Assembly (NCBI GenBank): GCA_012523405.1
Contig: JAAYIN010000067.1
Location: 1 to 58,948, forward strand
From: Clostridiales bacterium
Lineage (GTDB): Bacteria; Bacillota; Clostridia; Christensenellales; Aristaeellaceae
DNA: 58,948 bases
Direction: 5' to 3'
The notes under the pieces were generated by a model. The model was not told the DNA's origin. It made no database searches and was given only the letters and a program-made list of their open reading frames with translations. Positions 1 to 58,948 of this stretch are shown in pieces (positions within the stretch are counted from its first letter, which is position 1; each line of letters opens with the position of its first letter). Both the position numbers and the translations under genes were made by a program.

Positions 1-208
1 AATCCATTTTCCGAAAGGGTTTGGGGCTATCGCCCCTCCATGCAAAAGCAACAATCCATTTTCCGGAAGGGTTTGGGGCTATCGCCCCTCCATACTAAAG
101 CAACAACAATTTCCGGAAAGCAACAGGGCTGTCGCCCTATTACGCCAAACCAACAATCAGGTTTTCGGGAGGGTTTGGGAGGGGCTTTTCACTGAAAAGC
201 CGCCTCCC
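1..208. repeat. Degenerate tandem repeat array of ~52-bp units (incomplete at window edge)
   Basis: Two nearly identical 52-bp units (1-52 and 53-104) are followed by two diverged units (105-154 and 155-208). Each holds the hairpin-forming core GGGGCTATCGCCCC or a shortened form of it, preceded by a pyrimidine-rich TTTTCCG(A/G)AAGGG stretch. The last unit contains a longer inverted repeat around GGGAGGGGCTTTTC. The array lies just downstream of the minus-strand uvrB. The same core, reverse-complemented, recurs at 5.7-6.0 kb, so this is a dispersed intergenic repeat family. No open reading frame or transposase is associated. Confidence 0.8.
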
Positions 209-250
209 AACGTCCCCCCCTCGGTCCCCTTTGTCCTCCCCGTCCCCTCC

Positions 251-2263
251 TCATTTCTTGTACTTCTTCTTGCGAGGCTGGCGCGCCTGCGGCTTTTGAA
301 CGACGTTGGTCTTTTCGCCTTTGAGCTCAAAAAGCTCATCGCGAAGCTTGGCTGCTTTTTCAAAGTCGAGGTCTTTGGCGGCGGATAGCATCTGATCCTC
401 AACGCTCTTCATCAGCTCTTCCAGCTCTTCTGCGCTCATGTAGTCAGGTGCGCCTGCCTTCATGCTCTCGGTGATCTTGAGGAGCGCCTGCACGGTGCTC
501 TTGACGGACTGGGGCGTGATGCCGTTGATCTCGTTGTATGCCTCCTGCAGGGCACGGCGGCGGTTGGTCTCGGTGATGGCACGCTCCATGCTGTTGGTGA
601 GCTTGTCGCCGTATAGAATAACGCGCCCGTCGACGTTTCGAGCCGCGCGGCCGATGGTCTGAATGAGGGAGGTTTCGCTGCGCAGGAAGCCTTCTTTGTC
701 GGCATCCAAAATTGCCACAAGGCTGACCTCGGGCATATCAAGACCTTCGCGGAGTAGGTTGATGCCGACCAGCACGTCAAATTCGCCAAGGCGTAGATCG
801 CGGATGATCTGGGTGCGCTCCATGGTCTGGATGTCGCTGTGCAAATAGCGGACGCGAATGCCAAGGTTCATGAGGTATTCGGTGAGGCTTTCCGCCATGC
901 GCTTGGTGAGGGTGGTGACCAGCACGCGGCTGCCGCTGTCGATGGTCTTGTTGATCTCGCCCACAAGGTCGTCCACCTGCCCTGTGGCGGGGCGCAGGAT
1001 GATGAGCGGATCGATGAGACCTGTGGGGCGTATGATTTGCTCAACGGTGTTCTCGCTTAGCTCTTGCTCGTATGCGCCGGGGGTTGCGCTGACGTATACG
1101 ACTTGATTTAAATGCGTGTTGAACTCGTCAAAGAGCAAGGGACGGTTGTCAAAGGCAGAGGGCAAACGAAAACCGTAATCGACCAGATTTTTCTTTCGCG
1201 CGCGGTCGCCGTTGTACATGGCACGAACCTGAGGGACGGTTGCGTGGCTTTCGTCGATGAACATGAGGAAGTCCTTGGGGAAGTAGTCCAGCAGCGAATA
1301 TGGGGCATCTCCGGGGCTTCTGCCGTCAAAGTAACGGCTGTAGTTTTCAATGCCTGTGCAAAAACCGATTTGGCGCATCATTTCGATATCGTAGCGGGTG
1401 CGCTGGCGAAGCCTGAGGGCATAGAGCGGCTGACCTTCGTCCTCGAGCTCTTTGATGCGCACCTCTAAATCCTGTTCGATTTGGTCGATGTTGTCAGTCA
1501 TTTTTTCGCGATCCATCGCATAATGTGTTGCAGGGAAGACTAATGCATGCTCAAGCGTGCTTAGCACATTGCCTGTAATGACCTCGATTTCACGAATGCG
1601 CTCGATTTCATCGCCGAAAAATTCGATTCGAAGCGCATGCTCGCGCCCGTTGGCGGGGATGATTTCAAGGACGTCGCCTTTGACGCGAAACGTTCCGCGG
1701 GTGAAGTCGATATCGTTTCTGGAATACTGTATTTCAATGAGGCGGCGGACCAGCTTGTCGCGGCTCATCTCCATGCCGGGGCGCATGCTGACCATCATGC
1801 CTTCGTACTCGCTAGGATCACCCATAGAGTAGATGCAGCTGACGCTGGCAACGATGATGACATCCTTGCGCTCGCGCACGGCAGCGGTCGCGCTGTGGCG
1901 CAGGCGGTCGATTTCCTCATTGATGGAAGCATCTTTTTCGATATAGGTATCGGAGGACGCGATATAAGCCTCGGGCTGGTAATAATCGTAATAGGAAACA
2001 AAATACTCCACCGCGCTTTCGGGAAAGAAGGAGCGAAGCTCGCTGCAAAGCTGGGCGGCCAAGGTTTTGTTGTGGGCGAGAACGAGGGTCGGTTTCTGAA
2101 CCCGCTCGATGACCGAAGCCATGGTGAAGGTCTTACCGCTACCCGTTACGCCAAGGAGAACTTGGCTTTTTTTTCCGCTTAGGATACCGCGCGCGAGCGA
2201 ATCGATGGCGGCAGGCTGATCGCCTGAGGCGGAGTAAGGGGATTTGAGCACAAATTTGTTCAT
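251..2263 (-). CDS. uvrB: Excinuclease ABC subunit B (UvrB)
   Basis: UvrB is the DNA-damage-verifying helicase-like subunit of nucleotide excision repair; UvrA loads it and it recruits UvrC for incision. The 670-residue protein is of normal length. It has a Walker A motif GVTGSGKT near residue 39, the damage-probing beta-hairpin [10 protein letters not shown] near residue 91, a DESH Walker B box, helicase motifs in the second RecA fold, and a C-terminal UVR domain ([10 protein letters not shown]) that binds UvrC. The start is ATG with GAAAGGA upstream. No uvrA is visible; the neighbour past its 3' end is outside the window. A TATAAT and a degenerate LexA-like palindrome lie in front of it. 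Confidence 0.97.
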
Positions 2264-2293
2264 CGCTGTGCATCCTTTCGTATCGGTCTACTG

Positions 2294-2311
2294 ATTATAG
2301 CACATTTGTTC
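2294..2311 (-). promoter_or_regulatory. uvrB promoter -10 with degenerate LexA/SOS-like box
   Basis: On the minus strand TATAAT (2299-2294) is directly preceded by GAACAAATGTGC (2311-2300), which keeps one full GAAC half-site and a GTGC variant of the other. The flanks (CCATAGGAACA) match those of the clear LexA box before the Y-family polymerase at 5130-5141. No good -35 is seen, as expected for a repressor-overlapped promoter or a weak one. Confidence 0.5.
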
Positions 2312-2531
2312 CTATGGCGAAAGAGGATTCCCAATTGGGAAACGGAGGCAAATTCGATCAAAAATATTTTACCACTTGACATTTGCCTACGGCGCATCCA
2401 CGGCAGCTATCCTGCCAAACATTACCTTGGGAGTGCCGCAAAGCGAGTGCTTGCGTGGATTGAAAAACGTTTCCACACAACATCATCTTTGACTTAGGCG
2501 GCTAAAATGAGCGCGACGGGAGGGAATGAAC

Positions 2532-2609
2532 ATGGTAAAAACAAGGAAAATCGTTCATTTTAAGCGCGGCGCGCGCATTGAGGTGAAGATGCTGTGGCAA
2601 CTTATCTAA
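2532..2609 (+). CDS. Possible 25-residue basic leader peptide coupled to murA
   Basis: An ATG with an excellent ribosome-binding site (GGGAGGGAATGAAC) opens a 25-codon frame, MVKTRKIVHFKRG..., rich in Lys/Arg and ending in TAA. Its last 16 bases overlap the GTG start of murA in another frame, so a ribosome ending here would sit on the murA start. The spacing suggests translational coupling or a regulatory leader. I do not recognise the peptide. It could instead be a chance frame, but its Shine-Dalgarno sequence is better than that of murA itself. Confidence 0.4.
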   Translation: MVKTRKIVHFKRGARIEVKMLWQLI

Positions 2610-3850
2610 TCAGGCATACGCCGAGGCTCAGCGGTGAGGTTGAGGTGAGCACGGCGAAAAATGCGGTACTGCCGATTTTGGCAGCGGGACTTTTGACGGA
2701 GGATCCGCTGATCATCAAAGATGTACCGCGCATCACGGACGTGGACATGCTGCTTCAGATATTGCGCGACTGCGGGGCGGAGGTGGTGAGGAGCGGATCG
2801 GACGTGTCGGTTTGTGCGCTTCAAACGCAAAGCCCAAATCATGAGGAAAATATCAGAAAGCTCAGAGCCAGTATTCTCATACTAGGTCCGATACTGGCGC
2901 GAAGCGGCAGCGCATGCGTGGGACTTCCGGGCGGGTGCGCGATTGGGCAGCGACCCATTGACCTGCATGTGAAGGGACTACAGGCGCTCGGGGCGCAGGT
3001 GCATCCGATCGGCGGCAAGATGCAGCTGTCGGGAAGGCTCACAGGTACGCGCATCTACCTTGATCTGCCAAGCGTTGGCGCTACGGAAAACCTGATGATG
3101 GCGGCAACGCTTGCGGAAGGAAAAACAACGCTTGAAAATGCGGCGAAAGAGCCCGAAATTGTAGATCTTGCCAATTGCCTGAACCAAATGGGTGCAAAAA
3201 TCACAGGCGCAGGCACAGGAACGGTGACCATCATAGGGGTGGAAAGACTGCATGGCACGGTCTATCATCCGATTCCGGATCGCGTGGAAGCAGGCACGCT
3301 GCTTTGTGCTGCTGCGATTACAGAGGGCAGCATATTGGTTCGGGGCGCGTGCGCGGAGCATTTGAGGTCGCTGCTGTTCAAGCTGACGGAAACAGGGGTT
3401 GGGATCAAAGAAACGCAGGTAGGTATCAGAATCACTGGCAGCGCTGTGTCGCCATTTGAGCTTCGTACACTAGCATACCCAGGGTTTCCAACGGACATGC
3501 AAGCACCTATGACAGTGGTTGCGCTCAAGTGTCATGGCACAAGTATGCTGCATGAAACGGTTTTTGAGAATCGATTTATGCATGTGGGGGAATTGGCAAG
3601 ACTTGGTGCCCATATTCGGGTAGAAAATAACGTCGCATTGGTGGAGGGCGGGCATGTGCTTCGGGGCGGAGTGATGAGGAGCACGGACCTTCGCGCGGGT
3701 GCGTCGATGATGCTGGCAGGCATGATTGCACAGGGCGAGAGCATCTTGCAAGACCCAGCAGGACATATTGAGCGCGGGTATCAGAACCTGCCGGAAAAAC
3801 TGCGATTGATTGGCGCGGATATCGAGCGCATTGAGGATTATCCCAGCTGA
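2594..3850 (+). CDS. murA: UDP-N-acetylglucosamine 1-carboxyvinyltransferase (MurA)
   Basis: MurA transfers enolpyruvate from PEP to UDP-GlcNAc, the first committed cytoplasmic step of peptidoglycan synthesis. The 418-residue product has the EPT fold's repeated segments, the N-terminal AKNAVLPILAA motif near residue 21, and the catalytic-loop cysteine (Cys115) in PGGCAIGQRPIDLH, so it should be fosfomycin-sensitive in principle. The start is GTG at 2594 with GAGGTG eight bases upstream. Clostridia often carry two MurA paralogues; only one is seen here. It converges with the Y-family polymerase gene, ending 8 bp from that gene's stop. Confidence 0.96.
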   Translation: MATYLIRHTPRLSGEVEVSTAKNAVLPILAAGLLTEDPLIIKDVPRITDVDMLLQILRDCGAEVVRSGSDVSVCALQTQSPNHEENIRKLRASILILGPILARSGSACVGLPGGCAIGQRPIDLHVKGLQALGAQVHPIGGKMQLSGRLTGTRIYLDLPSVGATENLMMAATLAEGKTTLENAAKEPEIVDLANCLNQMGAKITGAGTGTVTIIGVERLHGTVYHPIPDRVEAGTLLCAAAITEGSILVRGACAEHLRSLLFKLTETGVGIKETQVGIRITGSAVSPFELRTLAYPGFPTDMQAPMTVVALKCHGTSMLHETVFENRFMHVGELARLGAHIRVENNVALVEGGHVLRGGVMRSTDLRAGASMMLAGMIAQGESILQDPAGHIERGYQNLPEKLRLIGADIERIEDYPS

Positions 3851-3858
3851 TGAAGCCA

Positions 3859-5103
3859 TTATTTCAGAAATGCAACAGGATGAATGATATGTTCCTCCTC
3901 GGGGTTGATCTTGCCCAGCGCGCGGTCGTAGAGCATGACCGCGCGCTGTATAGAAAAATGCCCATAGCGATCCCTGATCTGATCAACGGTGCGGTCAAGG
4001 GTCGCATTGCGCTGCCTGCGGGCATCTTCTGGCAAAAACGAAAGCTGAAGGAGCTCGTCGGCAGGGGATAGCTGCGATACGCATACGCCCAAGGAGCGCA
4101 GCGGATATTTCTCGCCCCAATAGCGAGTGAGGAGATCAAAGGCGTAGGCAAAGATGTCGTAGCTGCAATCGGTGGCGAAGGGGAGGGTGCATTGGCGCTG
4201 GATGGTGTCAAGGGCGGTGTCTCTCATGCTGATTTGCACCACGCGCCCAACGAGCTGGTGCTTGCGAAGGCGCGAGGCAATGCTCTCGCATAGACCGTAC
4301 AGCGTGATGCGCGCATGCTGATAATCGCATACATCATGGGCGGTGGTAACGGAGTTGCCAACGCTTTTTACGGTTTGCTGATGGACGGCGGCCATCACAG
4401 GCGATGTGTCATCGCCGCGTGCAAAGCAGCTGAGCATGAGACCGTTCTTGCCCAAAAGACCTTTGAGTATTTGTGGGTCAATGTCAGCGAGGTGACCGAT
4501 GGTGTAAATGCCAATATCATTCAGCTTGCGCTGTGTGGCACGGCCGACGAAGAGCAAATCGTTGACTGAAAGAGGGTCAAGGACGGTTTTGCGATTTTCT
4601 TTGCACACAACGCTGACGGCATCGGGTTTTTTTAGATCGCTGCCCAGCTTTGCGAAGATGCGGTTGTCGCTGATGCCAATGCTTGCGGTCAGTCCAGTTT
4701 CCTCGCGAATGGTGTGGCGCAGGTGGTTGGCGACGCGCTCGCCCGTGGAGATGCTGACACCTGGACCGCTGATGTCAAGCCATGCTTCATCGATGCCGAA
4801 GGGCTGGACATGGCTGGTGTAGCGGGACATGATGCCCCGCACCTCGTCGCTGAGGCGCAGGACCTGATGAAAATCGGGCTGCATGGTCATGAGATTTGGG
4901 CAAAGCTTGCGCGCATCGGTGAGGGTTTGCCCTGTGTAGATGCCCAGAGTCTTTGCAGGCATGTTTTTTGCGAGCACGATGCCGTGGCGCAGCGTTGGGT
5001 CGCCGCATACAGCAAGGGGCACTTCGCGAAGCGCAGGCGAGGCGAGACAGGCAACGGATGCATAGAAATTATTGAGGTCGGCATGTAAAATGACTTTGTC
5101 CAT
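3859..5103 (-). CDS. dinB: Y-family DNA polymerase (Pol IV / UmuC-UvrX type)
   Basis: This is an error-prone translesion polymerase. About 414 residues from the ATG at 5103, chosen because HADLNNFYASV (catalytic Asp and steric-gate region) follows directly and AAAGAGGG precedes it; the open frame runs 38 codons further upstream without family similarity. FGIDEAW supplies the catalytic Asp-Glu pair of the palm, followed by helix-hairpin-helix (LLFVGRATQRKLNDIGI) and little-finger regions. The C-terminal LDRTVDQIRDRYG is the pattern seen in Firmicutes UmuC/UvrX-like members, so the symbol dinB is by broad family. An internal QLSFLP may be a sliding-clamp peptide. Two LexA boxes precede it, indicating SOS induction. 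Confidence 0.93.
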   Translation of the reverse strand: MDKVILHADLNNFYASVACLASPALREVPLAVCGDPTLRHGIVLAKNMPAKTLGIYTGQTLTDARKLCPNLMTMQPDFHQVLRLSDEVRGIMSRYTSHVQPFGIDEAWLDISGPGVSISTGERVANHLRHTIREETGLTASIGISDNRIFAKLGSDLKKPDAVSVVCKENRKTVLDPLSVNDLLFVGRATQRKLNDIGIYTIGHLADIDPQILKGLLGKNGLMLSCFARGDDTSPVMAAVHQQTVKSVGNSVTTAHDVCDYQHARITLYGLCESIASRLRKHQLVGRVVQISMRDTALDTIQRQCTLPFATDCSYDIFAYAFDLLTRYWGEKYPLRSLGVCVSQLSPADELLQLSFLPEDARRQRNATLDRTVDQIRDRYGHFSIQRAVMLYDRALGKINPEEEHIIHPVAFLK

Positions 5104-5129
5104 AGGGATCCCTCTTTGCCGCAGAAATA

Positions 5130-5178
5130 GAACATATGTTCCTATGGCTATTATACGAATATATGTTCTAAAATGCAA
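5130..5178 (-). promoter_or_regulatory. SOS promoter of the Y-family polymerase with two LexA boxes
   Basis: Minus-strand elements are -35 TTGCAT (5178-5173), a 17-bp spacer and -10 TATAAT (5155-5150). A perfect 12-bp palindrome GAACATATGTTC (5130-5141) lies just downstream of the -10, and a second box with one mismatch, CGAATATATGTTCT (5156-5169), fills the spacer. Both match the Firmicutes LexA (DinR) consensus GAAC-N4-GTTC, so LexA would block both RNA polymerase binding and the start site. Confidence 0.88.
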
Positions 5179-5248
5179 TGACAAGATACGGTAAATCTCT
5201 TCCCCTAGGCACACCACCTATAGACTTGCATAGGATAAGTTGGGCGGC

Positions 5249-5289
5249 AAAAAAAAGCGGGAGGTAGTCATTTTACAATCCGCCCGCTT
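5249..5289 (-). terminator. Possible minus-strand terminator overlapping the mazF promoter
   Basis: An inverted repeat AAGCGGG (5255-5261) / CCCGCTT (5283-5289) with a 21-nt loop is followed, reading the minus strand, by an uninterrupted T-run. No minus-strand gene ends here, so it may stop antisense transcription from the mazF region or be fortuitous. The long loop lowers confidence. Confidence 0.35.
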
Positions 5290-5300
5290 CGTGATATGAT
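5272..5300 (+). promoter_or_regulatory. Sigma-A-type promoter for the MazF-like gene
   Basis: TTTACA (5272-5277), a 17-bp spacer and TATGAT (5295-5300) lie 34 bp before the ATG. This is the only gene the promoter can serve, so the toxin gene is transcribed on its own. Confidence 0.65.
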
Positions 5301-5333
5301 AGAAAAGTTAGGCTGCCTCGGAGAGTGAAATTC

Positions 5334-5690
5334 ATGAAAAGAGGCGACATATACATGGCGGAGCTAGACCCTGTAGTCGGAAGCGAACAGGGGGGCAGAC
5401 GTCCTGTATTAATCATACAAAATGACATGGGAAATTTGCATGCACCAACAGTGATAGCGGTGCCGCTGACAGGAAGCCAATCCAAGCCGATACTACCCAC
5501 ACATGTAGGGATAGCGGCGGGAGAATGTGGACTGTGGCGGGAGTCAATTGTGCTGTGTGAACAGGTCAGAACGCTGGAAAAAACAAGACTAAAGCGTTTG
5601 CTGGGCACGGTGTCACAGGAGACGATTCGCCAAGTGGAAAAAGCGCTGTTTGTTTCATTGGATATTGCATGCGATTGCGTGGAAGAATAG
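5334..5690 (+). CDS. MazF/PemK-family endoribonuclease toxin, no antitoxin visible
   Basis: The 118-residue product is a close match to the Firmicutes MazF/EndoA group, sequence-specific mRNA interferases. Visible family features are the KRGDIYMAELDPVVGSEQGG N-terminus, the RPVLIIQND strand, the TVIAVPLTG strand and the LCEQVRTLEK segment. The ATG at 5334 is preferred over an in-frame GTG at 5325 because GGAGAG then sits eight bases upstream. In Bacillus the EndoAI antitoxin gene lies immediately upstream; here the upstream 100 bp hold only a promoter and the divergent polymerase gene, and no antitoxin-like frame follows either. It may rely on a distant antitoxin or be a solitary member. Confidence 0.9.
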   Translation: MKRGDIYMAELDPVVGSEQGGRRPVLIIQNDMGNLHAPTVIAVPLTGSQSKPILPTHVGIAAGECGLWRESIVLCEQVRTLEKTRLKRLLGTVSQETIRQVEKALFVSLDIACDCVEE

Positions 5691-5723
5691 ATAGAGACGA
5701 TGGCGGAAAGCCATAAAAGGATC

Positions 5724-6025
5724 AAATAGAAAAGGGGCGATAGCCCCGAAGCCTTACGGTAAGCGAACTTGAAACTTGTCAAAAAGAAAAGGGGCGATAG
5801 CCCCGAAGCCCCGATGTCGGAGGATGCTGGGTTCGGGTAGAGTGCGGTGGATGGGCGAAAGCCTTAGACTCGAGTGACAAAAAGAGCGATAGCCCCGAAG
5901 CCAAAGGGATAGCAAAAGCTAAACTCGAGTCATCAAAAGGGCGATAGCCCCGAAGCCAAAGGGATAGCAAAAGCTAAACTTGAGTCAATAAAAAGGGGCG
6001 ATAGCCCCCCCTACGACATCGATGG
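5724..6025. repeat. Tandem and imperfect copies of the GGGGCGATAGCCCC intergenic repeat
   Basis: This gene-free stretch between the toxin and the YitT gene carries five copies of a (GG)GCGATAGCCCC core, four followed by GAAGCC. Two neighbouring 55-56-bp units (about 5880-5990) are nearly identical, sharing AAAGGGATAGCAAAAGCTAA. The core folds into a short GC hairpin. It is the reverse complement of the core in the array at 1-208. No promoter or frame is evident, apart from the AAAGGAG site for YitT at the right end. Confidence 0.8.
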
Positions 6026-6044
6026 GATAACAAAAGGAGTATAC

Positions 6045-6911
6045 ATGAAGAACATGCAGCGGATTTTGAAAAACGAGAAACTATTTGCGTACATCCAAAT
6101 TATTCTGGGAAGCGTGATTGGAGCGGTGGCTTACCCGCTTTTTTTAGTGCCCAATCATATTGCACCGGGCGGTCTGACGGGTCTTACAACGGTGCTGAAC
6201 TATTTGTTTGATGTGCCGGTCGGCACAACGAGCTTGCTGCTGAACATCCCGCTGTTTTTCATCGGCTATAAGGCGATGGGGCGCGTGTTTGCGGTGCGGT
6301 CGCTGTTTGCAACCGTGATTTTTTCGCTGCTGATCGACTTGATCCCGCTGCCTGTGCTGACGACCGATCCGTTGCTGGCGGCGATCTTTGGCGGCATTTT
6401 GCTTGGTCTCGGGCTTGGATTTATCCTCAGAGGCGGCGCAACCACGGGCGGGACGGATATGGTCGCGAGAATGATCCATACGCGCTACCAGCATATTTCG
6501 GTGGGTGCAATTTTGTTCTTTATCGATTTTTGCGTTGTGGCGATGGCGGGTGTTTTCATTGAGGTGCAGTATGCACTGTATGCGTTTGTGACACTGTATG
6601 CATGCTCCAAGCTGATTGATATGGTCATGAATGGATTGACCAGAGAAAAGGCATGCTATGTGATTTCGGAAAAATATGAAGCGGTCAAAAGCGAGCTGAT
6701 GGAAAAGCTGGATCGCGGGGTGACGGTGCTAAATGCAAAGGGCGGGTATAGCGGCGAGGAGAAGCCGATGCTGCTGTGCGTGCTGAGTGCGCAGGAGGTC
6801 GGTATGCTCAAGGCAATTGTGCGCATGGCTGACCCCAATGCGTTTGTATTCATCAGCGATGCGCATGAGGTGCTGGGCGAGGGCTTTAGGCAGCTGAACG
6901 AACAAGAGTGA
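6045..6911 (+). CDS. YitT family membrane protein (DUF161 + DUF2179)
   Basis: The 288-residue integral membrane protein has an N-terminal block of five or six hydrophobic helices (about residues 12-190), including the family's APGGLTGL and GGATTGGTDMVARM signatures, then a soluble C-terminal DUF2179 domain of about 80 residues (CYVISEKYEAVKSELMEKLDRGVTVL). Members are common in Firmicutes in several copies; the transported substrate, if any, is not established. The ATG at 6045 has AAAGGAG seven bases upstream. It stands alone between repeats and a strong terminator. Confidence 0.92.
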   Translation: MKNMQRILKNEKLFAYIQIILGSVIGAVAYPLFLVPNHIAPGGLTGLTTVLNYLFDVPVGTTSLLLNIPLFFIGYKAMGRVFAVRSLFATVIFSLLIDLIPLPVLTTDPLLAAIFGGILLGLGLGFILRGGATTGGTDMVARMIHTRYQHISVGAILFFIDFCVVAMAGVFIEVQYALYAFVTLYACSKLIDMVMNGLTREKACYVISEKYEAVKSELMEKLDRGVTVLNAKGGYSGEEKPMLLCVLSAQEVGMLKAIVRMADPNAFVFISDAHEVLGEGFRQLNEQE

Positions 6912-6970
6912 TCAAAGTTCCGCTGGTTTGATTTGCCAACATCTTATGATTGAAATTTTTTGACGCTCAG

Positions 6971-7006
6971 AAACGGAGAAAGCAGCTGTTGCTTTCTCCG
7001 TTTTTT
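6971..7006 (+). terminator. Rho-independent terminator after the YitT gene
   Basis: A 14-bp perfect stem (AAACGGAGAAAGCA / TGCTTTCTCCGTTT) with a 5-nt loop runs straight into TTTTTT. It ends the YitT transcript. Confidence 0.9.
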
Positions 7007-7114
7007 ATGCAGAATATTGTTATTGCGTGCTTGTCTTTGGTGGTTTGTTGCTGCTGAGCATTGGGGGGAATGCTAAGCGGCTGGGTCATCGTTTGGTAAA
7101 GAATCTAAGTGCGA

Positions 7115-7885
7115 TTATGCAGAGCGTTCAAGGCTTAGCTTGTCTGCGAGCATAGCAATGAATTCGCCGTTTGTCGGCTTATCCTCAGGCGTACAGACCT
7201 TGCAGCCAAATGCACTGTTGAGCGTATCGATGCGGCCGCGATTCCATGCTACTTCAATCGCGTGGCGAATGGCGCGTTCAACCTTGCTGGCGCTTGTGCC
7301 AAAATGTTTGGCGATGCTTGGATATAGTTCCTTGGTGATGCGATTGATCATATCGGGCTGCTCGATCACCATCTTGATGCCTTGACGAAGGAACTGATAA
7401 CCCTTGATATGTGCAGGAATCCCAATGGTGAGGAATAGGTTGCCGAGGCGTTCGTCCAAGGATTGCACATGCGTGGTGCTCATGGCAGGCATGTGCTGGA
7501 TCGGCATGGCACTCTTGCCAACCAGTTCCCTGATATGTCCCATCAGGTATTCGGGCTCAAATGGCTTGACCATGTAATACATGGCACCAAGTTCTACAGC
7601 GCGAACCACAAAGTCATCACGCCCCAAGGCTGTGGTGACGATTGTCTTTGGCATGGGACTTAGCTGCATGCGTTTCATTTCCTCCAGTAGCATGTATCCA
7701 TCCATCATCGGCATGACAATATCCGTAACCAGAATGTCGAATGTTTGCTCGCTTAATTGCTTGAGCGCTTCGACGCCGTTGGCTGCCTCCTCTACCATTT
7801 CCACCCCATCCTGCTTGCGCAGAAACTCGGCTACGCTTTTGCGCAGCGAGCCATGATCATCTACCACCAAAATGCGCGTACTCAC
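7115..7885 (-). CDS. spo0A: Sporulation master response regulator Spo0A
   Basis: Spo0A~P switches spore-formers into sporulation by binding 0A boxes. From the GTG at 7885 (GAAGGGA nine bases upstream) the protein is 256 residues, a usual length. The receiver has the acidic pair Asp9-Asp10, phosphoacceptor Asp55 in VTDIVMP, Thr84/85 and Lys107 in KPFEP. The DNA-binding domain shows the hallmark IPAHIKGYQFLR and KVERAIRHAIEVAWNRG segments and ends with KPTNGEFIAMLADKL. The open frame extends 64 codons upstream without homology. Spo0A commonly follows spoIVB; that gene is absent here, so spo0A is a single transcription unit. Confidence 0.97.
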   Translation of the reverse strand: MSTRILVVDDHGSLRKSVAEFLRKQDGVEMVEEAANGVEALKQLSEQTFDILVTDIVMPMMDGYMLLEEMKRMQLSPMPKTIVTTALGRDDFVVRAVELGAMYYMVKPFEPEYLMGHIRELVGKSAMPIQHMPAMSTTHVQSLDERLGNLFLTIGIPAHIKGYQFLRQGIKMVIEQPDMINRITKELYPSIAKHFGTSASKVERAIRHAIEVAWNRGRIDTLNSAFGCKVCTPEDKPTNGEFIAMLADKLSLERSA

Positions 7886-7911
7886 AACATCATTTCCCTT
7901 CTTGCCCCCTG

Positions 7912-7941
7912 GCGTTTTCAGCATTATAGCACAGAAAACGC
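7912..7941 (-). promoter_or_regulatory. spo0A promoter region with inverted repeat around the -10
   Basis: On the minus strand TATAAT (7928-7923) lies at the centre of an inverted repeat, GCGTTTTCAG (7912-7921) / CAGAAAACGC (7932-7941), with one mismatch per arm. Upstream, TGTCGAC (7992-7986, minus) matches the 0A-box consensus TGTCGAA at six of seven positions. The layout suggests an operator on the spo0A promoter; which protein binds is not known. Confidence 0.5.
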
Positions 7942-8075
7942 TACATATAGGTGATTTCGTGGAAAATAGTAGGAATACGCCACAAGTCGACACTACCATA
8001 AGAAACAATAAACTACTCAGAGTAGGGAGATGTTTCAAAATGAATATAATACGACGAAATAATGCGAAAGTATAC

Positions 8076-8114
8076 AAACTAAACCGATTATATATGAATA
8101 AATCGGTTTAGTTT
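8076..8114. terminator. Perfect 14-bp inverted repeat between spo0A and the GT-C-like gene
   Basis: AAACTAAACCGATT (8076-8089) and its exact complement (8101-8114) flank an 11-nt AT-only loop, and a third partial copy, GCGGTTTAGT, follows at 8139-8148. It sits 40 bp past the end of the minus-strand membrane gene and 190 bp before spo0A. It may terminate the minus-strand transcript, though the T-rich tail is weak; a regulatory role upstream of spo0A is also possible. Confidence 0.5.
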
Positions 8115-8153
8115 ACCGCGTTGATGTGTATGTTTATGCGGTTTAGTAACATT

Positions 8154-10058
8154 CTATTGTTGATCAGGAGAACTGGCGGAAAGAGCATCGCCGCTTGCGA
8201 GGGCAAGCAGTGGCAAAGTCATCGAAACGATGGGGAGAAAGTAGCGGAAGTAATCGTTGACAGGTCCAAGCATGCACACGGCAAGGCTTAAAAGTGCAGG
8301 CAGGAAGCCAACGAGTATGCGATAACGGCGCTGCTTTAGTGCTGCCAGAGCAGCACCTACCAGTAGCCAAGTATATGCGGCGCAGCTGAAGAATATGCCA
8401 AGGATGGGAATATGCCGCCAGCCGCGAGCAAAGAGCGCGAGGAGGGAACGAATGTCTTCCAGAGCAGGGATTTGGGTGGTGGCGAGGAAACGGTCATCGC
8501 CGCTCATGAGATAGGTTTCAAAGACCATGCGGTTGCCTGCCTGATCGTTGTAGGTTTCGCCCTCGATCTTAGGCATGAATGTGTAGTAGGAGATATTCCC
8601 TGCAAAAAAGCTCTCAAGATAGCTGAGGGGGTACTTTGGAAGCATGCTCAGCCATGTGCTTTGGTAGCGGGCGAGTGCTTCCTTTTCAAGGTCTGCGCCT
8701 TGCCCGTATTGCTTGAATGTGTACTTGACAGGGTCTGAAATCCAAGGCTCATAGAGCGTTGGGAGATTTGCTGCATCAAGGACGTAATCGATTTCAGCAT
8801 ATTCCGCGGGGGTTACCTCATCCCCGTGATCCCGAAGCACGCGCGCGGATTGCTGGAAACAAACGGAGTATAGACCAGAGGCGGTTTCATCCTTCACGTC
8901 AAGGGCGGGCAGGAGAACGTTTGAAAATAGCATCGCTATCACAATGGTAAGGCCAAGGGATGCCGTGACGGAGAGCCGTGCTCTGCCCTTGCAGCAAAAG
9001 AGTATTAGCAAAAGCGCGGTAGGCAATATGACGTAGATGCCGTTGCTGCGAATGAGGCAGGTGAGAAGCGAAAAGCAAAAGAGCCTGATGAGGGTTTTGA
9101 GGCTTGGCTTTGCGCTGCGCTGACCAATGAGCGAGAGTACTTCCAGCACAAATAGCAGCAGCGAAGCGGTGTAGAGCGTGTCCTTGCTGATGAACTGCGC
9201 ATAGCCGCCCCAGAAGGGAACGAATGCGAAAAACAGAAGGCCAAAGAGCCGCACGACACGGTTCATGCCTGCCGTCTTTAGATAGTTGAGTGCAGAGGAT
9301 AGCGCATACGCCAGCGCGATGGTTTGCAGGAGGGTAAAGAGAAGCGCGCCGAGATTGTCGCTGCCCACAAGCCGCCCCAGCCATACCAGAGAGCCAAAGA
9401 CCCATGTGAGAAACACGGGATGCCAAGTATCGGTCGGGCGTTGTCCAAAGAATTGCGCGATCATTTCGCTTAGGTCCCAGCAGACTGTCCCAGGGTAAAA
9501 AGCGATGAGGTAGGGCGACCAGCAAAGGATTAGCAGCAGCGAGATGGAGAGGATGGGGTGATGCTGATAAAAGCGAGATAGCCCTGCGAAACGCTTGGGC
9601 ACCCACTGATCAAGCGCGGTTGGTTTCTTGAGCATGCCATCGGCTAATGAATGCACGACCCATGTGAGAAATGCGATCATGGGCAAGGCTTGACCGATGC
9701 AGCGAATGAGCGTTATCAGGAGCGTCTTTGCACTGCCGAGCATTGCCCAGCTGTCAAAGGCAAATAGCATACCGCCAAGCGTATTGAGCACGCCGAACAG
9801 CAGCCCAAAGAGCACGGGGAAAACGCCTGATTTCATTTGCTTTGTGATTAGTAGATACCTAAAGAACAGGAAAAAACAGACGGCGAGTGCAGTCCAGAGC
9901 AGGCTGGTGGAGGAAGCGGGCAGAGCGCTCATGCCCACATATCCATCGGAGCTTATCACAAAGCTCATGGTAGCAGCGATAGCAGCCGCGAAGCACAAAA
10001 AGCCCCTGCAAGCTTTTTGCATGGGGCTTAGCACTTTAGCAGCGCGAGATTTGATCAT
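8154..10058 (-). CDS. Polytopic membrane protein, GT-C/DUF6020-like
   Basis: The 634-residue protein has about twelve to fourteen hydrophobic helices. Its central FYPGTVCWDLSEM segment and TWHPVFLTWVFG loop resemble the acidic/His motifs in the first extracytoplasmic loops of GT-C glycosyltransferase-like proteins of the DUF6020 type. Such proteins move sugars or other groups from lipid carriers on the outer face of the membrane. The ATG overlaps the stop of the upstream GT2 gene by ATGA, so the two are translationally coupled, and a polyprenyl-phosphate sugar from the GT2 enzyme is a plausible donor. The assignment to GT-C is inference; the acceptor is unknown. Confidence 0.65.
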   Translation of the reverse strand: MIKSRAAKVLSPMQKACRGFLCFAAAIAATMSFVISSDGYVGMSALPASSTSLLWTALAVCFFLFFRYLLITKQMKSGVFPVLFGLLFGVLNTLGGMLFAFDSWAMLGSAKTLLITLIRCIGQALPMIAFLTWVVHSLADGMLKKPTALDQWVPKRFAGLSRFYQHHPILSISLLLILCWSPYLIAFYPGTVCWDLSEMIAQFFGQRPTDTWHPVFLTWVFGSLVWLGRLVGSDNLGALLFTLLQTIALAYALSSALNYLKTAGMNRVVRLFGLLFFAFVPFWGGYAQFISKDTLYTASLLLFVLEVLSLIGQRSAKPSLKTLIRLFCFSLLTCLIRSNGIYVILPTALLLILFCCKGRARLSVTASLGLTIVIAMLFSNVLLPALDVKDETASGLYSVCFQQSARVLRDHGDEVTPAEYAEIDYVLDAANLPTLYEPWISDPVKYTFKQYGQGADLEKEALARYQSTWLSMLPKYPLSYLESFFAGNISYYTFMPKIEGETYNDQAGNRMVFETYLMSGDDRFLATTQIPALEDIRSLLALFARGWRHIPILGIFFSCAAYTWLLVGAALAALKQRRYRILVGFLPALLSLAVCMLGPVNDYFRYFLPIVSMTLPLLALASGDALSASSPDQQ

Positions 10059-10993
10059 TGGTTATCATCCCTTTGATGAACCAATTGGAGTAGGTTCATA
10101 TTGATTTCAAATAGCTGTCGATGCTTTTTGGCAACGGTGTCCAGAATGAATCCGCAAACGAGCAGCAGGAGTGCGAAGGTAAACATCACGCCTGAGACGA
10201 TCAGTGTGGGGAATCGAGGTACGAGCCCGATCTTTAGGTACTCGATAAATACGGGGACAAACATCACAGTACCCACGATGGCAAATAGGGCAGCGATCAA
10301 GCTAAAGAAGGACAGCGGGCGATAGTCCTTGTAGAGCCTTCCGATGGTGCGCAGCACCTTGAGACCGTCTGAATAGGTATTGAGCTTGCTTACACTGTCC
10401 TCGGGGCGGTCGCGGTAGCCAACCTTCACGCTCTGCACGTTCAGGTTCTTATCAAGCGCATGAATGGACATTTCGGTTTCGATTTCAAAGCCCTTGGATA
10501 GTACGGGAAATGTCTTGACAAACTGATAGCTGAACGCACGGTAGCCGGTCATGATATCGCTGATATCGCCCTTGAAGATGGTGTTGACAAGGCGCCTGAC
10601 GGTGACGTTGCCAAGGTTGTGAAAGGGGCGCTTGTTTTCGGTAAAGTATGCTCCGGATAGGCGGTCACCAACCACCATATCGACCTTTCGGTTGAGCACG
10701 AGATCCACCATCTCCCGCGCGTTTTCAGCAGGATAGGTGTCGTCGCCGTCGATCATGAGGTAACAGTCCGCCTGCACTTCGCGAAACATCGTGCGGATCA
10801 CGTTGCCCTTGCCTTGGCGATATTCATAGCGAACAATCGCGCCTGCTTCCAGCGCAAGCTTGTCAGTGCCGTCTGTGGAGTTGTTATCATATACGTAGAT
10901 ATCCGCTTCGGGGAGTGCCAGGCGGTAATCGGTGACAACCTTAGCGATTGTCTTACTTTCATTATAGCAGGGGATCAAGATAGCAATCTTCAT
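10055..10993 (-). CDS. Family 2 glycosyltransferase with two C-terminal membrane helices (DPM1/GtrB-like)
   Basis: From the ATG at 10993 (AGGAGG just upstream) the protein is 312 residues. It opens with AILIPCYNESKTIAKVV, then DNNSTDGT and the metal-binding DGDDTYP, and has MTGYRAFS typical of polyprenyl-phosphate mannose/glucose synthases. Two hydrophobic helices (about residues 233-255 and 268-292) anchor it. It likely makes a polyprenyl-phosphate sugar for the coupled GT-C-like gene. The ORF could be read 67 codons longer, but that stretch overlaps the promoter. Confidence 0.88.
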   Translation of the reverse strand: MKIAILIPCYNESKTIAKVVTDYRLALPEADIYVYDNNSTDGTDKLALEAGAIVRYEYRQGKGNVIRTMFREVQADCYLMIDGDDTYPAENAREMVDLVLNRKVDMVVGDRLSGAYFTENKRPFHNLGNVTVRRLVNTIFKGDISDIMTGYRAFSYQFVKTFPVLSKGFEIETEMSIHALDKNLNVQSVKVGYRDRPEDSVSKLNTYSDGLKVLRTIGRLYKDYRPLSFFSLIAALFAIVGTVMFVPVFIEYLKIGLVPRFPTLIVSGVMFTFALLLLVCGFILDTVAKKHRQLFEINMNLLQLVHQRDDNQ

Positions 10994-11027
10994 ATGTCCT
11001 CCTAAGTGCACATCTAATATAATAGAA

Positions 11028-11056
11028 ATAATACCATTGCCCCATACGTTTGTCAA
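11028..11056 (-). promoter_or_regulatory. Promoter of the GT2 / GT-C-like operon
   Basis: On the minus strand TTGACA (11056-11051), a 17-bp spacer and TATTAT (11033-11028) lie 35 bp before the GT2 start codon, a near-consensus housekeeping promoter. Confidence 0.75.
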
Positions 11057-11132
11057 ACAATCGCGTATTGTGCGCTTTTGAAAAGAGGGCTGCGAATCTT
11101 TATATGATCTGTCTCGATTTTGTTTCCCGATG

Positions 11133-11181
11133 TTGCTTTGTGGTCTTTGCATAGTATAATGGTTCATATGTTTAAACCATT
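11133..11181 (+). promoter_or_regulatory. Promoter and palindromic operator of the ArsR-nitroreductase operon
   Basis: TTGCTT (11133-11138), a 16-bp spacer and TATAAT (11155-11160) precede the ArsR gene. An inverted repeat AATGGTT (11158-11164) / AACCATT (11175-11181) overlaps the end of the -10 and the start site. This is the expected place for autorepression by a dimeric ArsR-type protein. Confidence 0.6.
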
Positions 11182-11208
11182 GAATGCATCCCAAGGAGGT
11201 AAGTTGTC

Positions 11209-11601
11209 ATGGAAACACCTGAAATCCCAAAGCAGATGATGCTATTAGCACAAGAATTTGAAGCCTGTCGTCATGCTTTTACAGCCATGGGCGATGAAAA
11301 TCGGCAGCGAATCATCATCACCATGCTCAACAACCCTGGCGGAATACGCGTAGGTGAGATTACCAAGTATACCAATCTGTCGCGTCCTGCGGTTTCGCAT
11401 CATTTGAGAATTCTCAAGGAAGCTGGCATTGTAAGCATGTATAAGCAAGGGACTATGCATTTTTATCATGTGGATGCCAACGAGAGCCAGTGGGAGCAAA
11501 TCACGGGTTTGATCACCCATATCAATGAGTTGGTCAAGGAAGTCTCTGCCAAGCGGGAAAATGGTGAACGCTGCTTCGGCAAACAAGTAGAGGAGGAATA
11601 A
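11209..11601 (+). CDS. ArsR/SmtB-family transcriptional regulator
   Basis: The 130-residue winged-helix protein has DENRQRIIITMLN and the recognition helix NLSRPAVSHHLRILKEAGIVSMYKQG typical of ArsR. No CxC metal-site motif is seen in the recognition helix, and the only cysteines are near the N-terminus and C-terminus, so the inducer need not be a metal. The start has a perfect AAGGAGGT. It lies 3 bp from the nitroreductase gene, which it probably controls together with itself through the palindrome at 11158-11181. Confidence 0.9.
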   Translation: METPEIPKQMMLLAQEFEACRHAFTAMGDENRQRIIITMLNNPGGIRVGEITKYTNLSRPAVSHHLRILKEAGIVSMYKQGTMHFYHVDANESQWEQITGLITHINELVKEVSAKRENGERCFGKQVEEE

Positions 11602-11604
11602 ACA

Positions 11605-12279
11605 ATGGATTTAATGCAAGCAATGAAAGAGCGCCGTTCAGTGCGGAGCTTTACCGACCAGAAAATAGAGGGCGAAACCCTATCTCAGCTCAAACAGTCG
11701 ATTGCGCTGTGCAACCGCGAGAGCGGCCTTAGCATTCAGCTCTGCCTCAATGAGCCCACTGCATTTTCAGGCATGATGGCTCGCTACGGTAAGTTTACAA
11801 ATGTGAAGAACTACATCGTGCTCGCAGGGAAAAAGGGAGAGGGCTTTGAAGAAAAATGCGGCTACTATGGCGAAAAGGTCGTGCTGGCTGCGCAGCAGCT
11901 GGGGCTTAACACCTGCTGGGTTGCCATGACCTTTAGCAAGAGCAAGGGCAAGAGCGCTGCGAAGCTGAACGCGGACGATAAGATGCTGATGGTCATCGCC
12001 GTCGGTTACGGCACAACCATGGGCGCAAAGCATGCGGTAAAGCCCATCTCGGAGCTGAGCCATGTGACGGGCGACATGCCTGCATGGTTCCTAGGAGGCA
12101 TGGAAGCAACCCAGCTTGCGCCAACCGCTATGAATCAGCAGAAATTCCTCATCGAGCTGAACGGAAACACCGTCAAAGCCAAAATCTCCGGTCTCGCTTT
12201 TTACACCAAGGTCGACCTTGGCATTGTGAAGTACCATTTTGAGATTGGCGCAGGGAAAGATAATTTCAAGTGGGCATAA
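11605..12279 (+). CDS. Nitroreductase-family FMN protein
   Basis: The 224-residue product begins MKERRSVRSF, the FMN-phosphate-binding arginine motif of nitroreductases, and contains KVVLAAQQLGLNTCWV in the usual position. The rest fits the TM1586-type subgroup better than the NfsB type: the C-terminal half (VKPISELSHVTGDMPAWFLGGMEATQLAPTAMNQQ) is divided over pieces that place the second FMN-binding segment. These enzymes reduce quinones, nitro compounds or disulfides with NAD(P)H; the physiological substrate is unknown. Co-transcribed with the ArsR gene; GAGGAGG precedes the ATG. Confidence 0.85.
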   Translation: MDLMQAMKERRSVRSFTDQKIEGETLSQLKQSIALCNRESGLSIQLCLNEPTAFSGMMARYGKFTNVKNYIVLAGKKGEGFEEKCGYYGEKVVLAAQQLGLNTCWVAMTFSKSKGKSAAKLNADDKMLMVIAVGYGTTMGAKHAVKPISELSHVTGDMPAWFLGGMEATQLAPTAMNQQKFLIELNGNTVKAKISGLAFYTKVDLGIVKYHFEIGAGKDNFKWA

Positions 12280-12302
12280 GGATGTAAATCACGCTCCATA
12301 TG

Positions 12303-12336
12303 AAAACGCCTCAGGCATTGCCTGAGGCGTTTTATG
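12303..12336. terminator. Bidirectional terminator between the nitroreductase gene and rny
   Basis: A 14-bp perfect stem AAAACGCCTCAGGC / GCCTGAGGCGTTTT with a 3-nt loop carries A- and T-runs on both sides, so it can end both convergent transcripts. Confidence 0.93.
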
Positions 12337-12358
12337 TAGCACCTTTGCAGGTGAAATC

Positions 12359-13900
12359 TTACTTTGCGTAGTCGGTTGCGCGGGTTTCGCGAATGACGTT
12401 GACGCGAATCTGACCAGGATACTCTAGCTCGCGCTCAATGCGCTTGGCTACTTCCTTGGCGAGTACGCGTGTGCCGTCGTCCGTGATGTCCTCAGGCTTC
12501 ACCATGATGCGAACCTCGCGGCCGCTCTGGATAGCGAAGCACTTTTCAACACCCTGGAAGCTTGTTGCGATCTCTTCCAGCTTCTCAAGACGCTTGATGT
12601 AGTTCTCCAAAGATTCGCGGCGTGCACCCGGACGAGCTGCGGAAATAGCATCAGCGGCTTGTACCAGTACAGCTTCGACTGTCTGGGGCTCAACGTCGTT
12701 GTGATGAGCGAGGATGGCGTGGATGACGTCGGGGCTCTCGCGGTACTTGCGTGCCAGCTCTGCGCCTAGGGTTACGTGTGTGCCCTCAGCCTCGTGGTCA
12801 ACACCCTTACCGATATCATGCAGTAGACCTGCACGCTTTGCCAGCGCAACGTCTGCGCCAAGCTCTGCTGCCATCATGCCTGCCAAATGGCTGACCTCGA
12901 TGGAGTGCTTGAGTACGTTTTGACCATAGCTTGTGCGATAGCGCAAACGGCCAAGAATCTTGATCAACTCATGGTGGATACCATACTGATGGGTTTCAAA
13001 TACGGCTTGCTCACCAGCTTCGCGAATCTGGTTGTCCACTTCTTTGCGGGCCTTGTCAACCATTTCTTCAATGCGGGCGGGGTGAATGCGGCCATCCATG
13101 ATCAGGCGCTCGACTGCAATACGAGCAATCTCGCGGCGAATGGGATCAAAGGCGCTAACGATGACTGCCTCTGGCGTGTCGTCAATGATCAGATCAACGC
13201 CTGTTGCGGTCTCAAGTGCACGGATGTTGCGGCCTTCGCGGCCAATGATGCGGCCCTTCATATCATCGGAAGGCAGGTTGATAACGGAAACGGTGCTCTC
13301 TGCGACATGGTCAGCAGCACATTTTTGAATCGCCAATGCGATGATGTTTCGGGCTTTTTTCTCGCCCTCCTCTTTCGCACGGTTTTCGGTTTCGCGAACC
13401 ATAGCGGCTGCATCGTGATAAGCATCCTTTTGGATGCGGCTGACTAAGATTTGGCGAGCCTCGTCTTGGGTCATGCCTGCGATGCGCTCAAGCTCAACGA
13501 ATTGTTTTTGCTGACCTGCATCAAGCTCCTCCTGTGCTTTTTGAAGATCATTGGTTTTTTTCACCAACGAATCTTCACGATTTTCAAGAGAATCTTGTTT
13601 TTTATCAAGGGTTTCTTCACGCTGCAAAATGCGGCGCTCACTGCGCTGAACTTCGGCGCGGCGATCGCGGCATTCGCGATCTAGTTCTGTCTTTAGCCGA
13701 AGAACTTCTTCTTTGGCTTCCAGAATGGTTTCTTTTTTCTTTTCGTCTGATTTACGCTGTGCGTCTTCAAGTAGATTCTTTGCATATTCCTCAGTACGAC
13801 CGATTTTCTTTTCGCCAGCCTGCTTACGATACATGTATCCGCCGGTGGCGCCCAAGACAGCCGTCACGATAGCAATTAGTATAGCAACAATAACACTCAT
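12359..13900 (-). CDS. rny: Ribonuclease Y
   Basis: RNase Y is the membrane-anchored endoribonuclease that starts mRNA decay in most Firmicutes. The 513-residue protein has an N-terminal membrane helix (residues 3-22), a long charged coiled coil (about 28-190), a KH domain with [15 protein letters not shown] (about 215-235) and an HD domain with [12 protein letters not shown] (about 355-366) for metal-dependent cleavage. The start is ATG with AAAGGAG upstream. A terminator-ended structured RNA lies just upstream in the same orientation, which raises the possibility of leader control. Confidence 0.97.
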
Positions 13901-13976
13901 GTCTTTTCTCCTTTCTTTTCAATCTGTTCTTCTCAAAAAATTATTTTCCATATTTAGTCGACACTTCCGAAATATA

Positions 13977-14304
13977 CAAAAAGCCGACGAGACAAGCTCG
14001 TACGGCTACTGTATGATTCGTATTCTGGGACTGCACACCTATTTTGCGTGGGAACGATGACATACAAAAACAAAGCAATACCTTTGTCAATGGCATTGAT
14101 CTTTTTATATCCATGCACACCTGCGCAGCATAAAAGTGCAAACCAAGTTATATACCCATGCAAACGCGCCAAGGCGTCTTCGTAAGCAAAGCCCGTTATT
14201 CTTGCAAAAATTATCTAGCAATAGCATCGGGGAAAGCCAATTGGTGGGGATATATCACAAAACAGCTAGGCTCTGTTGCAATGCAGTAAGCCTATTTAGC
14301 CGAC
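13977..14304 (-). ncRNA. Candidate structured RNA (~327 nt) or terminated leader upstream of rny
   Basis: A consensus promoter (TTGACA-17-TATAAT, 14339-14311) starts a minus-strand transcript near 14304, and a GC hairpin with T5 ends it near 13977. No convincing protein frame with a ribosome-binding site lies between. The ends can pair: CGGCTA near the 5' end with TAGCCG near the 3' end, then ACTGCA with TGCAGT, CCTA/TTTTG with CAAAA/TAGG, and TATATCC with GGATATA, giving a rod-like fold. I do not recognise tmRNA, RNase P, SRP or T-box signatures. It is either a stand-alone small RNA (a long 6S-like rod is one option) or a transcription-attenuation leader of rny, whose start is 77 nt past the terminator. 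Confidence 0.55.
13978..14007 (-). terminator. Intrinsic terminator of the RNA upstream of rny
   Basis: On the minus strand AGCCGTACGAG / CTCGTCGGCT (one bulge) with a 5-nt loop is followed by TTTTT. The 5' arm includes the TAGCCG that can alternatively pair with the 5' end of the transcript. Confidence 0.85.
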
Positions 14305-14310
14305 TACATT

Positions 14311-14339
14311 ATTATAGACGGTTTGTTATGCCGTGTCAA
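14311..14339 (-). promoter_or_regulatory. Consensus promoter for the RNA upstream of rny
   Basis: TTGACA (14339-14334), exactly 17 bp, TATAAT (14316-14311), all on the minus strand. It is the only perfect consensus promoter noticed in the window, in keeping with a highly expressed RNA. Confidence 0.85.
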
Positions 14340-14387
14340 GATGAATTGCCCGTATGCGCAAGCCTTGTTTTGGCAGGGTTCTTTGAT

Positions 14388-14416
14388 TTGACATTGACAG
14401 AAAAAAAAGATATCAT
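14388..14416 (+). promoter_or_regulatory. Promoter of the surface-glycan cluster
   Basis: TTGACA (14388-14393), a 17-bp spacer with an A8 run, and TATCAT (14411-14416). It probably drives the six-gene cluster to 22635, leaving a 5' leader of about 145 nt before the preferred GTG start. Confidence 0.7.
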
Positions 14417-14569
14417 TACATCGCGTTTATCGTGAAAAAATGGGGCACTGGCAACGTTTTTCAAAACGCCTATGACAGAAAAAATCGGATCAAATACGGT
14501 GTTTATTTATACGACTTGCATTCATTGCGATTTCCAAATAAACACAAGCACAAAGGAAGTGTACCAAAA

Positions 14570-15547
14570 GTGAAGCTTATTATACAGATTCCATGTTTTA
14601 ACGAAGCGGAAACCCTGAGCATTGCGCTGGATCATCTGCCCAAGCAGATTGACGGCATTGACATCATCGAAACGCTGATTATCAACGACGGTTCATCCGA
14701 CGAAACCGTGCGAGTGGCGCGCGAGTGGGGCGTGAACCACGTTGTTTCCTTTAAGCAGAACAAAGGGCTCGCGCGCGGCTTTACAGCCGGCGTGGATGCC
14801 TGCCTCCACCTTGGCGCGGACATCATCGTCAACACGGACGCGGATGACCAGTACTGCGGGGAGGATATCCAGAAATTGGTTCGTCCTATTTTGGATGACA
14901 AGGCAGAAATTGTCATCGGGGAACGTCCGATTCTTGATACCGAGCATTTTTCAATGAAGAAGAAGTTTTTCCAGCGCGTTGGTAGTTGGGTGGTTCGGGT
15001 TGCGTCCAACTCCGATATCCCCGATGCACCGAGCGGCTTCCGTGCGTATAGCCGCGAAGCGGCGCTGCACATCAACGTGGTCAACGAATACACCTACACC
15101 TTGGAAACCATTATTCAAGCGGGCTGGAACCGCACGCCCATGACCAGCGTGCCCATTCGCACCAACCCCGACCTTCGCCCCTCGCGCCTCTTTAGCAGCA
15201 TGTGGCGCTATATGAAGCGCTCCGCTACGGTGATCATGCGCGCTTTCGCGATGTACAAGCCCCTGCGCTTCTTTGGCATCATCGGCTCGCTGTTTTTTGG
15301 CGCGGGTCTTTTGCTGGGCATTCGCTTTGTGGTGATTGCTATCGCGACAGGTTCTGCGAGCGGTCATATCCAGTCCTTGATCCTGTGTTCTGCATTGCTG
15401 ATGATCGGCGTTCAGGTTTTTATCGCAGGCATTCAGGCGGATATCATCAGCGATAACCGAAAGCTGCTGGAGGATGTGCAGTACCGCGTGCGCAGGATGG
15501 AATACGAGCTTGCGCCTAAGAGCATCGCTGAAATTGAAGAACAATAA
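14570..15547 (+). CDS. Family 2 glycosyltransferase, polyprenyl-phosphate sugar synthase type
   Basis: About 325 residues from the GTG at 14570, picked because KLIIQIPCFNEAETL, the usual first strand, follows at once and AAAGGAA lies upstream; the frame is open 46 codons earlier to 14432 without similarity. INDGSSDET, NTDADDQY and APSGFRAYS are the donor, metal and acceptor-loop motifs of DPM1-like enzymes. Two hydrophobic helices lie near residues 230-295, followed by a charged tail. It heads the surface-glycan cluster and probably makes a lipid-linked sugar at the cytoplasmic face. Confidence 0.88.
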   Translation: MKLIIQIPCFNEAETLSIALDHLPKQIDGIDIIETLIINDGSSDETVRVAREWGVNHVVSFKQNKGLARGFTAGVDACLHLGADIIVNTDADDQYCGEDIQKLVRPILDDKAEIVIGERPILDTEHFSMKKKFFQRVGSWVVRVASNSDIPDAPSGFRAYSREAALHINVVNEYTYTLETIIQAGWNRTPMTSVPIRTNPDLRPSRLFSSMWRYMKRSATVIMRAFAMYKPLRFFGIIGSLFFGAGLLLGIRFVVIAIATGSASGHIQSLILCSALLMIGVQVFIAGIQADIISDNRKLLEDVQYRVRRMEYELAPKSIAEIEEQ

Positions 15548-15585
15548 TCCCGCAACCCTAAACCATGTAGGAGGTTTATGATATC

Positions 15586-16641
15586 GTGAAAGCTATGATC
15601 TGCTTTACCCATCCGGCATGGGTGCATCAGTTTCGATATATTTTAAAGCAAATGGAAGAGCGCGGGGACGAGGTGCTCGCGTTTGTTGCTGAAAAAGACG
15701 GCAACACCAAGCTGCTTGACAGCTACGGCATTCCATATATCCGCTGCGCTAAGTCCACAGGCACCAATGTCATTCAAAAGGGACTGCTCTTTATCGGGCT
15801 CTCGATTCGCTTCACATGGAGCGCACTGAGGTTCAAACCCGACATCATGATCGGCCGCGCTGCGCCTATGCTGGCGGTGGCGGCATTTGTCAGCGGCAAG
15901 CCCCATCTCTTATATGAAGATACGGAAGTGAGCAAGTTCAGCCTGCGCATTTGCAAACGGCTGTCCACAAAGCTCCTGACCCCACGCACCTTTTTAACAG
16001 ACCTTGGCGAGAAGCAAGAACGGCTGGATACCTATAAGGAGCTGTTCTATTTGCATCCGTCTGTTTTCACCCCCGATAAGCAGGTGCTTCGCGATGCCAA
16101 GTTCAATCCCGATGAAGACTATATCCTCCTGCGCTTTGTGGCATGGAATGCCAGCCATGATATTGGCAAGCGCGGGCTTGATGATGCGGGAAAGATCGCG
16201 ATGGTTAAGCGCTTTTCAAAGTATGGCAAGGTCTACGTGAGCGCGGAGGGCGATGTGCCCAAAGAGCTTGAGCCCTATATGCTAAAGACCCCCTATGCGA
16301 TGATTCATCATGTGCTGGCGTTTGCCAAACTGGTGTACAGCGAGGGCGCAACCATGGCATCCGAAGCGGTGGTGCTGGGTACCCATGCGCTGTATGTCAA
16401 CACGATTGTTTCGGGCAGCACGCGCGAGCAATGCGAGCGGTTTCATTTGCTGTATAACTTCAATGAGGGCGAGGATCGCTACGAGCGTGCCGCTGTGCAG
16501 GCGGAGGAGCTATTGCAAATGCCTGATCTGGTTGAGGTCGGATATGAAAAACAGAAAAAACTCCTAGAGGAGAAAGTCGATATTAACAGCTACTACATTT
16601 CGGAAATGGATCGACTCGCCAAAGCGGGGAGGAAAGGCTGA
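15586..16641 (+). CDS. DUF354-family GT-B-like glycosyltransferase
   Basis: The 351-residue soluble protein matches the DUF354 pattern: CFTHPAWVHQFRYILKQMEERGDEV at the N-terminus (a Rossmann-like strand with a conserved His), KPDIMIGRAAPMLAVAA in the middle, and the C-terminal SEGATMASEAVVLGTHALYVNT, which is the donor-binding region found in UDP-GlcNAc 2-epimerase/GT-B folds. Members occur in archaeal and bacterial surface-glycan loci. The start is GTG with TAGGAGG upstream; its stop overlaps the next ATG (TGATG). The sugar is unknown. Confidence 0.82.
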   Translation: MKAMICFTHPAWVHQFRYILKQMEERGDEVLAFVAEKDGNTKLLDSYGIPYIRCAKSTGTNVIQKGLLFIGLSIRFTWSALRFKPDIMIGRAAPMLAVAAFVSGKPHLLYEDTEVSKFSLRICKRLSTKLLTPRTFLTDLGEKQERLDTYKELFYLHPSVFTPDKQVLRDAKFNPDEDYILLRFVAWNASHDIGKRGLDDAGKIAMVKRFSKYGKVYVSAEGDVPKELEPYMLKTPYAMIHHVLAFAKLVYSEGATMASEAVVLGTHALYVNTIVSGSTREQCERFHLLYNFNEGEDRYERAAVQAEELLQMPDLVEVGYEKQKKLLEEKVDINSYYISEMDRLAKAGRKG

Positions 16642-18860
16642 TGACTTGGCTTGATATAGGCAACGGATGGCGGAGTATTTATCTGCTCAGCTGTATGCTC
16701 CAAGCGGGAACGCTGGGTGTGCTTTTTGCAACCCATCATTGGTTTGCGAAAAAAAGCCGCGCTGCCTGCTTTTTTACGGGCGTTGCGGTTACGCCCCTCA
16801 TTCAATATCTATGGACGCTCGTGCTGGCTTTTGTGTGGCCACATGCGCCAAAACTCGTATATATTGGTGCGCTGCCGCTGGCGAGTGCGCTTCTTTTGCT
16901 GGTGATGATGCTTGTGCGCATCAAGCAAATCCCAACGCTTCTCAGGCAGGGCTGTGCGTTTTTGAAGCGCTTGCTCAGCTTTGATAAGCCGGCATTGATT
17001 GCGCTGATCTTTGCGCTCTGTTTGCTGATCCTGCTAGCACCTGTCGGCATTCGTTACTGCTCTAGCATGGACAGCATGAATGGCGGGGACGCAGGGGAAT
17101 ACATGGGGCTCGCGCTGAACTATTGCGAGGACCGCGATATCGAAAAACTGCTTGAAAAGGAAGAATTGGTTGGTCACTACAGAGGTCACAGCCATTTTCC
17201 CTCCCTTGAGCTGTATATGAGCTATGGTCTCTTCCATACCGATGAGGAACTGGGCTACCCCTATGATAAGCCCGCCTTTACAGGGATTGGGCTATTGGCG
17301 TTTTATATGGTGGCAGGGTATTTGGCGCTGCTGCTCGTCTTTTGCCGCGAGCGCAAACGATGGGTGCTGCTGGGCGCATTGCTGCTCAACCTCGTACCTG
17401 ATTTGGTGCATTCGGTTGCAGGCGCGCCTCGGGATATCTGGCGCATTGTTGCGCTGATGATCGCGATGCTCGTCTATGCAGGGCTTGAACCAAGCGGCAA
17501 CTGGAAGAAATACGCAGGCAAGCTGCTTTTATCATTTGTGCTTTGCTTTACCGTGATGAGTGCACATGTGGTGTGCTTTGTGGTGCTTCCCTTCATTGTG
17601 ATCGCTTGGGTGCTGTGGCAGTGGATGACCAGCGCGGCGATGTCCTACCGCGGCAGCGGCCATGCGCTTGTCAGGTCAATCGGCGTGGCACTTGCAGGGG
17701 CAGCGGGCACGGTAGTTGCATTTTTAGGCAATATCTGGTGCTATGTGAAATGGGGCGAGATGTCGCCTTGGCGGCTGATGACCACCTACACTACCGCACC
17801 GTGGTATAATATGTATATGGACATTGAATATAAGCTGGACGAAACCACAACCCATGTCAGCTTCTTGCAAGCGAAGGATGATATCCTCATGGGCTATGCA
17901 ACCCCCCTGGGGACATGGGGCTGGCGTGCGGCGATCATTGCGCTTGCGGTCTTGTTGGTTTGGCTGATTATGAGCCGCGTGAAGCTGCACCGCGATGCAT
18001 CCAGACTGATCAAAACCGCGCCGCCTCATAACGACGGACCAACCTATGTGCAGGTGATCACGGATTCCAAGCATATGGATATCTTCAAAACGATCAGCCT
18101 ATGCATGCTGCTAACGCTGTGCACGCTTGCGCCTATGTCGGGCATTCTGGATTCAAAGCTCTATAGTTTTTCGGGTGCATTCCTCAAACTATCAAGGTAT
18201 ACACTCCAATGGTTTATGCTTGGTGCCGTGATGATCTGCGCCGCACTATCAGCCGCGGAAGACCTGTGGAAGGACGGACTGAGAATCCTTCCCGCTCGTT
18301 TGCCGAAGGTTGCGGGCTGGTTTGAATCAAGGCGTATGGCTGGGATGAAACCATATATCAAGAACATACCTGCATATCTTTGTGTGCTTTTGTGTACGCT
18401 ATGCTTTGTGCAAGGCACCAAGCAGACTGGCTATGCCAATAGCTTCTACCGTTATAGCAGAACCGTGATGGAGGATCAGGAGCTGCTGCTTGATAACAGC
18501 TTCCAAAAGCGATACGGGCTGCTAAGGGAAATGGCAGTGCATGTCGGGGAGGATCAGAAAATCCTGATCACGCGCGTTGGCTACCAATATGCGCTTGGCG
18601 GCAAGGGCTATGTGCTGACCACCAACCCCATTGTGCATCTGCTTAATCTGCCGCTTGAGGAAGTGGCGGGAGAGCTTGCGGAAATGAATGCCGCGCTTCT
18701 GGCCACCCAGCCTGATTTTTGGGACAACCGCTACTACCCGCTCTCAACGCTCGCGGAGTACCTGCGCACATTGCCCGAGGAGCAAGTGGTGGAAACAGAA
18801 GAAATGCGGCTGTACATCCTTGATCCGTCGCTTGTTCCCTATGCGAATATCAGTGATTGA
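16641..18860 (+). CDS. Large polytopic membrane protein, probable GT-C-type enzyme
   Basis: The 739-residue protein has about twelve to fourteen hydrophobic helices and a C-terminal extracytoplasmic domain of roughly 150 residues. After the fourth helix comes GGDAGEYMGLALNY, placed like the acidic motif in the first outer loop of GT-C glycosyltransferases, then HSHFPSLELY. I do not recognise a named family. Coupled to the DUF354 gene and lying in a glycan cluster, it may transfer a lipid-linked sugar outside the cell or polymerise the glycan. That role is inference. Confidence 0.6.
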   Translation: MTWLDIGNGWRSIYLLSCMLQAGTLGVLFATHHWFAKKSRAACFFTGVAVTPLIQYLWTLVLAFVWPHAPKLVYIGALPLASALLLLVMMLVRIKQIPTLLRQGCAFLKRLLSFDKPALIALIFALCLLILLAPVGIRYCSSMDSMNGGDAGEYMGLALNYCEDRDIEKLLEKEELVGHYRGHSHFPSLELYMSYGLFHTDEELGYPYDKPAFTGIGLLAFYMVAGYLALLLVFCRERKRWVLLGALLLNLVPDLVHSVAGAPRDIWRIVALMIAMLVYAGLEPSGNWKKYAGKLLLSFVLCFTVMSAHVVCFVVLPFIVIAWVLWQWMTSAAMSYRGSGHALVRSIGVALAGAAGTVVAFLGNIWCYVKWGEMSPWRLMTTYTTAPWYNMYMDIEYKLDETTTHVSFLQAKDDILMGYATPLGTWGWRAAIIALAVLLVWLIMSRVKLHRDASRLIKTAPPHNDGPTYVQVITDSKHMDIFKTISLCMLLTLCTLAPMSGILDSKLYSFSGAFLKLSRYTLQWFMLGAVMICAALSAAEDLWKDGLRILPARLPKVAGWFESRRMAGMKPYIKNIPAYLCVLLCTLCFVQGTKQTGYANSFYRYSRTVMEDQELLLDNSFQKRYGLLREMAVHVGEDQKILITRVGYQYALGGKGYVLTTNPIVHLLNLPLEEVAGELAEMNAALLATQPDFWDNRYYPLSTLAEYLRTLPEEQVVETEEMRLYILDPSLVPYANISD

Positions 18861-18908
18861 CCGCGATATGATCCCCATACTATTTGAAACAATCGGAGGA
18901 GGGCGCTG

Positions 18909-19931
18909 ATGAACTGTCCTAAATGTGGCAATATGGTTTCTCAAGGTACTGCGTTTTGTCCTTTTTGTAATGAGCCGCTCAATACAGGCTTTATCCAGCA
19001 GAACTATCAGCAGGGATACGGCACATACCAGCAGCCAAGCCAAGGCGCACCCCAGCAGGGCGGATTTGATGCCTACGGCAACCCTTTGCAGCAGCAAACA
19101 GGCGGCTACCCGCCCCAGCAGCAGCCTCAGCAATCCCAGCAGGTGTACCAACAAAGCTATGTTCAGTACGAACAGCAAAACTACCCAACCGGTTACCAAA
19201 CGCCTTATGTATACGGTCAGCAAGCCGAGCAGCATGAGAACCATTTTTTAGCAATGCTGAGTGAGCTGCCCAAAAAGTTTTTGGAAAGCTTCACCAAACC
19301 GTCAGAGGTTCTTCGCACAATGATCGAGCGCAAGGACACGCTCACGGGTATCATGGTAACAGTGCTCGCTCTCGTGCTCTCCTTTATTGCCGGCATGCTT
19401 GTGATGCGCGGCTTTGTGAAGGTGCTCTTTACGATCGTTTCGGTGATCACCAATACCAGCATTGCCAGCAACGACGCGTCCATGAACCAAGGCATTAATT
19501 ACATCGCAAGGCAGTTCGGTGCGCCCATTGGCGGCATTGTTGCGCTATGCCAGCTCATCTCCATGCTGGTACCCGCGGCGGTTGCCATGGTGTATTTATG
19601 CGTGGTGTCCAAGGTGCGCTTCTCATGGGAGCTGCTCATTGGCTTTAGCGGCGTGACAACGATGCCGACCATAGCAGCAACCGTGATTGCGATGGCATGC
19701 TCCATGATTTCACCTTGGCTTGCGGTACTGGTTTGCATTGGCGGCATGGTCATCAGCTACATCCAAATGGGACAGATGGCGGCAGATATAACGGGCAAGA
19801 GCGGTTCACAAATCCTCCCTGCCAAAACGATCTGCATTTGCGTATCGATTCTATTGGTGCTATTGCTCAATGGCGTCGTTGGCGGCATGCTGATGAGCAG
19901 CACGATCACGAGAATTCTCACCTATATTTGA
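18909..19931 (+). CDS. Zinc-ribbon and Yip1-domain membrane protein
   Basis: The 340-residue product starts with a zinc ribbon, CPKCGN...FCPFCNEPL (Cys3, 6, 17, 20), followed by about 80 residues rich in Gln, Tyr, Pro and Gly, then a Yip1-like domain of five membrane helices (about residues 140-335). Proteins of this layout are common and uncharacterised in Firmicutes; they may sense or scaffold at the membrane. The upstream site is GGAGGAGGGCGCTG. It sits 17 bp before the peptidase gene and within the glycan cluster, so a shared envelope role is likely. Confidence 0.85.
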   Translation: MNCPKCGNMVSQGTAFCPFCNEPLNTGFIQQNYQQGYGTYQQPSQGAPQQGGFDAYGNPLQQQTGGYPPQQQPQQSQQVYQQSYVQYEQQNYPTGYQTPYVYGQQAEQHENHFLAMLSELPKKFLESFTKPSEVLRTMIERKDTLTGIMVTVLALVLSFIAGMLVMRGFVKVLFTIVSVITNTSIASNDASMNQGINYIARQFGAPIGGIVALCQLISMLVPAAVAMVYLCVVSKVRFSWELLIGFSGVTTMPTIAATVIAMACSMISPWLAVLVCIGGMVISYIQMGQMAADITGKSGSQILPAKTICICVSILLVLLLNGVVGGMLMSSTITRILTYI

Positions 19932-19948
19932 TGCTGTGAGGTTTTGAT

Positions 19949-21463
19949 TTGAAGCAAATAAGGAAAAGCCCCAAAGCGTACCTCTTGATAGGGGCAGCGC
20001 TGCTGATCGCGGCAGCTGCTGTGCTGGCAGTGATTTTATGGCCCGCCAACGCAACGCTGAGTGAGCCGTCCGCAGCGCTGAGTGAAGCGATGGACGGACT
20101 GGATGAAAGCAAGATAGAAGCGGTGTTTGGGCCAAGTGAAAGAACACTTGAGGTGACGCAGCAGCTGATGCTGACAAACCGCACAGGGCAGGACCTGACG
20201 ACCGCTGTGCTCAGAACATGGCCCAATGCATTTCAAAATGAAGAGACCTCTCCCTGCGCCTCAGAGGAGCTTGCGGCGCAATGCTATCCCGATGGGTTTT
20301 CCATAGGTGCATTGGTGATGGAGCAAGCGCAGCTGACGCTTGGCGGGGAAACAAAAGACGTACCCTACTACTATATAGACGATGCAAAAACCGCACTCTG
20401 CCTGCCGCTTGGCGGGACTTGGCGCAGCGGCGAAATACTGGAAGCAACGATTCGATACACCGTGCGGATTCCGCATGCGGCGTATCGCTTTGGCGAGAAC
20501 AACGGCATTTTTGCGATTGGCAATTGCTTCGCCGTACCCGCTGTGATGGAGGATGGAGAGCCGCGCCTTGACGAATACCTCGCGGTTGGCGACCCTGCCA
20601 TCGGGGATGTGATGAACTATCACGTCAGCATCAGCGTGCCGCTTGGCTACGAGTGTGCTGGCAGCGGATACCCTGAGATAGCAAAGGCCGATGGCAACGC
20701 GGTCTACCATTATGATTCCCCTGCGATTCGCGAGTTCGCGCTGGTGATCAGCGACGGATTTGAGACGGCGCAGACCAAGGAAAACGAGGTTTGCATTACG
20801 GCCTATGCCAAGGATTCAAAGAAGGCTAAGGATATGCTGAAGTACGCAAAGCAAGCGCTTGCTTGCTACAGCGAGCGCTATGGCGCATATCCCTACCAGA
20901 GCTTCACGCTTGCTGAGATAGATTTTCCCATGGGCGGCATGGAATACTCCCAGCTGGTGATGATTGGGTCCAGCCAGATCGAGCGCGGCGGCGATACCCT
21001 TGAGCAGGTTGTGGCGCATGAAGCGGCACACCAATGGTGGTATGGCGTTGTCGGAAGCGACAGCTACTACCAATCATGGCAGGACGAGGCGCTTTGTGAG
21101 TTCAGCGTGCTGGACTATGTGGAGACTTATCACGGGGCATCGGGCAGGGCGCAAAAGCAGGAGGAGATGGACTACGCCATGCGCGTCACCGTCCCGCGCG
21201 GCATTACCCCGGGTGCGCCGCTTGATTATTTTAGCAGCATGAGCGAGTATTCGCTTGTGGTCTATAACCGCGGAGGCGCAATGCTTGCCGCACTCAATCA
21301 GGCGATGGGCTGTGCACTTGACGATTTCCTTAAAGTGTATTATGATCGCTATGCCTTTAGCAAAGCCACACGTGAGGACTTTGAAATGCTTTTGGCTGAA
21401 TATACGGGCGAGGATTATTCGCCGCTTATTACTGATTATCTGGATACGCATATCCTCAATTGA
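19949..21463 (+). CDS. Membrane-anchored M1-family metallopeptidase
   Basis: The 504-residue protein has one N-terminal membrane helix (about residues 10-31) and a gluzincin catalytic core outside the cell. GGMEYSQ corresponds to the exopeptidase GAMEN motif, and HEAAHQWW followed by E after exactly 18 residues forms the HExxH-x18-E zinc site (about residues 356-379); the late Tyr of YNRGGAML is the usual transition-state residue. The protein lacks the long C-terminal helical domain of classical aminopeptidase N. Start is TTG with GTGAGG upstream. Placement among glycosyltransferases suggests cell-surface peptide turnover; the substrate is unknown. Confidence 0.88.
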   Translation: MKQIRKSPKAYLLIGAALLIAAAAVLAVILWPANATLSEPSAALSEAMDGLDESKIEAVFGPSERTLEVTQQLMLTNRTGQDLTTAVLRTWPNAFQNEETSPCASEELAAQCYPDGFSIGALVMEQAQLTLGGETKDVPYYYIDDAKTALCLPLGGTWRSGEILEATIRYTVRIPHAAYRFGENNGIFAIGNCFAVPAVMEDGEPRLDEYLAVGDPAIGDVMNYHVSISVPLGYECAGSGYPEIAKADGNAVYHYDSPAIREFALVISDGFETAQTKENEVCITAYAKDSKKAKDMLKYAKQALACYSERYGAYPYQSFTLAEIDFPMGGMEYSQLVMIGSSQIERGGDTLEQVVAHEAAHQWWYGVVGSDSYYQSWQDEALCEFSVLDYVETYHGASGRAQKQEEMDYAMRVTVPRGITPGAPLDYFSSMSEYSLVVYNRGGAMLAALNQAMGCALDDFLKVYYDRYAFSKATREDFEMLLAEYTGEDYSPLITDYLDTHILN

Positions 21464-21498
21464 TATCGGATAAATGATTTACGAAAGGATGAACAATT

Positions 21499-22635
21499 TT
21501 GGATAATAGCTTTGTCAATGAAACGGCAGTGATCATTCCTGCCTACAAGCCCGATGATCGCCTGCCCCCTTATATTGCGGCGCTTCGGGAGGCGGGGATC
21601 GGCAAAATTGTGATTGTGGATGACGGAAGCGGCGAAGAATTTGGGTTGCTATTTGCCAGCATCCCGCAGGATGAAGTCGTCCATATCATCTCCTATATGC
21701 CCAACGCAGGCAAGGGCGTTGCGCTCAAGCGCGGCATGGAGTACATCAAGGACGAATGCCAGGATCAGCGCTTTGTGATCACCGCTGACAGCGACGGGCA
21801 ACATACGGTGCACGATGTGCTCCGCATGGCGGGCAGCCTTGGCGAGAGCAGCGAGGGTCTGCTGCTTGGCAGCCGCGACTTTGCTGAGAGCCATGTACCG
21901 CCAAAAAGCCGCATGGGAAATCGAATCACCTCAGTGGTGTTCAAGCTCCTATACGGCCATTGGGTCAGCGACACCCAGACGGGACTTCGCGGCTTTGAGC
22001 GAAAGCTCTTGCCGATGATGATCGCCGTTCGCGGGGATCGCTATGAATATGAAATGAATATGCTGATCGAGTGCTCGGCTCACAAGCTCCCCATGCGCCC
22101 GCTCACCATTGAAACAGTCTATGAGAACAACAATGAAGGCAGCCACTTTAGAGCGGTGCGCGACAGTGCACGTATCTATGGCGTGATCTTTGGCGGGTTC
22201 TTCCGCTTCATCAGCGCATCGCTGATCAGCTTTCTGGTGGACTACGGTCTGTATCTGCTGATCAATAATCTGCTCAAGCAGTTTGTGCCTGCGCTTGACA
22301 ACGAGTTTAACCTGATCTTTATGAAGGTCGTCTCTCGCATTGCGATTGCCACGGTGGCTGCACGCGTACTATCGGGCATTGTCAATTATGCGCTTAACCG
22401 CAAGCTTGTCTTTGCCAGCAAGGCATCCGCGAAAAAGACGTTCCCGCGTTATCTGGTGGTGTTCTTCCTGATCATGGTGCTATCTGCGGGGCTCACAAGC
22501 AGCATGCATGTCTGGTTTGGCTGGAGCGACAACATGTCCAAAATCCCTGTTGATATCGCCCTGTTCTTCCTGAGCTATTACTTGCAGCGCAAGTGGGTAT
22601 TCATCAAGGAAGTAGAGCTGGAAGAAGCAGCTTAA
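21499..22635 (+). CDS. Bifunctional GT2 glycosyltransferase - GtrA-like fusion
   Basis: The 378-residue protein joins a GT2 domain (residues 8-225; VIIPAYKPDDRLPPYI, IVDDGSGEEF, TADSDGQH, SDTQTGLRGF) to a GtrA-like domain of four membrane helices (about 230-370; FFRFISASLISFLVDYGLYLL, ALNRKLVF, YYLQRKWVF). In serotype-conversion systems GtrB makes polyprenyl-phosphate glucose and GtrA is thought to flip it, so the fusion would couple synthesis to translocation. Start TTG with AAAGGATG upstream. It ends the cluster and overlaps the convergent GNAT gene by 4 bp. Confidence 0.9.
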   Translation: MDNSFVNETAVIIPAYKPDDRLPPYIAALREAGIGKIVIVDDGSGEEFGLLFASIPQDEVVHIISYMPNAGKGVALKRGMEYIKDECQDQRFVITADSDGQHTVHDVLRMAGSLGESSEGLLLGSRDFAESHVPPKSRMGNRITSVVFKLLYGHWVSDTQTGLRGFERKLLPMMIAVRGDRYEYEMNMLIECSAHKLPMRPLTIETVYENNNEGSHFRAVRDSARIYGVIFGGFFRFISASLISFLVDYGLYLLINNLLKQFVPALDNEFNLIFMKVVSRIAIATVAARVLSGIVNYALNRKLVFASKASAKKTFPRYLVVFFLIMVLSAGLTSSMHVWFGWSDNMSKIPVDIALFFLSYYLQRKWVFIKEVELEEAA

Positions 22636-23096
22636 CGAAGTGCTTTAGGGATGCAATCATCGGTTTGATGCTTGCATCCTTCGCAGTTTCCCCCGCAATG
22701 ACTGAGCATGATATCATCCGCTAAAATGGTCATGCGGGCGGAGGCGGGCTCGCTCGCCCCAAAGCCGTACTTTTGGAAAAAGGGCACGGCGTCACTGGGA
22801 GCATCAAGGGAGATGACATTTGCGCTATGGCTTAGGGCTTTGAATAAAAGCAAGCGGATCAGCAGATCGCCAAAGCCGTTGCCGCGCTCAGCTTCCAGCA
22901 CCCCGATATCCCCAACGAAGAATGATCCGTCAGCCCACCAGAGGCGTGCGCTTGCGACCGCAGCGTCGTCCTTGAAGACGGCGACCTGCCATGCCATGTC
23001 ATCAAGCTGATCGCGTCCGCGGGAAAAGACGGATTCGCGGATGGAAATCGGCAGTGAAATATCGCTGCCCATCGGAAACCATTTGCCATGTACCAT
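22632..23096 (-). CDS. GNAT-family acetyltransferase with C-terminal Cys cluster
   Basis: About 154 residues from the ATG at 23096 (GGGGG eight bases upstream). The acetyl-CoA loop region reads LEAERGNGFGDLLIRLLL, followed by SLDAPSDAVPFFQKYGFGASEP, the usual GNAT beta5-alpha5 end. The tail CGGNCEGCKHQTDDC carries four cysteines, often seen in clostridial GNAT proteins and able to bind metal. The frame is open far upstream, but that part is the antisense of the DUF896 gene. Substrate unknown. Confidence 0.8.
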   Translation of the reverse strand: MVHGKWFPMGSDISLPISIRESVFSRGRDQLDDMAWQVAVFKDDAAVASARLWWADGSFFVGDIGVLEAERGNGFGDLLIRLLLFKALSHSANVISLDAPSDAVPFFQKYGFGASEPASARMTILADDIMLSHCGGNCEGCKHQTDDCIPKALR

Positions 23097-23129
23097 ATCA
23101 AAACCCCCATATCGAAAGGATGAAACTCG

Positions 23130-23342
23130 TTGGAAAAGGAAAAAGTGGATCGAATCAATGAGCTCGCAAGAATCAAGAAAGAGCGCGACCTCACAAGCGA
23201 AGAACACGCGGAGCGCGACCTTCTGCGCAAGGAATATATCGCTGGCTTCCGCCAAAACATGCATGCGGTGCTCAGCAATGTCAAAATCCAGCAGGAAGAC
23301 GGCACTTTGACCCCTCTTCAAAAGAAAGAGGACAAGCACTAA
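23130..23342 (+). CDS. DUF896 (YnzC-like) small cytoplasmic protein
   Basis: The 70-residue protein matches the DUF896 family: VDRINELARIKKERDLTSEEHAERDLLRKEYI followed by GFRQNMHAVLSNVKI, split here only for length. The B. subtilis member YnzC is a two-helix hairpin; one paralogue is under SOS control. Start TTG with GAAAGGATG upstream. It is divergent from the GNAT gene with only 33 bp between start codons, so at least one promoter must lie inside the opposing gene. Function is not established. Confidence 0.9.
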   Translation: MEKEKVDRINELARIKKERDLTSEEHAERDLLRKEYIAGFRQNMHAVLSNVKIQQEDGTLTPLQKKEDKH

Positions 23343-23413
23343 TGCCTGCCCCAACACTCTAATAATATCATAAAACCACACAAAGATCAATGATGAAATT
23401 TTCGTGAAAACCC

Positions 23414-23442
23414 TTGTATAAGTTGACCTTCTGGGGTATAAT
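23414..23442 (+). promoter_or_regulatory. Promoter upstream of the DUF1292 leader
   Basis: TTGTAT (23414-23419), a 17-bp spacer and TATAAT (23437-23442). Transcription would start near 23449, leaving a leader of about 225 nt before the preferred DUF1292 start codon. Confidence 0.6.
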
Positions 23443-23448
23443 AAAATC

Positions 23449-23642
23449 AAGCCAAAGGGATAAAGGAAAGTGATAACGCTTCCCATCGTGAAGGGCCGCA
23501 TGCATCGCATGATGTGATGACACGGCGATGACCGCACCTAGGTGCACTGCTGGCAGCGCACGATGAGCTCGGTGCAACATACCTTGTTTGACCCAAACCC
23601 TGAATGTCCCCATTGGCGCACCGAGAACGCTGAGACGCAGCG
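23449..23642 (+). ncRNA. Candidate structured leader or small RNA before the DUF1292 gene
   Basis: Between a promoter and the DUF1292 gene lie about 200 bases with dense pairing potential and no credible protein. The main element is CTCGGTGC ... GCACCGAG (8 bp), enclosing ACAT/ATGT and GTTTG-ACC-CAAAC with a 5x5 internal loop. Before it are GGAAAGTG-ATAA-CGCTTCC, CATGC-ATC-GCATG and the palindrome GCACCTAGGTGC; after it AACGCTG-AGACG-CAGCGTT. No T-run follows, so it is probably a leader rather than a terminated RNA. 6S RNA or a cis-regulatory element are the main alternatives. Confidence 0.45.
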
Positions 23643-23675
23643 TTGAAATATTGCAAAGAAAGCGAGGCGATTCCA

Positions 23676-24050
23676 TTGTACAGCGACGAGCAGAATGTCG
23701 GCGGCATGGCCGCCGAAGAGGAAACCCGTGATCTCATCGAAGGAGTCGATGAGGAAGGAAACAATGTTTTGCTGGAAGTGGTTCGCTATTTTTTCTACAA
23801 CGGCGAAGAGTACGTTGTCTTGGGTGATGCCCACGAAAGCGACTGCGGTTGTGAGTGCGAACATTGCGACCACCACGAGGACGAAGAGGAAGAAGATGCC
23901 ATCAATTTATATATCATGAAGGTCATTGAATCCGAGGAAGATGGCGAGGAGATCGAGGAGTTCGTTCCCGTGGCAGACGAAGCCCTGCTCGAGAAACTCA
24001 TAGAGGTTGTCCAGGCAGATTTTGAATCCGATGAGGAAATCGAAGATTAA
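23676..24050 (+). CDS. DUF1292 family acidic protein
   Basis: About 124 residues from the TTG at 23676, preferred because GCGAGG lies nine bases upstream; the frame is open 11 codons further to another TTG at 23643. The body LIEGVDEEGNNVLLEVVRYF and EEYVVLGDA is the DUF1292 (YrzB-like) fold. An insertion with CGCECEHCDHHEDEEEEDA adds cysteines, histidines and acidic residues that could bind metal. Function is not established; in many Firmicutes the family sits near alaS/yrrK, but not here. Confidence 0.88.
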   Translation: MYSDEQNVGGMAAEEETRDLIEGVDEEGNNVLLEVVRYFFYNGEEYVVLGDAHESDCGCECEHCDHHEDEEEEDAINLYIMKVIESEEDGEEIEEFVPVADEALLEKLIEVVQADFESDEEIED

Positions 24051-24171
24051 CCATTTGGTGAATTACCTGTAAAACGGAAGATAAGAATACCAGATATACG
24101 ATCGGTGATCGATTATATATACGTTTGTATTCCAAATTCGAGCAGGCAGGGAAATTGAATACTGGTTACAC

Positions 24172-24200
24172 GCCGAGCGGAAGATTCCGCTCGGCTTTTA
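24172..24200 (+). terminator. Terminator after the DUF1292 gene
   Basis: GCCGAGCGGAA / TTCCGCTCGGC (11 bp, 2-nt centre, in practice a 4-nt loop) followed by TTTTA. Confidence 0.9.
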
Positions 24201-24224
24201 TGTGCCTTAAAATGCGGAAATAAA

Positions 24225-24262
24225 AAAACGACTGTATCCACCAGCGGATACGAGTCGTTTTG
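24225..24262 (-). terminator. Terminator of the ferritin-like gene
   Basis: On the minus strand an imperfect stem, ACGACTCGTATCC / GGATACAGTCGT, with a 6-nt loop is followed by TTTTTTT. On the plus strand the tail is only TTTT, so it acts mainly on the minus-strand gene. Confidence 0.85.
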
Positions 24263-24292
24263 GTTCCTATGGAAAACTTCGGTGAGCATTCA

Positions 24293-24748
24293 TTACTCCA
24301 CCAGATGGTTGAGATGCTTGTCCTCCTCTGCCGCAATCAGCAGCAGTGCACTTTTTGCCTCGGGATTGGTGGTCAGCTCCGCAAATTCGCGGTACTTCTT
24401 AGCGGAGGCTGCTTCGGCTAGGATGGCCGCTTTGAGCATGCTGTCCACATCCGTTAGCAAGCCTTGCCTCACAGCGCCCATCAGGCCGCCTTCAAACAAG
24501 ATCCCATCAGCGATTGCCGATAGGGAGAGCTGTTGCTCGATGGATGCATCAAGCCCTGTATATAGTGCGCGGAACTGGCGTAGATGTTCCTGTTCATCGG
24601 CAAGCATCAAAGAAATCTGTAGATACAGTTCCTCGCCCTCTCGACCAAGCTGCTGCATCACTAGCATAGCACGCTCGTAGAGATGCACGGCCGCAGATTC
24701 CATCTCACATGCCAAGAAAATGGCTTCCTGTTCAGACTTTATCAGCAC
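24293..24748 (-). CDS. Ferritin-like diiron four-helix protein
   Basis: The 151-residue protein is a rubrerythrin/ferritin-like bundle without a rubredoxin domain. Candidate iron ligands fall in each helix: ACEMESAAVHLYERA, LADEQEHLRQF (ExxH), AAILAEAASAKKYREF, and AAEEDKHLNHL (ExxH). Such proteins act in peroxide or iron handling in anaerobes. Start GTG with AAAGGA nine bases upstream. DnaA-box-like sequences lie directly before it. Confidence 0.82.
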   Translation of the reverse strand: MLIKSEQEAIFLACEMESAAVHLYERAMLVMQQLGREGEELYLQISLMLADEQEHLRQFRALYTGLDASIEQQLSLSAIADGILFEGGLMGAVRQGLLTDVDSMLKAAILAEAASAKKYREFAELTTNPEAKSALLLIAAEEDKHLNHLVE

Positions 24749-24800
24749 TTATCCACGTCCTTTCCACAATTTATCCTCGTCAGAAAATGAGTTATCCACA
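24749..24800. promoter_or_regulatory. Cluster of DnaA-box-like sequences
   Basis: Within 52 bp on the plus strand are TTATCCACG (24749-24757, 8 of 9 to the box), TTATCCTCG (7 of 9) and TTATCCACA (24792-24800, perfect). They lie between the ferritin-like and DUF1858 genes. Three in one orientation is more than expected by chance in this 52% GC sequence, but there is no AT-rich unwinding region or dnaA nearby, so an origin is not claimed. Confidence 0.4.
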
Positions 24801-24816
24801 TTGGGTGGAGAGGGGT

Positions 24817-25020
24817 TTACGCCTGTGCAGCCATGTGCTCGTTGAGCTTGGTGACGAGAGCATCGGCGTTTGCACCATGTGCAGCGCATGCATCCTGGAG
24901 GGATTCAGCGGTTGCGTGAGGGCAGCCAAGGCAGTGCATACCAAAACTCATGAAGATATTTGCCGTTCCGCGGTCGAGCTTCAGTATCTCGCCGATGGTC
25001 ATGTCCTTATTGATGGTCAT
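24817..25020 (-). CDS. DUF1858 redox-disulfide domain protein
   Basis: The 67-residue protein is of the hybrid-cluster-protein-associated redox disulfide type: MTIGEILKLDRGTANIFMSFGM, then HCLGCPHATAESLQDACAAHG. The CxxC pair near residues 30-33 is the proposed redox-active site. These small proteins are thought to pass electrons or hold a thiol in anaerobic metabolism; partners are unknown. Start is ATG with AGGAGG upstream, behind its own promoter (25091-25063). Confidence 0.88.
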   Translation of the reverse strand: MTINKDMTIGEILKLDRGTANIFMSFGMHCLGCPHATAESLQDACAAHGANADALVTKLNEHMAAQA

Positions 25021-25062
25021 AATAGTTCCTCCTTATTTTGCGATTGGCTTTTGCCTACGCTT

Positions 25063-25091
25063 ATATTATCATTGTGCCCAGATGATGTCAA
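25063..25091 (-). promoter_or_regulatory. Promoter of the DUF1858 gene
   Basis: TTGACA (25091-25086), 17 bp, TAATAT (25068-25063) on the minus strand. Its -35 lies next to the terminator of the preceding 5'-nucleotidase gene. Confidence 0.75.
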
Positions 25092-25092
25092 T

Positions 25093-25125
25093 CAAAAACC
25101 CCCGCCTGCAAATTGCAAGCGGGGG
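25093..25125 (-). terminator. Terminator of the 5'-nucleotidase gene
   Basis: On the minus strand CCCCCGC (25125-25119) / GCGGGGG (25105-25099), with a TTGCAA...TTGCAG inner part, is followed by TTTTTGATT. Confidence 0.9.
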
Positions 25126-25140
25126 CAAGATTATTTTATC

Positions 25141-26751
25141 TTATTTGATGGTGATGCGGCCCTGAGGAGCAGCGTACTGCTCGCCAATCACGCCGCCCAG
25201 AACGGTTGTGGTGTAGTTGACAAGCGCGTCTTCAAGAGCAACGCCAGTCTTGTAACCTGCGGTCTGGTAAGCATAACGGAATGCATAGTAGGTGTCGCCG
25301 CCAGCTGCTGTGAAGTCGTTGGTTGCGATGGTGTACAATGCTTCAAGGTCGAACGCTTCGCCGCCAACGGTAGCGATGGTTACGCGGCTGCCGGGCTTTG
25401 CGGGTGCGAAGTAGGTGCTGTCAGGATACTGCTCGCCGTTTTCATAGGGAACGGTGGTATCAATGGTGAACTCGATGCCTGCGACCTGCGGGAATGCGCC
25501 GCTGGCTTCGGGTAGTGCACAAGTAGCAGCTTCCAGCGCTTCTAGAAGTTCCGCGCCTGTTACGGTGATGGTTGTTACTTCGTTGCCAAAGGGGAATACT
25601 GTCTTCATGGTGAGCATGGTGACATCGCCAACTTCAATGCTGGTACGGATGCCGCCGCCGTTGGTAACTGCTGCAACAACTGCCTCCTCGCCAAGTGCCT
25701 GCTGTGCGCCCCATAGGATCGCGTCAGCGGAGAAGTCGCCAAGGTTGGTTTCTTGGGTGCGTACGCCAGGTGCGCGCTCGCCGTCAAGAAGAACCTCGGT
25801 GGTAGCGAAGGATGCGGATAGCTGTTCGTTGACCTGTGCGTCAATGGTGTTCACAAGATCTTCAACCTCAGCGTCAACGCCGGTGTAGTTTCCTGATTTG
25901 ATAACGTCCGCGCCATCAATGATGATGTAGCCAAGGTTTTGGCCATATTCGCCGGTGCTGGTGAGCAAAGTAGTGCCGAAGCGCTCGCCGCCGTTCATGT
26001 TGGTGTGGCTGTGACCATCGATGAAGATGTCAATGCCGGTGGTGTTATCAATCACGTCGATGGAGCGGTTTGGTGCGCTCTCGTCATCCACGCCAAGGTG
26101 ACCTAGGCAAACGATGATGTCTGCGCCGGCAGCCTTGAGCTCATCAACCTGACCCTGAGCAACTGCGTAGAGGTCTTCGTTCATGGCAAAGGTAATGCCC
26201 TTGACCTTGTCGGGATGCGCCTTGGTCATGGTCTCAGGGGTGTCTAGGCCGAAGATACCGACCTTGATGCCGCTAGCGACTTCGTATACCTTGTTAGGGG
26301 TGAATACGGACTCGCCGCTGATGGAATCTGTGATGTTTGCACAGAGAACATCAAAGGGAGCACCCTCAAGGATTTGCTGGAGGTTATCAAAGCCCCAGTC
26401 GAATTCATGGTTGCCAAGGGTCATTGCGTCATAGCCAGCTGCAATCATGAAATCAATCGCGGATGCGCCTTGGCTGAGGTTAACAAGAGGAGTGCCTTGG
26501 GTTGCATCGCCTGCATCAAGGAGCAGCACGGAGGCACCAAGCAGTTCAAGATCAGTTTTAACTTGTGCAATACGGGAATAACCCAGAACGCCATCACCAT
26601 TGACTGCGCGTCCGTGAATGTCATTGGTGTGAAGAATAACCAGCTTGCCGCTAACATCAATGGTTGATGCATCCTCTGCCATGGCAGGCAGTGCGAAGCA
26701 GAAAACCATTGCGAGTGCAAGCACAAGGGATAGTAGACTTTTCTTGTTCAA
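25141..26751 (-). CDS. Secreted 5'-nucleotidase / UDP-sugar hydrolase family phosphoesterase
   Basis: From the TTG at 26751 (CGGAGA upstream) the protein is 536 residues with a clear signal peptide (NKKSLLSLVLALAMVF..., cleavage near AMA-ED). The metallophosphatase domain carries LVILHTNDIHG, DAGDATQG, GNHEFDWG, CLGHLG and DGHSHT, which bind two metals; the C-terminal 5'-nucleotidase domain (about 345-520) contains NGGGIR, typical of nucleobase stacking. It would scavenge phosphate and nucleosides from extracellular nucleotides. No LPXTG or anchor is seen. The frame is open 76 codons upstream across its promoter, without homology. Confidence 0.93.
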   Translation of the reverse strand: MNKKSLLSLVLALAMVFCFALPAMAEDASTIDVSGKLVILHTNDIHGRAVNGDGVLGYSRIAQVKTDLELLGASVLLLDAGDATQGTPLVNLSQGASAIDFMIAAGYDAMTLGNHEFDWGFDNLQQILEGAPFDVLCANITDSISGESVFTPNKVYEVASGIKVGIFGLDTPETMTKAHPDKVKGITFAMNEDLYAVAQGQVDELKAAGADIIVCLGHLGVDDESAPNRSIDVIDNTTGIDIFIDGHSHTNMNGGERFGTTLLTSTGEYGQNLGYIIIDGADVIKSGNYTGVDAEVEDLVNTIDAQVNEQLSASFATTEVLLDGERAPGVRTQETNLGDFSADAILWGAQQALGEEAVVAAVTNGGGIRTSIEVGDVTMLTMKTVFPFGNEVTTITVTGAELLEALEAATCALPEASGAFPQVAGIEFTIDTTVPYENGEQYPDSTYFAPAKPGSRVTIATVGGEAFDLEALYTIATNDFTAAGGDTYYAFRYAYQTAGYKTGVALEDALVNYTTTVLGGVIGEQYAAPQGRITIK

Positions 26752-26826
26752 GAAGATCTCCGTCCTTTCGTCTGTGCGTTTGTTGAGTTTTGCAAGTGTT
26801 TGGAATAATTTGTTACATCCACATAT

Positions 26827-26855
26827 ATGATAGCAGAAGGGCATAAACGCGTCAA
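26827..26855 (-). promoter_or_regulatory. Promoter of the 5'-nucleotidase gene
   Basis: TTGACG (26855-26850), 17 bp, TATCAT (26832-26827) on the minus strand, giving a 5' leader of about 70 nt. A divergent TATAAT (26897-26902) probably belongs to the thioesterase gene, though no clear -35 goes with it. Confidence 0.65.
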
Positions 26856-26941
26856 TGAAATTCTGCAAAATTACACGTAAAGTGGATATGTTGTGATATA
26901 ATACAGGCGTAATAATTTCTATAGGTAAGGATGAAACAGCG

Positions 26942-27670
26942 ATGATGAACCCCTTTATATTTGAACTGATACCTGGCATGGGCTGCGTAGATTTTACGGG
27001 ACACTGGCAGCCGGGTGCGATTTTTCGCGCGATGCAGGACGCAGGCGAAGGTCATTGTCGGGAACTGCACCTGACATTTGAGGAGCTTCGTGAGCAAGGT
27101 CTTGCATGGGTGATTACCCGCGCGCATGTACAGATGGACGAGTACCCAACCCTTGGCGAAACAATCACAGTGAAGACATGGCCGGGCGTAACAAGGCGCA
27201 TGTTCTTCCCCCGAAATTTCGTATTTGAAGTGGGCGGGAAAGAAATGGGACGCGCGTCTATGGTCTATGTACTGCTTGACCTTGAAACGCGCACGATCGC
27301 GCAGCCTTCAAGGCTTAAGGACGGAATCCCTGTTTATGATATCCCAGCGCCGCTCCCCTTCCCTGGCAGCATTAAGAACTTTCAGGCGGAGCAGCAGATG
27401 ATCCAGCATAAACCGATCTATATGGATGTCGATATGAACGGACATGTCAATAACACGCGCTATGTGGACTGGTTCATGAACGCGATACCGCTGGAGAAGC
27501 ACGCGCAGGAGCAAATCACTAATTTGCTGGTTCACTTCACGCATGAGATCACGCCTCAGGAAACGATCACATTGACGATGAAGGAGCAGGAGGATGTCAG
27601 CGTGATGCACGGCATGCGCGATGATACCATTTGCTTTAGCGTGGAAGGTACATGGAAAAAAAGAGCCTAG
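26942..27670 (+). CDS. Acyl-ACP thioesterase (FatA/B-like)
   Basis: The 242-residue protein is a tandem hot-dog enzyme of the acyl-ACP thioesterase family, which releases fatty acids from acyl carrier protein. The second hot-dog contains DVDMNGHVNNTRYVDW, where Asn, His and the nearby acidic residue form the catalytic centre, and the first contains WVITRAHVQMDEYPTLGETITVKTWP split over the dimer-like half. Plant enzymes are larger. In gut Firmicutes it may set acyl-chain length or supply free fatty acids. Two adjacent ATG codons could start it; AAGGATG precedes them. Confidence 0.88.
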   Translation: MMNPFIFELIPGMGCVDFTGHWQPGAIFRAMQDAGEGHCRELHLTFEELREQGLAWVITRAHVQMDEYPTLGETITVKTWPGVTRRMFFPRNFVFEVGGKEMGRASMVYVLLDLETRTIAQPSRLKDGIPVYDIPAPLPFPGSIKNFQAEQQMIQHKPIYMDVDMNGHVNNTRYVDWFMNAIPLEKHAQEQITNLLVHFTHEITPQETITLTMKEQEDVSVMHGMRDDTICFSVEGTWKKRA

Positions 27671-27709
27671 TTATGGGGGAGACTAAAAAGACGTAAAGGA
27701 GTGACGCGT

Positions 27710-28243
27710 ATGATGAATAAAGACCGAAGTGAAGCGGATCGCTTTACCGAGATCTGCGAGCCGTATGCCGCAATGGTTTATCGCCATTGCCTGCATATGT
27801 TGAAGAATCATCACGACGCGCAGGATGCTGCGCAAGAAACCATGCTGCGTGCATTCCGATCGTTTTCAAGCTATAAGGGCAAGGGCGTAGCGACGTGGCT
27901 GTTTCGCATAGCGCATAATACCTGCCTTGACATCGTCAAGAGCGCAAGGTATAAGCGCGAAAGCGCAACCCTTGACCAAATGCAGGACAATGGCTTTACG
28001 CCCGTATCGGGCGAGAGTACACCGGAGCAGGTCTATGAGAGAAGCGCTGCGGATGATGCGCTTTGGGACGCTGTGATGACGTTGCCGCAAGAACAGCAAA
28101 CATTGCTGACGCTTTTTTATGGCGAAGGAATGAGCTATGAGGAGCTAGCAAAGGTAACGGGCATGCGGCAGGGCACGGTGAAGAGCCGCCTGAATCGAGC
28201 CAAAGTTTCGCTTCGAGAAAAATTAAATGAGGCGGAACTGTAA
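27710..28243 (+). CDS. ECF-type RNA polymerase sigma factor
   Basis: About 177 residues from the ATG at 27710 (AAAGGAG eight bases upstream). Region 2 reads CLHMLKNHHDAQDAAQETMLRAF and WLFRIAHNTCLDIVK; region 4 reads LPQEQQTLLTLFYGEGMSYEELA, then RQGTVKSRLNRAKVSLREKL. It is a SigW/RpoE-type alternative sigma factor. The next gene encodes a membrane protein with an N-terminal cytoplasmic segment, in the usual place of an anti-sigma factor. Target promoters are unknown. Confidence 0.93.
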   Translation: MMNKDRSEADRFTEICEPYAAMVYRHCLHMLKNHHDAQDAAQETMLRAFRSFSSYKGKGVATWLFRIAHNTCLDIVKSARYKRESATLDQMQDNGFTPVSGESTPEQVYERSAADDALWDAVMTLPQEQQTLLTLFYGEGMSYEELAKVTGMRQGTVKSRLNRAKVSLREKLNEAEL

Positions 28244-28299
28244 AATGTGGAACAAAAGGATCACTGGGTCGTCTATTCTAAATGAGAGGAGGCTAACGC

Positions 28300-29415
28300 A
28301 TGCAAAATGATAATCATCACCTGCAGGATCATGAACTTGAGCAAGCGCTAAGCCGCCTGTACACTGCGGATGTGCCAAACGAATTTCACGATGGTTGGCG
28401 CGCAGCCGTTAGACGAGAGGAGATCATATTAATGAACAAAAAACCAACGAGAAATCGCTTTTGGAAAGCGGCTGCACCTGTGTTTGCAGCGCTTGTACTG
28501 GTAACGGGCAGCCTGTGGGCGGGAACGCTCGACCTTGCGCAAAACGGGCTTGAGGCAGGGGTGCAAATGGCCCAAACCAATGCGGCCGTCGAGGATAGCT
28601 ATGAGTATGCCTATGTCGAGGGTGCTTCTAGCAACACGGCGAGTTATTCAAAGGCGATGGTGAATAACATAGCGCCTATGAGCGCTGGGGGCAGCATGCT
28701 TACAGGCGGCACAATGACGGCGGAGGATACCGATCGTAAGCTGGTCAGAACCGCAGATGTAACGGTGCGCTCGACTGCTTTTGATCAAGACGTGCAAAGC
28801 GTGCAGACGCTGCTGGCTGAGGTTGGCGGCTATGTTGAAAACCTGTACCAATACGGCGATTCGCAGAATGATCAGGAGCGCACGATGAGCCTGTCGATGC
28901 GAGTACCGTCGGATAAACTGGATCAGTTTTTGACGGGAATGAACGGCATTGGCCGCATGACCAACCGCTCGGAGGGCACGCAGGACATGACGGTGCAATA
29001 CGCGGATAACGAAGCGCGTTTGCAGACGTTGAAAGATAAGATGACGCGCCTTAATGAGCTGCTGGCGAAGGCGGAAAACGTCAGTGATTTGGTCGAAATC
29101 GAAAGTGCAATTGCGGATACCCAGTATCAGATTGATAGCTACGAAACATCCCAGCGCAGCATTGACCGCAGGGTGGATATGAGCGCGGTGAACGTGACGG
29201 TTGCGGAAGAAACCACGGCGCAAAGCGCAGCGGCTGATGACATGAGCCTAGGCGAAAGAATCAAAGCAGGCCTTAACGCATCGACTAAAGGTCTTGTGAA
29301 GTTCCTGCGCAATATGGTTGTGTTCCTTGTGATGGCATTGCCTGTGCTAGTACCTGCGGCAGTGATCGCCGTAGTTGTATGGCTGATCAAGAGGCGCAAG
29401 AAAGCAGATAACTAA
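28300..29415 (+). CDS. DUF4349 membrane protein, probable anti-sigma factor partner
   Basis: The 371-residue product has a cytoplasmic N-terminal segment (about 1-50, LEQALSRLYTADVPNEFHDGW, resembling anti-sigma heads), a membrane helix (about 58-78), a large extracytoplasmic DUF4349 domain (about 140-310) with a coiled coil LQTLKDKMTRLNELLAKAE, and a C-terminal membrane helix followed by KRRKK. DUF4349 proteins often accompany ECF sigma factors. It lies 56 bp after the sigma gene with its own GAGAGGAGG. An anti-sigma role is inferred from layout; a second ATG after the head (at 28432) could make a headless form. Confidence 0.85.
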   Translation: MQNDNHHLQDHELEQALSRLYTADVPNEFHDGWRAAVRREEIILMNKKPTRNRFWKAAAPVFAALVLVTGSLWAGTLDLAQNGLEAGVQMAQTNAAVEDSYEYAYVEGASSNTASYSKAMVNNIAPMSAGGSMLTGGTMTAEDTDRKLVRTADVTVRSTAFDQDVQSVQTLLAEVGGYVENLYQYGDSQNDQERTMSLSMRVPSDKLDQFLTGMNGIGRMTNRSEGTQDMTVQYADNEARLQTLKDKMTRLNELLAKAENVSDLVEIESAIADTQYQIDSYETSQRSIDRRVDMSAVNVTVAEETTAQSAAADDMSLGERIKAGLNASTKGLVKFLRNMVVFLVMALPVLVPAAVIAVVVWLIKRRKKADN

Positions 29416-29445
29416 AAGGCTTCGCCTATTTAATCAACGTTTTGA

Positions 29446-29644
29446 ATGATTTTATACCCTAAGAGGGATGCTAGAGATGGCATCCCTTTTGAGCATTAAA
29501 AAAGCTCGGGGCTTCGCCCATTTCTTTTCGCCCCTCCGATACCTCCTAGGGGTTCTTGGACAACCTGAAGGCTCCGCCTATCTATCATTATAGCTTTGGA
29601 TGATTTTATACCCTAAGAGGGATGCTAGAGATGGCATCCCTTTT
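29446..29644 (+). repeat. Duplicated 45-bp terminator element, 154 bp apart
   Basis: Two identical 45-bp copies (29446-29490 and 29600-29644) each contain a terminator, GGGATGC-8 nt-GCATCCC followed by TTTT or TTTTTT. The preceding bases are also related (GGCTTCGCCTAT / GGCTCCGCCTAT), so a block of about 75 bp has been duplicated. Between the copies lie GGGGCTTCGCCC-type hairpins and CCTCCGATACCTCCTA, which recurs near 39.46 kb. The first copy ends the sigma/DUF4349 transcript. Confidence 0.85.
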
Positions 29645-29689
29645 TTGTTGCGTAAGCAAACGTGCTGTTTATTGCCGCACGCTTGGCAA

Positions 29690-29822
29690 ATAACACACCT
29701 ACGATCCGCAACTCGCCCCTGTCCGTGCAAAGCACGGACAAAATGGGTCAAGGGTCCAGACCCTTGCGGGGGTGCAGGGGGCAGAGCCCCATGCGGGGTG
29801 TAGGGGGCAAAGCCCATGCTTG
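29690..29822. repeat. GC-rich hairpin-dense intergenic stretch
   Basis: It contains GTCCGTGC-AAA-GCACGGAC, GGGTCCAGACCC and several GGGGGCAGAGCCCC / GGGGGCAAAGCCC hairpins. It is repeat-like intergenic sequence of the kind found in several clostridial genomes. No protein frame with a ribosome-binding site is evident, and the stretch lies just before dapF. Confidence 0.55.
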
Positions 29823-29890
29823 TTTGAGGTTGGGTTATTGTGGTATACTACTGCTTGGAAATCATTTATGGAAAGAAAGCGAGTGAAAAC

Positions 29891-30733
29891 ATGCGCTTTA
29901 CAAAGATGGAGGGCATTGGTAACGATTATATCTATATCAATGGCTTTGAAGAAAAGGTTCTAAACGCTTCGGAACTGAGCATTAAGATGAGTCGCTGCCA
30001 TTTCGGGTGTGGCTCGGACGGTCTGATTATGATATTGCCGAGTCAGGTTGCAGATTTTCGTATGCAGATGTTCAATAATGACGGAAGCGAAAGCGAGATG
30101 TGCGGTAACGGTATTCGCTGCGTGGCAAAGTATTGCTATGATCGCGGGCTGACGGAGAAGACGGAGTTCACGATTGAGTCGGGCGGCGGGATCAAGGTGA
30201 TGACGGTGCATGTAGGCGAGGACGGCACGGTGGAAACGGTCCGCGTGGACATGGGTCAGGCTGAACTTGATGGACTGCTGATTCCGTCGAGGATTGAGGG
30301 CAATCCTGTTGTGATGCATGAGCTGATGGTGGAGGATCACGTGTATCCTGTGACGCTGGTGAATGTGGGTAACCCGCATGCAGTCACGTTTGTGGATGAT
30401 GTGAAGGCCGCACGGGTGACGACGGACGGACCGAAGATCGAATGCCATGCTGCATTTCCAAAGAAAATCAATGCTGAATTTGTGCATGTGATTGACCGCG
30501 GGCATATTGAGATGCGGGTTTGGGAGCGCGGAACAGGCGAAACGCTGGCGTGCGGTACGGGCGCATGCGCGAGTGCGGTGGCATCGATGCTCAATGGCTT
30601 TTGCGACCGCAAGGTTGAAGTATCGCTGATTGGTGGCAAGCTTGGGATCGAATGGAACGAAGATGATAACCACATCTATATGACAGGCGCAGCAACGTTT
30701 GTTTATGATGGGGTTTGGCTACAAGATATGTAA
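29891..30733 (+). CDS. dapF: Diaminopimelate epimerase
   Basis: DapF converts LL- to meso-diaminopimelate for lysine and peptidoglycan. From the ATG at 29891 it is 280 residues, normal for the family; the frame is open 17 codons further. MEGIGNDYIYI opens the protein, MCGNGIRCVAKY carries one catalytic cysteine (Cys71) and ETLACGTGACAS the other (about 220); VGNPHAV and ERGTGE are substrate-binding. The ribosome site (AAGCGAG) is modest. It is followed 15 bp later by dapL, whose product is its substrate. Confidence 0.96.
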   Translation: MRFTKMEGIGNDYIYINGFEEKVLNASELSIKMSRCHFGCGSDGLIMILPSQVADFRMQMFNNDGSESEMCGNGIRCVAKYCYDRGLTEKTEFTIESGGGIKVMTVHVGEDGTVETVRVDMGQAELDGLLIPSRIEGNPVVMHELMVEDHVYPVTLVNVGNPHAVTFVDDVKAARVTTDGPKIECHAAFPKKINAEFVHVIDRGHIEMRVWERGTGETLACGTGACASAVASMLNGFCDRKVEVSLIGGKLGIEWNEDDNHIYMTGAATFVYDGVWLQDM

Positions 30734-30748
30734 AGCGGAGGAATAAAG

Positions 30749-31972
30749 ATGATCAAGGTCAATCCAAACTACGAGAAATTACCAGGTAGCTATCTGTTTG
30801 CTGAAATCGCACGTCGTGTGAAGGAATACTCTGCGAGCAATCCAAATGCTGACCTCATTCGCCTTGGCATTGGCGATGTTACGCGCCCGCTTGCTCCTGC
30901 GATTGTGGAAGCATTTGAAAAAGCTGTAAGAGAGATGGGCGACGCGAAAACCTTCCGCGGTTATGGCCCTGATTATGGCTATGACTTTTTGGTGAATGCG
31001 ATTATTGAAAACGACTATCAGAAGCTCGGGGTTGAACTCGCGTTTGACGAGGTGTTTGTGTCAGACGGCGCAAAATGCGATGTGAGCAATGTGCAGGAGC
31101 TGTTCAGCGACGACGCAACAATCGCGGTGACGGACCCTGTGTACCCTGTGTATGTGGACTCCAATGCGATGGCTGGCAGGGCGGGTACATTTGTCACGGA
31201 TCGCTGGGATCGCCTGTGCTATTTGCCGTGCAATGCGGAAAACGGCTTTGTGCCTCCGGTTCCGGATCGCCCTGTGGACGTGATCTACCTTTGCTACCCC
31301 AATAATCCCACAGGCACAACGCTGACGAAAGATCAGCTGAAGGCCTTTGTGGATTACGCGAAGGAAAACGGCAGCATCATCATTTACGATGCTGCGTATA
31401 AGGCGTTCATTACATCGGGCGCACCTCAGAGCATCTACGAGATTGAGGGCGCGAAGGAAGTCGCGATTGAGTGCTGTAGCTACTCCAAGACGGCAGGTTT
31501 TACAGGCACGCGCTGCGGCTATATGGTGATCCCTCATGCGGTGAAGGGTCTGAATGGCAAGGGCGAACCTGTGGAACTCAACCAGATGTGGAAACGCCGC
31601 ATGGGTTCGAAGTTCAATGGCGTGAGCTACCCTGTGCAGCGTGCAGCCGAAGCGATCTATAGCGAAGAAGGCTGGAAGCAGTGCAAGGAAACGATTGATT
31701 ACTATATGAACAATGCAAAGGTCATCCGCGAAGGCTTGCAGGATGCGGGATTTGAGGTGTACGGCGGCGTGGATGCCCCCTATATCTGGATGAAAACACC
31801 TGACAATCAGGATAGCTGGACGTTCTTTGACCGCCTGATGACAGGCGCTAACGTCGTGGGCACACCGGGCGCAGGCTTTGGCCCATGCGGGGAAGGCTAC
31901 TTCCGGTTGACGGCGTTTAACACGCTTGAAAAAACGGAGGAAGCATTGGCGAGAATCCGCAAAGGCTTCTGA
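30749..31972 (+). CDS. dapL: LL-diaminopimelate aminotransferase
   Basis: DapL makes LL-DAP from tetrahydrodipicolinate in one step, bypassing the acyl routes. The 407-residue length is typical. Characteristic segments are [47 protein letters not shown] and the PLP-lysine loop [14 protein letters not shown], then RRMGSKFNG. Pairing with dapF shows that this organism uses the aminotransferase pathway to meso-DAP. GCGGAGG precedes the ATG. Confidence 0.96.
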
Positions 31973-31991
31973 GCATTATCAATACATATAA

Positions 31992-32030
31992 AAAACCGCT
32001 TGCTTTCCAATGGGGAGAGCAAGTGGTTTT
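31992..32030 (+). terminator. Terminator after dapL
   Basis: AAAACCGCTTGCT / AGCAAGTGGTTTT, a 13-bp stem with one G-T pair, ending in T4. The A-run on the other side allows use by the minus-strand gene as well. Confidence 0.8.
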
Positions 32031-32069
32031 CGTATGCAATCGAACCTGCGCATATGCCTATGATGATTG

Positions 32070-32616
32070 TTAAAGTAGGCTACTCGTGAATATTTGTTTT
32101 TGAAAATCAGTGTTTGAAGTGGGAATAATAAATACATCCCGCCTGTTTTGCCTAGCATATCTTATGGTAAAGGCAGTTCCGCCTTTATATTGTCCATCGT
32201 AAACAGCGATGAGGTGTTGGGAATGATCTACCATATAGCGATTCCGATCAAGCATACAGGTTGGTGTGTATTGCCTACTAATATATATTACGTCATCGCA
32301 ACGCGGCAAGAGATTAAAATAGCGATTCCTTTGTGTAGGCAACCATCTATCTGCTTGCGTTTTACAAGGAAGTGCGGCTATGAGTTTTAACTCCGGATTT
32401 TGCTTTCTTAGTTCCAAAACTAACTCCGCTGCCCATGTATTCACGCCTAGAGCCATACCAGCATAGAATGTAGTGATACCTTCTTTTATCAATGTGGAAA
32501 CGATCAATTGCATCGCTTTTTTAATGCAATGCAATCTGCATGATTTTCATTATACTTAAAATGAAAATGGGTTGGACGATGTCCTGTAAAGGCACAACTG
32601 TTTTTATGATCATCAT
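32070..32616 (-). pseudogene. DUF1273/SLOG-family gene broken by two frameshifts (or two sequencing errors)
   Basis: The minus strand encodes a protein like clostridial DUF1273 (YpsA-like, SLOG superfamily, nucleotide-related ligand binding), but in three frames. An ATG at 32616 or 32613 starts one frame; CAFTGHRPTHFHFKYNENHA, the family N-terminus, is in a second; and the body from KKAMQLIVSTLIKEGI through FYAGMALGVNTWAAEL and DRNRYMVDHSQHLIAVYDG is in a third. Adding one A to an A5 run (32596-32592) and one to an A6 run (32522-32517) restores a continuous protein. The second site reads A AAA AAG in frame, also a classical -1 slippery heptamer. Genuine decay, homopolymer undercalling or frameshifting remain possible. 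Confidence 0.8.
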
Positions 32617-32656
32617 AATTACTATCATCTCATTACGGCTAATTTAAACCACCTAA

Positions 32657-32734
32657 ACTCGCATTGTCAATGCGAGTAAATATCGTGCAATTAAGTGTTC
32701 TCGTCAAGGATAGCATTACATAAACTAATGCTAT
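32657..32734 (+). promoter_or_regulatory. Two inverted repeats before the XRE regulator
   Basis: ACTCGCATT-GTC-AATGCGAGT (32657-32677) and ATAGCATTA-7 nt-TAATGCTAT (32710-32734) have 9-bp perfect arms. The second ends at the ribosome-binding site of the XRE gene. They share no sequence, so they may be a terminator/operator pair or two operators. Confidence 0.55.
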
Positions 32735-32748
32735 GAGGGGGCGTGGAT

Positions 32749-33090
32749 ATGAATGATAGAAAGAAAATTAATATTGAGATAGGCAATCGAATTAAAGTAG
32801 CGCGAGAGGGAGCGGGTCTAACCCAAGATCAGTTCTCTGAGATGATTGGTATGGGTACAAAGAGTGTTTCCGCTTTTGAGCGAGGGACTGTAGGGGTTTC
32901 GCTTCCGGCATTACAGCGGATTTGCAAAGTTTTATCCATTTCCAGCGATGCAGTGTTATTTGAATCGGTACCTGAAAATGATGTGCAGGCTATGGTGCAG
33001 CGACTCAAGAGGCTGCCTCCAGAGCAATTTGATATTGCCAACGATATCCTCAATCGATTGATTGAGGGATTTGGTAAGATCACAAAGTAA
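32749..33090 (+). CDS. XRE-family helix-turn-helix regulator
   Basis: About 113 residues from the ATG at 32749 (GAGGGGG upstream; a GTG six bases earlier is less well placed). The Cro/CI-type domain covers residues 8-65: IGNRIKVAREGAGLTQDQFSEM, GTKSVSAFERGTVGVSLP, LQRICKVLSISSDAVLF. The C-terminal 40 residues are helical (VQAMVQRLKRLPPEQFDIAND) and may dimerise. It stands alone between inverted repeats and a strong terminator, consistent with autoregulation. Targets are unknown. Confidence 0.9.
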   Translation: MNDRKKINIEIGNRIKVAREGAGLTQDQFSEMIGMGTKSVSAFERGTVGVSLPALQRICKVLSISSDAVLFESVPENDVQAMVQRLKRLPPEQFDIANDILNRLIEGFGKITK

Positions 33091-33130
33091 AAAACGGACG
33101 TATCGTCAAACTACGATACGTCCGTTTTGG
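33091..33130. terminator. Terminator after the XRE gene
   Basis: A 16-bp perfect stem AAAACGGACGTATCGT / ACGATACGTCCGTTTT with a 6-nt loop. A- and T-runs allow both directions, but the rlmH stop is 100 bp away. The following 100 bp hold repeat-like GGACAGAGCCC and GGGACGGCAGCCCC hairpins only. Confidence 0.9.
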
Positions 33131-33233
33131 ATTAAAATCATGGGACTGAAAATGGGTTTCAGGACAGAGCCCTGAGCAGGGTTGTTAGGGACGGCAGCCC
33201 CTAATCGTGTTCACATCCCGTACCCCGCGTCTC

Positions 33234-33713
33234 CTACTTGTGATACCGTTCTCCGGCATTGATCTTCGCTGCGCGAAAGAGCTGCTCAAGGAGCATCACG
33301 CGTGCAAGTTGATGGGGGAAGGTCATTTCACTCATGCTCATGCGCTCGTTTGCACGCTGGATTACGCTATTGTGCAGTCCCAGCGAACCGCCGATGATGA
33401 AGGTAAGGTTGCTTTTGCCCTCTGTAAATAGAGAAGAAATTTTCTTGGCGAGCCCTTCGCTGGTGACCTGCTTGCCGTCTATGCACATGGCGATGACGTG
33501 ATCCTGCGCGCCGATACGTTGGAGGATTTTTTCGCCCTCGCGGCGCATCACCGCGTCGTTTAGCGCATCGGAAGGCGCGGCTGGCTCGCGCTCATCGGGA
33601 AGCTCAATGACGGTGACGGGCATGAGGCGCCTGAGGCGCTTGAGGTACTCGTCTGCTGCATCGGTGAAGAATCGTTCTTTGAGTTTTCCAACGCAGATCA
33701 GCGTTACGGCCAT
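33234..33713 (-). CDS. rlmH: 23S rRNA (pseudouridine-1915-N3)-methyltransferase RlmH
   Basis: RlmH methylates pseudouridine 1915 in helix 69 of 23S rRNA after subunit joining. The 159-residue SPOUT protein begins MAVTLICVGKLKERFF and ends with the trefoil-knot SAM site, TFIIGGSLGLHNSVIQRA, and the conserved MTFPHQLARVMLLEQLFRA; YHK ends the chain as in nearly all members. Its ATG overlaps the stop of the preceding small gene (TAATG), so the walJ-small gene-rlmH set is one operon. Confidence 0.96.
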   Translation of the reverse strand: MAVTLICVGKLKERFFTDAADEYLKRLRRLMPVTVIELPDEREPAAPSDALNDAVMRREGEKILQRIGAQDHVIAMCIDGKQVTSEGLAKKISSLFTEGKSNLTFIIGGSLGLHNSVIQRANERMSMSEMTFPHQLARVMLLEQLFRAAKINAGERYHK

Positions 33714-33988
33714 TATGCTTCCTCCTTGAGGGTAACGGTAAAGAGGGTAGCATCGACCATGACATCCCGAAACAGGCGTTCAAAATAGGAGGCTTCCCCG
33801 CTTGGCAGGTAGAGGGTGAATAGCTGGTCATCATGCGGAACAACCGCCGAAACGGTGTGCTCGCTGCCCTTCGCATCGGTGAGGATGCAGCCGCCCAAAA
33901 GCGTGGGAGCATTCTCCTCGTCCATGGTTAGCAGGAGTATGCCCCTGCCGTCCAGTGATACCACTTCGTCCAAAAGCCTTAGATTCAA
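33713..33988 (-). CDS. Uncharacterised 91-residue protein between walJ and rlmH
   Basis: The frame starts at TTG (33988) with GGAGAG six bases upstream and ends by overlapping the rlmH ATG. The sequence has short beta-like stretches, GRGILLLTMDEENAPTLLGGCIL and SEHTVSAVVPHDDQLFTLYLP, with no signal peptide, membrane helix or cysteine motif. I do not recognise the family. Its tight coupling on both sides shows that it is translated; its role may relate to ribosome or wall-stress functions of the neighbours. Confidence 0.75.
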   Translation of the reverse strand: MNLRLLDEVVSLDGRGILLLTMDEENAPTLLGGCILTDAKGSEHTVSAVVPHDDQLFTLYLPSGEASYFERLFRDVMVDATLFTVTLKEEA

Positions 33989-34001
33989 TGAAATCTCTCC
34001 T

Positions 34002-34799
34002 TTATGCGATCTGATAGAGATGACTTGCGCGGAACCTCGCTGCTACGTGCAGGGAAATATCCCCGCCAATGATTGCGCCAGCATCGCAGAGTGCGCTGCT
34101 GGTGGTTTGGTATGCCATATCGGGCGTGTTGTTTTCGCTGCTCAAATGCCCCAGCAGCAGGTGTTTCGTGCCGTTTTCCGCTAAGTATACAGCAGCATCC
34201 GCGCCGCTGTCGTTGCTTAGGTGCCCCTTTTGTCCCAGAATGCGCCGCTTGAGGACGGAGGGATAATGCGGATTCTGCTTGAGCATATCGGGATCGTGAT
34301 TGCTCTCCAAGAGCACAAGGTCTGCGCCTGTGATGGCATCGCGCACGCCGTTTGAAAAATGCCCGAGGTCGGTAGCGACCGCTACGCTTAAGTTCTTCAT
34401 GTAAATGCGGAAGCCGACGGGGTCGTTTGCATCGTGCGGGATGGAGAAGGGCGCAACCTCAAGGTCGTTGAGGAAGAAGCTCTCGCCAGCTGTGATGATC
34501 ACGCGGTGGTAATCGGGGAGCGGTCCGACGGTTTTTTGCATGCCCGTCCATGTGCCTTCGGTGGCGTAGATGGGGATGCTGAGCTTGCGGGACACAATAC
34601 CCGCGCCCTTGACATGATCGCTGTGCTCGTGGGTGATGAGCATGGCGCGCAGATCGCGGGCATCAAGGTTTGCGGCTGCCATGGCTTCAAATATCTGCTT
34701 GCCGCTCATGCCGCAGTCAATCAGGATCGCTCCGTGGTCTGTGCCAAGGAATACAGCGTTGCCGCTTGATCCGCTAAAAAGTGTACAAAACGTTGTCAA
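34002..34799 (-). CDS. walJ: MBL-fold hydrolase WalJ/YycJ
   Basis: The 265-residue metallo-beta-lactamase protein has FSGSSGNAVFLGTD at the N-terminus, the metal motif THEHSDHVKGAG, then DLGHFSNGV and GHLSSEN. It matches YycJ/WalJ, a 5'-3' exonuclease-like protein linked with the WalRK system in Bacillus and streptococci; no walRK genes are in view. The gene order walJ-x-rlmH resembles the yycJ-htrA-rlmH region of Bacilli without htrA. Start TTG with AAAGGAG upstream. Confidence 0.9.
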   Translation of the reverse strand: MTTFCTLFSGSSGNAVFLGTDHGAILIDCGMSGKQIFEAMAAANLDARDLRAMLITHEHSDHVKGAGIVSRKLSIPIYATEGTWTGMQKTVGPLPDYHRVIITAGESFFLNDLEVAPFSIPHDANDPVGFRIYMKNLSVAVATDLGHFSNGVRDAITGADLVLLESNHDPDMLKQNPHYPSVLKRRILGQKGHLSNDSGADAAVYLAENGTKHLLLGHLSSENNTPDMAYQTTSSALCDAGAIIGGDISLHVAARFRASHLYQIA

Positions 34800-34897
34800 T
34801 GGAGAATCTCCTTTGTATTTACAGTCGTAAATGATGAAATAGTCAAGCTGAATCTCAGCCTGATCATTCTAGCATTTTTTGTGCGGAGTGACAACGT

Positions 34898-35359
34898 TTA
34901 CTTGATGGACATGATATAAAGCTGGCAGGGATTTGACTCATCCCAAAGGGTGGGGAAGCATTCAAGCGCTACAAACCCGAGTGATTCGTAAAAGGCACAG
35001 GTGCGGTCATACTCGTCGCAGCAGCCGCGGCGCACGGTCTTAACCTGCAAGAACTGATAACCATGAGCTGCCGCATATGCTTTGAATGCATGAAAGAGCT
35101 GGCGGCCAATGCCCTTGCGGTGATGCGCGGGCAGTACCCCTGCAACATAAATTTCAGCGGCATGCTTGGAAGTTTCTTTGAGCGCGAGAAAACCAACGGC
35201 TTCATCCTTGGCGAATGCCGTCCAAAATGGCATGGATTGGCTCTCGCGGATATACTCTGCGGTGCTTTCGGGAATGGCAAACCAATCAGGCAATGCGGTC
35301 AATATACGCTTGGCGATTTGCTCTTTTTCTTTGGAATCCGTAATCTGCCTTGTTTCCAT
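34898..35359 (-). CDS. GNAT-family N-acetyltransferase
   Basis: About 153 residues from the ATG at 35359 (GGAG eight bases upstream, better than a GTG three codons earlier). IYVAGVLPAHHRKGIGRQLF is the acetyl-CoA binding motif, and YDRTCAFYESLGFVALE the following helix and strand typical of RimI-like enzymes. Substrate unknown. It is a single gene between walJ and ylmC. Confidence 0.88.
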   Translation of the reverse strand: METRQITDSKEKEQIAKRILTALPDWFAIPESTAEYIRESQSMPFWTAFAKDEAVGFLALKETSKHAAEIYVAGVLPAHHRKGIGRQLFHAFKAYAAAHGYQFLQVKTVRRGCCDEYDRTCAFYESLGFVALECFPTLWDESNPCQLYIMSIK

Positions 35360-35506
35360 GATGTTCACTCCGTTTCAAGTCATATGATTCGGTGCTGGGC
35401 GCGCTGTTCCCTCTGTGGGGTCATAGATGACGTGGCTGGATGCATATCCTTTTTCACTCCCCCATAAATCTGGATGATGTAGGGTGGTATGAAGGAGGAA
35501 AAAACA

Positions 35507-35785
35507 GTGACACTGTCAGAGCTTCGTACCAAAGAAGTCATTGACGTGAAGGACGGCAAACGGCTTGGGAAGGTGATGGATATTGAGTTTTGCGTGGTGG
35601 ATAGTCGGGTGACGGCGCTTGTCGTGCCTGCGGACACTTCGTTTATGCAGAGCTTGCGCGGCGAAAAATGCGGGCTGGTGATCCCGTGGGAGGATATCAA
35701 ACGCATTGGCGATGATGTGATTTTGGTGACGATCAAATGCGAGGATAGCTGCAATGAGCAAAATTCATCGGGCAATTGGCGCTGA
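35507..35785 (+). CDS. YlmC/YmxH family PRC-barrel sporulation protein
   Basis: From the GTG at 35507 the protein is 92 residues. The AAGGAGG eight bases upstream would be inside the gene if the earlier in-frame ATG (35489) were used, so GTG is chosen. LSELRTKEVIDVKDGKRLGKVMDIEF and CGLVIPWEDIKRIGDDVILV match the YlmC/YmxH PRC-barrel family. B. subtilis ylmC is expressed in sporulation; the molecular role is unknown. Confidence 0.87.
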   Translation: MTLSELRTKEVIDVKDGKRLGKVMDIEFCVVDSRVTALVVPADTSFMQSLRGEKCGLVIPWEDIKRIGDDVILVTIKCEDSCNEQNSSGNWR

Positions 35786-35832
35786 TGAAAGATGAACGCT
35801 GGTATCTAATCCGATTAATTTTACATTTGCTA

Positions 35833-35861
35833 TTGAAATGCTACGAAAATCTTGCTATAAT
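35833..35861 (+). promoter_or_regulatory. nrdR promoter
   Basis: TTGAAA (35833-35838), 17 bp, TATAAT (35856-35861), 42 bp before the nrdR ATG. Confidence 0.75.
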
Positions 35862-35902
35862 TAACAAAACCTTAATACTTTAAGATGTGAGGTCGTATAC
35901 AT

Positions 35903-36388
35903 ATGAGATGTCAATTCTGTGGATATTTAGACAGTCGCGTGATTGATAGCCGTCCGACGGAGGAAGGAACGTCTATACGCCGCCGCCGCGAATGCCTTCG
36001 CTGTGGGCGTCGATTTACGACCTATGAAAAAATCGAAACCTCCCCTGTGATGATCATCAAGAAGGATATGCGCAGGGAAGTCTTCAACCCCGATAAAATT
36101 AAAAAAGGGCTTCTCCTCTCCTGCCAAAAGCGCCCCATTGGCGTGAAGGAAATCGACAATATTGTGGAGAAGGTTGAAAAACTCGTGCATTCATCGGGTG
36201 AGGAAGAGTTTAGCTCCAGACGCATCGGCGAAGCGGTGATGGATGAGCTTAAGCTGCTGGACGAAGTGGCGTATGTGCGCTTTGCGTCTGTTTACCGCCA
36301 ATTCACCGATGTCAGCAGCTTCATGGATGAACTGAATGCGCTTGTGCTTGAGGGCAAAAGCCGCCAAAATGCAGACAACGATAAATAA
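35903..36388 (+). CDS. nrdR: Transcriptional repressor NrdR
   Basis: NrdR represses ribonucleotide reductase genes in response to dATP/ATP. The 161-residue protein has the N-terminal zinc ribbon MRCQFCGYLDSRVIDSRP ... CLRCGRRFTTYEKIE (four Cys) and an ATP-cone domain from VMIIKKDMRREVFNPDKIKKGL to about residue 140. No nrd gene is in the window; nrdR is commonly solitary or near polA/coaE, and here it precedes polA and coaE. Confidence 0.96.
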   Translation: MRCQFCGYLDSRVIDSRPTEEGTSIRRRRECLRCGRRFTTYEKIETSPVMIIKKDMRREVFNPDKIKKGLLLSCQKRPIGVKEIDNIVEKVEKLVHSSGEEEFSSRRIGEAVMDELKLLDEVAYVRFASVYRQFTDVSSFMDELNALVLEGKSRQNADNDK

Positions 36389-36401
36389 TCATTTGTAAAA
36401 A

Positions 36402-36436
36402 CCCGACAGCCCAAAGCGTGGCTTGTCGGGCTTTTT
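36402..36436 (+). terminator. Terminator after nrdR
   Basis: CCCGACAGCC / GGCTTGTCGGG with one bulged base and an 8-nt loop, followed by CTTTTTT. Confidence 0.88.
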
Positions 36437-36469
36437 TCTGCATCAAATGTCACATTGTATCCATTAACC

Positions 36470-36499
36470 TTGTTTGGTATTTCGAACCTGTGGTATAAT
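36470..36499 (+). promoter_or_regulatory. Probable polA promoter
   Basis: TTGTTT (36470-36475), an 18-bp spacer and TATAAT (36494-36499), 45 bp before the start codon. The -35 is weak. Confidence 0.5.
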
Positions 36500-36543
36500 A
36501 GGACATTGGGTAGGCATCTGCCAATATGCCCATGGGAGGTTTC

Positions 36544-39267
36544 ATGAATAATTCGCGCAAGCCAACTGCTCTTTTGGTGGATGGATATAGTTTGATTTTT
36601 CGGGGATTCCATGCACTGCCGCTGCTCACCAGCAAAAGCGGCGAGTACACCAATGCCGTGCACGGCTTCTTTAGCATGCTGCTCAAAGCACTGGGAGACT
36701 ATCGCCCCGATTATCTTTGCGTGATGATGGACATGCACGCCCCCACCTTTAGACATACGCTGTACGATGAGTACAAGGGCACTAGAAAGCCCATGCCTGA
36801 GGAACTGATTCCCCAGCTGCCGCTGGTGCGAAAAATGCTCACGGCGATGAATATCAGAATCTGCGAAATGGAAGGCTATGAAGCGGATGACCTGCTTGGC
36901 ACGGCGGCTCGTATGGCTGGCGAAAATGGCATTCACAGCTATGTTTTAACGGGTGACCGCGACAGCTTGCAGCTTGTTTGCGACCATACACAAGTGATTT
37001 TAACCCGCAAGGGCATTTCGGAAAGCCTGCTGCTTGATCCTGCGGGCGTGCTTGAGAACTTTGGCTATTCGCCTGACCAAGTCCCTGATATCAAGGGACT
37101 CATGGGCGACTCCAGCGACAATATCCCGGGCATTCCAGGCGTAGGCGAAAAGACTGCGCTCAAGCTGATGGGGCTATATGGCTCGCTGGACGGCGTGCTG
37201 GAACATGCGGATGAGATCAAGGGCAAGCTTGGCGAAAAGGTGCGCGCAAACAAGGACATGGCGCTGCTTAGCCGCGACCTTGGTACGATTCGCCTGAATG
37301 CACCGCTGACGATTGATTTTGAGCAATGCTCTTGGCGTAATATGGGACAAGCAGAATCGCTTCTTGTCTCCTACGACCTGCGCGGCATTGCAAGGAACAT
37401 GACGACGCTGCTTGGTAAGGCGGACGGCCCTGCTCCCGTGCAGGTGAAGACCGATAGCGCGCCGCAGGTTCGCGGAACGACTGCTGCAAAGCGCGCAGCG
37501 GGCGCGTCAGATGCGCAGCCCCAAACCACGCTCATGCAAACCGAGGACGAGCTGCCGGCGCCAAAGCCTATTGCGGGCGAAGAAACGCTGATCACCCAAG
37601 ACGAGATTGCGGCGTGCGTTTTGAGGCTTCTTAAAGAGAAACAAAGCGGCATTACGCTCGCTCAAACCGACGCGGAAATCACGCTGCTAACCGCTGATCT
37701 CACGCTCTATCACATGCCTATTTTGCGCGATCTAACCGGCGCAGGGCTTTATGATGATCAGATTTTGACTGCGCTTAGACCTTTGATTGAGGAAGCGTCC
37801 TTCATCGTGCACGGCGCAAAGGATTTGTTCTGGCTGCTGGAGCGCTATCGCTTGCCGCAGCCTAAGATTATGCGCGATACGATGCTGGGCGCGTATCTGG
37901 TGCACACCGCGCAAAAGGGATACAGTCTGCGCGTCTCCATCGCAACGGAGTACGGCATAGACCTAGCGGATGTAGCCGAGTACCCGACCGCCTATGATGC
38001 CTACGCCCTCTGCCTGCGCCAAGATGCAAGGATTGAAGCGCGTGACCTCACCGACCTGCTCTATGACATGGAGCAGCCGCTGACCCGCGTGCTATTTGAG
38101 ATGGAACGTGAAGGCTTCTGGGTGGACGCGGATGTGCTAAGCGAGCTTGGCGCGCAGTTTACCTCTGAGATCGAGTCCTCAAGGCAAGCCGTGTACGATC
38201 TCACAGGCGTTTCTGACTTTAACCTCAACAGCCCAAAGCAGCTCAGCGAGGTACTCTTTGAAAAGCTAGGTTTGCCTGCGCAAAAGAAAACCAAGAGCGG
38301 TTTTTCTACCGATGCCGAGGTGCTCGAAGGCTTGATTCCCTATCATGATGCGATTGAGCCGTTGCTGCGCTATCGCAAGCTCAGCAAGCTGCAAAGCACC
38401 TACATCGAAGGGCTGCTCAAATTGCGCGGGCGCGACGGGAAGATACACACCACATTTGACCAGACTGCGACCGTCACAGGGCGTATATCCTCCCTTGAAC
38501 CCAACCTGCAAAATATTCCGATCAGAACCGACGAAGGTCGCGAGATTCGCCGTGCATTTGTCGCGGGCGAAGGTAATATCCTACTAGACGCTGACTACAG
38601 TCAAATCGAGCTTCGGGTGCTTGCTCACATGAGCAAAGACCCTGCCATGTGCGATGCTTTTATCAAAGCACAGGACATTCATACCCGTACCGCTTCTGAA
38701 ATTCATGGCGTGTCCATGGATGAGGTGACCTCCGACATGCGCCGAAGTGCCAAGGCGATCAACTTCGGCATCGTCTACGGCATCAGCGGTTTTGGCTTGG
38801 CCAGAAATGCGCGTATTTCCCGCAAGGAAGCGGATCAGTTCATCCAGACGTATTTTGAGCGCTATCCGGGTGTGCGTACCTTCATGGATGATTGCGTGAA
38901 GCTTGGCTATGAGCACGGCTTTGCCCAGACTTTATTCCACCGTCGCCGTGAGCTATTTGAGCTATCCAACAAAAACCGCAATGTGCGCAGCTTTGGCGAG
39001 CGTGCAGCCATGAATACCCCCGTGCAGGGCACAGCAGCCGACATCATCAAGCTGGCAATGGTTCGCGTATCCGATCGCCTCAAAGAAGGCGGATACAAAG
39101 CGCGCCTCATATTGCAGGTGCACGATGAGCTCGTCGTCGAATGCCCATACGATGAGGCAGACAAGGTCAGCGAGCTACTCCAAAACACCATGGAGCAGGT
39201 CGTTACCCTACGCGTGCCGCTTGTTGCTGAAGTATCCAGAGGCAAGGACTGGGAACAGGCGCACTAG
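36544..39267 (+). CDS. polA: DNA polymerase I
   Basis: About 907 residues from the ATG at 36544 (GGGAGG upstream). The 5'-3' exonuclease/FEN domain fills residues 1-290 (LLVDGYSLIFRGFHALP, EADDLLGT, GDSSDNIPGIPGVGEKTA). A Pro/Ala/Gln-rich linker follows, then a 3'-5' exonuclease-like domain in which no DxE exonuclease I motif is recognisable, so proofreading is probably lost, as in several Firmicutes and Taq. The polymerase domain has DYSQIELRVLAHMS, RRSAKAINFGIVYGISGFGL and QVHDELVVE. It serves Okazaki-fragment maturation and repair synthesis. Confidence 0.96.
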   Translation: MNNSRKPTALLVDGYSLIFRGFHALPLLTSKSGEYTNAVHGFFSMLLKALGDYRPDYLCVMMDMHAPTFRHTLYDEYKGTRKPMPEELIPQLPLVRKMLTAMNIRICEMEGYEADDLLGTAARMAGENGIHSYVLTGDRDSLQLVCDHTQVILTRKGISESLLLDPAGVLENFGYSPDQVPDIKGLMGDSSDNIPGIPGVGEKTALKLMGLYGSLDGVLEHADEIKGKLGEKVRANKDMALLSRDLGTIRLNAPLTIDFEQCSWRNMGQAESLLVSYDLRGIARNMTTLLGKADGPAPVQVKTDSAPQVRGTTAAKRAAGASDAQPQTTLMQTEDELPAPKPIAGEETLITQDEIAACVLRLLKEKQSGITLAQTDAEITLLTADLTLYHMPILRDLTGAGLYDDQILTALRPLIEEASFIVHGAKDLFWLLERYRLPQPKIMRDTMLGAYLVHTAQKGYSLRVSIATEYGIDLADVAEYPTAYDAYALCLRQDARIEARDLTDLLYDMEQPLTRVLFEMEREGFWVDADVLSELGAQFTSEIESSRQAVYDLTGVSDFNLNSPKQLSEVLFEKLGLPAQKKTKSGFSTDAEVLEGLIPYHDAIEPLLRYRKLSKLQSTYIEGLLKLRGRDGKIHTTFDQTATVTGRISSLEPNLQNIPIRTDEGREIRRAFVAGEGNILLDADYSQIELRVLAHMSKDPAMCDAFIKAQDIHTRTASEIHGVSMDEVTSDMRRSAKAINFGIVYGISGFGLARNARISRKEADQFIQTYFERYPGVRTFMDDCVKLGYEHGFAQTLFHRRRELFELSNKNRNVRSFGERAAMNTPVQGTAADIIKLAMVRVSDRLKEGGYKARLILQVHDELVVECPYDEADKVSELLQNTMEQVVTLRVPLVAEVSRGKDWEQAH

Positions 39268-39738
39268 GGCGCTGTGCTGCGGCGAAAAAGCTCGCTGACG
39301 CGATCTTTTCCGCCGATTCTTTGCACAAATCCCTTGTTCACTAACGCTCACGGTCAGGGATTTGCGTAAGGAATCCATGCTAGGCATGGTTCCGAAACCA
39401 CCGGGGCTTCGCCCTTCTATTCGTTGCTGCTTTCGGATTGTAATCAGAGGACTTCGGTCCTCCGATACCTCCTAAGGGGGCGGGCGAATCCGAATCAATC
39501 TTGTTTTCATATCACTGAGGCTTCGCCCAGTGATCGGAGTGGTTTACCTTTTCACCACGCGCATATTTCATTCGTTTGCTGGTCTTATTCGTTCCTGCTA
39601 TTTCACCACAAAGCACCCCATTATCTCTCATGCCTATCAGAGCGAAGTCTCTGGTGCATCTCATTTGTTTACCATGCGCTGCGAGCGTATAATATAGCTT
39701 TAGAATTTGCTTGTAAATTCAGAGGGGAGAGGTCATTG
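39268..39738. repeat. Gene-free stretch with inverted repeats, then the coaE promoter
   Basis: No credible gene. It holds a CGGCGAAAA / TTTTCCGCCG inverted repeat (possible polA terminator), CAAATCCCT ... AGGGATTTG, the hairpin GGAATCCATGC-TA-GGCATGGTTCC, a GGGGCTTCGCCC hairpin and GAGGAC-TTCG-GTCCTC with an ideal UUCG loop. CCTCCGATACCTCCTA (39458 region) also occurs near 29.53 kb. At the right end TATAAT (39688-39693) and TTTGTT (39665-39670) form a likely coaE promoter. The frame open from 39424 into coaE lacks homology here. Confidence 0.6.
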
Positions 39739-40341
39739 ATGAAAGTTGTTGGACTTACTGGAGGAATTGCCTGTGGTAAATCGACCGTTGCCATGATGCT
39801 CAAGGAACTTGGGGCAACAATTATCGATGCGGATCAAATCAGTCACGAGTTGACGGCACCGGGCGGCGATGCCTTGCCTGCACTGCGCGAGGCTTTTGGA
39901 GAGTTTGTGTTCTATCCCGACGGCACGCTCAACCGATCTGTGCTTGCTTCCATTGTTTTTGAAAACGAAAAGGAACGTCAAAAACTCAATGATGCAACCC
40001 ACCCCATGATTCAGGAGCGGTTGGTTGAGGAAATCGAAGTGTGCCGTAAAATGGGTGCGTTGGTCGTTGTATTGGATGTGCCGCTGCTCTATGAAGTAGG
40101 GCTTGAATCGCTTGCAGATATTACCATTTGTTGCAGTGCGCCTCAGGATGTTCAGCTTGAACGACTAAAGACGCGCAGCGGGCTGGAAGGTCAGCAGGCA
40201 CTCAACCGAATTAACAGCCAATGGGCGCTTGAAGAAAAGGAAAAGCTGAGCGACATCGTTATCAAGACTGATAAACATTTTGGTGACCTTCAGCATGACG
40301 TACAAGAGTATTACAATACTTGGATTTCTTCACTGGCGTAA
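39739..40341 (+). CDS. coaE: Dephospho-CoA kinase
   Basis: CoaE phosphorylates dephospho-CoA in the last step of coenzyme A synthesis. From the ATG at 39739 (GAGGGGAGAGG upstream) it is 200 residues, standard size. VVGLTGGIACGKSTVA is the P-loop, IDADQISHEL the CoA-site Asp motif, and VLDVPLLYEVG and CSAPQDVQLERLKTR follow in order. polA-coaE adjacency is common in bacteria, though fpg is missing between them. AAAGGAG of the next gene begins 5 bp past the stop, so it may head the envelope operon. Confidence 0.95.
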   Translation: MKVVGLTGGIACGKSTVAMMLKELGATIIDADQISHELTAPGGDALPALREAFGEFVFYPDGTLNRSVLASIVFENEKERQKLNDATHPMIQERLVEEIEVCRKMGALVVVLDVPLLYEVGLESLADITICCSAPQDVQLERLKTRSGLEGQQALNRINSQWALEEKEKLSDIVIKTDKHFGDLQHDVQEYYNTWISSLA

Positions 40342-40357
40342 GCCGAAAGGAGTACCT

Positions 40358-42004
40358 ATGATCCTACAATTGAAAATCTGCCATGATATAGACGATGATA
40401 GTGCACCCGTGGACTACTCGTACGTATCCTCCGTTCGTGAGGGACGCAGGAGGCGGCAGATGCAAAATATGAAGCATGACGAGAGTCAAGGCGACAAGGT
40501 CACACACCGTTCCGCTGAGCAAGTGCTCATGCCGCATGGTGCAGTGACCCAAGGGCTCGCAAATGGTGCGCAGGCGAGCTCTATTGCCTATCCGGAGGAT
40601 TACGGTATTCCTGATAATCCGTTTGAAGTCGCCGCCCAGCCGATCGCCCAAGCGGAGGACGTGAGTCCCAATAACCGCTTGGTGGTGACGGATGTGAATG
40701 GCTCTCAGTACCAAGAACCTGCTAGTCCCGAAATGCCTGAATGGCTTCGGGTCGCGCAGCAAAACCATATCCCCCTTGATCATCGCCGCCCGCAGACCCC
40801 GTGCGTAACGCGTGCCCCTCAGCAGGACGAAGAGGTGCAGGACGATGTGAAACGCGATATTTTAGGTCGTCCGCTCAGCGGAAGCGTTAGGCAGCAAACC
40901 GCGGCGCAGGAACAATCTGGGCTGAGCGAGCAGTATGCGAACGCTGGCTATCCCCAAGAGCTTTTATGGCAGCAGCAGGAGCTTGACAGGGAGCACCGCG
41001 AACGGAGCGGTCGTCGCCGTCATGGCGCGCAGCGTGCGGGTATGGAGAAGCAACAGGAAGAATACCAGCGCAGCATGACCCCAAGAAACGCTTCCCAGCA
41101 AGCTGCCGTTTCCTACCCGCCGCCTCGCTCCGAGTACCTCGAGCGCCGCAGCGCACGCAGGATAGCCGAGCAGGACAATGAAGAACCGATGCCAAACGCT
41201 GCCCCAAGAGGGCGCAGCGCTGCTTATCATGCCGCAAAGGCATATCAGGAGCCGCAGCAGGAGCAAGAGGTCTACTCCGTGTACCAAGGCGAGAGCTACG
41301 ACCAGCCGATAACTCCTCCCACAGAGCAGTGGGAGGAGGAAGAGGAGTATGAGCAGGAAACCAAGCTCAAAATCCCGTGGTTTGGAATCGCAGCTGCCCT
41401 GCTGGCATTTCTTGCGGTTGCGCTTTGGCTCATGCAGCTGAATTTTACAGACCAAACCGAGCAGATTCTGATCGCGAGGGAGCGGGACGCCGCGGCACTT
41501 CTGGACAATCATCCCTATCGCTACGAGGAGCTCATCGAGCAGGAAGCTGCGAAAAACAACCTCCATCCCGCTTTTGTTGCTGCCCTTGTGCTGAACGAAA
41601 GCTCCTACAATCCGCAGGCCGAGAGCAGCGTAGGTGCGCGCGGACTGATGCAGATGATGGACGACACGGCGAAGTACGTATATCAAAAAAAGAATGCATC
41701 CCTTGAAGGCTACCAGTTTGATAGCCTTTATACGCCTGAGGTGAATATCGAATATGGCTGCTGGTATCTTGGATATCTCAGCGATACCTTCCATGGCGAT
41801 CCGATCCTTGTCGCTGCCGGCTACCACGCGGGTCCCACGCAGGTCAAAAATTGGCTCAACGATTCTACCTACAGCAGCGATAATTTGACTCTTGAGCTGG
41901 AAAGCATGAAGGATGGCCCGACCAAGCGATATGCAGGTCGTGTGCTCAACGACTACGCCATCTACAAACGACTATATTATCAATCCACGGAGGACGCTAT
42001 ATGA
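40358..42004 (+). CDS. Membrane-anchored lytic transglycosylase (SLT domain) with long disordered head
   Basis: About 548 residues from the ATG at 40358 (AAAGGAG upstream). Residues 1-340 are charged and rich in Gln, Glu, Arg and Pro, with no fold seen and cytoplasmic by topology. A membrane helix follows (IPWFGIAAALLAFLAVALWL, about 350-370), then an extracellular SLT domain with catalytic Glu in ALVLNESSYNPQAESSVGARG, LMQMMDDTA and YHAGPTQVKNWL. It would cleave glycan strands in peptidoglycan. The large cytoplasmic head is unusual for this family. Its stop overlaps the next gene (ATGA), so they are coupled. Confidence 0.88.
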   Translation: MILQLKICHDIDDDSAPVDYSYVSSVREGRRRRQMQNMKHDESQGDKVTHRSAEQVLMPHGAVTQGLANGAQASSIAYPEDYGIPDNPFEVAAQPIAQAEDVSPNNRLVVTDVNGSQYQEPASPEMPEWLRVAQQNHIPLDHRRPQTPCVTRAPQQDEEVQDDVKRDILGRPLSGSVRQQTAAQEQSGLSEQYANAGYPQELLWQQQELDREHRERSGRRRHGAQRAGMEKQQEEYQRSMTPRNASQQAAVSYPPPRSEYLERRSARRIAEQDNEEPMPNAAPRGRSAAYHAAKAYQEPQQEQEVYSVYQGESYDQPITPPTEQWEEEEEYEQETKLKIPWFGIAAALLAFLAVALWLMQLNFTDQTEQILIARERDAAALLDNHPYRYEELIEQEAAKNNLHPAFVAALVLNESSYNPQAESSVGARGLMQMMDDTAKYVYQKKNASLEGYQFDSLYTPEVNIEYGCWYLGYLSDTFHGDPILVAAGYHAGPTQVKNWLNDSTYSSDNLTLELESMKDGPTKRYAGRVLNDYAIYKRLYYQSTEDAI

Positions 42005-43548
42005 GTAAACGTATCGGTTGCCTGCTATTATGCCTATTGATGCTCCCAACGCTGGCCATGGCTGAAAACGTTGAGGACGCTATTGTCATTGGTATGATCA
42101 GCACGCGCACAACGGAAATCCGTCCCCTCATGCCGTCTGAGAGGGATATGATTTCTCTTTACGGCATGGTGTATGAAAGCCTTGTTGTCATTGATGATAA
42201 CGGCATTCCGCAGCCATCCCTCGCTGAAAGCTGGTCTGAGGCGAGCAGCGGCAAGACATGGACTTTTGTGCTGCGTGAAAACGTGGTGTTTTCTGATGGC
42301 ACACCATTAACCGCTCAGGATGTGGTGGCTTCCTGCCAGTATATTTTGGATATGGCGAAAAATGAAGAGCTGACGGACAAGGGCTTCTACCAAAACATGA
42401 AGTACCTTGTCTCCGCTATTTCCGTAGTTGATGAGCGCACGATCGAGGTCAAAGCGGGCAGAAGCTACTACGGCTTTTTGTATAGCATGACCTTTCCGGT
42501 CGTTCCTGCCTCGCAGGTGGATATGGCAAGCCCCCTTGGCACAGGTCCTTATGTGATCAGCTCCTTTGAGCCTGTTTCCTATATGTGGCTTGTTTCCAAC
42601 GAAAATTGGTGGCAGAACAAACCGCAGGTGGAGCAGATCACCGTCAACTTCTACACCAATAACAAAACATTGATCACCGATTACGAGTACAGCCAAGTTG
42701 ACGCGGCGTTTACTCGCTCGGTTGCTGCGGCGCAGTATAAGAGCGGTATCAACTCGCTCTCCATCCCCTATACCACAAGGCAGCTTGAGACCTTGCTCCT
42801 GCATCATAAGGAATTTCCGCTTGACAGCGCAAAGGTCAGGCAAGCGATCACCCTTGCCATTAACAAGGCATCCATTGCTAAAAATGTCTACATGGGCATG
42901 ACCATTAATGCGGATACCCCTGTGCCGTCGGACGGCTGGCTTTATAATGACGATCTGGAAAGCTCGTTTGTATATAATCCTGAAAAGGCGGCAGCGCTTT
43001 TGGAGGAGGACGGCTGGACGGACCCCGATGGCGACGGTCAACTAAACAAGGTGGTTGATGGTAAGACCAAGAACTTCGTTTTGAGGCTGATCGTTTATGA
43101 AGACCCCGACAACGATGTGCGCTTTGAAGCGGCCAATATGATCAAGGACATGCTCAAAGTGGTGGGCATTGATGTCAATGTTGAGCAGGTGACCTACGCG
43201 GATGCGCTGGAAAAGATGAAAGCAGGCTCATTTGATATGGCGCTGTGCGCATTCCAGATCGACGTCGTGCCCGATTGGGGCTTTTTCCTGAGGAAAGGGA
43301 ACAATGAAAACTACTGCCGCTATGCGAGCACCGAGATGACAGACCTTATCGATACGCTGCGCACGCAGCAGAATCAAGCGGAGTTTGCCTACACCTCGCA
43401 GGAAATTCAGCAGCAGTTTGCGACCGATATGCCCTTTGTTTGCCTATTCTATCGCACAGGAGCGATACTGACGCGCAAGATGTTCACGACCGTTCGTACG
43501 ATCAGGGAATTCGAACTGTTGCGCGGGATAGAAGCTTTTGGACGATAG
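42001..43548 (+). CDS. Family 5 extracellular solute-binding protein
   Basis: The 515-residue protein has an N-terminal signal peptide (RIGCLLLCLLMLPTLAMA) without a standard lipobox and the SBP_bac_5 fold used for oligopeptide/nickel/glycan-peptide import: LAESWSEASSGKTWTFVLRE, FSDGTPLTAQDVVAS, VRQAITLAINKASI. A DPDGDGQLN loop looks calcium-binding. No permease or ATPase genes are adjacent, and the gene is translationally coupled to a lytic transglycosylase, so binding of wall peptides for recycling or sensing is plausible. Confidence 0.88.
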   Translation: MSKRIGCLLLCLLMLPTLAMAENVEDAIVIGMISTRTTEIRPLMPSERDMISLYGMVYESLVVIDDNGIPQPSLAESWSEASSGKTWTFVLRENVVFSDGTPLTAQDVVASCQYILDMAKNEELTDKGFYQNMKYLVSAISVVDERTIEVKAGRSYYGFLYSMTFPVVPASQVDMASPLGTGPYVISSFEPVSYMWLVSNENWWQNKPQVEQITVNFYTNNKTLITDYEYSQVDAAFTRSVAAAQYKSGINSLSIPYTTRQLETLLLHHKEFPLDSAKVRQAITLAINKASIAKNVYMGMTINADTPVPSDGWLYNDDLESSFVYNPEKAAALLEEDGWTDPDGDGQLNKVVDGKTKNFVLRLIVYEDPDNDVRFEAANMIKDMLKVVGIDVNVEQVTYADALEKMKAGSFDMALCAFQIDVVPDWGFFLRKGNNENYCRYASTEMTDLIDTLRTQQNQAEFAYTSQEIQQQFATDMPFVCLFYRTGAILTRKMFTTVRTIREFELLRGIEAFGR

Positions 43549-43560
43549 GAGGTTTGATCG

Positions 43561-44574
43561 ATGAAACGCATAATAGCAGGCGCTATTTGCATGCTGATGC
43601 TGCTCTTTGGGTGCACGGGTGCACTGTGCAGCGATATGGACGAGCAGGAACTGGCGCAGATGGCGGAGGCAACGGATGCACCTATGGAAGTGCCCGAGTC
43701 GCAGGACTACGTCTATGCGCAGTCAGACGCTGAGGCATCAAGCGATGAAGTGGTAATCGACCAAGGCGAGCCGCCCGTGTTTGTGCAGCGGCTGCTGGAT
43801 ATTGCGATTGGCGAAATTGGCTATGAGGAAGGTGCGCATAGCTATACGAAGTATGGCGAATGGGCAGGAGACCCCAATGCTGAGTGGTGCGCGGAGTTTG
43901 TTTGCTGGTGCGTGAGCACTGTGGATGAGCAGTACGGCACGTCGATATTCAACGATATCTACCCCAACTGGGGCGGACAAAATCAAGGTAAAAACTGGTT
44001 CATCAAGCGTGGCCGCTTTGTGTTCCGCAAAGGCAATTGCCCCGATTGGGGATACCAATGGCTCCGCGGCGCAGATCATTTGATGAAAAAGAATGACTAT
44101 ATCCCCAATCCAGGTGATTTGGTGTTTTTCAGCTATAATGAAGCAGGCGATACGGAGCATGTGGCGATTGTGGAATACTGCACACGCGACGTGAACGATA
44201 ATGTCGTGATCCATGTGATCGAGGGGAATAACCCCTCGGCAGTTGCGCGCAATACCTATCAGCTCAGCAACAGTCAGGTGCTCGGCTTTGGCACCTGCCA
44301 GGATGTGGCGGATACCACGATGCGCAGCGGCAATATTGGCGACAAAGTGCTGGAGCTCCAGCAGTGGCTCAATGAGCTCGGATTGCTGGATGACATTCAT
44401 CTCACAGGCGCATTTGGCGGCAATACAAAAGCAGCGGTCGCGCGGTTTCAGGAAGAGCTGATGGAGGACAAAACCGTCAGCGGGATAGCAGACCGGCAAA
44501 CCCAGCAGGCGATGGAAATCATGCTGGCTGATATCATCAATAACTCGCCTGATAGTTGGGAAGTTGTTGATTGA
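43561..44574 (+). CDS. Secreted CHAP-domain amidase with peptidoglycan-binding domain
   Basis: The 337-residue product starts with a signal peptide that could also be a lipoprotein one (MLLFGC; the Phe at -2 is atypical). A linker leads to a CHAP domain (about 75-250): AEWCAEFVCWCVST has the catalytic Cys, GDTEHVAIVEYC the His, and NNPSAVARN the third polar residue. A PG_binding_1 repeat follows (SGNIGDKVLELQQWLNELG ... GAFGGNTKAAVARFQEE). It should hydrolyse wall peptides. It sits 12 bp after the solute-binding protein gene, with AGGAGG. Confidence 0.9.
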   Translation: MKRIIAGAICMLMLLFGCTGALCSDMDEQELAQMAEATDAPMEVPESQDYVYAQSDAEASSDEVVIDQGEPPVFVQRLLDIAIGEIGYEEGAHSYTKYGEWAGDPNAEWCAEFVCWCVSTVDEQYGTSIFNDIYPNWGGQNQGKNWFIKRGRFVFRKGNCPDWGYQWLRGADHLMKKNDYIPNPGDLVFFSYNEAGDTEHVAIVEYCTRDVNDNVVIHVIEGNNPSAVARNTYQLSNSQVLGFGTCQDVADTTMRSGNIGDKVLELQQWLNELGLLDDIHLTGAFGGNTKAAVARFQEELMEDKTVSGIADRQTQQAMEIMLADIINNSPDSWEVVD

Positions 44575-44706
44575 TCCCCCAAAATGGGATATTCAAAGGA
44601 ATTAACGATTTCTCCCTTTTTGCTAAAACACTGTACGTCAGGCTTGAAATGGTGTACAATATTGATCATGTTAACGCGCGAAAGGATGCGGGGAGGGGGG
44701 AAAGCC

Positions 44707-46278
44707 TTGCGGGTTTCGCAGTCGTTCTTGCTTTGGTTCCTCTTTTTGTTGATGTGTGTGAATCCGCAGCTTAGCGTTGCGGCAACATTGGATACGTCGG
44801 ATGCAGTGACAGAGATAGAAGCTACACAGATTATGAAGGAGCAGGCGCGTAATGAACGTGCGCTGCTTGTTGGTGTCGATCATTTTGTGACCAAACCAAG
44901 CATTTACCCCAGCTCCACCAATAATATTTATGCGATGCAGACGGTGTTTCAGTCCACGCTTAAGCCCTTGAAGGTGCTGATGCTGCCGGATGAACCCATT
45001 ACCTCTGCTGAAAGCTTGACAGCCCTCATTCAGGATACATTTCACAAAGCCAAAGAAGGCGATGTGAGTTATTTTTACATCAGTACCCATGGCGTCTATG
45101 ACCCCGAAAGCGGCGAGGAGCCAAGGCTGCTCCTTAGCGATGGGGTGACGGAAGGATGCATTACCCCTGCGCAGCTAGAGGCGGCCTTTGACGGGATACT
45201 GGGCACAAAGGTGCTGATGCTGGATGCGTGCAATTCAGGCTCGTTTATCAGCAAGGGCATGGTTAGCCGCCCCGATCATATTTACTTTCAGGGCGATGAT
45301 TTTAAGGTGCTGACCAGCAGCGGTGCGATGGAGGAGAGCTGGTATTGGAATGCGGAGGAAGGTACGGAGCTGTCGGGCAATGAGCCTCAGGGAGCTTTTT
45401 ACTTCACGCTGGCGCTTGGTCAGAGCCTAAGCGCAGGCAATGGATACCCTGCCGATCAAAACCGTGACGGCAGCGTGACCCTAAGCGAGCTCTATCATTA
45501 TCTATACCTCAACCACGGCGCGTCCTCCCCTCAGGTATACCCTCAGGAGGATTCGTTTGTTGTGTTCCGCTACGATGCCGCCGAAGCCTTGCCAACAGGC
45601 CTTGACCGCTCGCCGATCATTGACGTCACGTTTTCAGGCACATTGCTGAGCAAGACCTCGCGCAAGATCGCCATTGAATTTATCGCTACACGACCTGTTC
45701 GCGTGGCGTATCAGGTGGTCCCCCAGATCGATGGCAAATGGCATTTTGACAGTGCGAAGCTCATCTACGATCAAGATGAACGCTATACGGCGTATGGAGA
45801 TCGTGCGGGCGCTGTATCGGCAGGTCGTAAAGAGCGCACCCTAGCGATAGACCTTGAGGGCGAAAACTACGGCTATGTGCTGGTGCAGCTGGTGAGCATT
45901 GACGATGGCAAGCTGACGGTACACGCAGGCCGTGTGCTCTCGGTGCCGCCTGATATTGGCGAGGTGAATCTGGAAACCATTGTGCAGCCTGTATTTGAAA
46001 TGACTGGCGGCGCGGAGCTCAGCATCTTTGTGGGGCATGATTATCCCTGCTCGCTCAGCGTTGCGATTGTGGATGAAAACGACAAGGTGATTCACCGCAT
46101 CTGTCACCGCCAAAGCGCCAGATCGATGCAGCTTGATCCGCAGGGCAGCATCTTTTATTGGGACGGCAAACTCAAAAGCGGAGACCATGTGACCCCGGGG
46201 ACTTATCGGGTTCGCACGCAAGCAATTATGAACGACACGAACATTACTGCATTTTCATCCGAATTTGAGATTAAATAG
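44707..46278 (+). CDS. Secreted caspase-like (C14) protease with C-terminal beta domains
   Basis: The preferred start is TTG at 44707, because GGAGGGGGG lies just upstream and a signal peptide follows (RVSQSFLLWFLFLLMCVNP, cleavage near VAA-TLD); the frame is open to 44584. The 523-residue protein has a caspase/metacaspase-type domain: RALLVGVDHF, YFYISTHGV with catalytic His128, and KVLMLDACNSGSF with Cys175. An Asn-Arg-Asp-Gly segment, DQNRDGSVTLSEL, resembles an EF-hand or dockerin loop. The C-terminal half is beta-rich and ends in FYWDGKLKSGDHVTPGTYRVR, a FlgD-Ig-like repeat. Cleavage target unknown. Confidence 0.85.
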   Translation: MRVSQSFLLWFLFLLMCVNPQLSVAATLDTSDAVTEIEATQIMKEQARNERALLVGVDHFVTKPSIYPSSTNNIYAMQTVFQSTLKPLKVLMLPDEPITSAESLTALIQDTFHKAKEGDVSYFYISTHGVYDPESGEEPRLLLSDGVTEGCITPAQLEAAFDGILGTKVLMLDACNSGSFISKGMVSRPDHIYFQGDDFKVLTSSGAMEESWYWNAEEGTELSGNEPQGAFYFTLALGQSLSAGNGYPADQNRDGSVTLSELYHYLYLNHGASSPQVYPQEDSFVVFRYDAAEALPTGLDRSPIIDVTFSGTLLSKTSRKIAIEFIATRPVRVAYQVVPQIDGKWHFDSAKLIYDQDERYTAYGDRAGAVSAGRKERTLAIDLEGENYGYVLVQLVSIDDGKLTVHAGRVLSVPPDIGEVNLETIVQPVFEMTGGAELSIFVGHDYPCSLSVAIVDENDKVIHRICHRQSARSMQLDPQGSIFYWDGKLKSGDHVTPGTYRVRTQAIMNDTNITAFSSEFEIK

Positions 46279-46289
46279 GAGGAGAACAG

Positions 46290-47267
46290 ATGGCAAGCAA
46301 GCTAATCGTAGTGATTCCCTGTTATAACGAGCAAGAGGTATTACCCGAAACGTCCAAGCGCTTGGTTGTGAAGATGGCGTCCCTTGTGCAAAAAGGTCTG
46401 ATCAGCGATGACAGCCGCGTGCTGTTGGTCAACGACGGCAGCAAGGATCGCACATGGGAGATGATCACCGAGCTCCATGAGCAAAACCCCCTATTTGACG
46501 GGGTGAAGCTCAGCCGTAACCGCGGGCATCAAAATGCACTCCTCGCGGGGCTGATGACGGCGAAGGATCGCTGTGATATCAGCATCTCAATGGATGCGGA
46601 CTTGCAGGACGATATGGATGCGATGGATCGCTTTATTGAAGAGTATAACAAGGGCTGTGACATCGTATATGGCGTGAGAAACAAGCGCGATACCGATACG
46701 GTGTTCAAGCGCCAAACCGCGCTGATGTTCTATCGGCTCATGAAGGGTCTCGGTGTGGACATCACCTATAATCATGCGGACTACCGCCTCATGAGCAACC
46801 GCGCATTACGCGCCCTTTCGGAGTTTAAAGAAGTCAATCTATTCCTGCGCGGCATGGCGCCGCTTGTCGGCTTTCAGAGCGGCACGGTCACCTATGACCG
46901 CAGCGAACGCTTTGCCGGCGAGAGCAAGTATCCATTCAAAAAGATGCTGGCATTTGCGATTGACGGCATTACCAGCTTCTCCGTAAAGCCCCTTCGCCTG
47001 ATCACAACGGTGGGTGTCGTGATTTTCATCATTTCACTGTTCATGCTGCTGTATGCGCTGATTTCATGGATCTCGGGCAAAACCGTCATCGGCTGGACAA
47101 GCACGCTCGCATCCATTTGGATGATAGGCGGCATTCAGCTCCTCTCCCTTGGCATCATCGGCGAATATATCGGTAAGATTTACCATGAAACCAAGCAGCG
47201 CCCGCGTTTTATCATCGAGCGCTACCTGAATGAAAAAAATGATGACCCTGTGGTGGATCATCATTAA
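46290..47267 (+). CDS. GtrB/DPM1-like family 2 glycosyltransferase with two membrane helices
   Basis: The 325-residue protein has VVIPCYNEQEVLPETS, LVNDGSKDRTWEM, LSRNRGHQNALLAGL, MDADLQDDMDAM and HADYRLMSNRAL, all typical of polyprenyl-phosphate glucose (GtrB/YfdH) synthases, then RFAGESKYPFKKML and two helices (about 225-245, 262-285). AGGAGGAG precedes the ATG. It is 11 bp downstream of the caspase-like gene and ends the operon at a terminator. It may supply a sugar for wall or teichoic-acid decoration. Confidence 0.92.
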   Translation: MASKLIVVIPCYNEQEVLPETSKRLVVKMASLVQKGLISDDSRVLLVNDGSKDRTWEMITELHEQNPLFDGVKLSRNRGHQNALLAGLMTAKDRCDISISMDADLQDDMDAMDRFIEEYNKGCDIVYGVRNKRDTDTVFKRQTALMFYRLMKGLGVDITYNHADYRLMSNRALRALSEFKEVNLFLRGMAPLVGFQSGTVTYDRSERFAGESKYPFKKMLAFAIDGITSFSVKPLRLITTVGVVIFIISLFMLLYALISWISGKTVIGWTSTLASIWMIGGIQLLSLGIIGEYIGKIYHETKQRPRFIIERYLNEKNDDPVVDHH

Positions 47268-47283
47268 GCCAAAATGAACTCAG

Positions 47284-47317
47284 AGCTCCTGCGTGAAATG
47301 ATCGCAGGGGCTTTTTT
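47284..47317 (+). terminator. Terminator after the envelope operon
   Basis: AGCTCCTGCG / CGCAGGGGCT (10 bp with one G-T) with a 9-nt loop, followed by TTTTTT. Confidence 0.88.
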
Positions 47318-47427
47318 CATGCACAAAATCCAGCGAATTTCATACGCTGTGGCAAGGATAGTTGGCGCATTTGTGATTTTCATCTGTGCGCTCACATATC
47401 ATTGCACAGCCGAAAGGAGGGCGGGGC

Positions 47428-47916
47428 ATGAAGGTTTTTATTGCCCACACGCACGACCTGTTGATAAAAGGCGGTGCTGCGGTTATTGGCTTTTTGCATG
47501 GAATGACAAGCGGTGATAACCGCGCTGCTGTGCTGCTTGCAGCGATTATGGTAGCGGATTATATCAGCGGCATCGTGGCTGCTGGGATGGGCAGGAGTAA
47601 GAAAAGCGCGGGCGGCAGGCTGTCAAGTGCAGCAGGATCAAAGGGCATTTTGAAGAAGGCCATGATGCTAATGGTGGTCATGCTCGCCTACTTGCTGGAC
47701 TTGTTTGCAAACGAGGGAAACTCGATGTTCGCAAGTGCCGCCATATGGTTTTATATCAGCAACGAAGGGCTGTCGCTCATTGAGAATTTAATGCTTTGCG
47801 GCGTTCCTGTCCCAAACAAGATCAAGGTGCTGCTAGAGCAGTATGCGGAGGAAGAAAAAGACCCGCCGAAACAATCGACGGATCAGCAAAATGATGAAAA
47901 TGCGGGCAATGGCTGA
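47428..47916 (+). CDS. Phage-type holin (holin_4 / TcdE-like)
   Basis: About 162 residues from the ATG at 47428 (AAAGGAGG upstream). Three or four hydrophobic helices include VLLAAIMVADYISGIVAAGM, the family signature, then a basic KKSAGGRLSSAAGSKGILKKA loop and MFASAAIWFYISNEGLSLIENL. The tail is charged (EEEKDPPKQST). Relatives form membrane pores in phage lysis or export toxins as in clostridial TcdE. No other phage gene is near, while a CHAP hydrolase and lytic transglycosylase lie upstream across a terminator. Confidence 0.88.
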   Translation: MKVFIAHTHDLLIKGGAAVIGFLHGMTSGDNRAAVLLAAIMVADYISGIVAAGMGRSKKSAGGRLSSAAGSKGILKKAMMLMVVMLAYLLDLFANEGNSMFASAAIWFYISNEGLSLIENLMLCGVPVPNKIKVLLEQYAEEEKDPPKQSTDQQNDENAGNG

Positions 47917-47922
47917 TTGGAA

Positions 47923-48729
47923 TCAGCAAAGCCTAATGACTTCCAGATCATCGGGCACGAGTAAATTACCCTTATAGTATGCCTGCCCTTCGGCGGTATA
48001 GAGGCGTTTGCGCTCAAGGATGCGCTTATCCTCGGTGTGCCAAATCACAAGGTTTGGCACGCTGAGGCTCTGGGCAAGTTCGCATGCTTCCTTCACGGTG
48101 GTGTGATGCTTTTCGTAGGGCTTGAAAATATCGCGGTCTTCATACAGGCAAAAGGCTTCGCATAAGAGCCAGCTCGCGCTCTGAACATACTCGGCGCATA
48201 GCGGATTGTAGGGCTCATCGCCAAGGCAGCAGAGCATCTCGCCCGATGAAAGCTGGATGGTAAAACCAAACTGCTTGAGCTTGGTGGAATGAATATCAAA
48301 AAAAGTGATCTCGCGTCCGCAGATGCTTTCCTTCTGTCCGTCAAAGATGGTATGGAAAAGAATGCGCGTGCCGATCAGGCTGGTGACCTTCTTTTGCAGC
48401 GTCAGGTTTGCCATCTGCACCAGCCCGTCGATGATGGAGGAATGGCAGTAGATATGCAGGTCGCCCTCGTACTTTTTGCTGCTGATCATCGTACCGATGA
48501 TGCGCAGCACCCAGACAACGCCAAGCAGATGATCGCTGTGGGCATGGGTGATGAGCAGATGATGGATATCATCCCACTTCATATTCGCACGCTCAAACTG
48601 CGCCAGAATTCCGTTGCCGCCGCCTGCGTCACATAGGATTGTTCCTTCTTCTCCCTTGACGGCGAAGCAGGTATTATAGCATTTTGTTACCGTGGCGTTT
48701 CCTGTACCTAGTACGATCAGCTGGTCCAT
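47923..48729 (-). CDS. MBL-fold metallo-hydrolase, RNase Z-like
   Basis: The 268-residue protein has IVLGTGNATVTKCYN at the N-terminus, the metal motif LLITHAHSDHLLGV, CCLGDEPYNP and a late His in VIWHTED, the layout of the RNase Z/arylsulfatase-like MBL group. It lacks the tRNA-binding exosite arm expected in RNase Z, so another phosphodiesterase or hydrolase activity is likely. ATG start with GGAGGTGCC upstream; converges with the holin gene at 6 bp. Confidence 0.85.
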   Translation of the reverse strand: MDQLIVLGTGNATVTKCYNTCFAVKGEEGTILCDAGGGNGILAQFERANMKWDDIHHLLITHAHSDHLLGVVWVLRIIGTMISSKKYEGDLHIYCHSSIIDGLVQMANLTLQKKVTSLIGTRILFHTIFDGQKESICGREITFFDIHSTKLKQFGFTIQLSSGEMLCCLGDEPYNPLCAEYVQSASWLLCEAFCLYEDRDIFKPYEKHHTTVKEACELAQSLSVPNLVIWHTEDKRILERKRLYTAEGQAYYKGNLLVPDDLEVIRLC

Positions 48730-49020
48730 GAGGGCACCTCCATTTGATTAAGACAATCAAAATTATACCTCAGGAATCCTGATGAGACAAGAGAAAGTGA
48801 TAAAATGGGAAAAAAGCATGAATTGCACATAGGCGCAGGCGAGCGCAAAGACGCGAATCAATTGACAACCATAGGCTTTTTTGATACACTCATCACCGTT
48901 GTAATTGCTTGATAGCAAAGAATACAATGCTGCACAGATAATGACTTGTTGGCTTTTGAACGGTGGATTTTGACGCACATTCAATGCCTTCGCGCCGCTT
49001 AAAAAGGAGATCAACCAAAG

Positions 49021-50262
49021 ATGCATGATCCAATACGACTAGAGCGTGAAATACGAAAAGAACAGGGACTCCATTATTCGATATGGATAGCGATTGCGGC
49101 CATTTTTGCCTTTTCGCTTTGGATGTTCCATCGTGAATTTGCCTATGTAGGAACTGATTTTTACGTTCACAGCATCATTGCCAGTGAATTTGATTTCTCG
49201 GATCTGCATTCAATTACCAGCCGCCTGGCATACCCGCTATGGCATTTATGCGTTGCGGTGATCTATCAGCTGGGCATGCCGATTGAATGGGCTGCCGCGC
49301 TGGTATCCGCGCTTTGCAAAATGGCTGCGTTCTACTTCACCCATCGCACGATCAACGCGATTTGCGGCGATCAGGTGAAGCAATGGCATGTGACGCTGAT
49401 CAGCTTCTTGCTGATGCTGGTTACCGCCGTCCGAATCTTCCCCATCAACCAATTTGTCTACAAAGGCATCGGCTCGCCCAATGTCTGGCATAACCCCACC
49501 CAGCAGGCCGTGACCGCGGTGATGATGCTTTGCATCCCCTATCTGGTGCATTGCTGGTGCGAGTTTGAGCGCATGCGAGACGCGGGGAATCAGCAGATCA
49601 TGCTGCCTTGGCGCAAGGTGCTTTGGCTCGCGGTGCTGCTCATGGCAAGCCTAGCCTGCAAGCCGACCTTTATGCAGGCACTGCTCCCCGCAGCGTTTGT
49701 GATGTTCCTTGCGGAACTGATCAGAAACAAAAAACAGTGGCGCTACTTCATGCAGATCATCATCGCTTTCTTGCCTGCGGTTGCCTACTTCCTGCTTCAA
49801 TACCTGTACTATACAGGCGAGCTGGTGGAGTACACAAGCGGCGTTGAAATCGGGATCACGATGGAGTCCATGACCGTGGCGATCAGAAATACAGTGATGA
49901 TGTCCGCATTCCCTCTCGCATCCATCGCGGTATGTTACCGCAAGGGAATGTTCAAGGATCGCATGCTGGTGATCGGTCTCCTGATGACAGCCTTTAGCGT
50001 GATCGAAGCGATGGCGTTTCGCGAGACAGGGATGCGCTCGGGTCACGGCAACTTCACATGGGCGGCTAACAGCAGTTCGTTTTTCATGTGGGTGATCATG
50101 ACGGGAATATTCCTCAGAACCCTTGCGCAGGATATCAAGCAGCATCAGCTAACGCTTGTAAAGAAGGCGGGGTACGGAATCTCCCTGGCACTATTGGTAT
50201 GGCATCTGGGATCGGGTATCTACTACCTGTACTACCTCCTGTCCTCCAACAATGCATTTTAA
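49021..50262 (+). CDS. Uncharacterised polytopic membrane protein, possible GT-C type
   Basis: The 413-residue protein has about ten hydrophobic helices. An early outer-loop segment, YVGTDFYVHSIIAS, carries an Asp and His where GT-C enzymes have their acidic motif, and AYPLWHLCVAVIYQLG follows. Basic loops (RKVLW, RNKKQWR, KKAG) fit an inside-facing topology. I do not recognise a named family. It is a single gene; the 290 bp before it (48730-49020) hold no gene and only a weak TTGTAA ... TACAAT promoter candidate. Confidence 0.6.
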   Translation: MHDPIRLEREIRKEQGLHYSIWIAIAAIFAFSLWMFHREFAYVGTDFYVHSIIASEFDFSDLHSITSRLAYPLWHLCVAVIYQLGMPIEWAAALVSALCKMAAFYFTHRTINAICGDQVKQWHVTLISFLLMLVTAVRIFPINQFVYKGIGSPNVWHNPTQQAVTAVMMLCIPYLVHCWCEFERMRDAGNQQIMLPWRKVLWLAVLLMASLACKPTFMQALLPAAFVMFLAELIRNKKQWRYFMQIIIAFLPAVAYFLLQYLYYTGELVEYTSGVEIGITMESMTVAIRNTVMMSAFPLASIAVCYRKGMFKDRMLVIGLLMTAFSVIEAMAFRETGMRSGHGNFTWAANSSSFFMWVIMTGIFLRTLAQDIKQHQLTLVKKAGYGISLALLVWHLGSGIYYLYYLLSSNNAF

Positions 50263-50278
50263 CCAAATACATCCATTC

Positions 50279-50311
50279 GCACCCGAGGCATCATGCCTCA
50301 GGTGCGTTTTT
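50279..50311 (+). terminator. Terminator before rpsB
   Basis: GCACCCGAGGCA / TGCCTCAGGTGC, an 11-pair stem with one mismatch and a 3-nt loop, followed by GTTTTT. It isolates the translation-gene operon from the membrane protein gene. Confidence 0.88.
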
Positions 50312-50351
50312 GGTTGGATTCGCATTTATACTTGAAAAATCGCCAAAAGAC

Positions 50352-50380
50352 TTGCAACACAAGCCTGTACGTGCTATAAT
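50352..50380 (+). promoter_or_regulatory. rpsB promoter
   Basis: TTGCAA (50352-50357), 17 bp, TATAAT (50375-50380). The leader of about 100 nt holds a CTGCA-7 nt-TGCAG hairpin around a T6 run, which might be used for S2 autoregulation. Confidence 0.7.
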
Positions 50381-50486
50381 CTATCCGATTACGCACCTTT
50401 GTCGATTGGACGATTGTGCTGCATTTTTTGTGCAGTGTTCGCTCTGAGACGACACAAAGGGTGGAAAAACAAGGAGGAAACCCAAA

Positions 50487-51227
50487 ATGGCAGTTATCTC
50501 AATGAAACAGCTTCTAGAAGCGGGCGTTCACTTCGGTCACCAAACCCGCCGCTGGAACCCCAAAATGGCACAGTATATCTTCACCGAGCGCAACGGTATC
50601 TACATCATCGACCTTCAAAAGACCGTTCGCAAGGCAGACGAAGCGTATAACTTTATCCGTGACGTCGCAATGGACGGCAAGAGCGTTCTATTCGTTGGCA
50701 CAAAGAAGCAGGCTCAGGAGTCTATCGCAACTGAAGCAACTCGCTGCAACATGTATTTTGTAAATCATCGTTGGCTCGGCGGCATGCTGACCAACTTCCG
50801 TACCATCCGCACCCGTGTTGATCGCCTCAACCAGATCGACAAGATGGAGCAGATGGGTCAGTTCGACCTTCTCCCCAAGAAGGAAGTTATCAAGCTTGAG
50901 CATGAGCGCGAAAAGCTGGAAGCTAACCTTGGCGGCATCCGCGAAATGAAGAGACTCCCCGGCGCACTCTTCATCGTTGACCCCCGCAAAGAGCATATTG
51001 CAGTAGCAGAAGCTCGTTCCTTGGGCATCCCGATTGTTGCTATTGTTGATACCAACTGCGATCCCGACGAGATCGATTATGTGATCCCCGGCAATGATGA
51101 CGCTATTCGCGCTGTCAAACTGATTGCTGGCAAGCTAGCTGATGCAGTGCTGGAAGGCAAGCAGGGCGAGCAGGATGCTGCTGGCGAAGCTGCTCTTGCT
51201 GAACAAGCTGCGAAAGTATCAGAATAA
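50487..51227 (+). CDS. rpsB: 30S ribosomal protein S2
   Basis: S2 joins the 30S subunit late and binds S1/mRNA-exit features. The 246-residue protein shows [49 protein letters not shown] and [26 protein letters not shown], split by the coiled-coil hairpin around residue 110-150. ATG with AAGGAGG upstream. First gene of the conserved rpsB-tsf-pyrH block. Confidence 0.98.
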
Positions 51228-51240
51228 TTTAGGCTTGTTA

Positions 51241-51301
51241 GGGGAGGGATAACTCCCTCCCTTCGGGCACTACATATGGCATCATTTGTTTGGAATGATG
51301 C
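51241..51301 (+). other. Two hairpins in the rpsB-tsf gap
   Basis: GGGAGGGA-4 nt-TCCCTCCC (51242-51261) and GCATCATT-7 nt-AATGATGC (51279-51301) fill the 97-bp gap. Neither is followed by a long T-run, so they look like attenuating or mRNA-processing structures rather than full terminators; they may set the S2:EF-Ts ratio. Confidence 0.6.
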
Positions 51302-51324
51302 TTAGAAGCAAGGAGAGATTTCAG

Positions 51325-52266
51325 ATGGCGAACATTACGTCGCAAATGGTTAAGGAACTTCGCGAGACAACCCAAGCGGGTATGCTTGACTGCAAAAAGG
51401 CACTGATCGAAGCAGAGGGCAATATCGAAAAGGCTGTTGAATGGCTTCGTGAGAAGGGTCTTGCTGCTGCTGCAAAGAAGGCAAGCCGCATCGCTGCAGA
51501 AGGCATTGTTGCTACATATATTAACGAGGATGCAAGCGTTGGCGTTATTGTTGAAGTCAACTGCGAAACAGACTTCGTTGCTAAGACCGACAACTTCAGC
51601 GATTTCTGCAAAGATGTTGCGAAGCATGTGGCTCTTGCAAACCCCGCCAGCATCGAAGAGATGATGGACCAGAAATTCGTTGACAACGCAGACAAGACCA
51701 TCACTGACCTAGTCAGCGATGCAACTGTAGCGATTGGCGAGAAGATCTCGGTTCGCCGCTTTGCTCGCTACGAGACCAATAAGGGCATCGTTGAGAGCTA
51801 CATTCACTTGGGCGGCAAGATCGGCGTATTGCTGCTTGTTGAAAATGACAAGGCAGACACATTCGCAAACGATACCTTCAAGACCTACTATCATGACGTA
51901 GCTCTGCAAATCGCAGCAGCTAAGCCCTCTGTAGTTCGCAAGGAAGAAGTTCCCAGCGACAACCTGAGCAAAGAGCGCGAGATTCTTCGTGCACAGGCTC
52001 TAAACGAAGGCAAGCCTGAGAAGATCGTTGATAAGATGGTCGAAGGCCGCATCGAGAAGTACTACAAGGAAGTTTGCTTGCTTGAGCAACCTTTCGTCAA
52101 GGATGGCGACAAGAGCGTTGGTCAGCTGACTGCTGAAGTTGCTAAAGAAATTGGCGCAAACCTAAACGTTGTATCTTTCGAGCGCTTTGAGCGCGGCGAA
52201 GGTATCGAAAAGCGTCAGGATAACTTTGCTGAGGAAATCGCAGCTCAGATGGCTGCAAAGAACTAA
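51325..52266 (+). CDS. tsf: Elongation factor Ts
   Basis: EF-Ts exchanges GDP on EF-Tu. From the ATG at 51325 (AAGGAGAG upstream) it is 313 residues. [26 protein letters not shown] is the N-terminal UBA-like domain (written here in its known family form), [11 protein letters not shown] contacts EF-Tu, and two repeated core subdomains follow with [14 protein letters not shown] near the end. The frame is open 13 codons upstream over the second hairpin. Confidence 0.97.
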
Positions 52267-52309
52267 GCAAATTACGTCAAATGACGAATCGGTCAGGCAT
52301 TGACCTTGT

Positions 52310-52339
52310 GGCACGCGGGCTATGCTTGCGTGCCCTTTT
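52310..52339 (+). terminator. Terminator after tsf
   Basis: GGCACGC-11 nt-GCGTGCC followed by CTTTTT. A further small hairpin GGTCA-GGCAT-TGACC lies just before it. pyrH, 46 bp on, probably has partly separate transcription. Confidence 0.75.
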
Positions 52340-52385
52340 TGCTGTTTTTCTAGAAATGTGATAAAAGAAAGGTTGTTATAGCAAT

Positions 52386-53099
52386 ATGCCAAACCCATAC
52401 AAGCGCGTTATTCTAAAGCTAAGCGGAGAAGCTCTGGGCGTGGACGGAAAGCTCTTTGATCATGAGAGGTTTGAAGAGGCGGCGAAAATGCTGATAGCGA
52501 TTGCAAAAACAGGGGTGCAGCTTGCGGTCGTGATTGGCGGAGGAAACGTTTGGCGCGGCAGGCGCGGAGCAGGAATGCGCATGGGTACGGTCGCGGCAGA
52601 CCAGATGGGCATGCTTGGCACACTCCAAAACTGCCTGTATATGCGCGACACGCTTGCGCATATGGGCGCAAAAGCGACTGTGATGAGCGGGGTGGATATC
52701 CCTCGCTTCGCCAAGAGCTATAACACCGTGGAAGCGATTGAAATGCTGGAGGATGGGCATATTGTATTTTTTGCATGCGGCCTTGGCAATCCTTGCTTTT
52801 CTACCGATAGCGCAGTGGTGCTGCGCGCAATTGAACTTGAATGTGACGCTGTGCTGATGGCGAAGAATATCGACGGCGTTTATAGCGCTGATCCTAACGT
52901 CGACCCCACAGCTGTGCTGATTAAGGATATCAGCTACTCGCAAGCAGCGGAGCGTGACCTGCGCGTCATGGACGCAGCAGCATTTATTATGCTTCGCGAA
53001 AACGCCGTGCCGATGGTGCGCGTATTTGGACTTGAGCCGCCTCAAAACGTGCTCAAGGTGCTCGCAGGAGATACGATGGGAACGGTCCTTCATCCCTAG
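52386..53099 (+). CDS. pyrH: UMP kinase
   Basis: PyrH phosphorylates UMP to UDP for nucleic acid and UDP-sugar synthesis. The 237-residue protein of the amino acid kinase fold has RVILKLSGEAL, VIGGGNVWRGRRG, MGMLGTLQNCLYMRD, GNPCFSTDSA and AKNIDGVYSADP. In most Firmicutes frr follows directly; here a MATE transporter gene does, so frr has moved or is elsewhere. Confidence 0.97.
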   Translation: MPNPYKRVILKLSGEALGVDGKLFDHERFEEAAKMLIAIAKTGVQLAVVIGGGNVWRGRRGAGMRMGTVAADQMGMLGTLQNCLYMRDTLAHMGAKATVMSGVDIPRFAKSYNTVEAIEMLEDGHIVFFACGLGNPCFSTDSAVVLRAIELECDAVLMAKNIDGVYSADPNVDPTAVLIKDISYSQAAERDLRVMDAAAFIMLRENAVPMVRVFGLEPPQNVLKVLAGDTMGTVLHP

Positions 53100-53135
53100 G
53101 AAATACCTGACCCGACAATTGAAAGGAAACGAATC

Positions 53136-54551
53136 ATGCAATCGATACAAAAAATGTTTGCGCCTCGCGACTTAACACAAGGCAAGCCCATGACGGGCAT
53201 TGTCCAGTTTGCGATCCCATTGCTGCTTGGCAATTTGGCGCAGGTACTTTACAATACAGTTGACGCCATTGTTGTTGGCAAATACGTTGGCGACAATGCA
53301 CTGGGTGCAGTTGGGCTTGCAGGGCCTGTCATCAATCTGATGATTGTGCTCTTCATGGGTATTTCCACGGGTGCATCCATTGTTGTCTCCCAATATTTCG
53401 GCGCAAAGGATCGCGACTCGCTGAGCAAGTCCGTTGGGACCATCATGATGCTGACGCTGATTAGCAGCGTGATCATGAGCATTGTCGGCACGCTTTGTGC
53501 CAATCCGCTCCTTGTGCTTCTAGGAACGCCCGCTGAAATGCTGGAGATGGCCTCTGCGTATCTGAGCATCGTCATGATGTGGATGGTATCCAGCGCATTC
53601 TATAACATTTTGGGCGGTGTACTTCGCGGTATGGGCGATAGCGTTGGACCGCTCCTGTACCTGCTTGTGGCATCGATCCTCAATATCATACTGGACATTT
53701 TGTTTGTGACCCAGTTTGGCATGACGACGGATGGCGTGGCACTAGCGACAGGCATTTCGCAGTTTGTCTCTGCGATTCTATGCGTTCGCCGCCTGTATAA
53801 GATGAAAAATGTGATCGACTTTAATCGCTCGATCTTTAAAATCGACAAACCGATCATGATGCGTATTGTCCGCTTGGGTTTGCCCTCGGGTCTAACCCAG
53901 ATGATCTTTTCCCTCAGCAGCATTTTGGTGCAGTCGCTTACCAACTCCCTTGGCCCGCTGGTCGTTACAGCGTCCACCGCAATCATGCGCGTGGATGGCT
54001 TCGCGATGATGCCGAACTTCACCTTTGGCGTTGCAGCAACGACCTTCACAGGTCAAAACATCGGGGCGCGCAGGCTGGATCGTGTGCGCGAGGGCGCGAA
54101 GGTAACCATGAAGCTTGCAGTGGCCGTGTCGACGGTCATGACGCTCGGCATTCTGCTTTTCGGCGAAAACCTGATGCGTGTCTTTACCCAGACGGATGAA
54201 ATCGTGAATCTTGGCGTGACGATGTTCAGAACACTGGCGGTCGGCTACATCGTCTTTGGCATCACCCAGACGCTGCAAGGCGTCATGCGCGGTGCGGGCG
54301 AGACGATGATCCCCATGTATATCAGCGTTATTACGACCGTCGTGCTGCGCATGCCTATCGCTTATCTGTGGGCGCATCTGAGCACCACCCCTGAACTGCC
54401 AAACGGCGATCCCATGTGCCTCTATGGCTCACTGCTCATCGCGTGGATCACGGGCTGTGTGCTGACTAGCATCGCCTACCGACAAGGCAACTGGAAAAAG
54501 AAAAGCGGGATTGTTGAAAACGAAACGATACAGCCTGAAGGGAGCAACTGA
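53136..54551 (+). CDS. MATE-family efflux transporter
   Basis: The 471-residue protein has twelve predicted helices in two related halves: PLLLGNLAQVLYNTVDAIVVGKYVG in the first and LGLPSGLTQMIFSLSSILVQSLTNSLG in the second, the paired MATE signatures (given in part). These Na+ or H+ antiporters export drugs or metabolites. The closest general type is the clostridial MepA/NorM-like group. ATG after GAAAGGA; the stop is one base before the argS start, so the two are likely co-transcribed. Confidence 0.93.
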   Translation: MQSIQKMFAPRDLTQGKPMTGIVQFAIPLLLGNLAQVLYNTVDAIVVGKYVGDNALGAVGLAGPVINLMIVLFMGISTGASIVVSQYFGAKDRDSLSKSVGTIMMLTLISSVIMSIVGTLCANPLLVLLGTPAEMLEMASAYLSIVMMWMVSSAFYNILGGVLRGMGDSVGPLLYLLVASILNIILDILFVTQFGMTTDGVALATGISQFVSAILCVRRLYKMKNVIDFNRSIFKIDKPIMMRIVRLGLPSGLTQMIFSLSSILVQSLTNSLGPLVVTASTAIMRVDGFAMMPNFTFGVAATTFTGQNIGARRLDRVREGAKVTMKLAVAVSTVMTLGILLFGENLMRVFTQTDEIVNLGVTMFRTLAVGYIVFGITQTLQGVMRGAGETMIPMYISVITTVVLRMPIAYLWAHLSTTPELPNGDPMCLYGSLLIAWITGCVLTSIAYRQGNWKKKSGIVENETIQPEGSN

Positions 54552-54552
54552 T

Positions 54553-56277
54553 ATGGATATGAAGCAAAGCCTAGCGCAGCTGATTCATGAAGCAATTGAA
54601 GACTGCTATGCAGGTGTGGATAGCCTGCCCTCTGTGGAGGACATTGCAGGGTTTTTGGAAATCCCGCCTGAAAAGGAAATGGGCGATTACGCCTTTCCTT
54701 GCTTTAAGCTCAGCCGTGCACTGCATATGGGTCCGCCCCAGATTGCATCCACGCTGGCATCCGCCATCAGCGAACCTGACCTTTGTGAAGCAAAGCAGCA
54801 GGGCGGCTATCTGAACTTCTTCTTTAACCGCGGCAACTTTGCGGAGCAAACGCTGGGCGTCGTGCTTGAGGCTGGCGAAAACTACGGCGCAGGGGAGGAG
54901 GGCAATGGGAAGACCATCTGCCTTGACTTTAGCTCCATCAATATCGCAAAGCGTTTCCACATCGGGCATTTAAGCACAACGATGATGGGACAGAGCCTGC
55001 GCAGAATCTTCCAGTTCCTTGGCTATAAGACCGTAGCGATCAACTATCTTGGCGACTGGGGAACCCAGTTTGGCAAGATGCTCTGCGCCTATAAGCTTTG
55101 GGGCAATAAGGAAGAAGTGCAAAACGACGGCGTTGATGCACTCACCCGTTTGTATGTCAAGTTCCACGAAGAGGCGGAAAAAGACCCCTCCTTGGAGGAC
55201 GAAGGCCGCAGATGGTTTAAGGCGATTGAGGACGGCAACGAAGAAGCACTGACGCTTTTCAGCTGGTTTAAGGAGCTGACGCTCCGCGATGCGAGCCGCG
55301 TCTATGACATGCTCGGCATCACCTTTGACAGCTATAACGGCGAGGCATTCTTCAACGATAAGATGGATCGCGTGATCAGCGAGCTCAAAGAAAAAGAACT
55401 GCTCACCATCAGCGACGGCGCATCGATTGTTGACCTTGATGAGGAAGAATCAGGCATGCCCCCCTGCCTCATCCTAAAGAAGGACGGCGCAACGCTGTAC
55501 TCCACGCGCGATATTGCAGCAGCTCTTTGGCGCAAGGATGAATACAACTTTGACAAATGCCTCTACATCGTGGCGTATCAGCAGGATTTGCATTTCCGGC
55601 AGTGGTTCAAGGTTGTTGAAAAAATGGGCTATGAATGGTCAAAGGATCTCGTGCACGTCTCCTTCGGCATGATCTCCTATGAGGGCGCAAGCCTGTCAAC
55701 GCGCAAGGGTCATGTGGTATACCTTGAGGATTTGCTCAAGGGTGCAAAGGAAAAAGCGCTCAAGATCATCGAGGAGAAGAGCCCCGACCTTGAAAACAAG
55801 GAACAGGTTGCAGCGCAGGTTGGTATCGGTGCTGTCATCTATGCAGACCTTCAAAACAACCGCATCAAGGACATCGACTTCAACTGGGATCGTGTGCTCA
55901 GCTTTGACGGCGAGACGGGCCCCTATGTGCAGTATACCCATGCGCGCTGCTCGTCCGTGCTTCGCAAGGCAGAGGGCACAGAGGCAGCAGAGGCAGACTT
56001 TGCTGCACTGGAAGATGACTTTGCGCAGGAGCTTTTGCGCCAGCTGAGCCGCTTCCCCCAGATCGTTCGCGAAGCTGCGCTGCGCTATGAGCCCAGCATC
56101 ATCACCCGCGCGGTGACCGAGCTTTGCAAGGCGTATAACAAGTTCTACTATGAAAACCGCATCTTGGATGCGCCCGCAGGCGTGCGTCAGGCCCGTTTGG
56201 AGCTGACCAAGGCAGTCAAGCAGACCATTAAGACAGGACTATACCTGATTGGTATGGAAGCACCGGAGCGCATGTAA
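54553..56277 (+). CDS. argS: Arginyl-tRNA synthetase
   Basis: Class I synthetase of 574 residues from the ATG at 54553 (GGGAG eight bases upstream); the frame is open 14 codons into the MATE gene. The N-terminal Add-1 domain covers about 1-115. SSINIAKRFHIGHLSTTMMG carries HIGH, and GASLSTRKGHVVYLEDLL is the KMSKS-equivalent loop in its STRKG form. The DALR anticodon-binding domain ends the protein. No T-box leader precedes it, in keeping with its internal operon position. The stop overlaps the next start (TAATG). Confidence 0.96.
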   Translation: MDMKQSLAQLIHEAIEDCYAGVDSLPSVEDIAGFLEIPPEKEMGDYAFPCFKLSRALHMGPPQIASTLASAISEPDLCEAKQQGGYLNFFFNRGNFAEQTLGVVLEAGENYGAGEEGNGKTICLDFSSINIAKRFHIGHLSTTMMGQSLRRIFQFLGYKTVAINYLGDWGTQFGKMLCAYKLWGNKEEVQNDGVDALTRLYVKFHEEAEKDPSLEDEGRRWFKAIEDGNEEALTLFSWFKELTLRDASRVYDMLGITFDSYNGEAFFNDKMDRVISELKEKELLTISDGASIVDLDEEESGMPPCLILKKDGATLYSTRDIAAALWRKDEYNFDKCLYIVAYQQDLHFRQWFKVVEKMGYEWSKDLVHVSFGMISYEGASLSTRKGHVVYLEDLLKGAKEKALKIIEEKSPDLENKEQVAAQVGIGAVIYADLQNNRIKDIDFNWDRVLSFDGETGPYVQYTHARCSSVLRKAEGTEAAEADFAALEDDFAQELLRQLSRFPQIVREAALRYEPSIITRAVTELCKAYNKFYYENRILDAPAGVRQARLELTKAVKQTIKTGLYLIGMEAPERM

Positions 56278-57050
56278 TGCAGGAATTAAGCAGTCGCAGC
56301 AACCCAACAATACAAGCGGCAAAGTCGCTTCAAACAGCCAAGGGCAGGGAAGCAATGGGTGCTTTCCTGCTGGATGGCGAGCATATGGTATCAGAAGCCT
56401 TGGCGATCTGCCCAGATAAGATTCGTCAGCTTTTTGTGACCGCAGATAAGGCAGAGCAGTTTGCATCCTTGCTTGCGAAAGCCGAAGGCTCAGAGATATT
56501 CTCTGTTCCCCAGCATGTGCTGGAAGCCATATCGCAGGTCAAGACCCCTCAGGGCATTGCCGCAGTATGCGAGCTGCCGCCTGATCGTGCGATTGAAGAG
56601 ATGGGCGATAAGCTGCTGCTCCTTGAAAACGTACAAGACCCCGGCAATGTCGGCACGATCATGCGCACGCTTGATGCAGCGGGATTTGACGGCGTGATCA
56701 TGACAAGGGGATGCGCAGACCCATACAGCCCCAAGGTGCTTCGGGCGACGATGGGGAGTATATTCAGAGTGCAAATCACTAGATGCGAGGCTGCTCTCAG
56801 TGCTATGGAGCAGCTGCACGCCAGCGGCTATGATACGGTTGCAACCGCGCTTGGCGGGGAGCCCTTCTATGAGCGCACAGCGCTTGCAGGGCGCATCTGC
56901 GTGCTGATTGGCAATGAAGGTGCAGGGCTGAGCAGCAGGGTCATTTCCGCTGCCAAACGCTCCTATAGCCTGCCCATGCGGGGCGGCGCAGAGTCGCTGA
57001 ATGCAGGGATTGCAGCAGCGGTTGTGATGTACGATTTGATGAACCGCTAA
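56277..57050 (+). CDS. TrmH/SpoU-family RNA 2'-O-methyltransferase
   Basis: The 257-residue SPOUT enzyme has an N-terminal substrate-binding domain (SNPTIQAAKSLQTAKGREAMGAFLLDGEH, given as the start region) and a C-terminal knot with the three family motifs LENVQDPGNVGTIMRT, VLIGNEGAGLS and LPMRGGAESLNAGIAAAVV. It resembles YsgA/RlmB-like 23S rRNA methyltransferases; the target nucleotide cannot be told. Placed after argS, as ysgA often stands beside pheST in Bacilli. Confidence 0.93.
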   Translation: MQELSSRSNPTIQAAKSLQTAKGREAMGAFLLDGEHMVSEALAICPDKIRQLFVTADKAEQFASLLAKAEGSEIFSVPQHVLEAISQVKTPQGIAAVCELPPDRAIEEMGDKLLLLENVQDPGNVGTIMRTLDAAGFDGVIMTRGCADPYSPKVLRATMGSIFRVQITRCEAALSAMEQLHASGYDTVATALGGEPFYERTALAGRICVLIGNEGAGLSSRVISAAKRSYSLPMRGGAESLNAGIAAAVVMYDLMNR

Positions 57051-57081
57051 TGATTGATGTTTGCTAAGGGAAAGGAAATGA

Positions 57082-57693
57082 ATGATAATGATACGCAATG
57101 TTGTATTTGATATGGGCGGAGTGCTGCTGAATTATGATCCAATGATGGCATGCCGTAGGCACGCGGGCAACACGCAAGACGCTCAAAGGGTCGCAGACGC
57201 TTACTTTGGTACGCCTGAGTGGATCAAGGTTGATCATGGCACGATAACTGAGGAAGAGATGCTCGCTCGTGCGCAAAAGCAGCTAAACGATCCAAGGCTT
57301 GCCCAAATCGCAGAGGGTGTCTTCCATGATTGGCATTTGGATTCCCTTTGGCCTAAAGAAGGCATGGCAGAAATCATTGAATGGATTTCTCAAAAAGGCT
57401 ACAAGCTCTTTATCCTGTCCAATGCAGGTCTGCGTTTTAGGGATTTTGAGTATAAGATTCCGCATCTGGATCTGTTTTCGGGCATTCTGGTGTCTGCGGA
57501 AGAAGTGATGCTCAAGCCCAATGCTGAGATTTACAACCGCCTATGCGAGAAGTTTGATATCAAGGCGGAGGAATGCTTGTTTATCGATGATTTACAAAGA
57601 AACATCGATGGTGCAAAGAACGTAAACATGCAGGGCTACTGCTTTGCAGACGGCGATCCCATAAAGCTAAAAGCATATCTTGAGACGCTATAA
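57082..57693 (+). CDS. HAD-superfamily hydrolase, YihX-like
   Basis: The 203-residue protein has motif I in the form VVFDMGGVLLNYDP, motif II ILSNAG, the Lys of MLKPNAEIY and motif IV FIDDLQRNIDGAK, with a small helical cap between residues 18 and 95. This is the subgroup of YihX sugar-phosphate phosphatase and dehalogenase-like enzymes. Two ATG codons (57082 and 57088) share AAAGGAA. It ends the operon at a strong terminator. Confidence 0.9.
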   Translation: MIMIRNVVFDMGGVLLNYDPMMACRRHAGNTQDAQRVADAYFGTPEWIKVDHGTITEEEMLARAQKQLNDPRLAQIAEGVFHDWHLDSLWPKEGMAEIIEWISQKGYKLFILSNAGLRFRDFEYKIPHLDLFSGILVSAEEVMLKPNAEIYNRLCEKFDIKAEECLFIDDLQRNIDGAKNVNMQGYCFADGDPIKLKAYLETL

Positions 57694-57702
57694 TCACAAT
57701 AT

Positions 57703-57738
57703 AAAACGCCTGAATCAGTCAATGACTCAGGCGTTTTT
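57703..57738. terminator. Bidirectional terminator between the HAD and response regulator genes
   Basis: AAAACGCCTGA / TCAGGCGTTTT with an inner AGTC-AAT-GACT stem, T6 on the plus strand and T4 on the minus strand. It ends both convergent genes and resembles the terminator at 12303-12336. Confidence 0.9.
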
Positions 57739-57761
57739 TACATTTCATTGTTATATTGCAT

Positions 57762-58397
57762 TTAGGCGAGCTTCAGTCGGTAGCCGCATTTGTACACGGT
57801 CTCGATATAGTCACCGCCAAGTTTTTTGCGCAGGCGCTGTACATGCACATCAACCGTGCGCGTCTCGCCCATGCTCTGGTAACCCCATGCTTTGCGCAGC
57901 AATTGTTCGCGGCTCACGGGCATGTCTGGTTTTTCCATGAGGGCAAGCAGAAGTGCGAATTCCTGAGCCGTTAGCTCCACTCTTCGACCATCCAGCATAG
58001 CCACACGTTCTTTTTCATCCAGTGAAAGCTCTCGCAACGGTCTGCGGTCGCCAATGAGCACCGAGATCTTTGCGAGCAAAGCCTTCACAGAGATGGGTAG
58101 TGTCAAGACCTCGGATGGTCCTGCATAGAGTGCACGCAGATGTGTACTCATCTCTGCGTCTGCAGTAATGAAGAGTATAGGACAGTTGTGCTTTTGGAAT
58201 TCTTGAAACAGGGGTCGACATGTGGTCCACTTAAGCCGAGCATCCAAAAGAATCAGCGGTGGCTGCTCTGCTGTCAGTTCCTGAGAAAAAACGCTTTTTT
58301 CATCGCAATGTCTTGCAAAACATTTCTCCTTCTTCAGGGTTTCGCAAAGCCGTCTTGCGAGTGTTTCATCAGGGCTGTAAATTAATATAGTTGCCAT
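57762..58397 (-). CDS. OmpR/PhoB-family regulator with degenerate receiver domain
   Basis: The 211-residue protein has a receiver-like domain (1-115) and a winged-helix DNA-binding domain (120-211: VELTAQEFALLLALMEKPDM, VSREQLLRKAWGY, TRTVDVHVQRLRKKLGG, VYKCGYRL). In the receiver the usual acidic pair is Ser-Pro (ILIYSPDE), the phosphoacceptor Asp52 and Thr78 remain, and the conserved Lys is Leu100 (VLTLPIS). Phosphorylation by a histidine kinase is therefore doubtful. No kinase gene adjoins. GAGAGGTGATCGC precedes the ATG. Confidence 0.88.
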   Translation of the reverse strand: MATILIYSPDETLARRLCETLKKEKCFARHCDEKSVFSQELTAEQPPLILLDARLKWTTCRPLFQEFQKHNCPILFITADAEMSTHLRALYAGPSEVLTLPISVKALLAKISVLIGDRRPLRELSLDEKERVAMLDGRRVELTAQEFALLLALMEKPDMPVSREQLLRKAWGYQSMGETRTVDVHVQRLRKKLGGDYIETVYKCGYRLKLA

Positions 58398-58948
58398 GCG
58401 ATCACCTCTCTGTTATTATGACGAACGAAGATGGACTTTGGTTGCATAAAGTGTGAACAATTTGAAACAAATGTTGAATTTCTTTGTCAAATAGGTGATA
58501 AATGATTGAAAAAGTGAAAATCTGCCGTTGAGACAGCCGATTTTCATTGCAATGGAACCATCATCAGGAAGTGCCTGCACAAGGGGCGGCGGGCTGATGA
58601 TGCGGGTCATGCTGCTGGTGAAGCATGAAATTGTTTGTGACTTTGGAAGGTTGCCGTACTCTTATTAAACGTATGTGTAGCATAAAAGCTTCCAGATATA
58701 TACTCTTTTACAATCATTACGAAACGCCATGCTTTTTAGATAAGGCGCTGGCGGGAAGGCGTTGGTGACCAGTCGAACATTTTCGCTGGTCAGCCAAGCA
58801 AATATTTGCATCAAAACCAGAATGGCACTGTAAAGTAAAGATGAAAGGAAAAGCTGAAGAAAACATAGCAATGCTTCAAGCAACGAGCGGAAACTCCCTT
58901 TTTTGATTTTTGGTAAGATTGAGACCCGCAACTTGCGCCGGCGTAAGA
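58398..58948. other. Gene-free stretch at the window's right edge
   Basis: No gene is supported here. A minus-strand frame (58931-58665, 88 codons, hydrophobic middle) lacks a ribosome-binding site and could be the end of something beyond the edge. The promoter of the response regulator should lie in 58400-58500, but no clear -35/-10 pair is seen. Confidence 0.4.

Follow-up and report, generated by a model that had tools for sequence, protein, structure and literature searches.

A putative cis-acting attenuator in the 5′ leader of the RNase Y gene rny of an Aristaeellaceae bacterium and its relatives

Positions 13977-14304 of a stretch of clostridial DNA most probably (we estimate about 0.8) form the 5′ leader of the rny mRNA and act in cis as an attenuator or switch that is absent from Rfam. 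The leader lies in a window of 58,948 nt, by which we mean the whole stretch of DNA analyzed (Clostridiales bacterium, Aristaeellaceae; GCA_012523405.1, contig JAAYIN010000067.1), and it is read on the minus strand, as are its promoter, its terminator, and rny. Comparison with related sequences places it directly ahead of rny, identifies one strand common to a closing helix (P1) and the terminator, uncovers two output platforms, and ties the leader nearly exclusively to rny in 200 genomes. The RNA would be made from the promoter and would switch, with closed P1 as its presumed ON state.

The controlled gene encodes RNase Y, a main RNA-degrading enzyme. Its product scored 766.5 bits against the TIGR03319 ribonuclease Y model (cut-off 454.35) and carries the Pfam domains RNase_Y_N, KH_1, and HD; RNase Y identity among genus members is 87-90%. 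The terminator ends 77 nt before the rny start (13900). The sequence-only reading had described the stretch, without naming its strand, as lacking a protein frame and as bracketed by a perfect promoter and an intrinsic terminator, and all three points were borne out: both signals are present (Table 1), bounding a putative noncoding transcript of ∼327 nt, and the minus strand of the leader stretch holds no ORF of at least 80 aa, the lower limit of the ORF list. Beyond the promoter, the divergent neighbor gene, read from 14570, encodes a family 2 glycosyltransferase (PF00535), and a divergent promoter, TTGACA-17-TATCAT (11/12; 14388..14416, plus strand), stands ahead of it.

Table 1. Features of the rny leader and its gene in window coordinates
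Feature	Position	Strand	Basis or remark
Sigma-A type promoter TTGACA-17-TATAAT, for leader and rny	14311..14339	-	12/12 match
P1 5′ strand CGGCUA, extreme 5′ end of the transcript	14297..14302	-	Presumed start ~14304
P2 hairpin UAGGCUU..GAGCCUA	14267..14294	-	Fold compared with shuffles
P3 5′ strand from GCUGU, with conserved GAUANA (here GAUAUA, 14256..14251)	14251..14266	-	
Variable leader middle (putative sensor region)	14019..14250	-	
GGGUAUAU in the variable middle, recurring among genus members	14157..14150	-	
P3 3′ strand AAUCAUACAG, ends approximate	14009..14018	-	Window fold
P1 3′ strand UAGCCG, also terminator 5′ arm (switch strand)	14003..14008	-	
Intrinsic terminator AGCCGUACGAG-CUUGU-CUCGUCGGCU-UUUU, U5 tract	13978..14007	-	
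Shine-Dalgarno AAAGGAG of rny	13908..13914	-	Sequence
rny, RNase Y, 513 aa, controlled gene	12359..13900	-	TIGR03319 + Pfam

A DNA similarity search of 60 genomes recovered the element from 7, the window's own included, all of them in the window's genus. We therefore collected rny upstream regions directly; 30 loci belonged to related genomes and 80 to named contigs, mostly metagenome-assembled genomes of uncultured Clostridia. A promoter matching at least 10 of 12 consensus positions occurred within the searched range at 106 of the 110 loci, and 60 of those 106 carried the 5′ core (CGGC, a hairpin, then GCUGU..GAUA or a near form). Five rows that duplicated others wholly or nearly (L041, L069, L070, L072, and L075) were removed, leaving 55 leaders. 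The 46 loci lacking the core were distributed by tree position as 2 from the same clade, missed by the pattern, 10 from a sister clade, 12 family members (one a duplicate omitted from the tree), and 22 that are more distantly related. Inspection by eye revealed same-clade leaders that the extraction pattern had overlooked (L076, L134, and L138).

All 14 same-genus rny genes collected (L039-L052) have a 12/12 promoter 369-439 nt ahead of the start codon with a spacing of 17, except for 18 in L051, against a chance expectation of 3.7 promoter-like sites at 9/12 or better per 4 kb on both strands. These genes came from 14 of the 17 genomes of the genus, the other three comprising one rny fragment and two genomes with no match. 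In all 55 leaders CGGC starts 8-10 nt past the -10 box; CGG(C/T) belonged to the pattern by which leaders were selected, whereas its distance from the -10 box did not. Promoters between the terminator and the rny start showed no excess (2 of 52 leaders, 2.6 expected), and in nine relatives whose upstream region is short, the promoter lies 98-127 nt before rny.

The folding energy of the leader alone is unremarkable (z -1.5, with 6 of 100 shuffles equally good); it is the comparative evidence, not the folding energy, that marks the leader as more than chance. P2 varies in sequence from leader to leader, and in 51 of 55 leaders its fold outscores 95% of mononucleotide shuffles of the same hairpin (mean z -3.2). 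GATA is present in 47 of 55 leaders, a count favored by the extraction pattern itself, and GATACA or a near form recurs in the sister clade. The middle of the leader is poorly conserved in sequence, with a span from CGGC to its partner of 119-358 nt (median 227.5; 52 leaders); its most enriched tetramer, picked post hoc, is CAUA, which 37 of 52 leaders contain where 19.5 would be expected. Folding of the nascent leaders predicts P3 in only 42 of 52. Downstream, the terminator U tract starts 54-100 nt before the start codon across leaders, and 47 of 52 carry a Shine-Dalgarno-like motif ahead of rny. Among the long-range pairings proposed earlier, CGGCTA/TAGCCG proved to be real and conserved, and is our P1. 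Two others gave way in the predicted fold: TATAT of TATATCC pairs with ATATA of GGGTATATA instead of with GGATATA, and the ACTGCA supposed to meet TGCAGT sits inside hairpin P2.

The evidence for a switch centers on P1 and the terminator. In 52 of 55 leaders the GCCG partner of CGGC doubles as the 5′ arm of the terminator, under a rule that tolerates two defects; the three that fail it (L051, L052, and L136) have terminators visible by eye. Because the CGGC and GCCG cores had served to find the leaders and terminators, P1 could be tested on its flanks only, for which we used a stricter terminator rule that left ten of the 55 leaders without a terminator and hence 45 for the test. At the inner flank (+5 to +7), 99 of 135 cells pair, compared with 80.6 (sd 3.5) in shuffled sets, and none of 5000 shuffles scored as high; the set retained at least two misplaced rows (L040 and L090), and the shuffles ignore relatedness. 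Covariation was absent from the outer flank (-2 and -1; 34 of 90 against 29.8, with 379 of 5000 shuffles as high) and from positions +8 and +9. By this comparison of sequences, the inner P1 flank covaries.

Predicted ensembles agree with a competition for the common strand. In the nascent RNA, just before the second arm of the terminator is made, mean P1 probability is 0.96 and exceeds 0.5 in 51 of 52 leaders; once the terminator is complete, predicted P1 falls to 0.13 and the terminator reaches a mean of 0.79, exceeding 0.5 in the full transcript of 38 of 52 leaders. When the first 12 nt were shuffled, GCCG paired with any 5′-end sequence at 0.34 rather than 0.96. For the window's own leader, the terminator state (-92.4 kcal/mol) and the P1 state (-87.6 kcal/mol) differ by 4.8 kcal/mol, and both retain P2 and nearly all of P3. 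In these models P1 and the terminator are mutually exclusive and have a strand in common, as is characteristic of an attenuator. With the part 5′ of GAUA removed in silico, the terminator's mean probability rose from 0.79 to 0.91; among the 16 leaders with a terminator below 0.6, the same removal gave a mean of 0.81.

The switch that we propose would work as follows. RNA polymerase would start at the perfect promoter, and CGGCUA would pair with UAGCCG some 300 nt later, forming a P1 that encloses P2 and the long P3 arm. With P1 closed, the terminator would be blocked and rny transcribed (ON); with P1 open, transcription would end and a leader of ∼325 nt would be released (OFF). In the sister clade, an open P1 would leave CACACUUUUU free to cover the Shine-Dalgarno sequence, applying the same logic to translation.

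We placed these leaders on a tree of 103 RNase Y proteins, built by a quick method and with no root inferred. The 56 terminator-type rows form one clade (SH-aLRT 99), joined by L076, L134, and L138, and its sister group consists of the Shine-Dalgarno rows (SH-aLRT 93); the nine relatives with short upstream regions fall outside both leader clades. One origin, with the output diverging later, is the simplest reading of this sequence-based tree.

The sister clade comprises ten rows (L091, L092, L103, L106, L110, L111, L116, L118, L119, and L121). A terminator scan found none in six of these leaders; L091, L103, and L111 gave weak hairpins followed by poor T runs, and L106 gave a weak one that overlaps the anti-Shine-Dalgarno strand, so the absence of terminators from this clade is a matter of degree. 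The 5′ end, GUCAAAGUG..GUGUG, can pair with the P1 3′ strand CACACUUUUU, which can alternatively pair with the Shine-Dalgarno sequence AAGGAGUGUG. All ten rows carry the motif AAGGAGUGUGA, a count to be read with the fact that the motif helped to choose them, and those rows make up the entire clade in the RNase Y tree; GAGTGTG occurs in none of 52 terminator leaders. Before the Shine-Dalgarno sequence is made, eight rows have a predicted pairing of 0.73-0.99 between the anti-Shine-Dalgarno strand and the 5′ end; L121 has 0.50 and L116 has 0.00. Predicted masking of the Shine-Dalgarno sequence in the full leader reaches at least 0.70 in only 5 of 10 rows; once the 5′ part is taken away, 7 of 10 reach at least 0.87, L103 and L116 stand at 0.30 and 0.00, respectively, and L111 goes the opposite way, from 0.70 down to 0.28. 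Neither pairing of the anti-Shine-Dalgarno strand is predicted for L116. Both L103 and L116 retain AAGGAGUGUG but have an altered anti-Shine-Dalgarno strand (CGCACUUUU and GUGCUUUUUU, respectively), changes that may reflect decay or re-wiring of the switch.

Two further groups of rny leaders were observed. In Desulfotruncus, Desulfoscipio, and Pelotomaculum (L140, L141, and L146), the rny leader is closed by a long predicted helix, roughly 5′ AGAAA.UAGAAUU with 3′ GAUUCU.UUUCU, that adjoins a terminator ACCGAG..CUCGGU-U8; the architecture resembles that of the window's leader family, and the sequence differs from it. Attenuation of rny may extend beyond that family. Three other loci (L056, L114, and L131, the latter two from Pullichristensenella) have a promoter at -223 to -257 and a GAUAGAUUCCCC or GAUAGAUUCCCG motif upstream of rny. 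No terminator was found in them by eye, and they may represent a third version of the leader.

The link to rny was surveyed in 200 genomes of the family with a model of the 5′ core (R2), trained on 28 relatives' leaders, all of them upstream of rny; some of the training species were also among the genomes searched. Another model, R1, was too narrow, and R2 was used instead. R2 matched 58 places in 56 genomes. For 51 of these the rny position was listed, and 47 lie 238-492 nt upstream of the gene on the same strand; the remaining four are one complete leader at a contig end and three weak matches (E 0.007-0.009, where ∼2 are expected by chance) with no rny within 2 kb around. The seven matches lacking a listed rny position all precede rny. 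In total, then, 54 of 58 matches precede rny, or 52 of 53 at E <0.005, the remaining one being the contig-end case. That case aside, no match at E <0.005 stood in another gene context in the 200 genomes. The window's own genus is beyond the reach of R2, which gave no match in the window's genome, and membership of the genus in the leader family rests instead on position, motifs, common strand, and tree. A stricter pattern matched in 10 of 200 genomes, eight of the matches preceding rny by coordinates and that in G141 doing so too. In G106, an exact 5′-core match (L188, G106:C225:13434-13480) has no rny in its locus, and the rny gene and R2 match of that genome sit on another contig; the L188 match is probably due to chance.

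No family of Rfam 15 matched the window at its gathering score, and even at E up to 10 the matches were at chance level. Eleven loci yielded only two tRNAs (L144 and L060), and six further loci searched at E up to 1 yielded two matches, both below gathering. T-box matches were absent from the window and from these 17 loci, 12 of which have terminator- or Shine-Dalgarno-type leaders. The genome's own 6S RNA (RF00013) is on contig C110 (63.6 bits), and the window contains neither a tRNA nor a tmRNA. The earlier statement that none of the usual housekeeping RNA signatures could be found by eye stands, and we discarded 6S, tmRNA, RNase P, SRP, and T-box as identities for the leader.

Who or what would set the switch, and whether the element is a switch of rny at all, can be weighed against these results. 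The length and rod-like fold might suggest a diverged housekeeping RNA, a reading that the Rfam searches, the separate 6S gene, and the absence of tRNA and tmRNA from the window render scarcely credible. Nor does a ribosome-dependent attenuator with a leader peptide fit well, for while a terminator and an antiterminator exist, an ORF of at least 8 codons behind a Shine-Dalgarno-like motif occurs in only 4 of 52 leaders and in unrelated places; we regard it as very improbable. A stand-alone structured noncoding RNA whose gene merely lies upstream of rny would explain the strong promoter and terminator and Rfam's failure to name the leader, and the ∼325-nt leader released in the OFF state would look identical on a Northern blot. 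This alternative is nevertheless improbable, given that nearly all matches precede rny, that other rny promoters are not in excess, that a P1 strand is common to the terminator or anti-Shine-Dalgarno pairing, and that the short-upstream relatives have a similar promoter close to rny. Of the sequence-only proposal of a new regulatory RNA, we therefore keep the regulatory, structured character and the absence from Rfam and give up the free-standing gene, as the leaders precede rny and have the P1 strand in common with the terminator.

The remaining alternatives accept the switch and differ in its signal. If a small molecule or ion were bound by the leader, this would be a new riboswitch class controlling RNA decay. 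P1 competes with the terminator as in riboswitches, the clades exchange terminator and anti-Shine-Dalgarno platforms while keeping GAUANA in both, CAUA is enriched in the middle (the post hoc count above), and GAUANA and CAUA, as conserved motifs, might just as well form a ligand pocket. Riboswitches usually, if not obligatorily, have several target genes of one pathway, whereas no second target gene appeared among the 58 matches in 200 genomes; the middle is also poorly conserved in sequence, and we consider a ligand unlikely. Control by a different RNA-binding protein or by an RNA acting in trans, for which nothing specific speaks beyond the fact that protein-bound leaders are common in general, seems somewhat less likely again.

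Our favored trigger, to which we give a little under even odds, is feedback by RNase Y on its own leader, as the single-gene use suggests. Plentiful RNase Y would cut or bind the middle of the leader, the 5′ strand of P1 would be lost, and the OFF structure would form; a cut that frees the OFF structure fits both platforms. Rather more tentatively, the leader may be a gauge of RNase Y activity: intact, it would keep P1 closed and call for more enzyme, and once cut, it would form the terminator or hide the Shine-Dalgarno sequence. The B. subtilis enzyme is reported to prefer G↓A with U upstream, in AU-rich, little-structured RNA with structure downstream (PMC11780869). Motif evidence for cleavage at GAUA is mixed: GAUA does contain the preferred G↓A dinucleotide, but predicted folds place it mainly in helices (mean unpaired 0.31, with 13 of 52 leaders above 0.5), and just 5 of 47 terminator leaders have a U directly before its G. 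Timing also speaks against an RNase Y trigger: as a membrane enzyme, RNase Y would need to reach the leader before the polymerase has moved beyond the terminator.

If the gauge were true, an endoribonuclease would adjust how much of itself is made through transcription attenuation or masking of the ribosome site, not by decay alone, and evolution would have swapped two output platforms around a single sensor. With a terminator version in one clade and a Shine-Dalgarno version in its sister, nature offers two constructs for probing what is sensed. The leader is in any case an RNA family missing from Rfam 15, and its placement here corrects its likely reading as a free noncoding RNA. Titles and abstract openings of the papers listed in literature searches on RNase Y and rny regulation describe no rny leader of this type, and rny, ymdA, and RNase Y are absent from the main text of two papers on candidate structured RNAs (PMC6429828 and PMC2864571). 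Within that scope, the leader is likely to be new in print.

Among known systems, 6S RNA (RF00013) is similarly rod-like and has a strong promoter; the leader differs in lacking an RF00013 match, in a genome with its own 6S elsewhere. Another parallel is the pbuE adenine type riboswitch, an ON-type attenuator in which P1 competes with the terminator. As there, the P1 3′ strand of the leader is the terminator 5′ arm, closed P1 would be ON, and relatives have a translational variant; unlike it, the leader has one target gene seen, a long variable middle, and no Rfam match. With E. coli the likeness is one of purpose: in the passages of PMC3997798 considered here, the rne 5′ UTR and the rnc leader show an endoribonuclease's own leader setting expression, in other enzymes and RNAs, with mRNA decay adjusted and no attenuator named. 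The same passages report that RNase E, PNPase, and RNase III likewise control their own messages, and describe RNase self-control as decay of the enzyme's own mRNA (PMC3997798). In B. subtilis, according to one study, RNase Y cleaves the 164-nt 5′ UTR and the coding region of the rny message, lowering its own mRNA and synthesis (PMC10303841). Both systems have a long untranslated leader on the same gene, which makes enzyme feedback plausible here as well; the B. subtilis leader, at 164 nt, works through RNase Y cleavage and RNase J1, and the word "terminator" is absent from the main text of that paper (PMC10303841). The leader described here has, by comparison, a closing helix whose putative switch works through a terminator or an anti-Shine-Dalgarno strand; a conserved switch of this kind, acting before or at translation, would be another route of RNase self-control.
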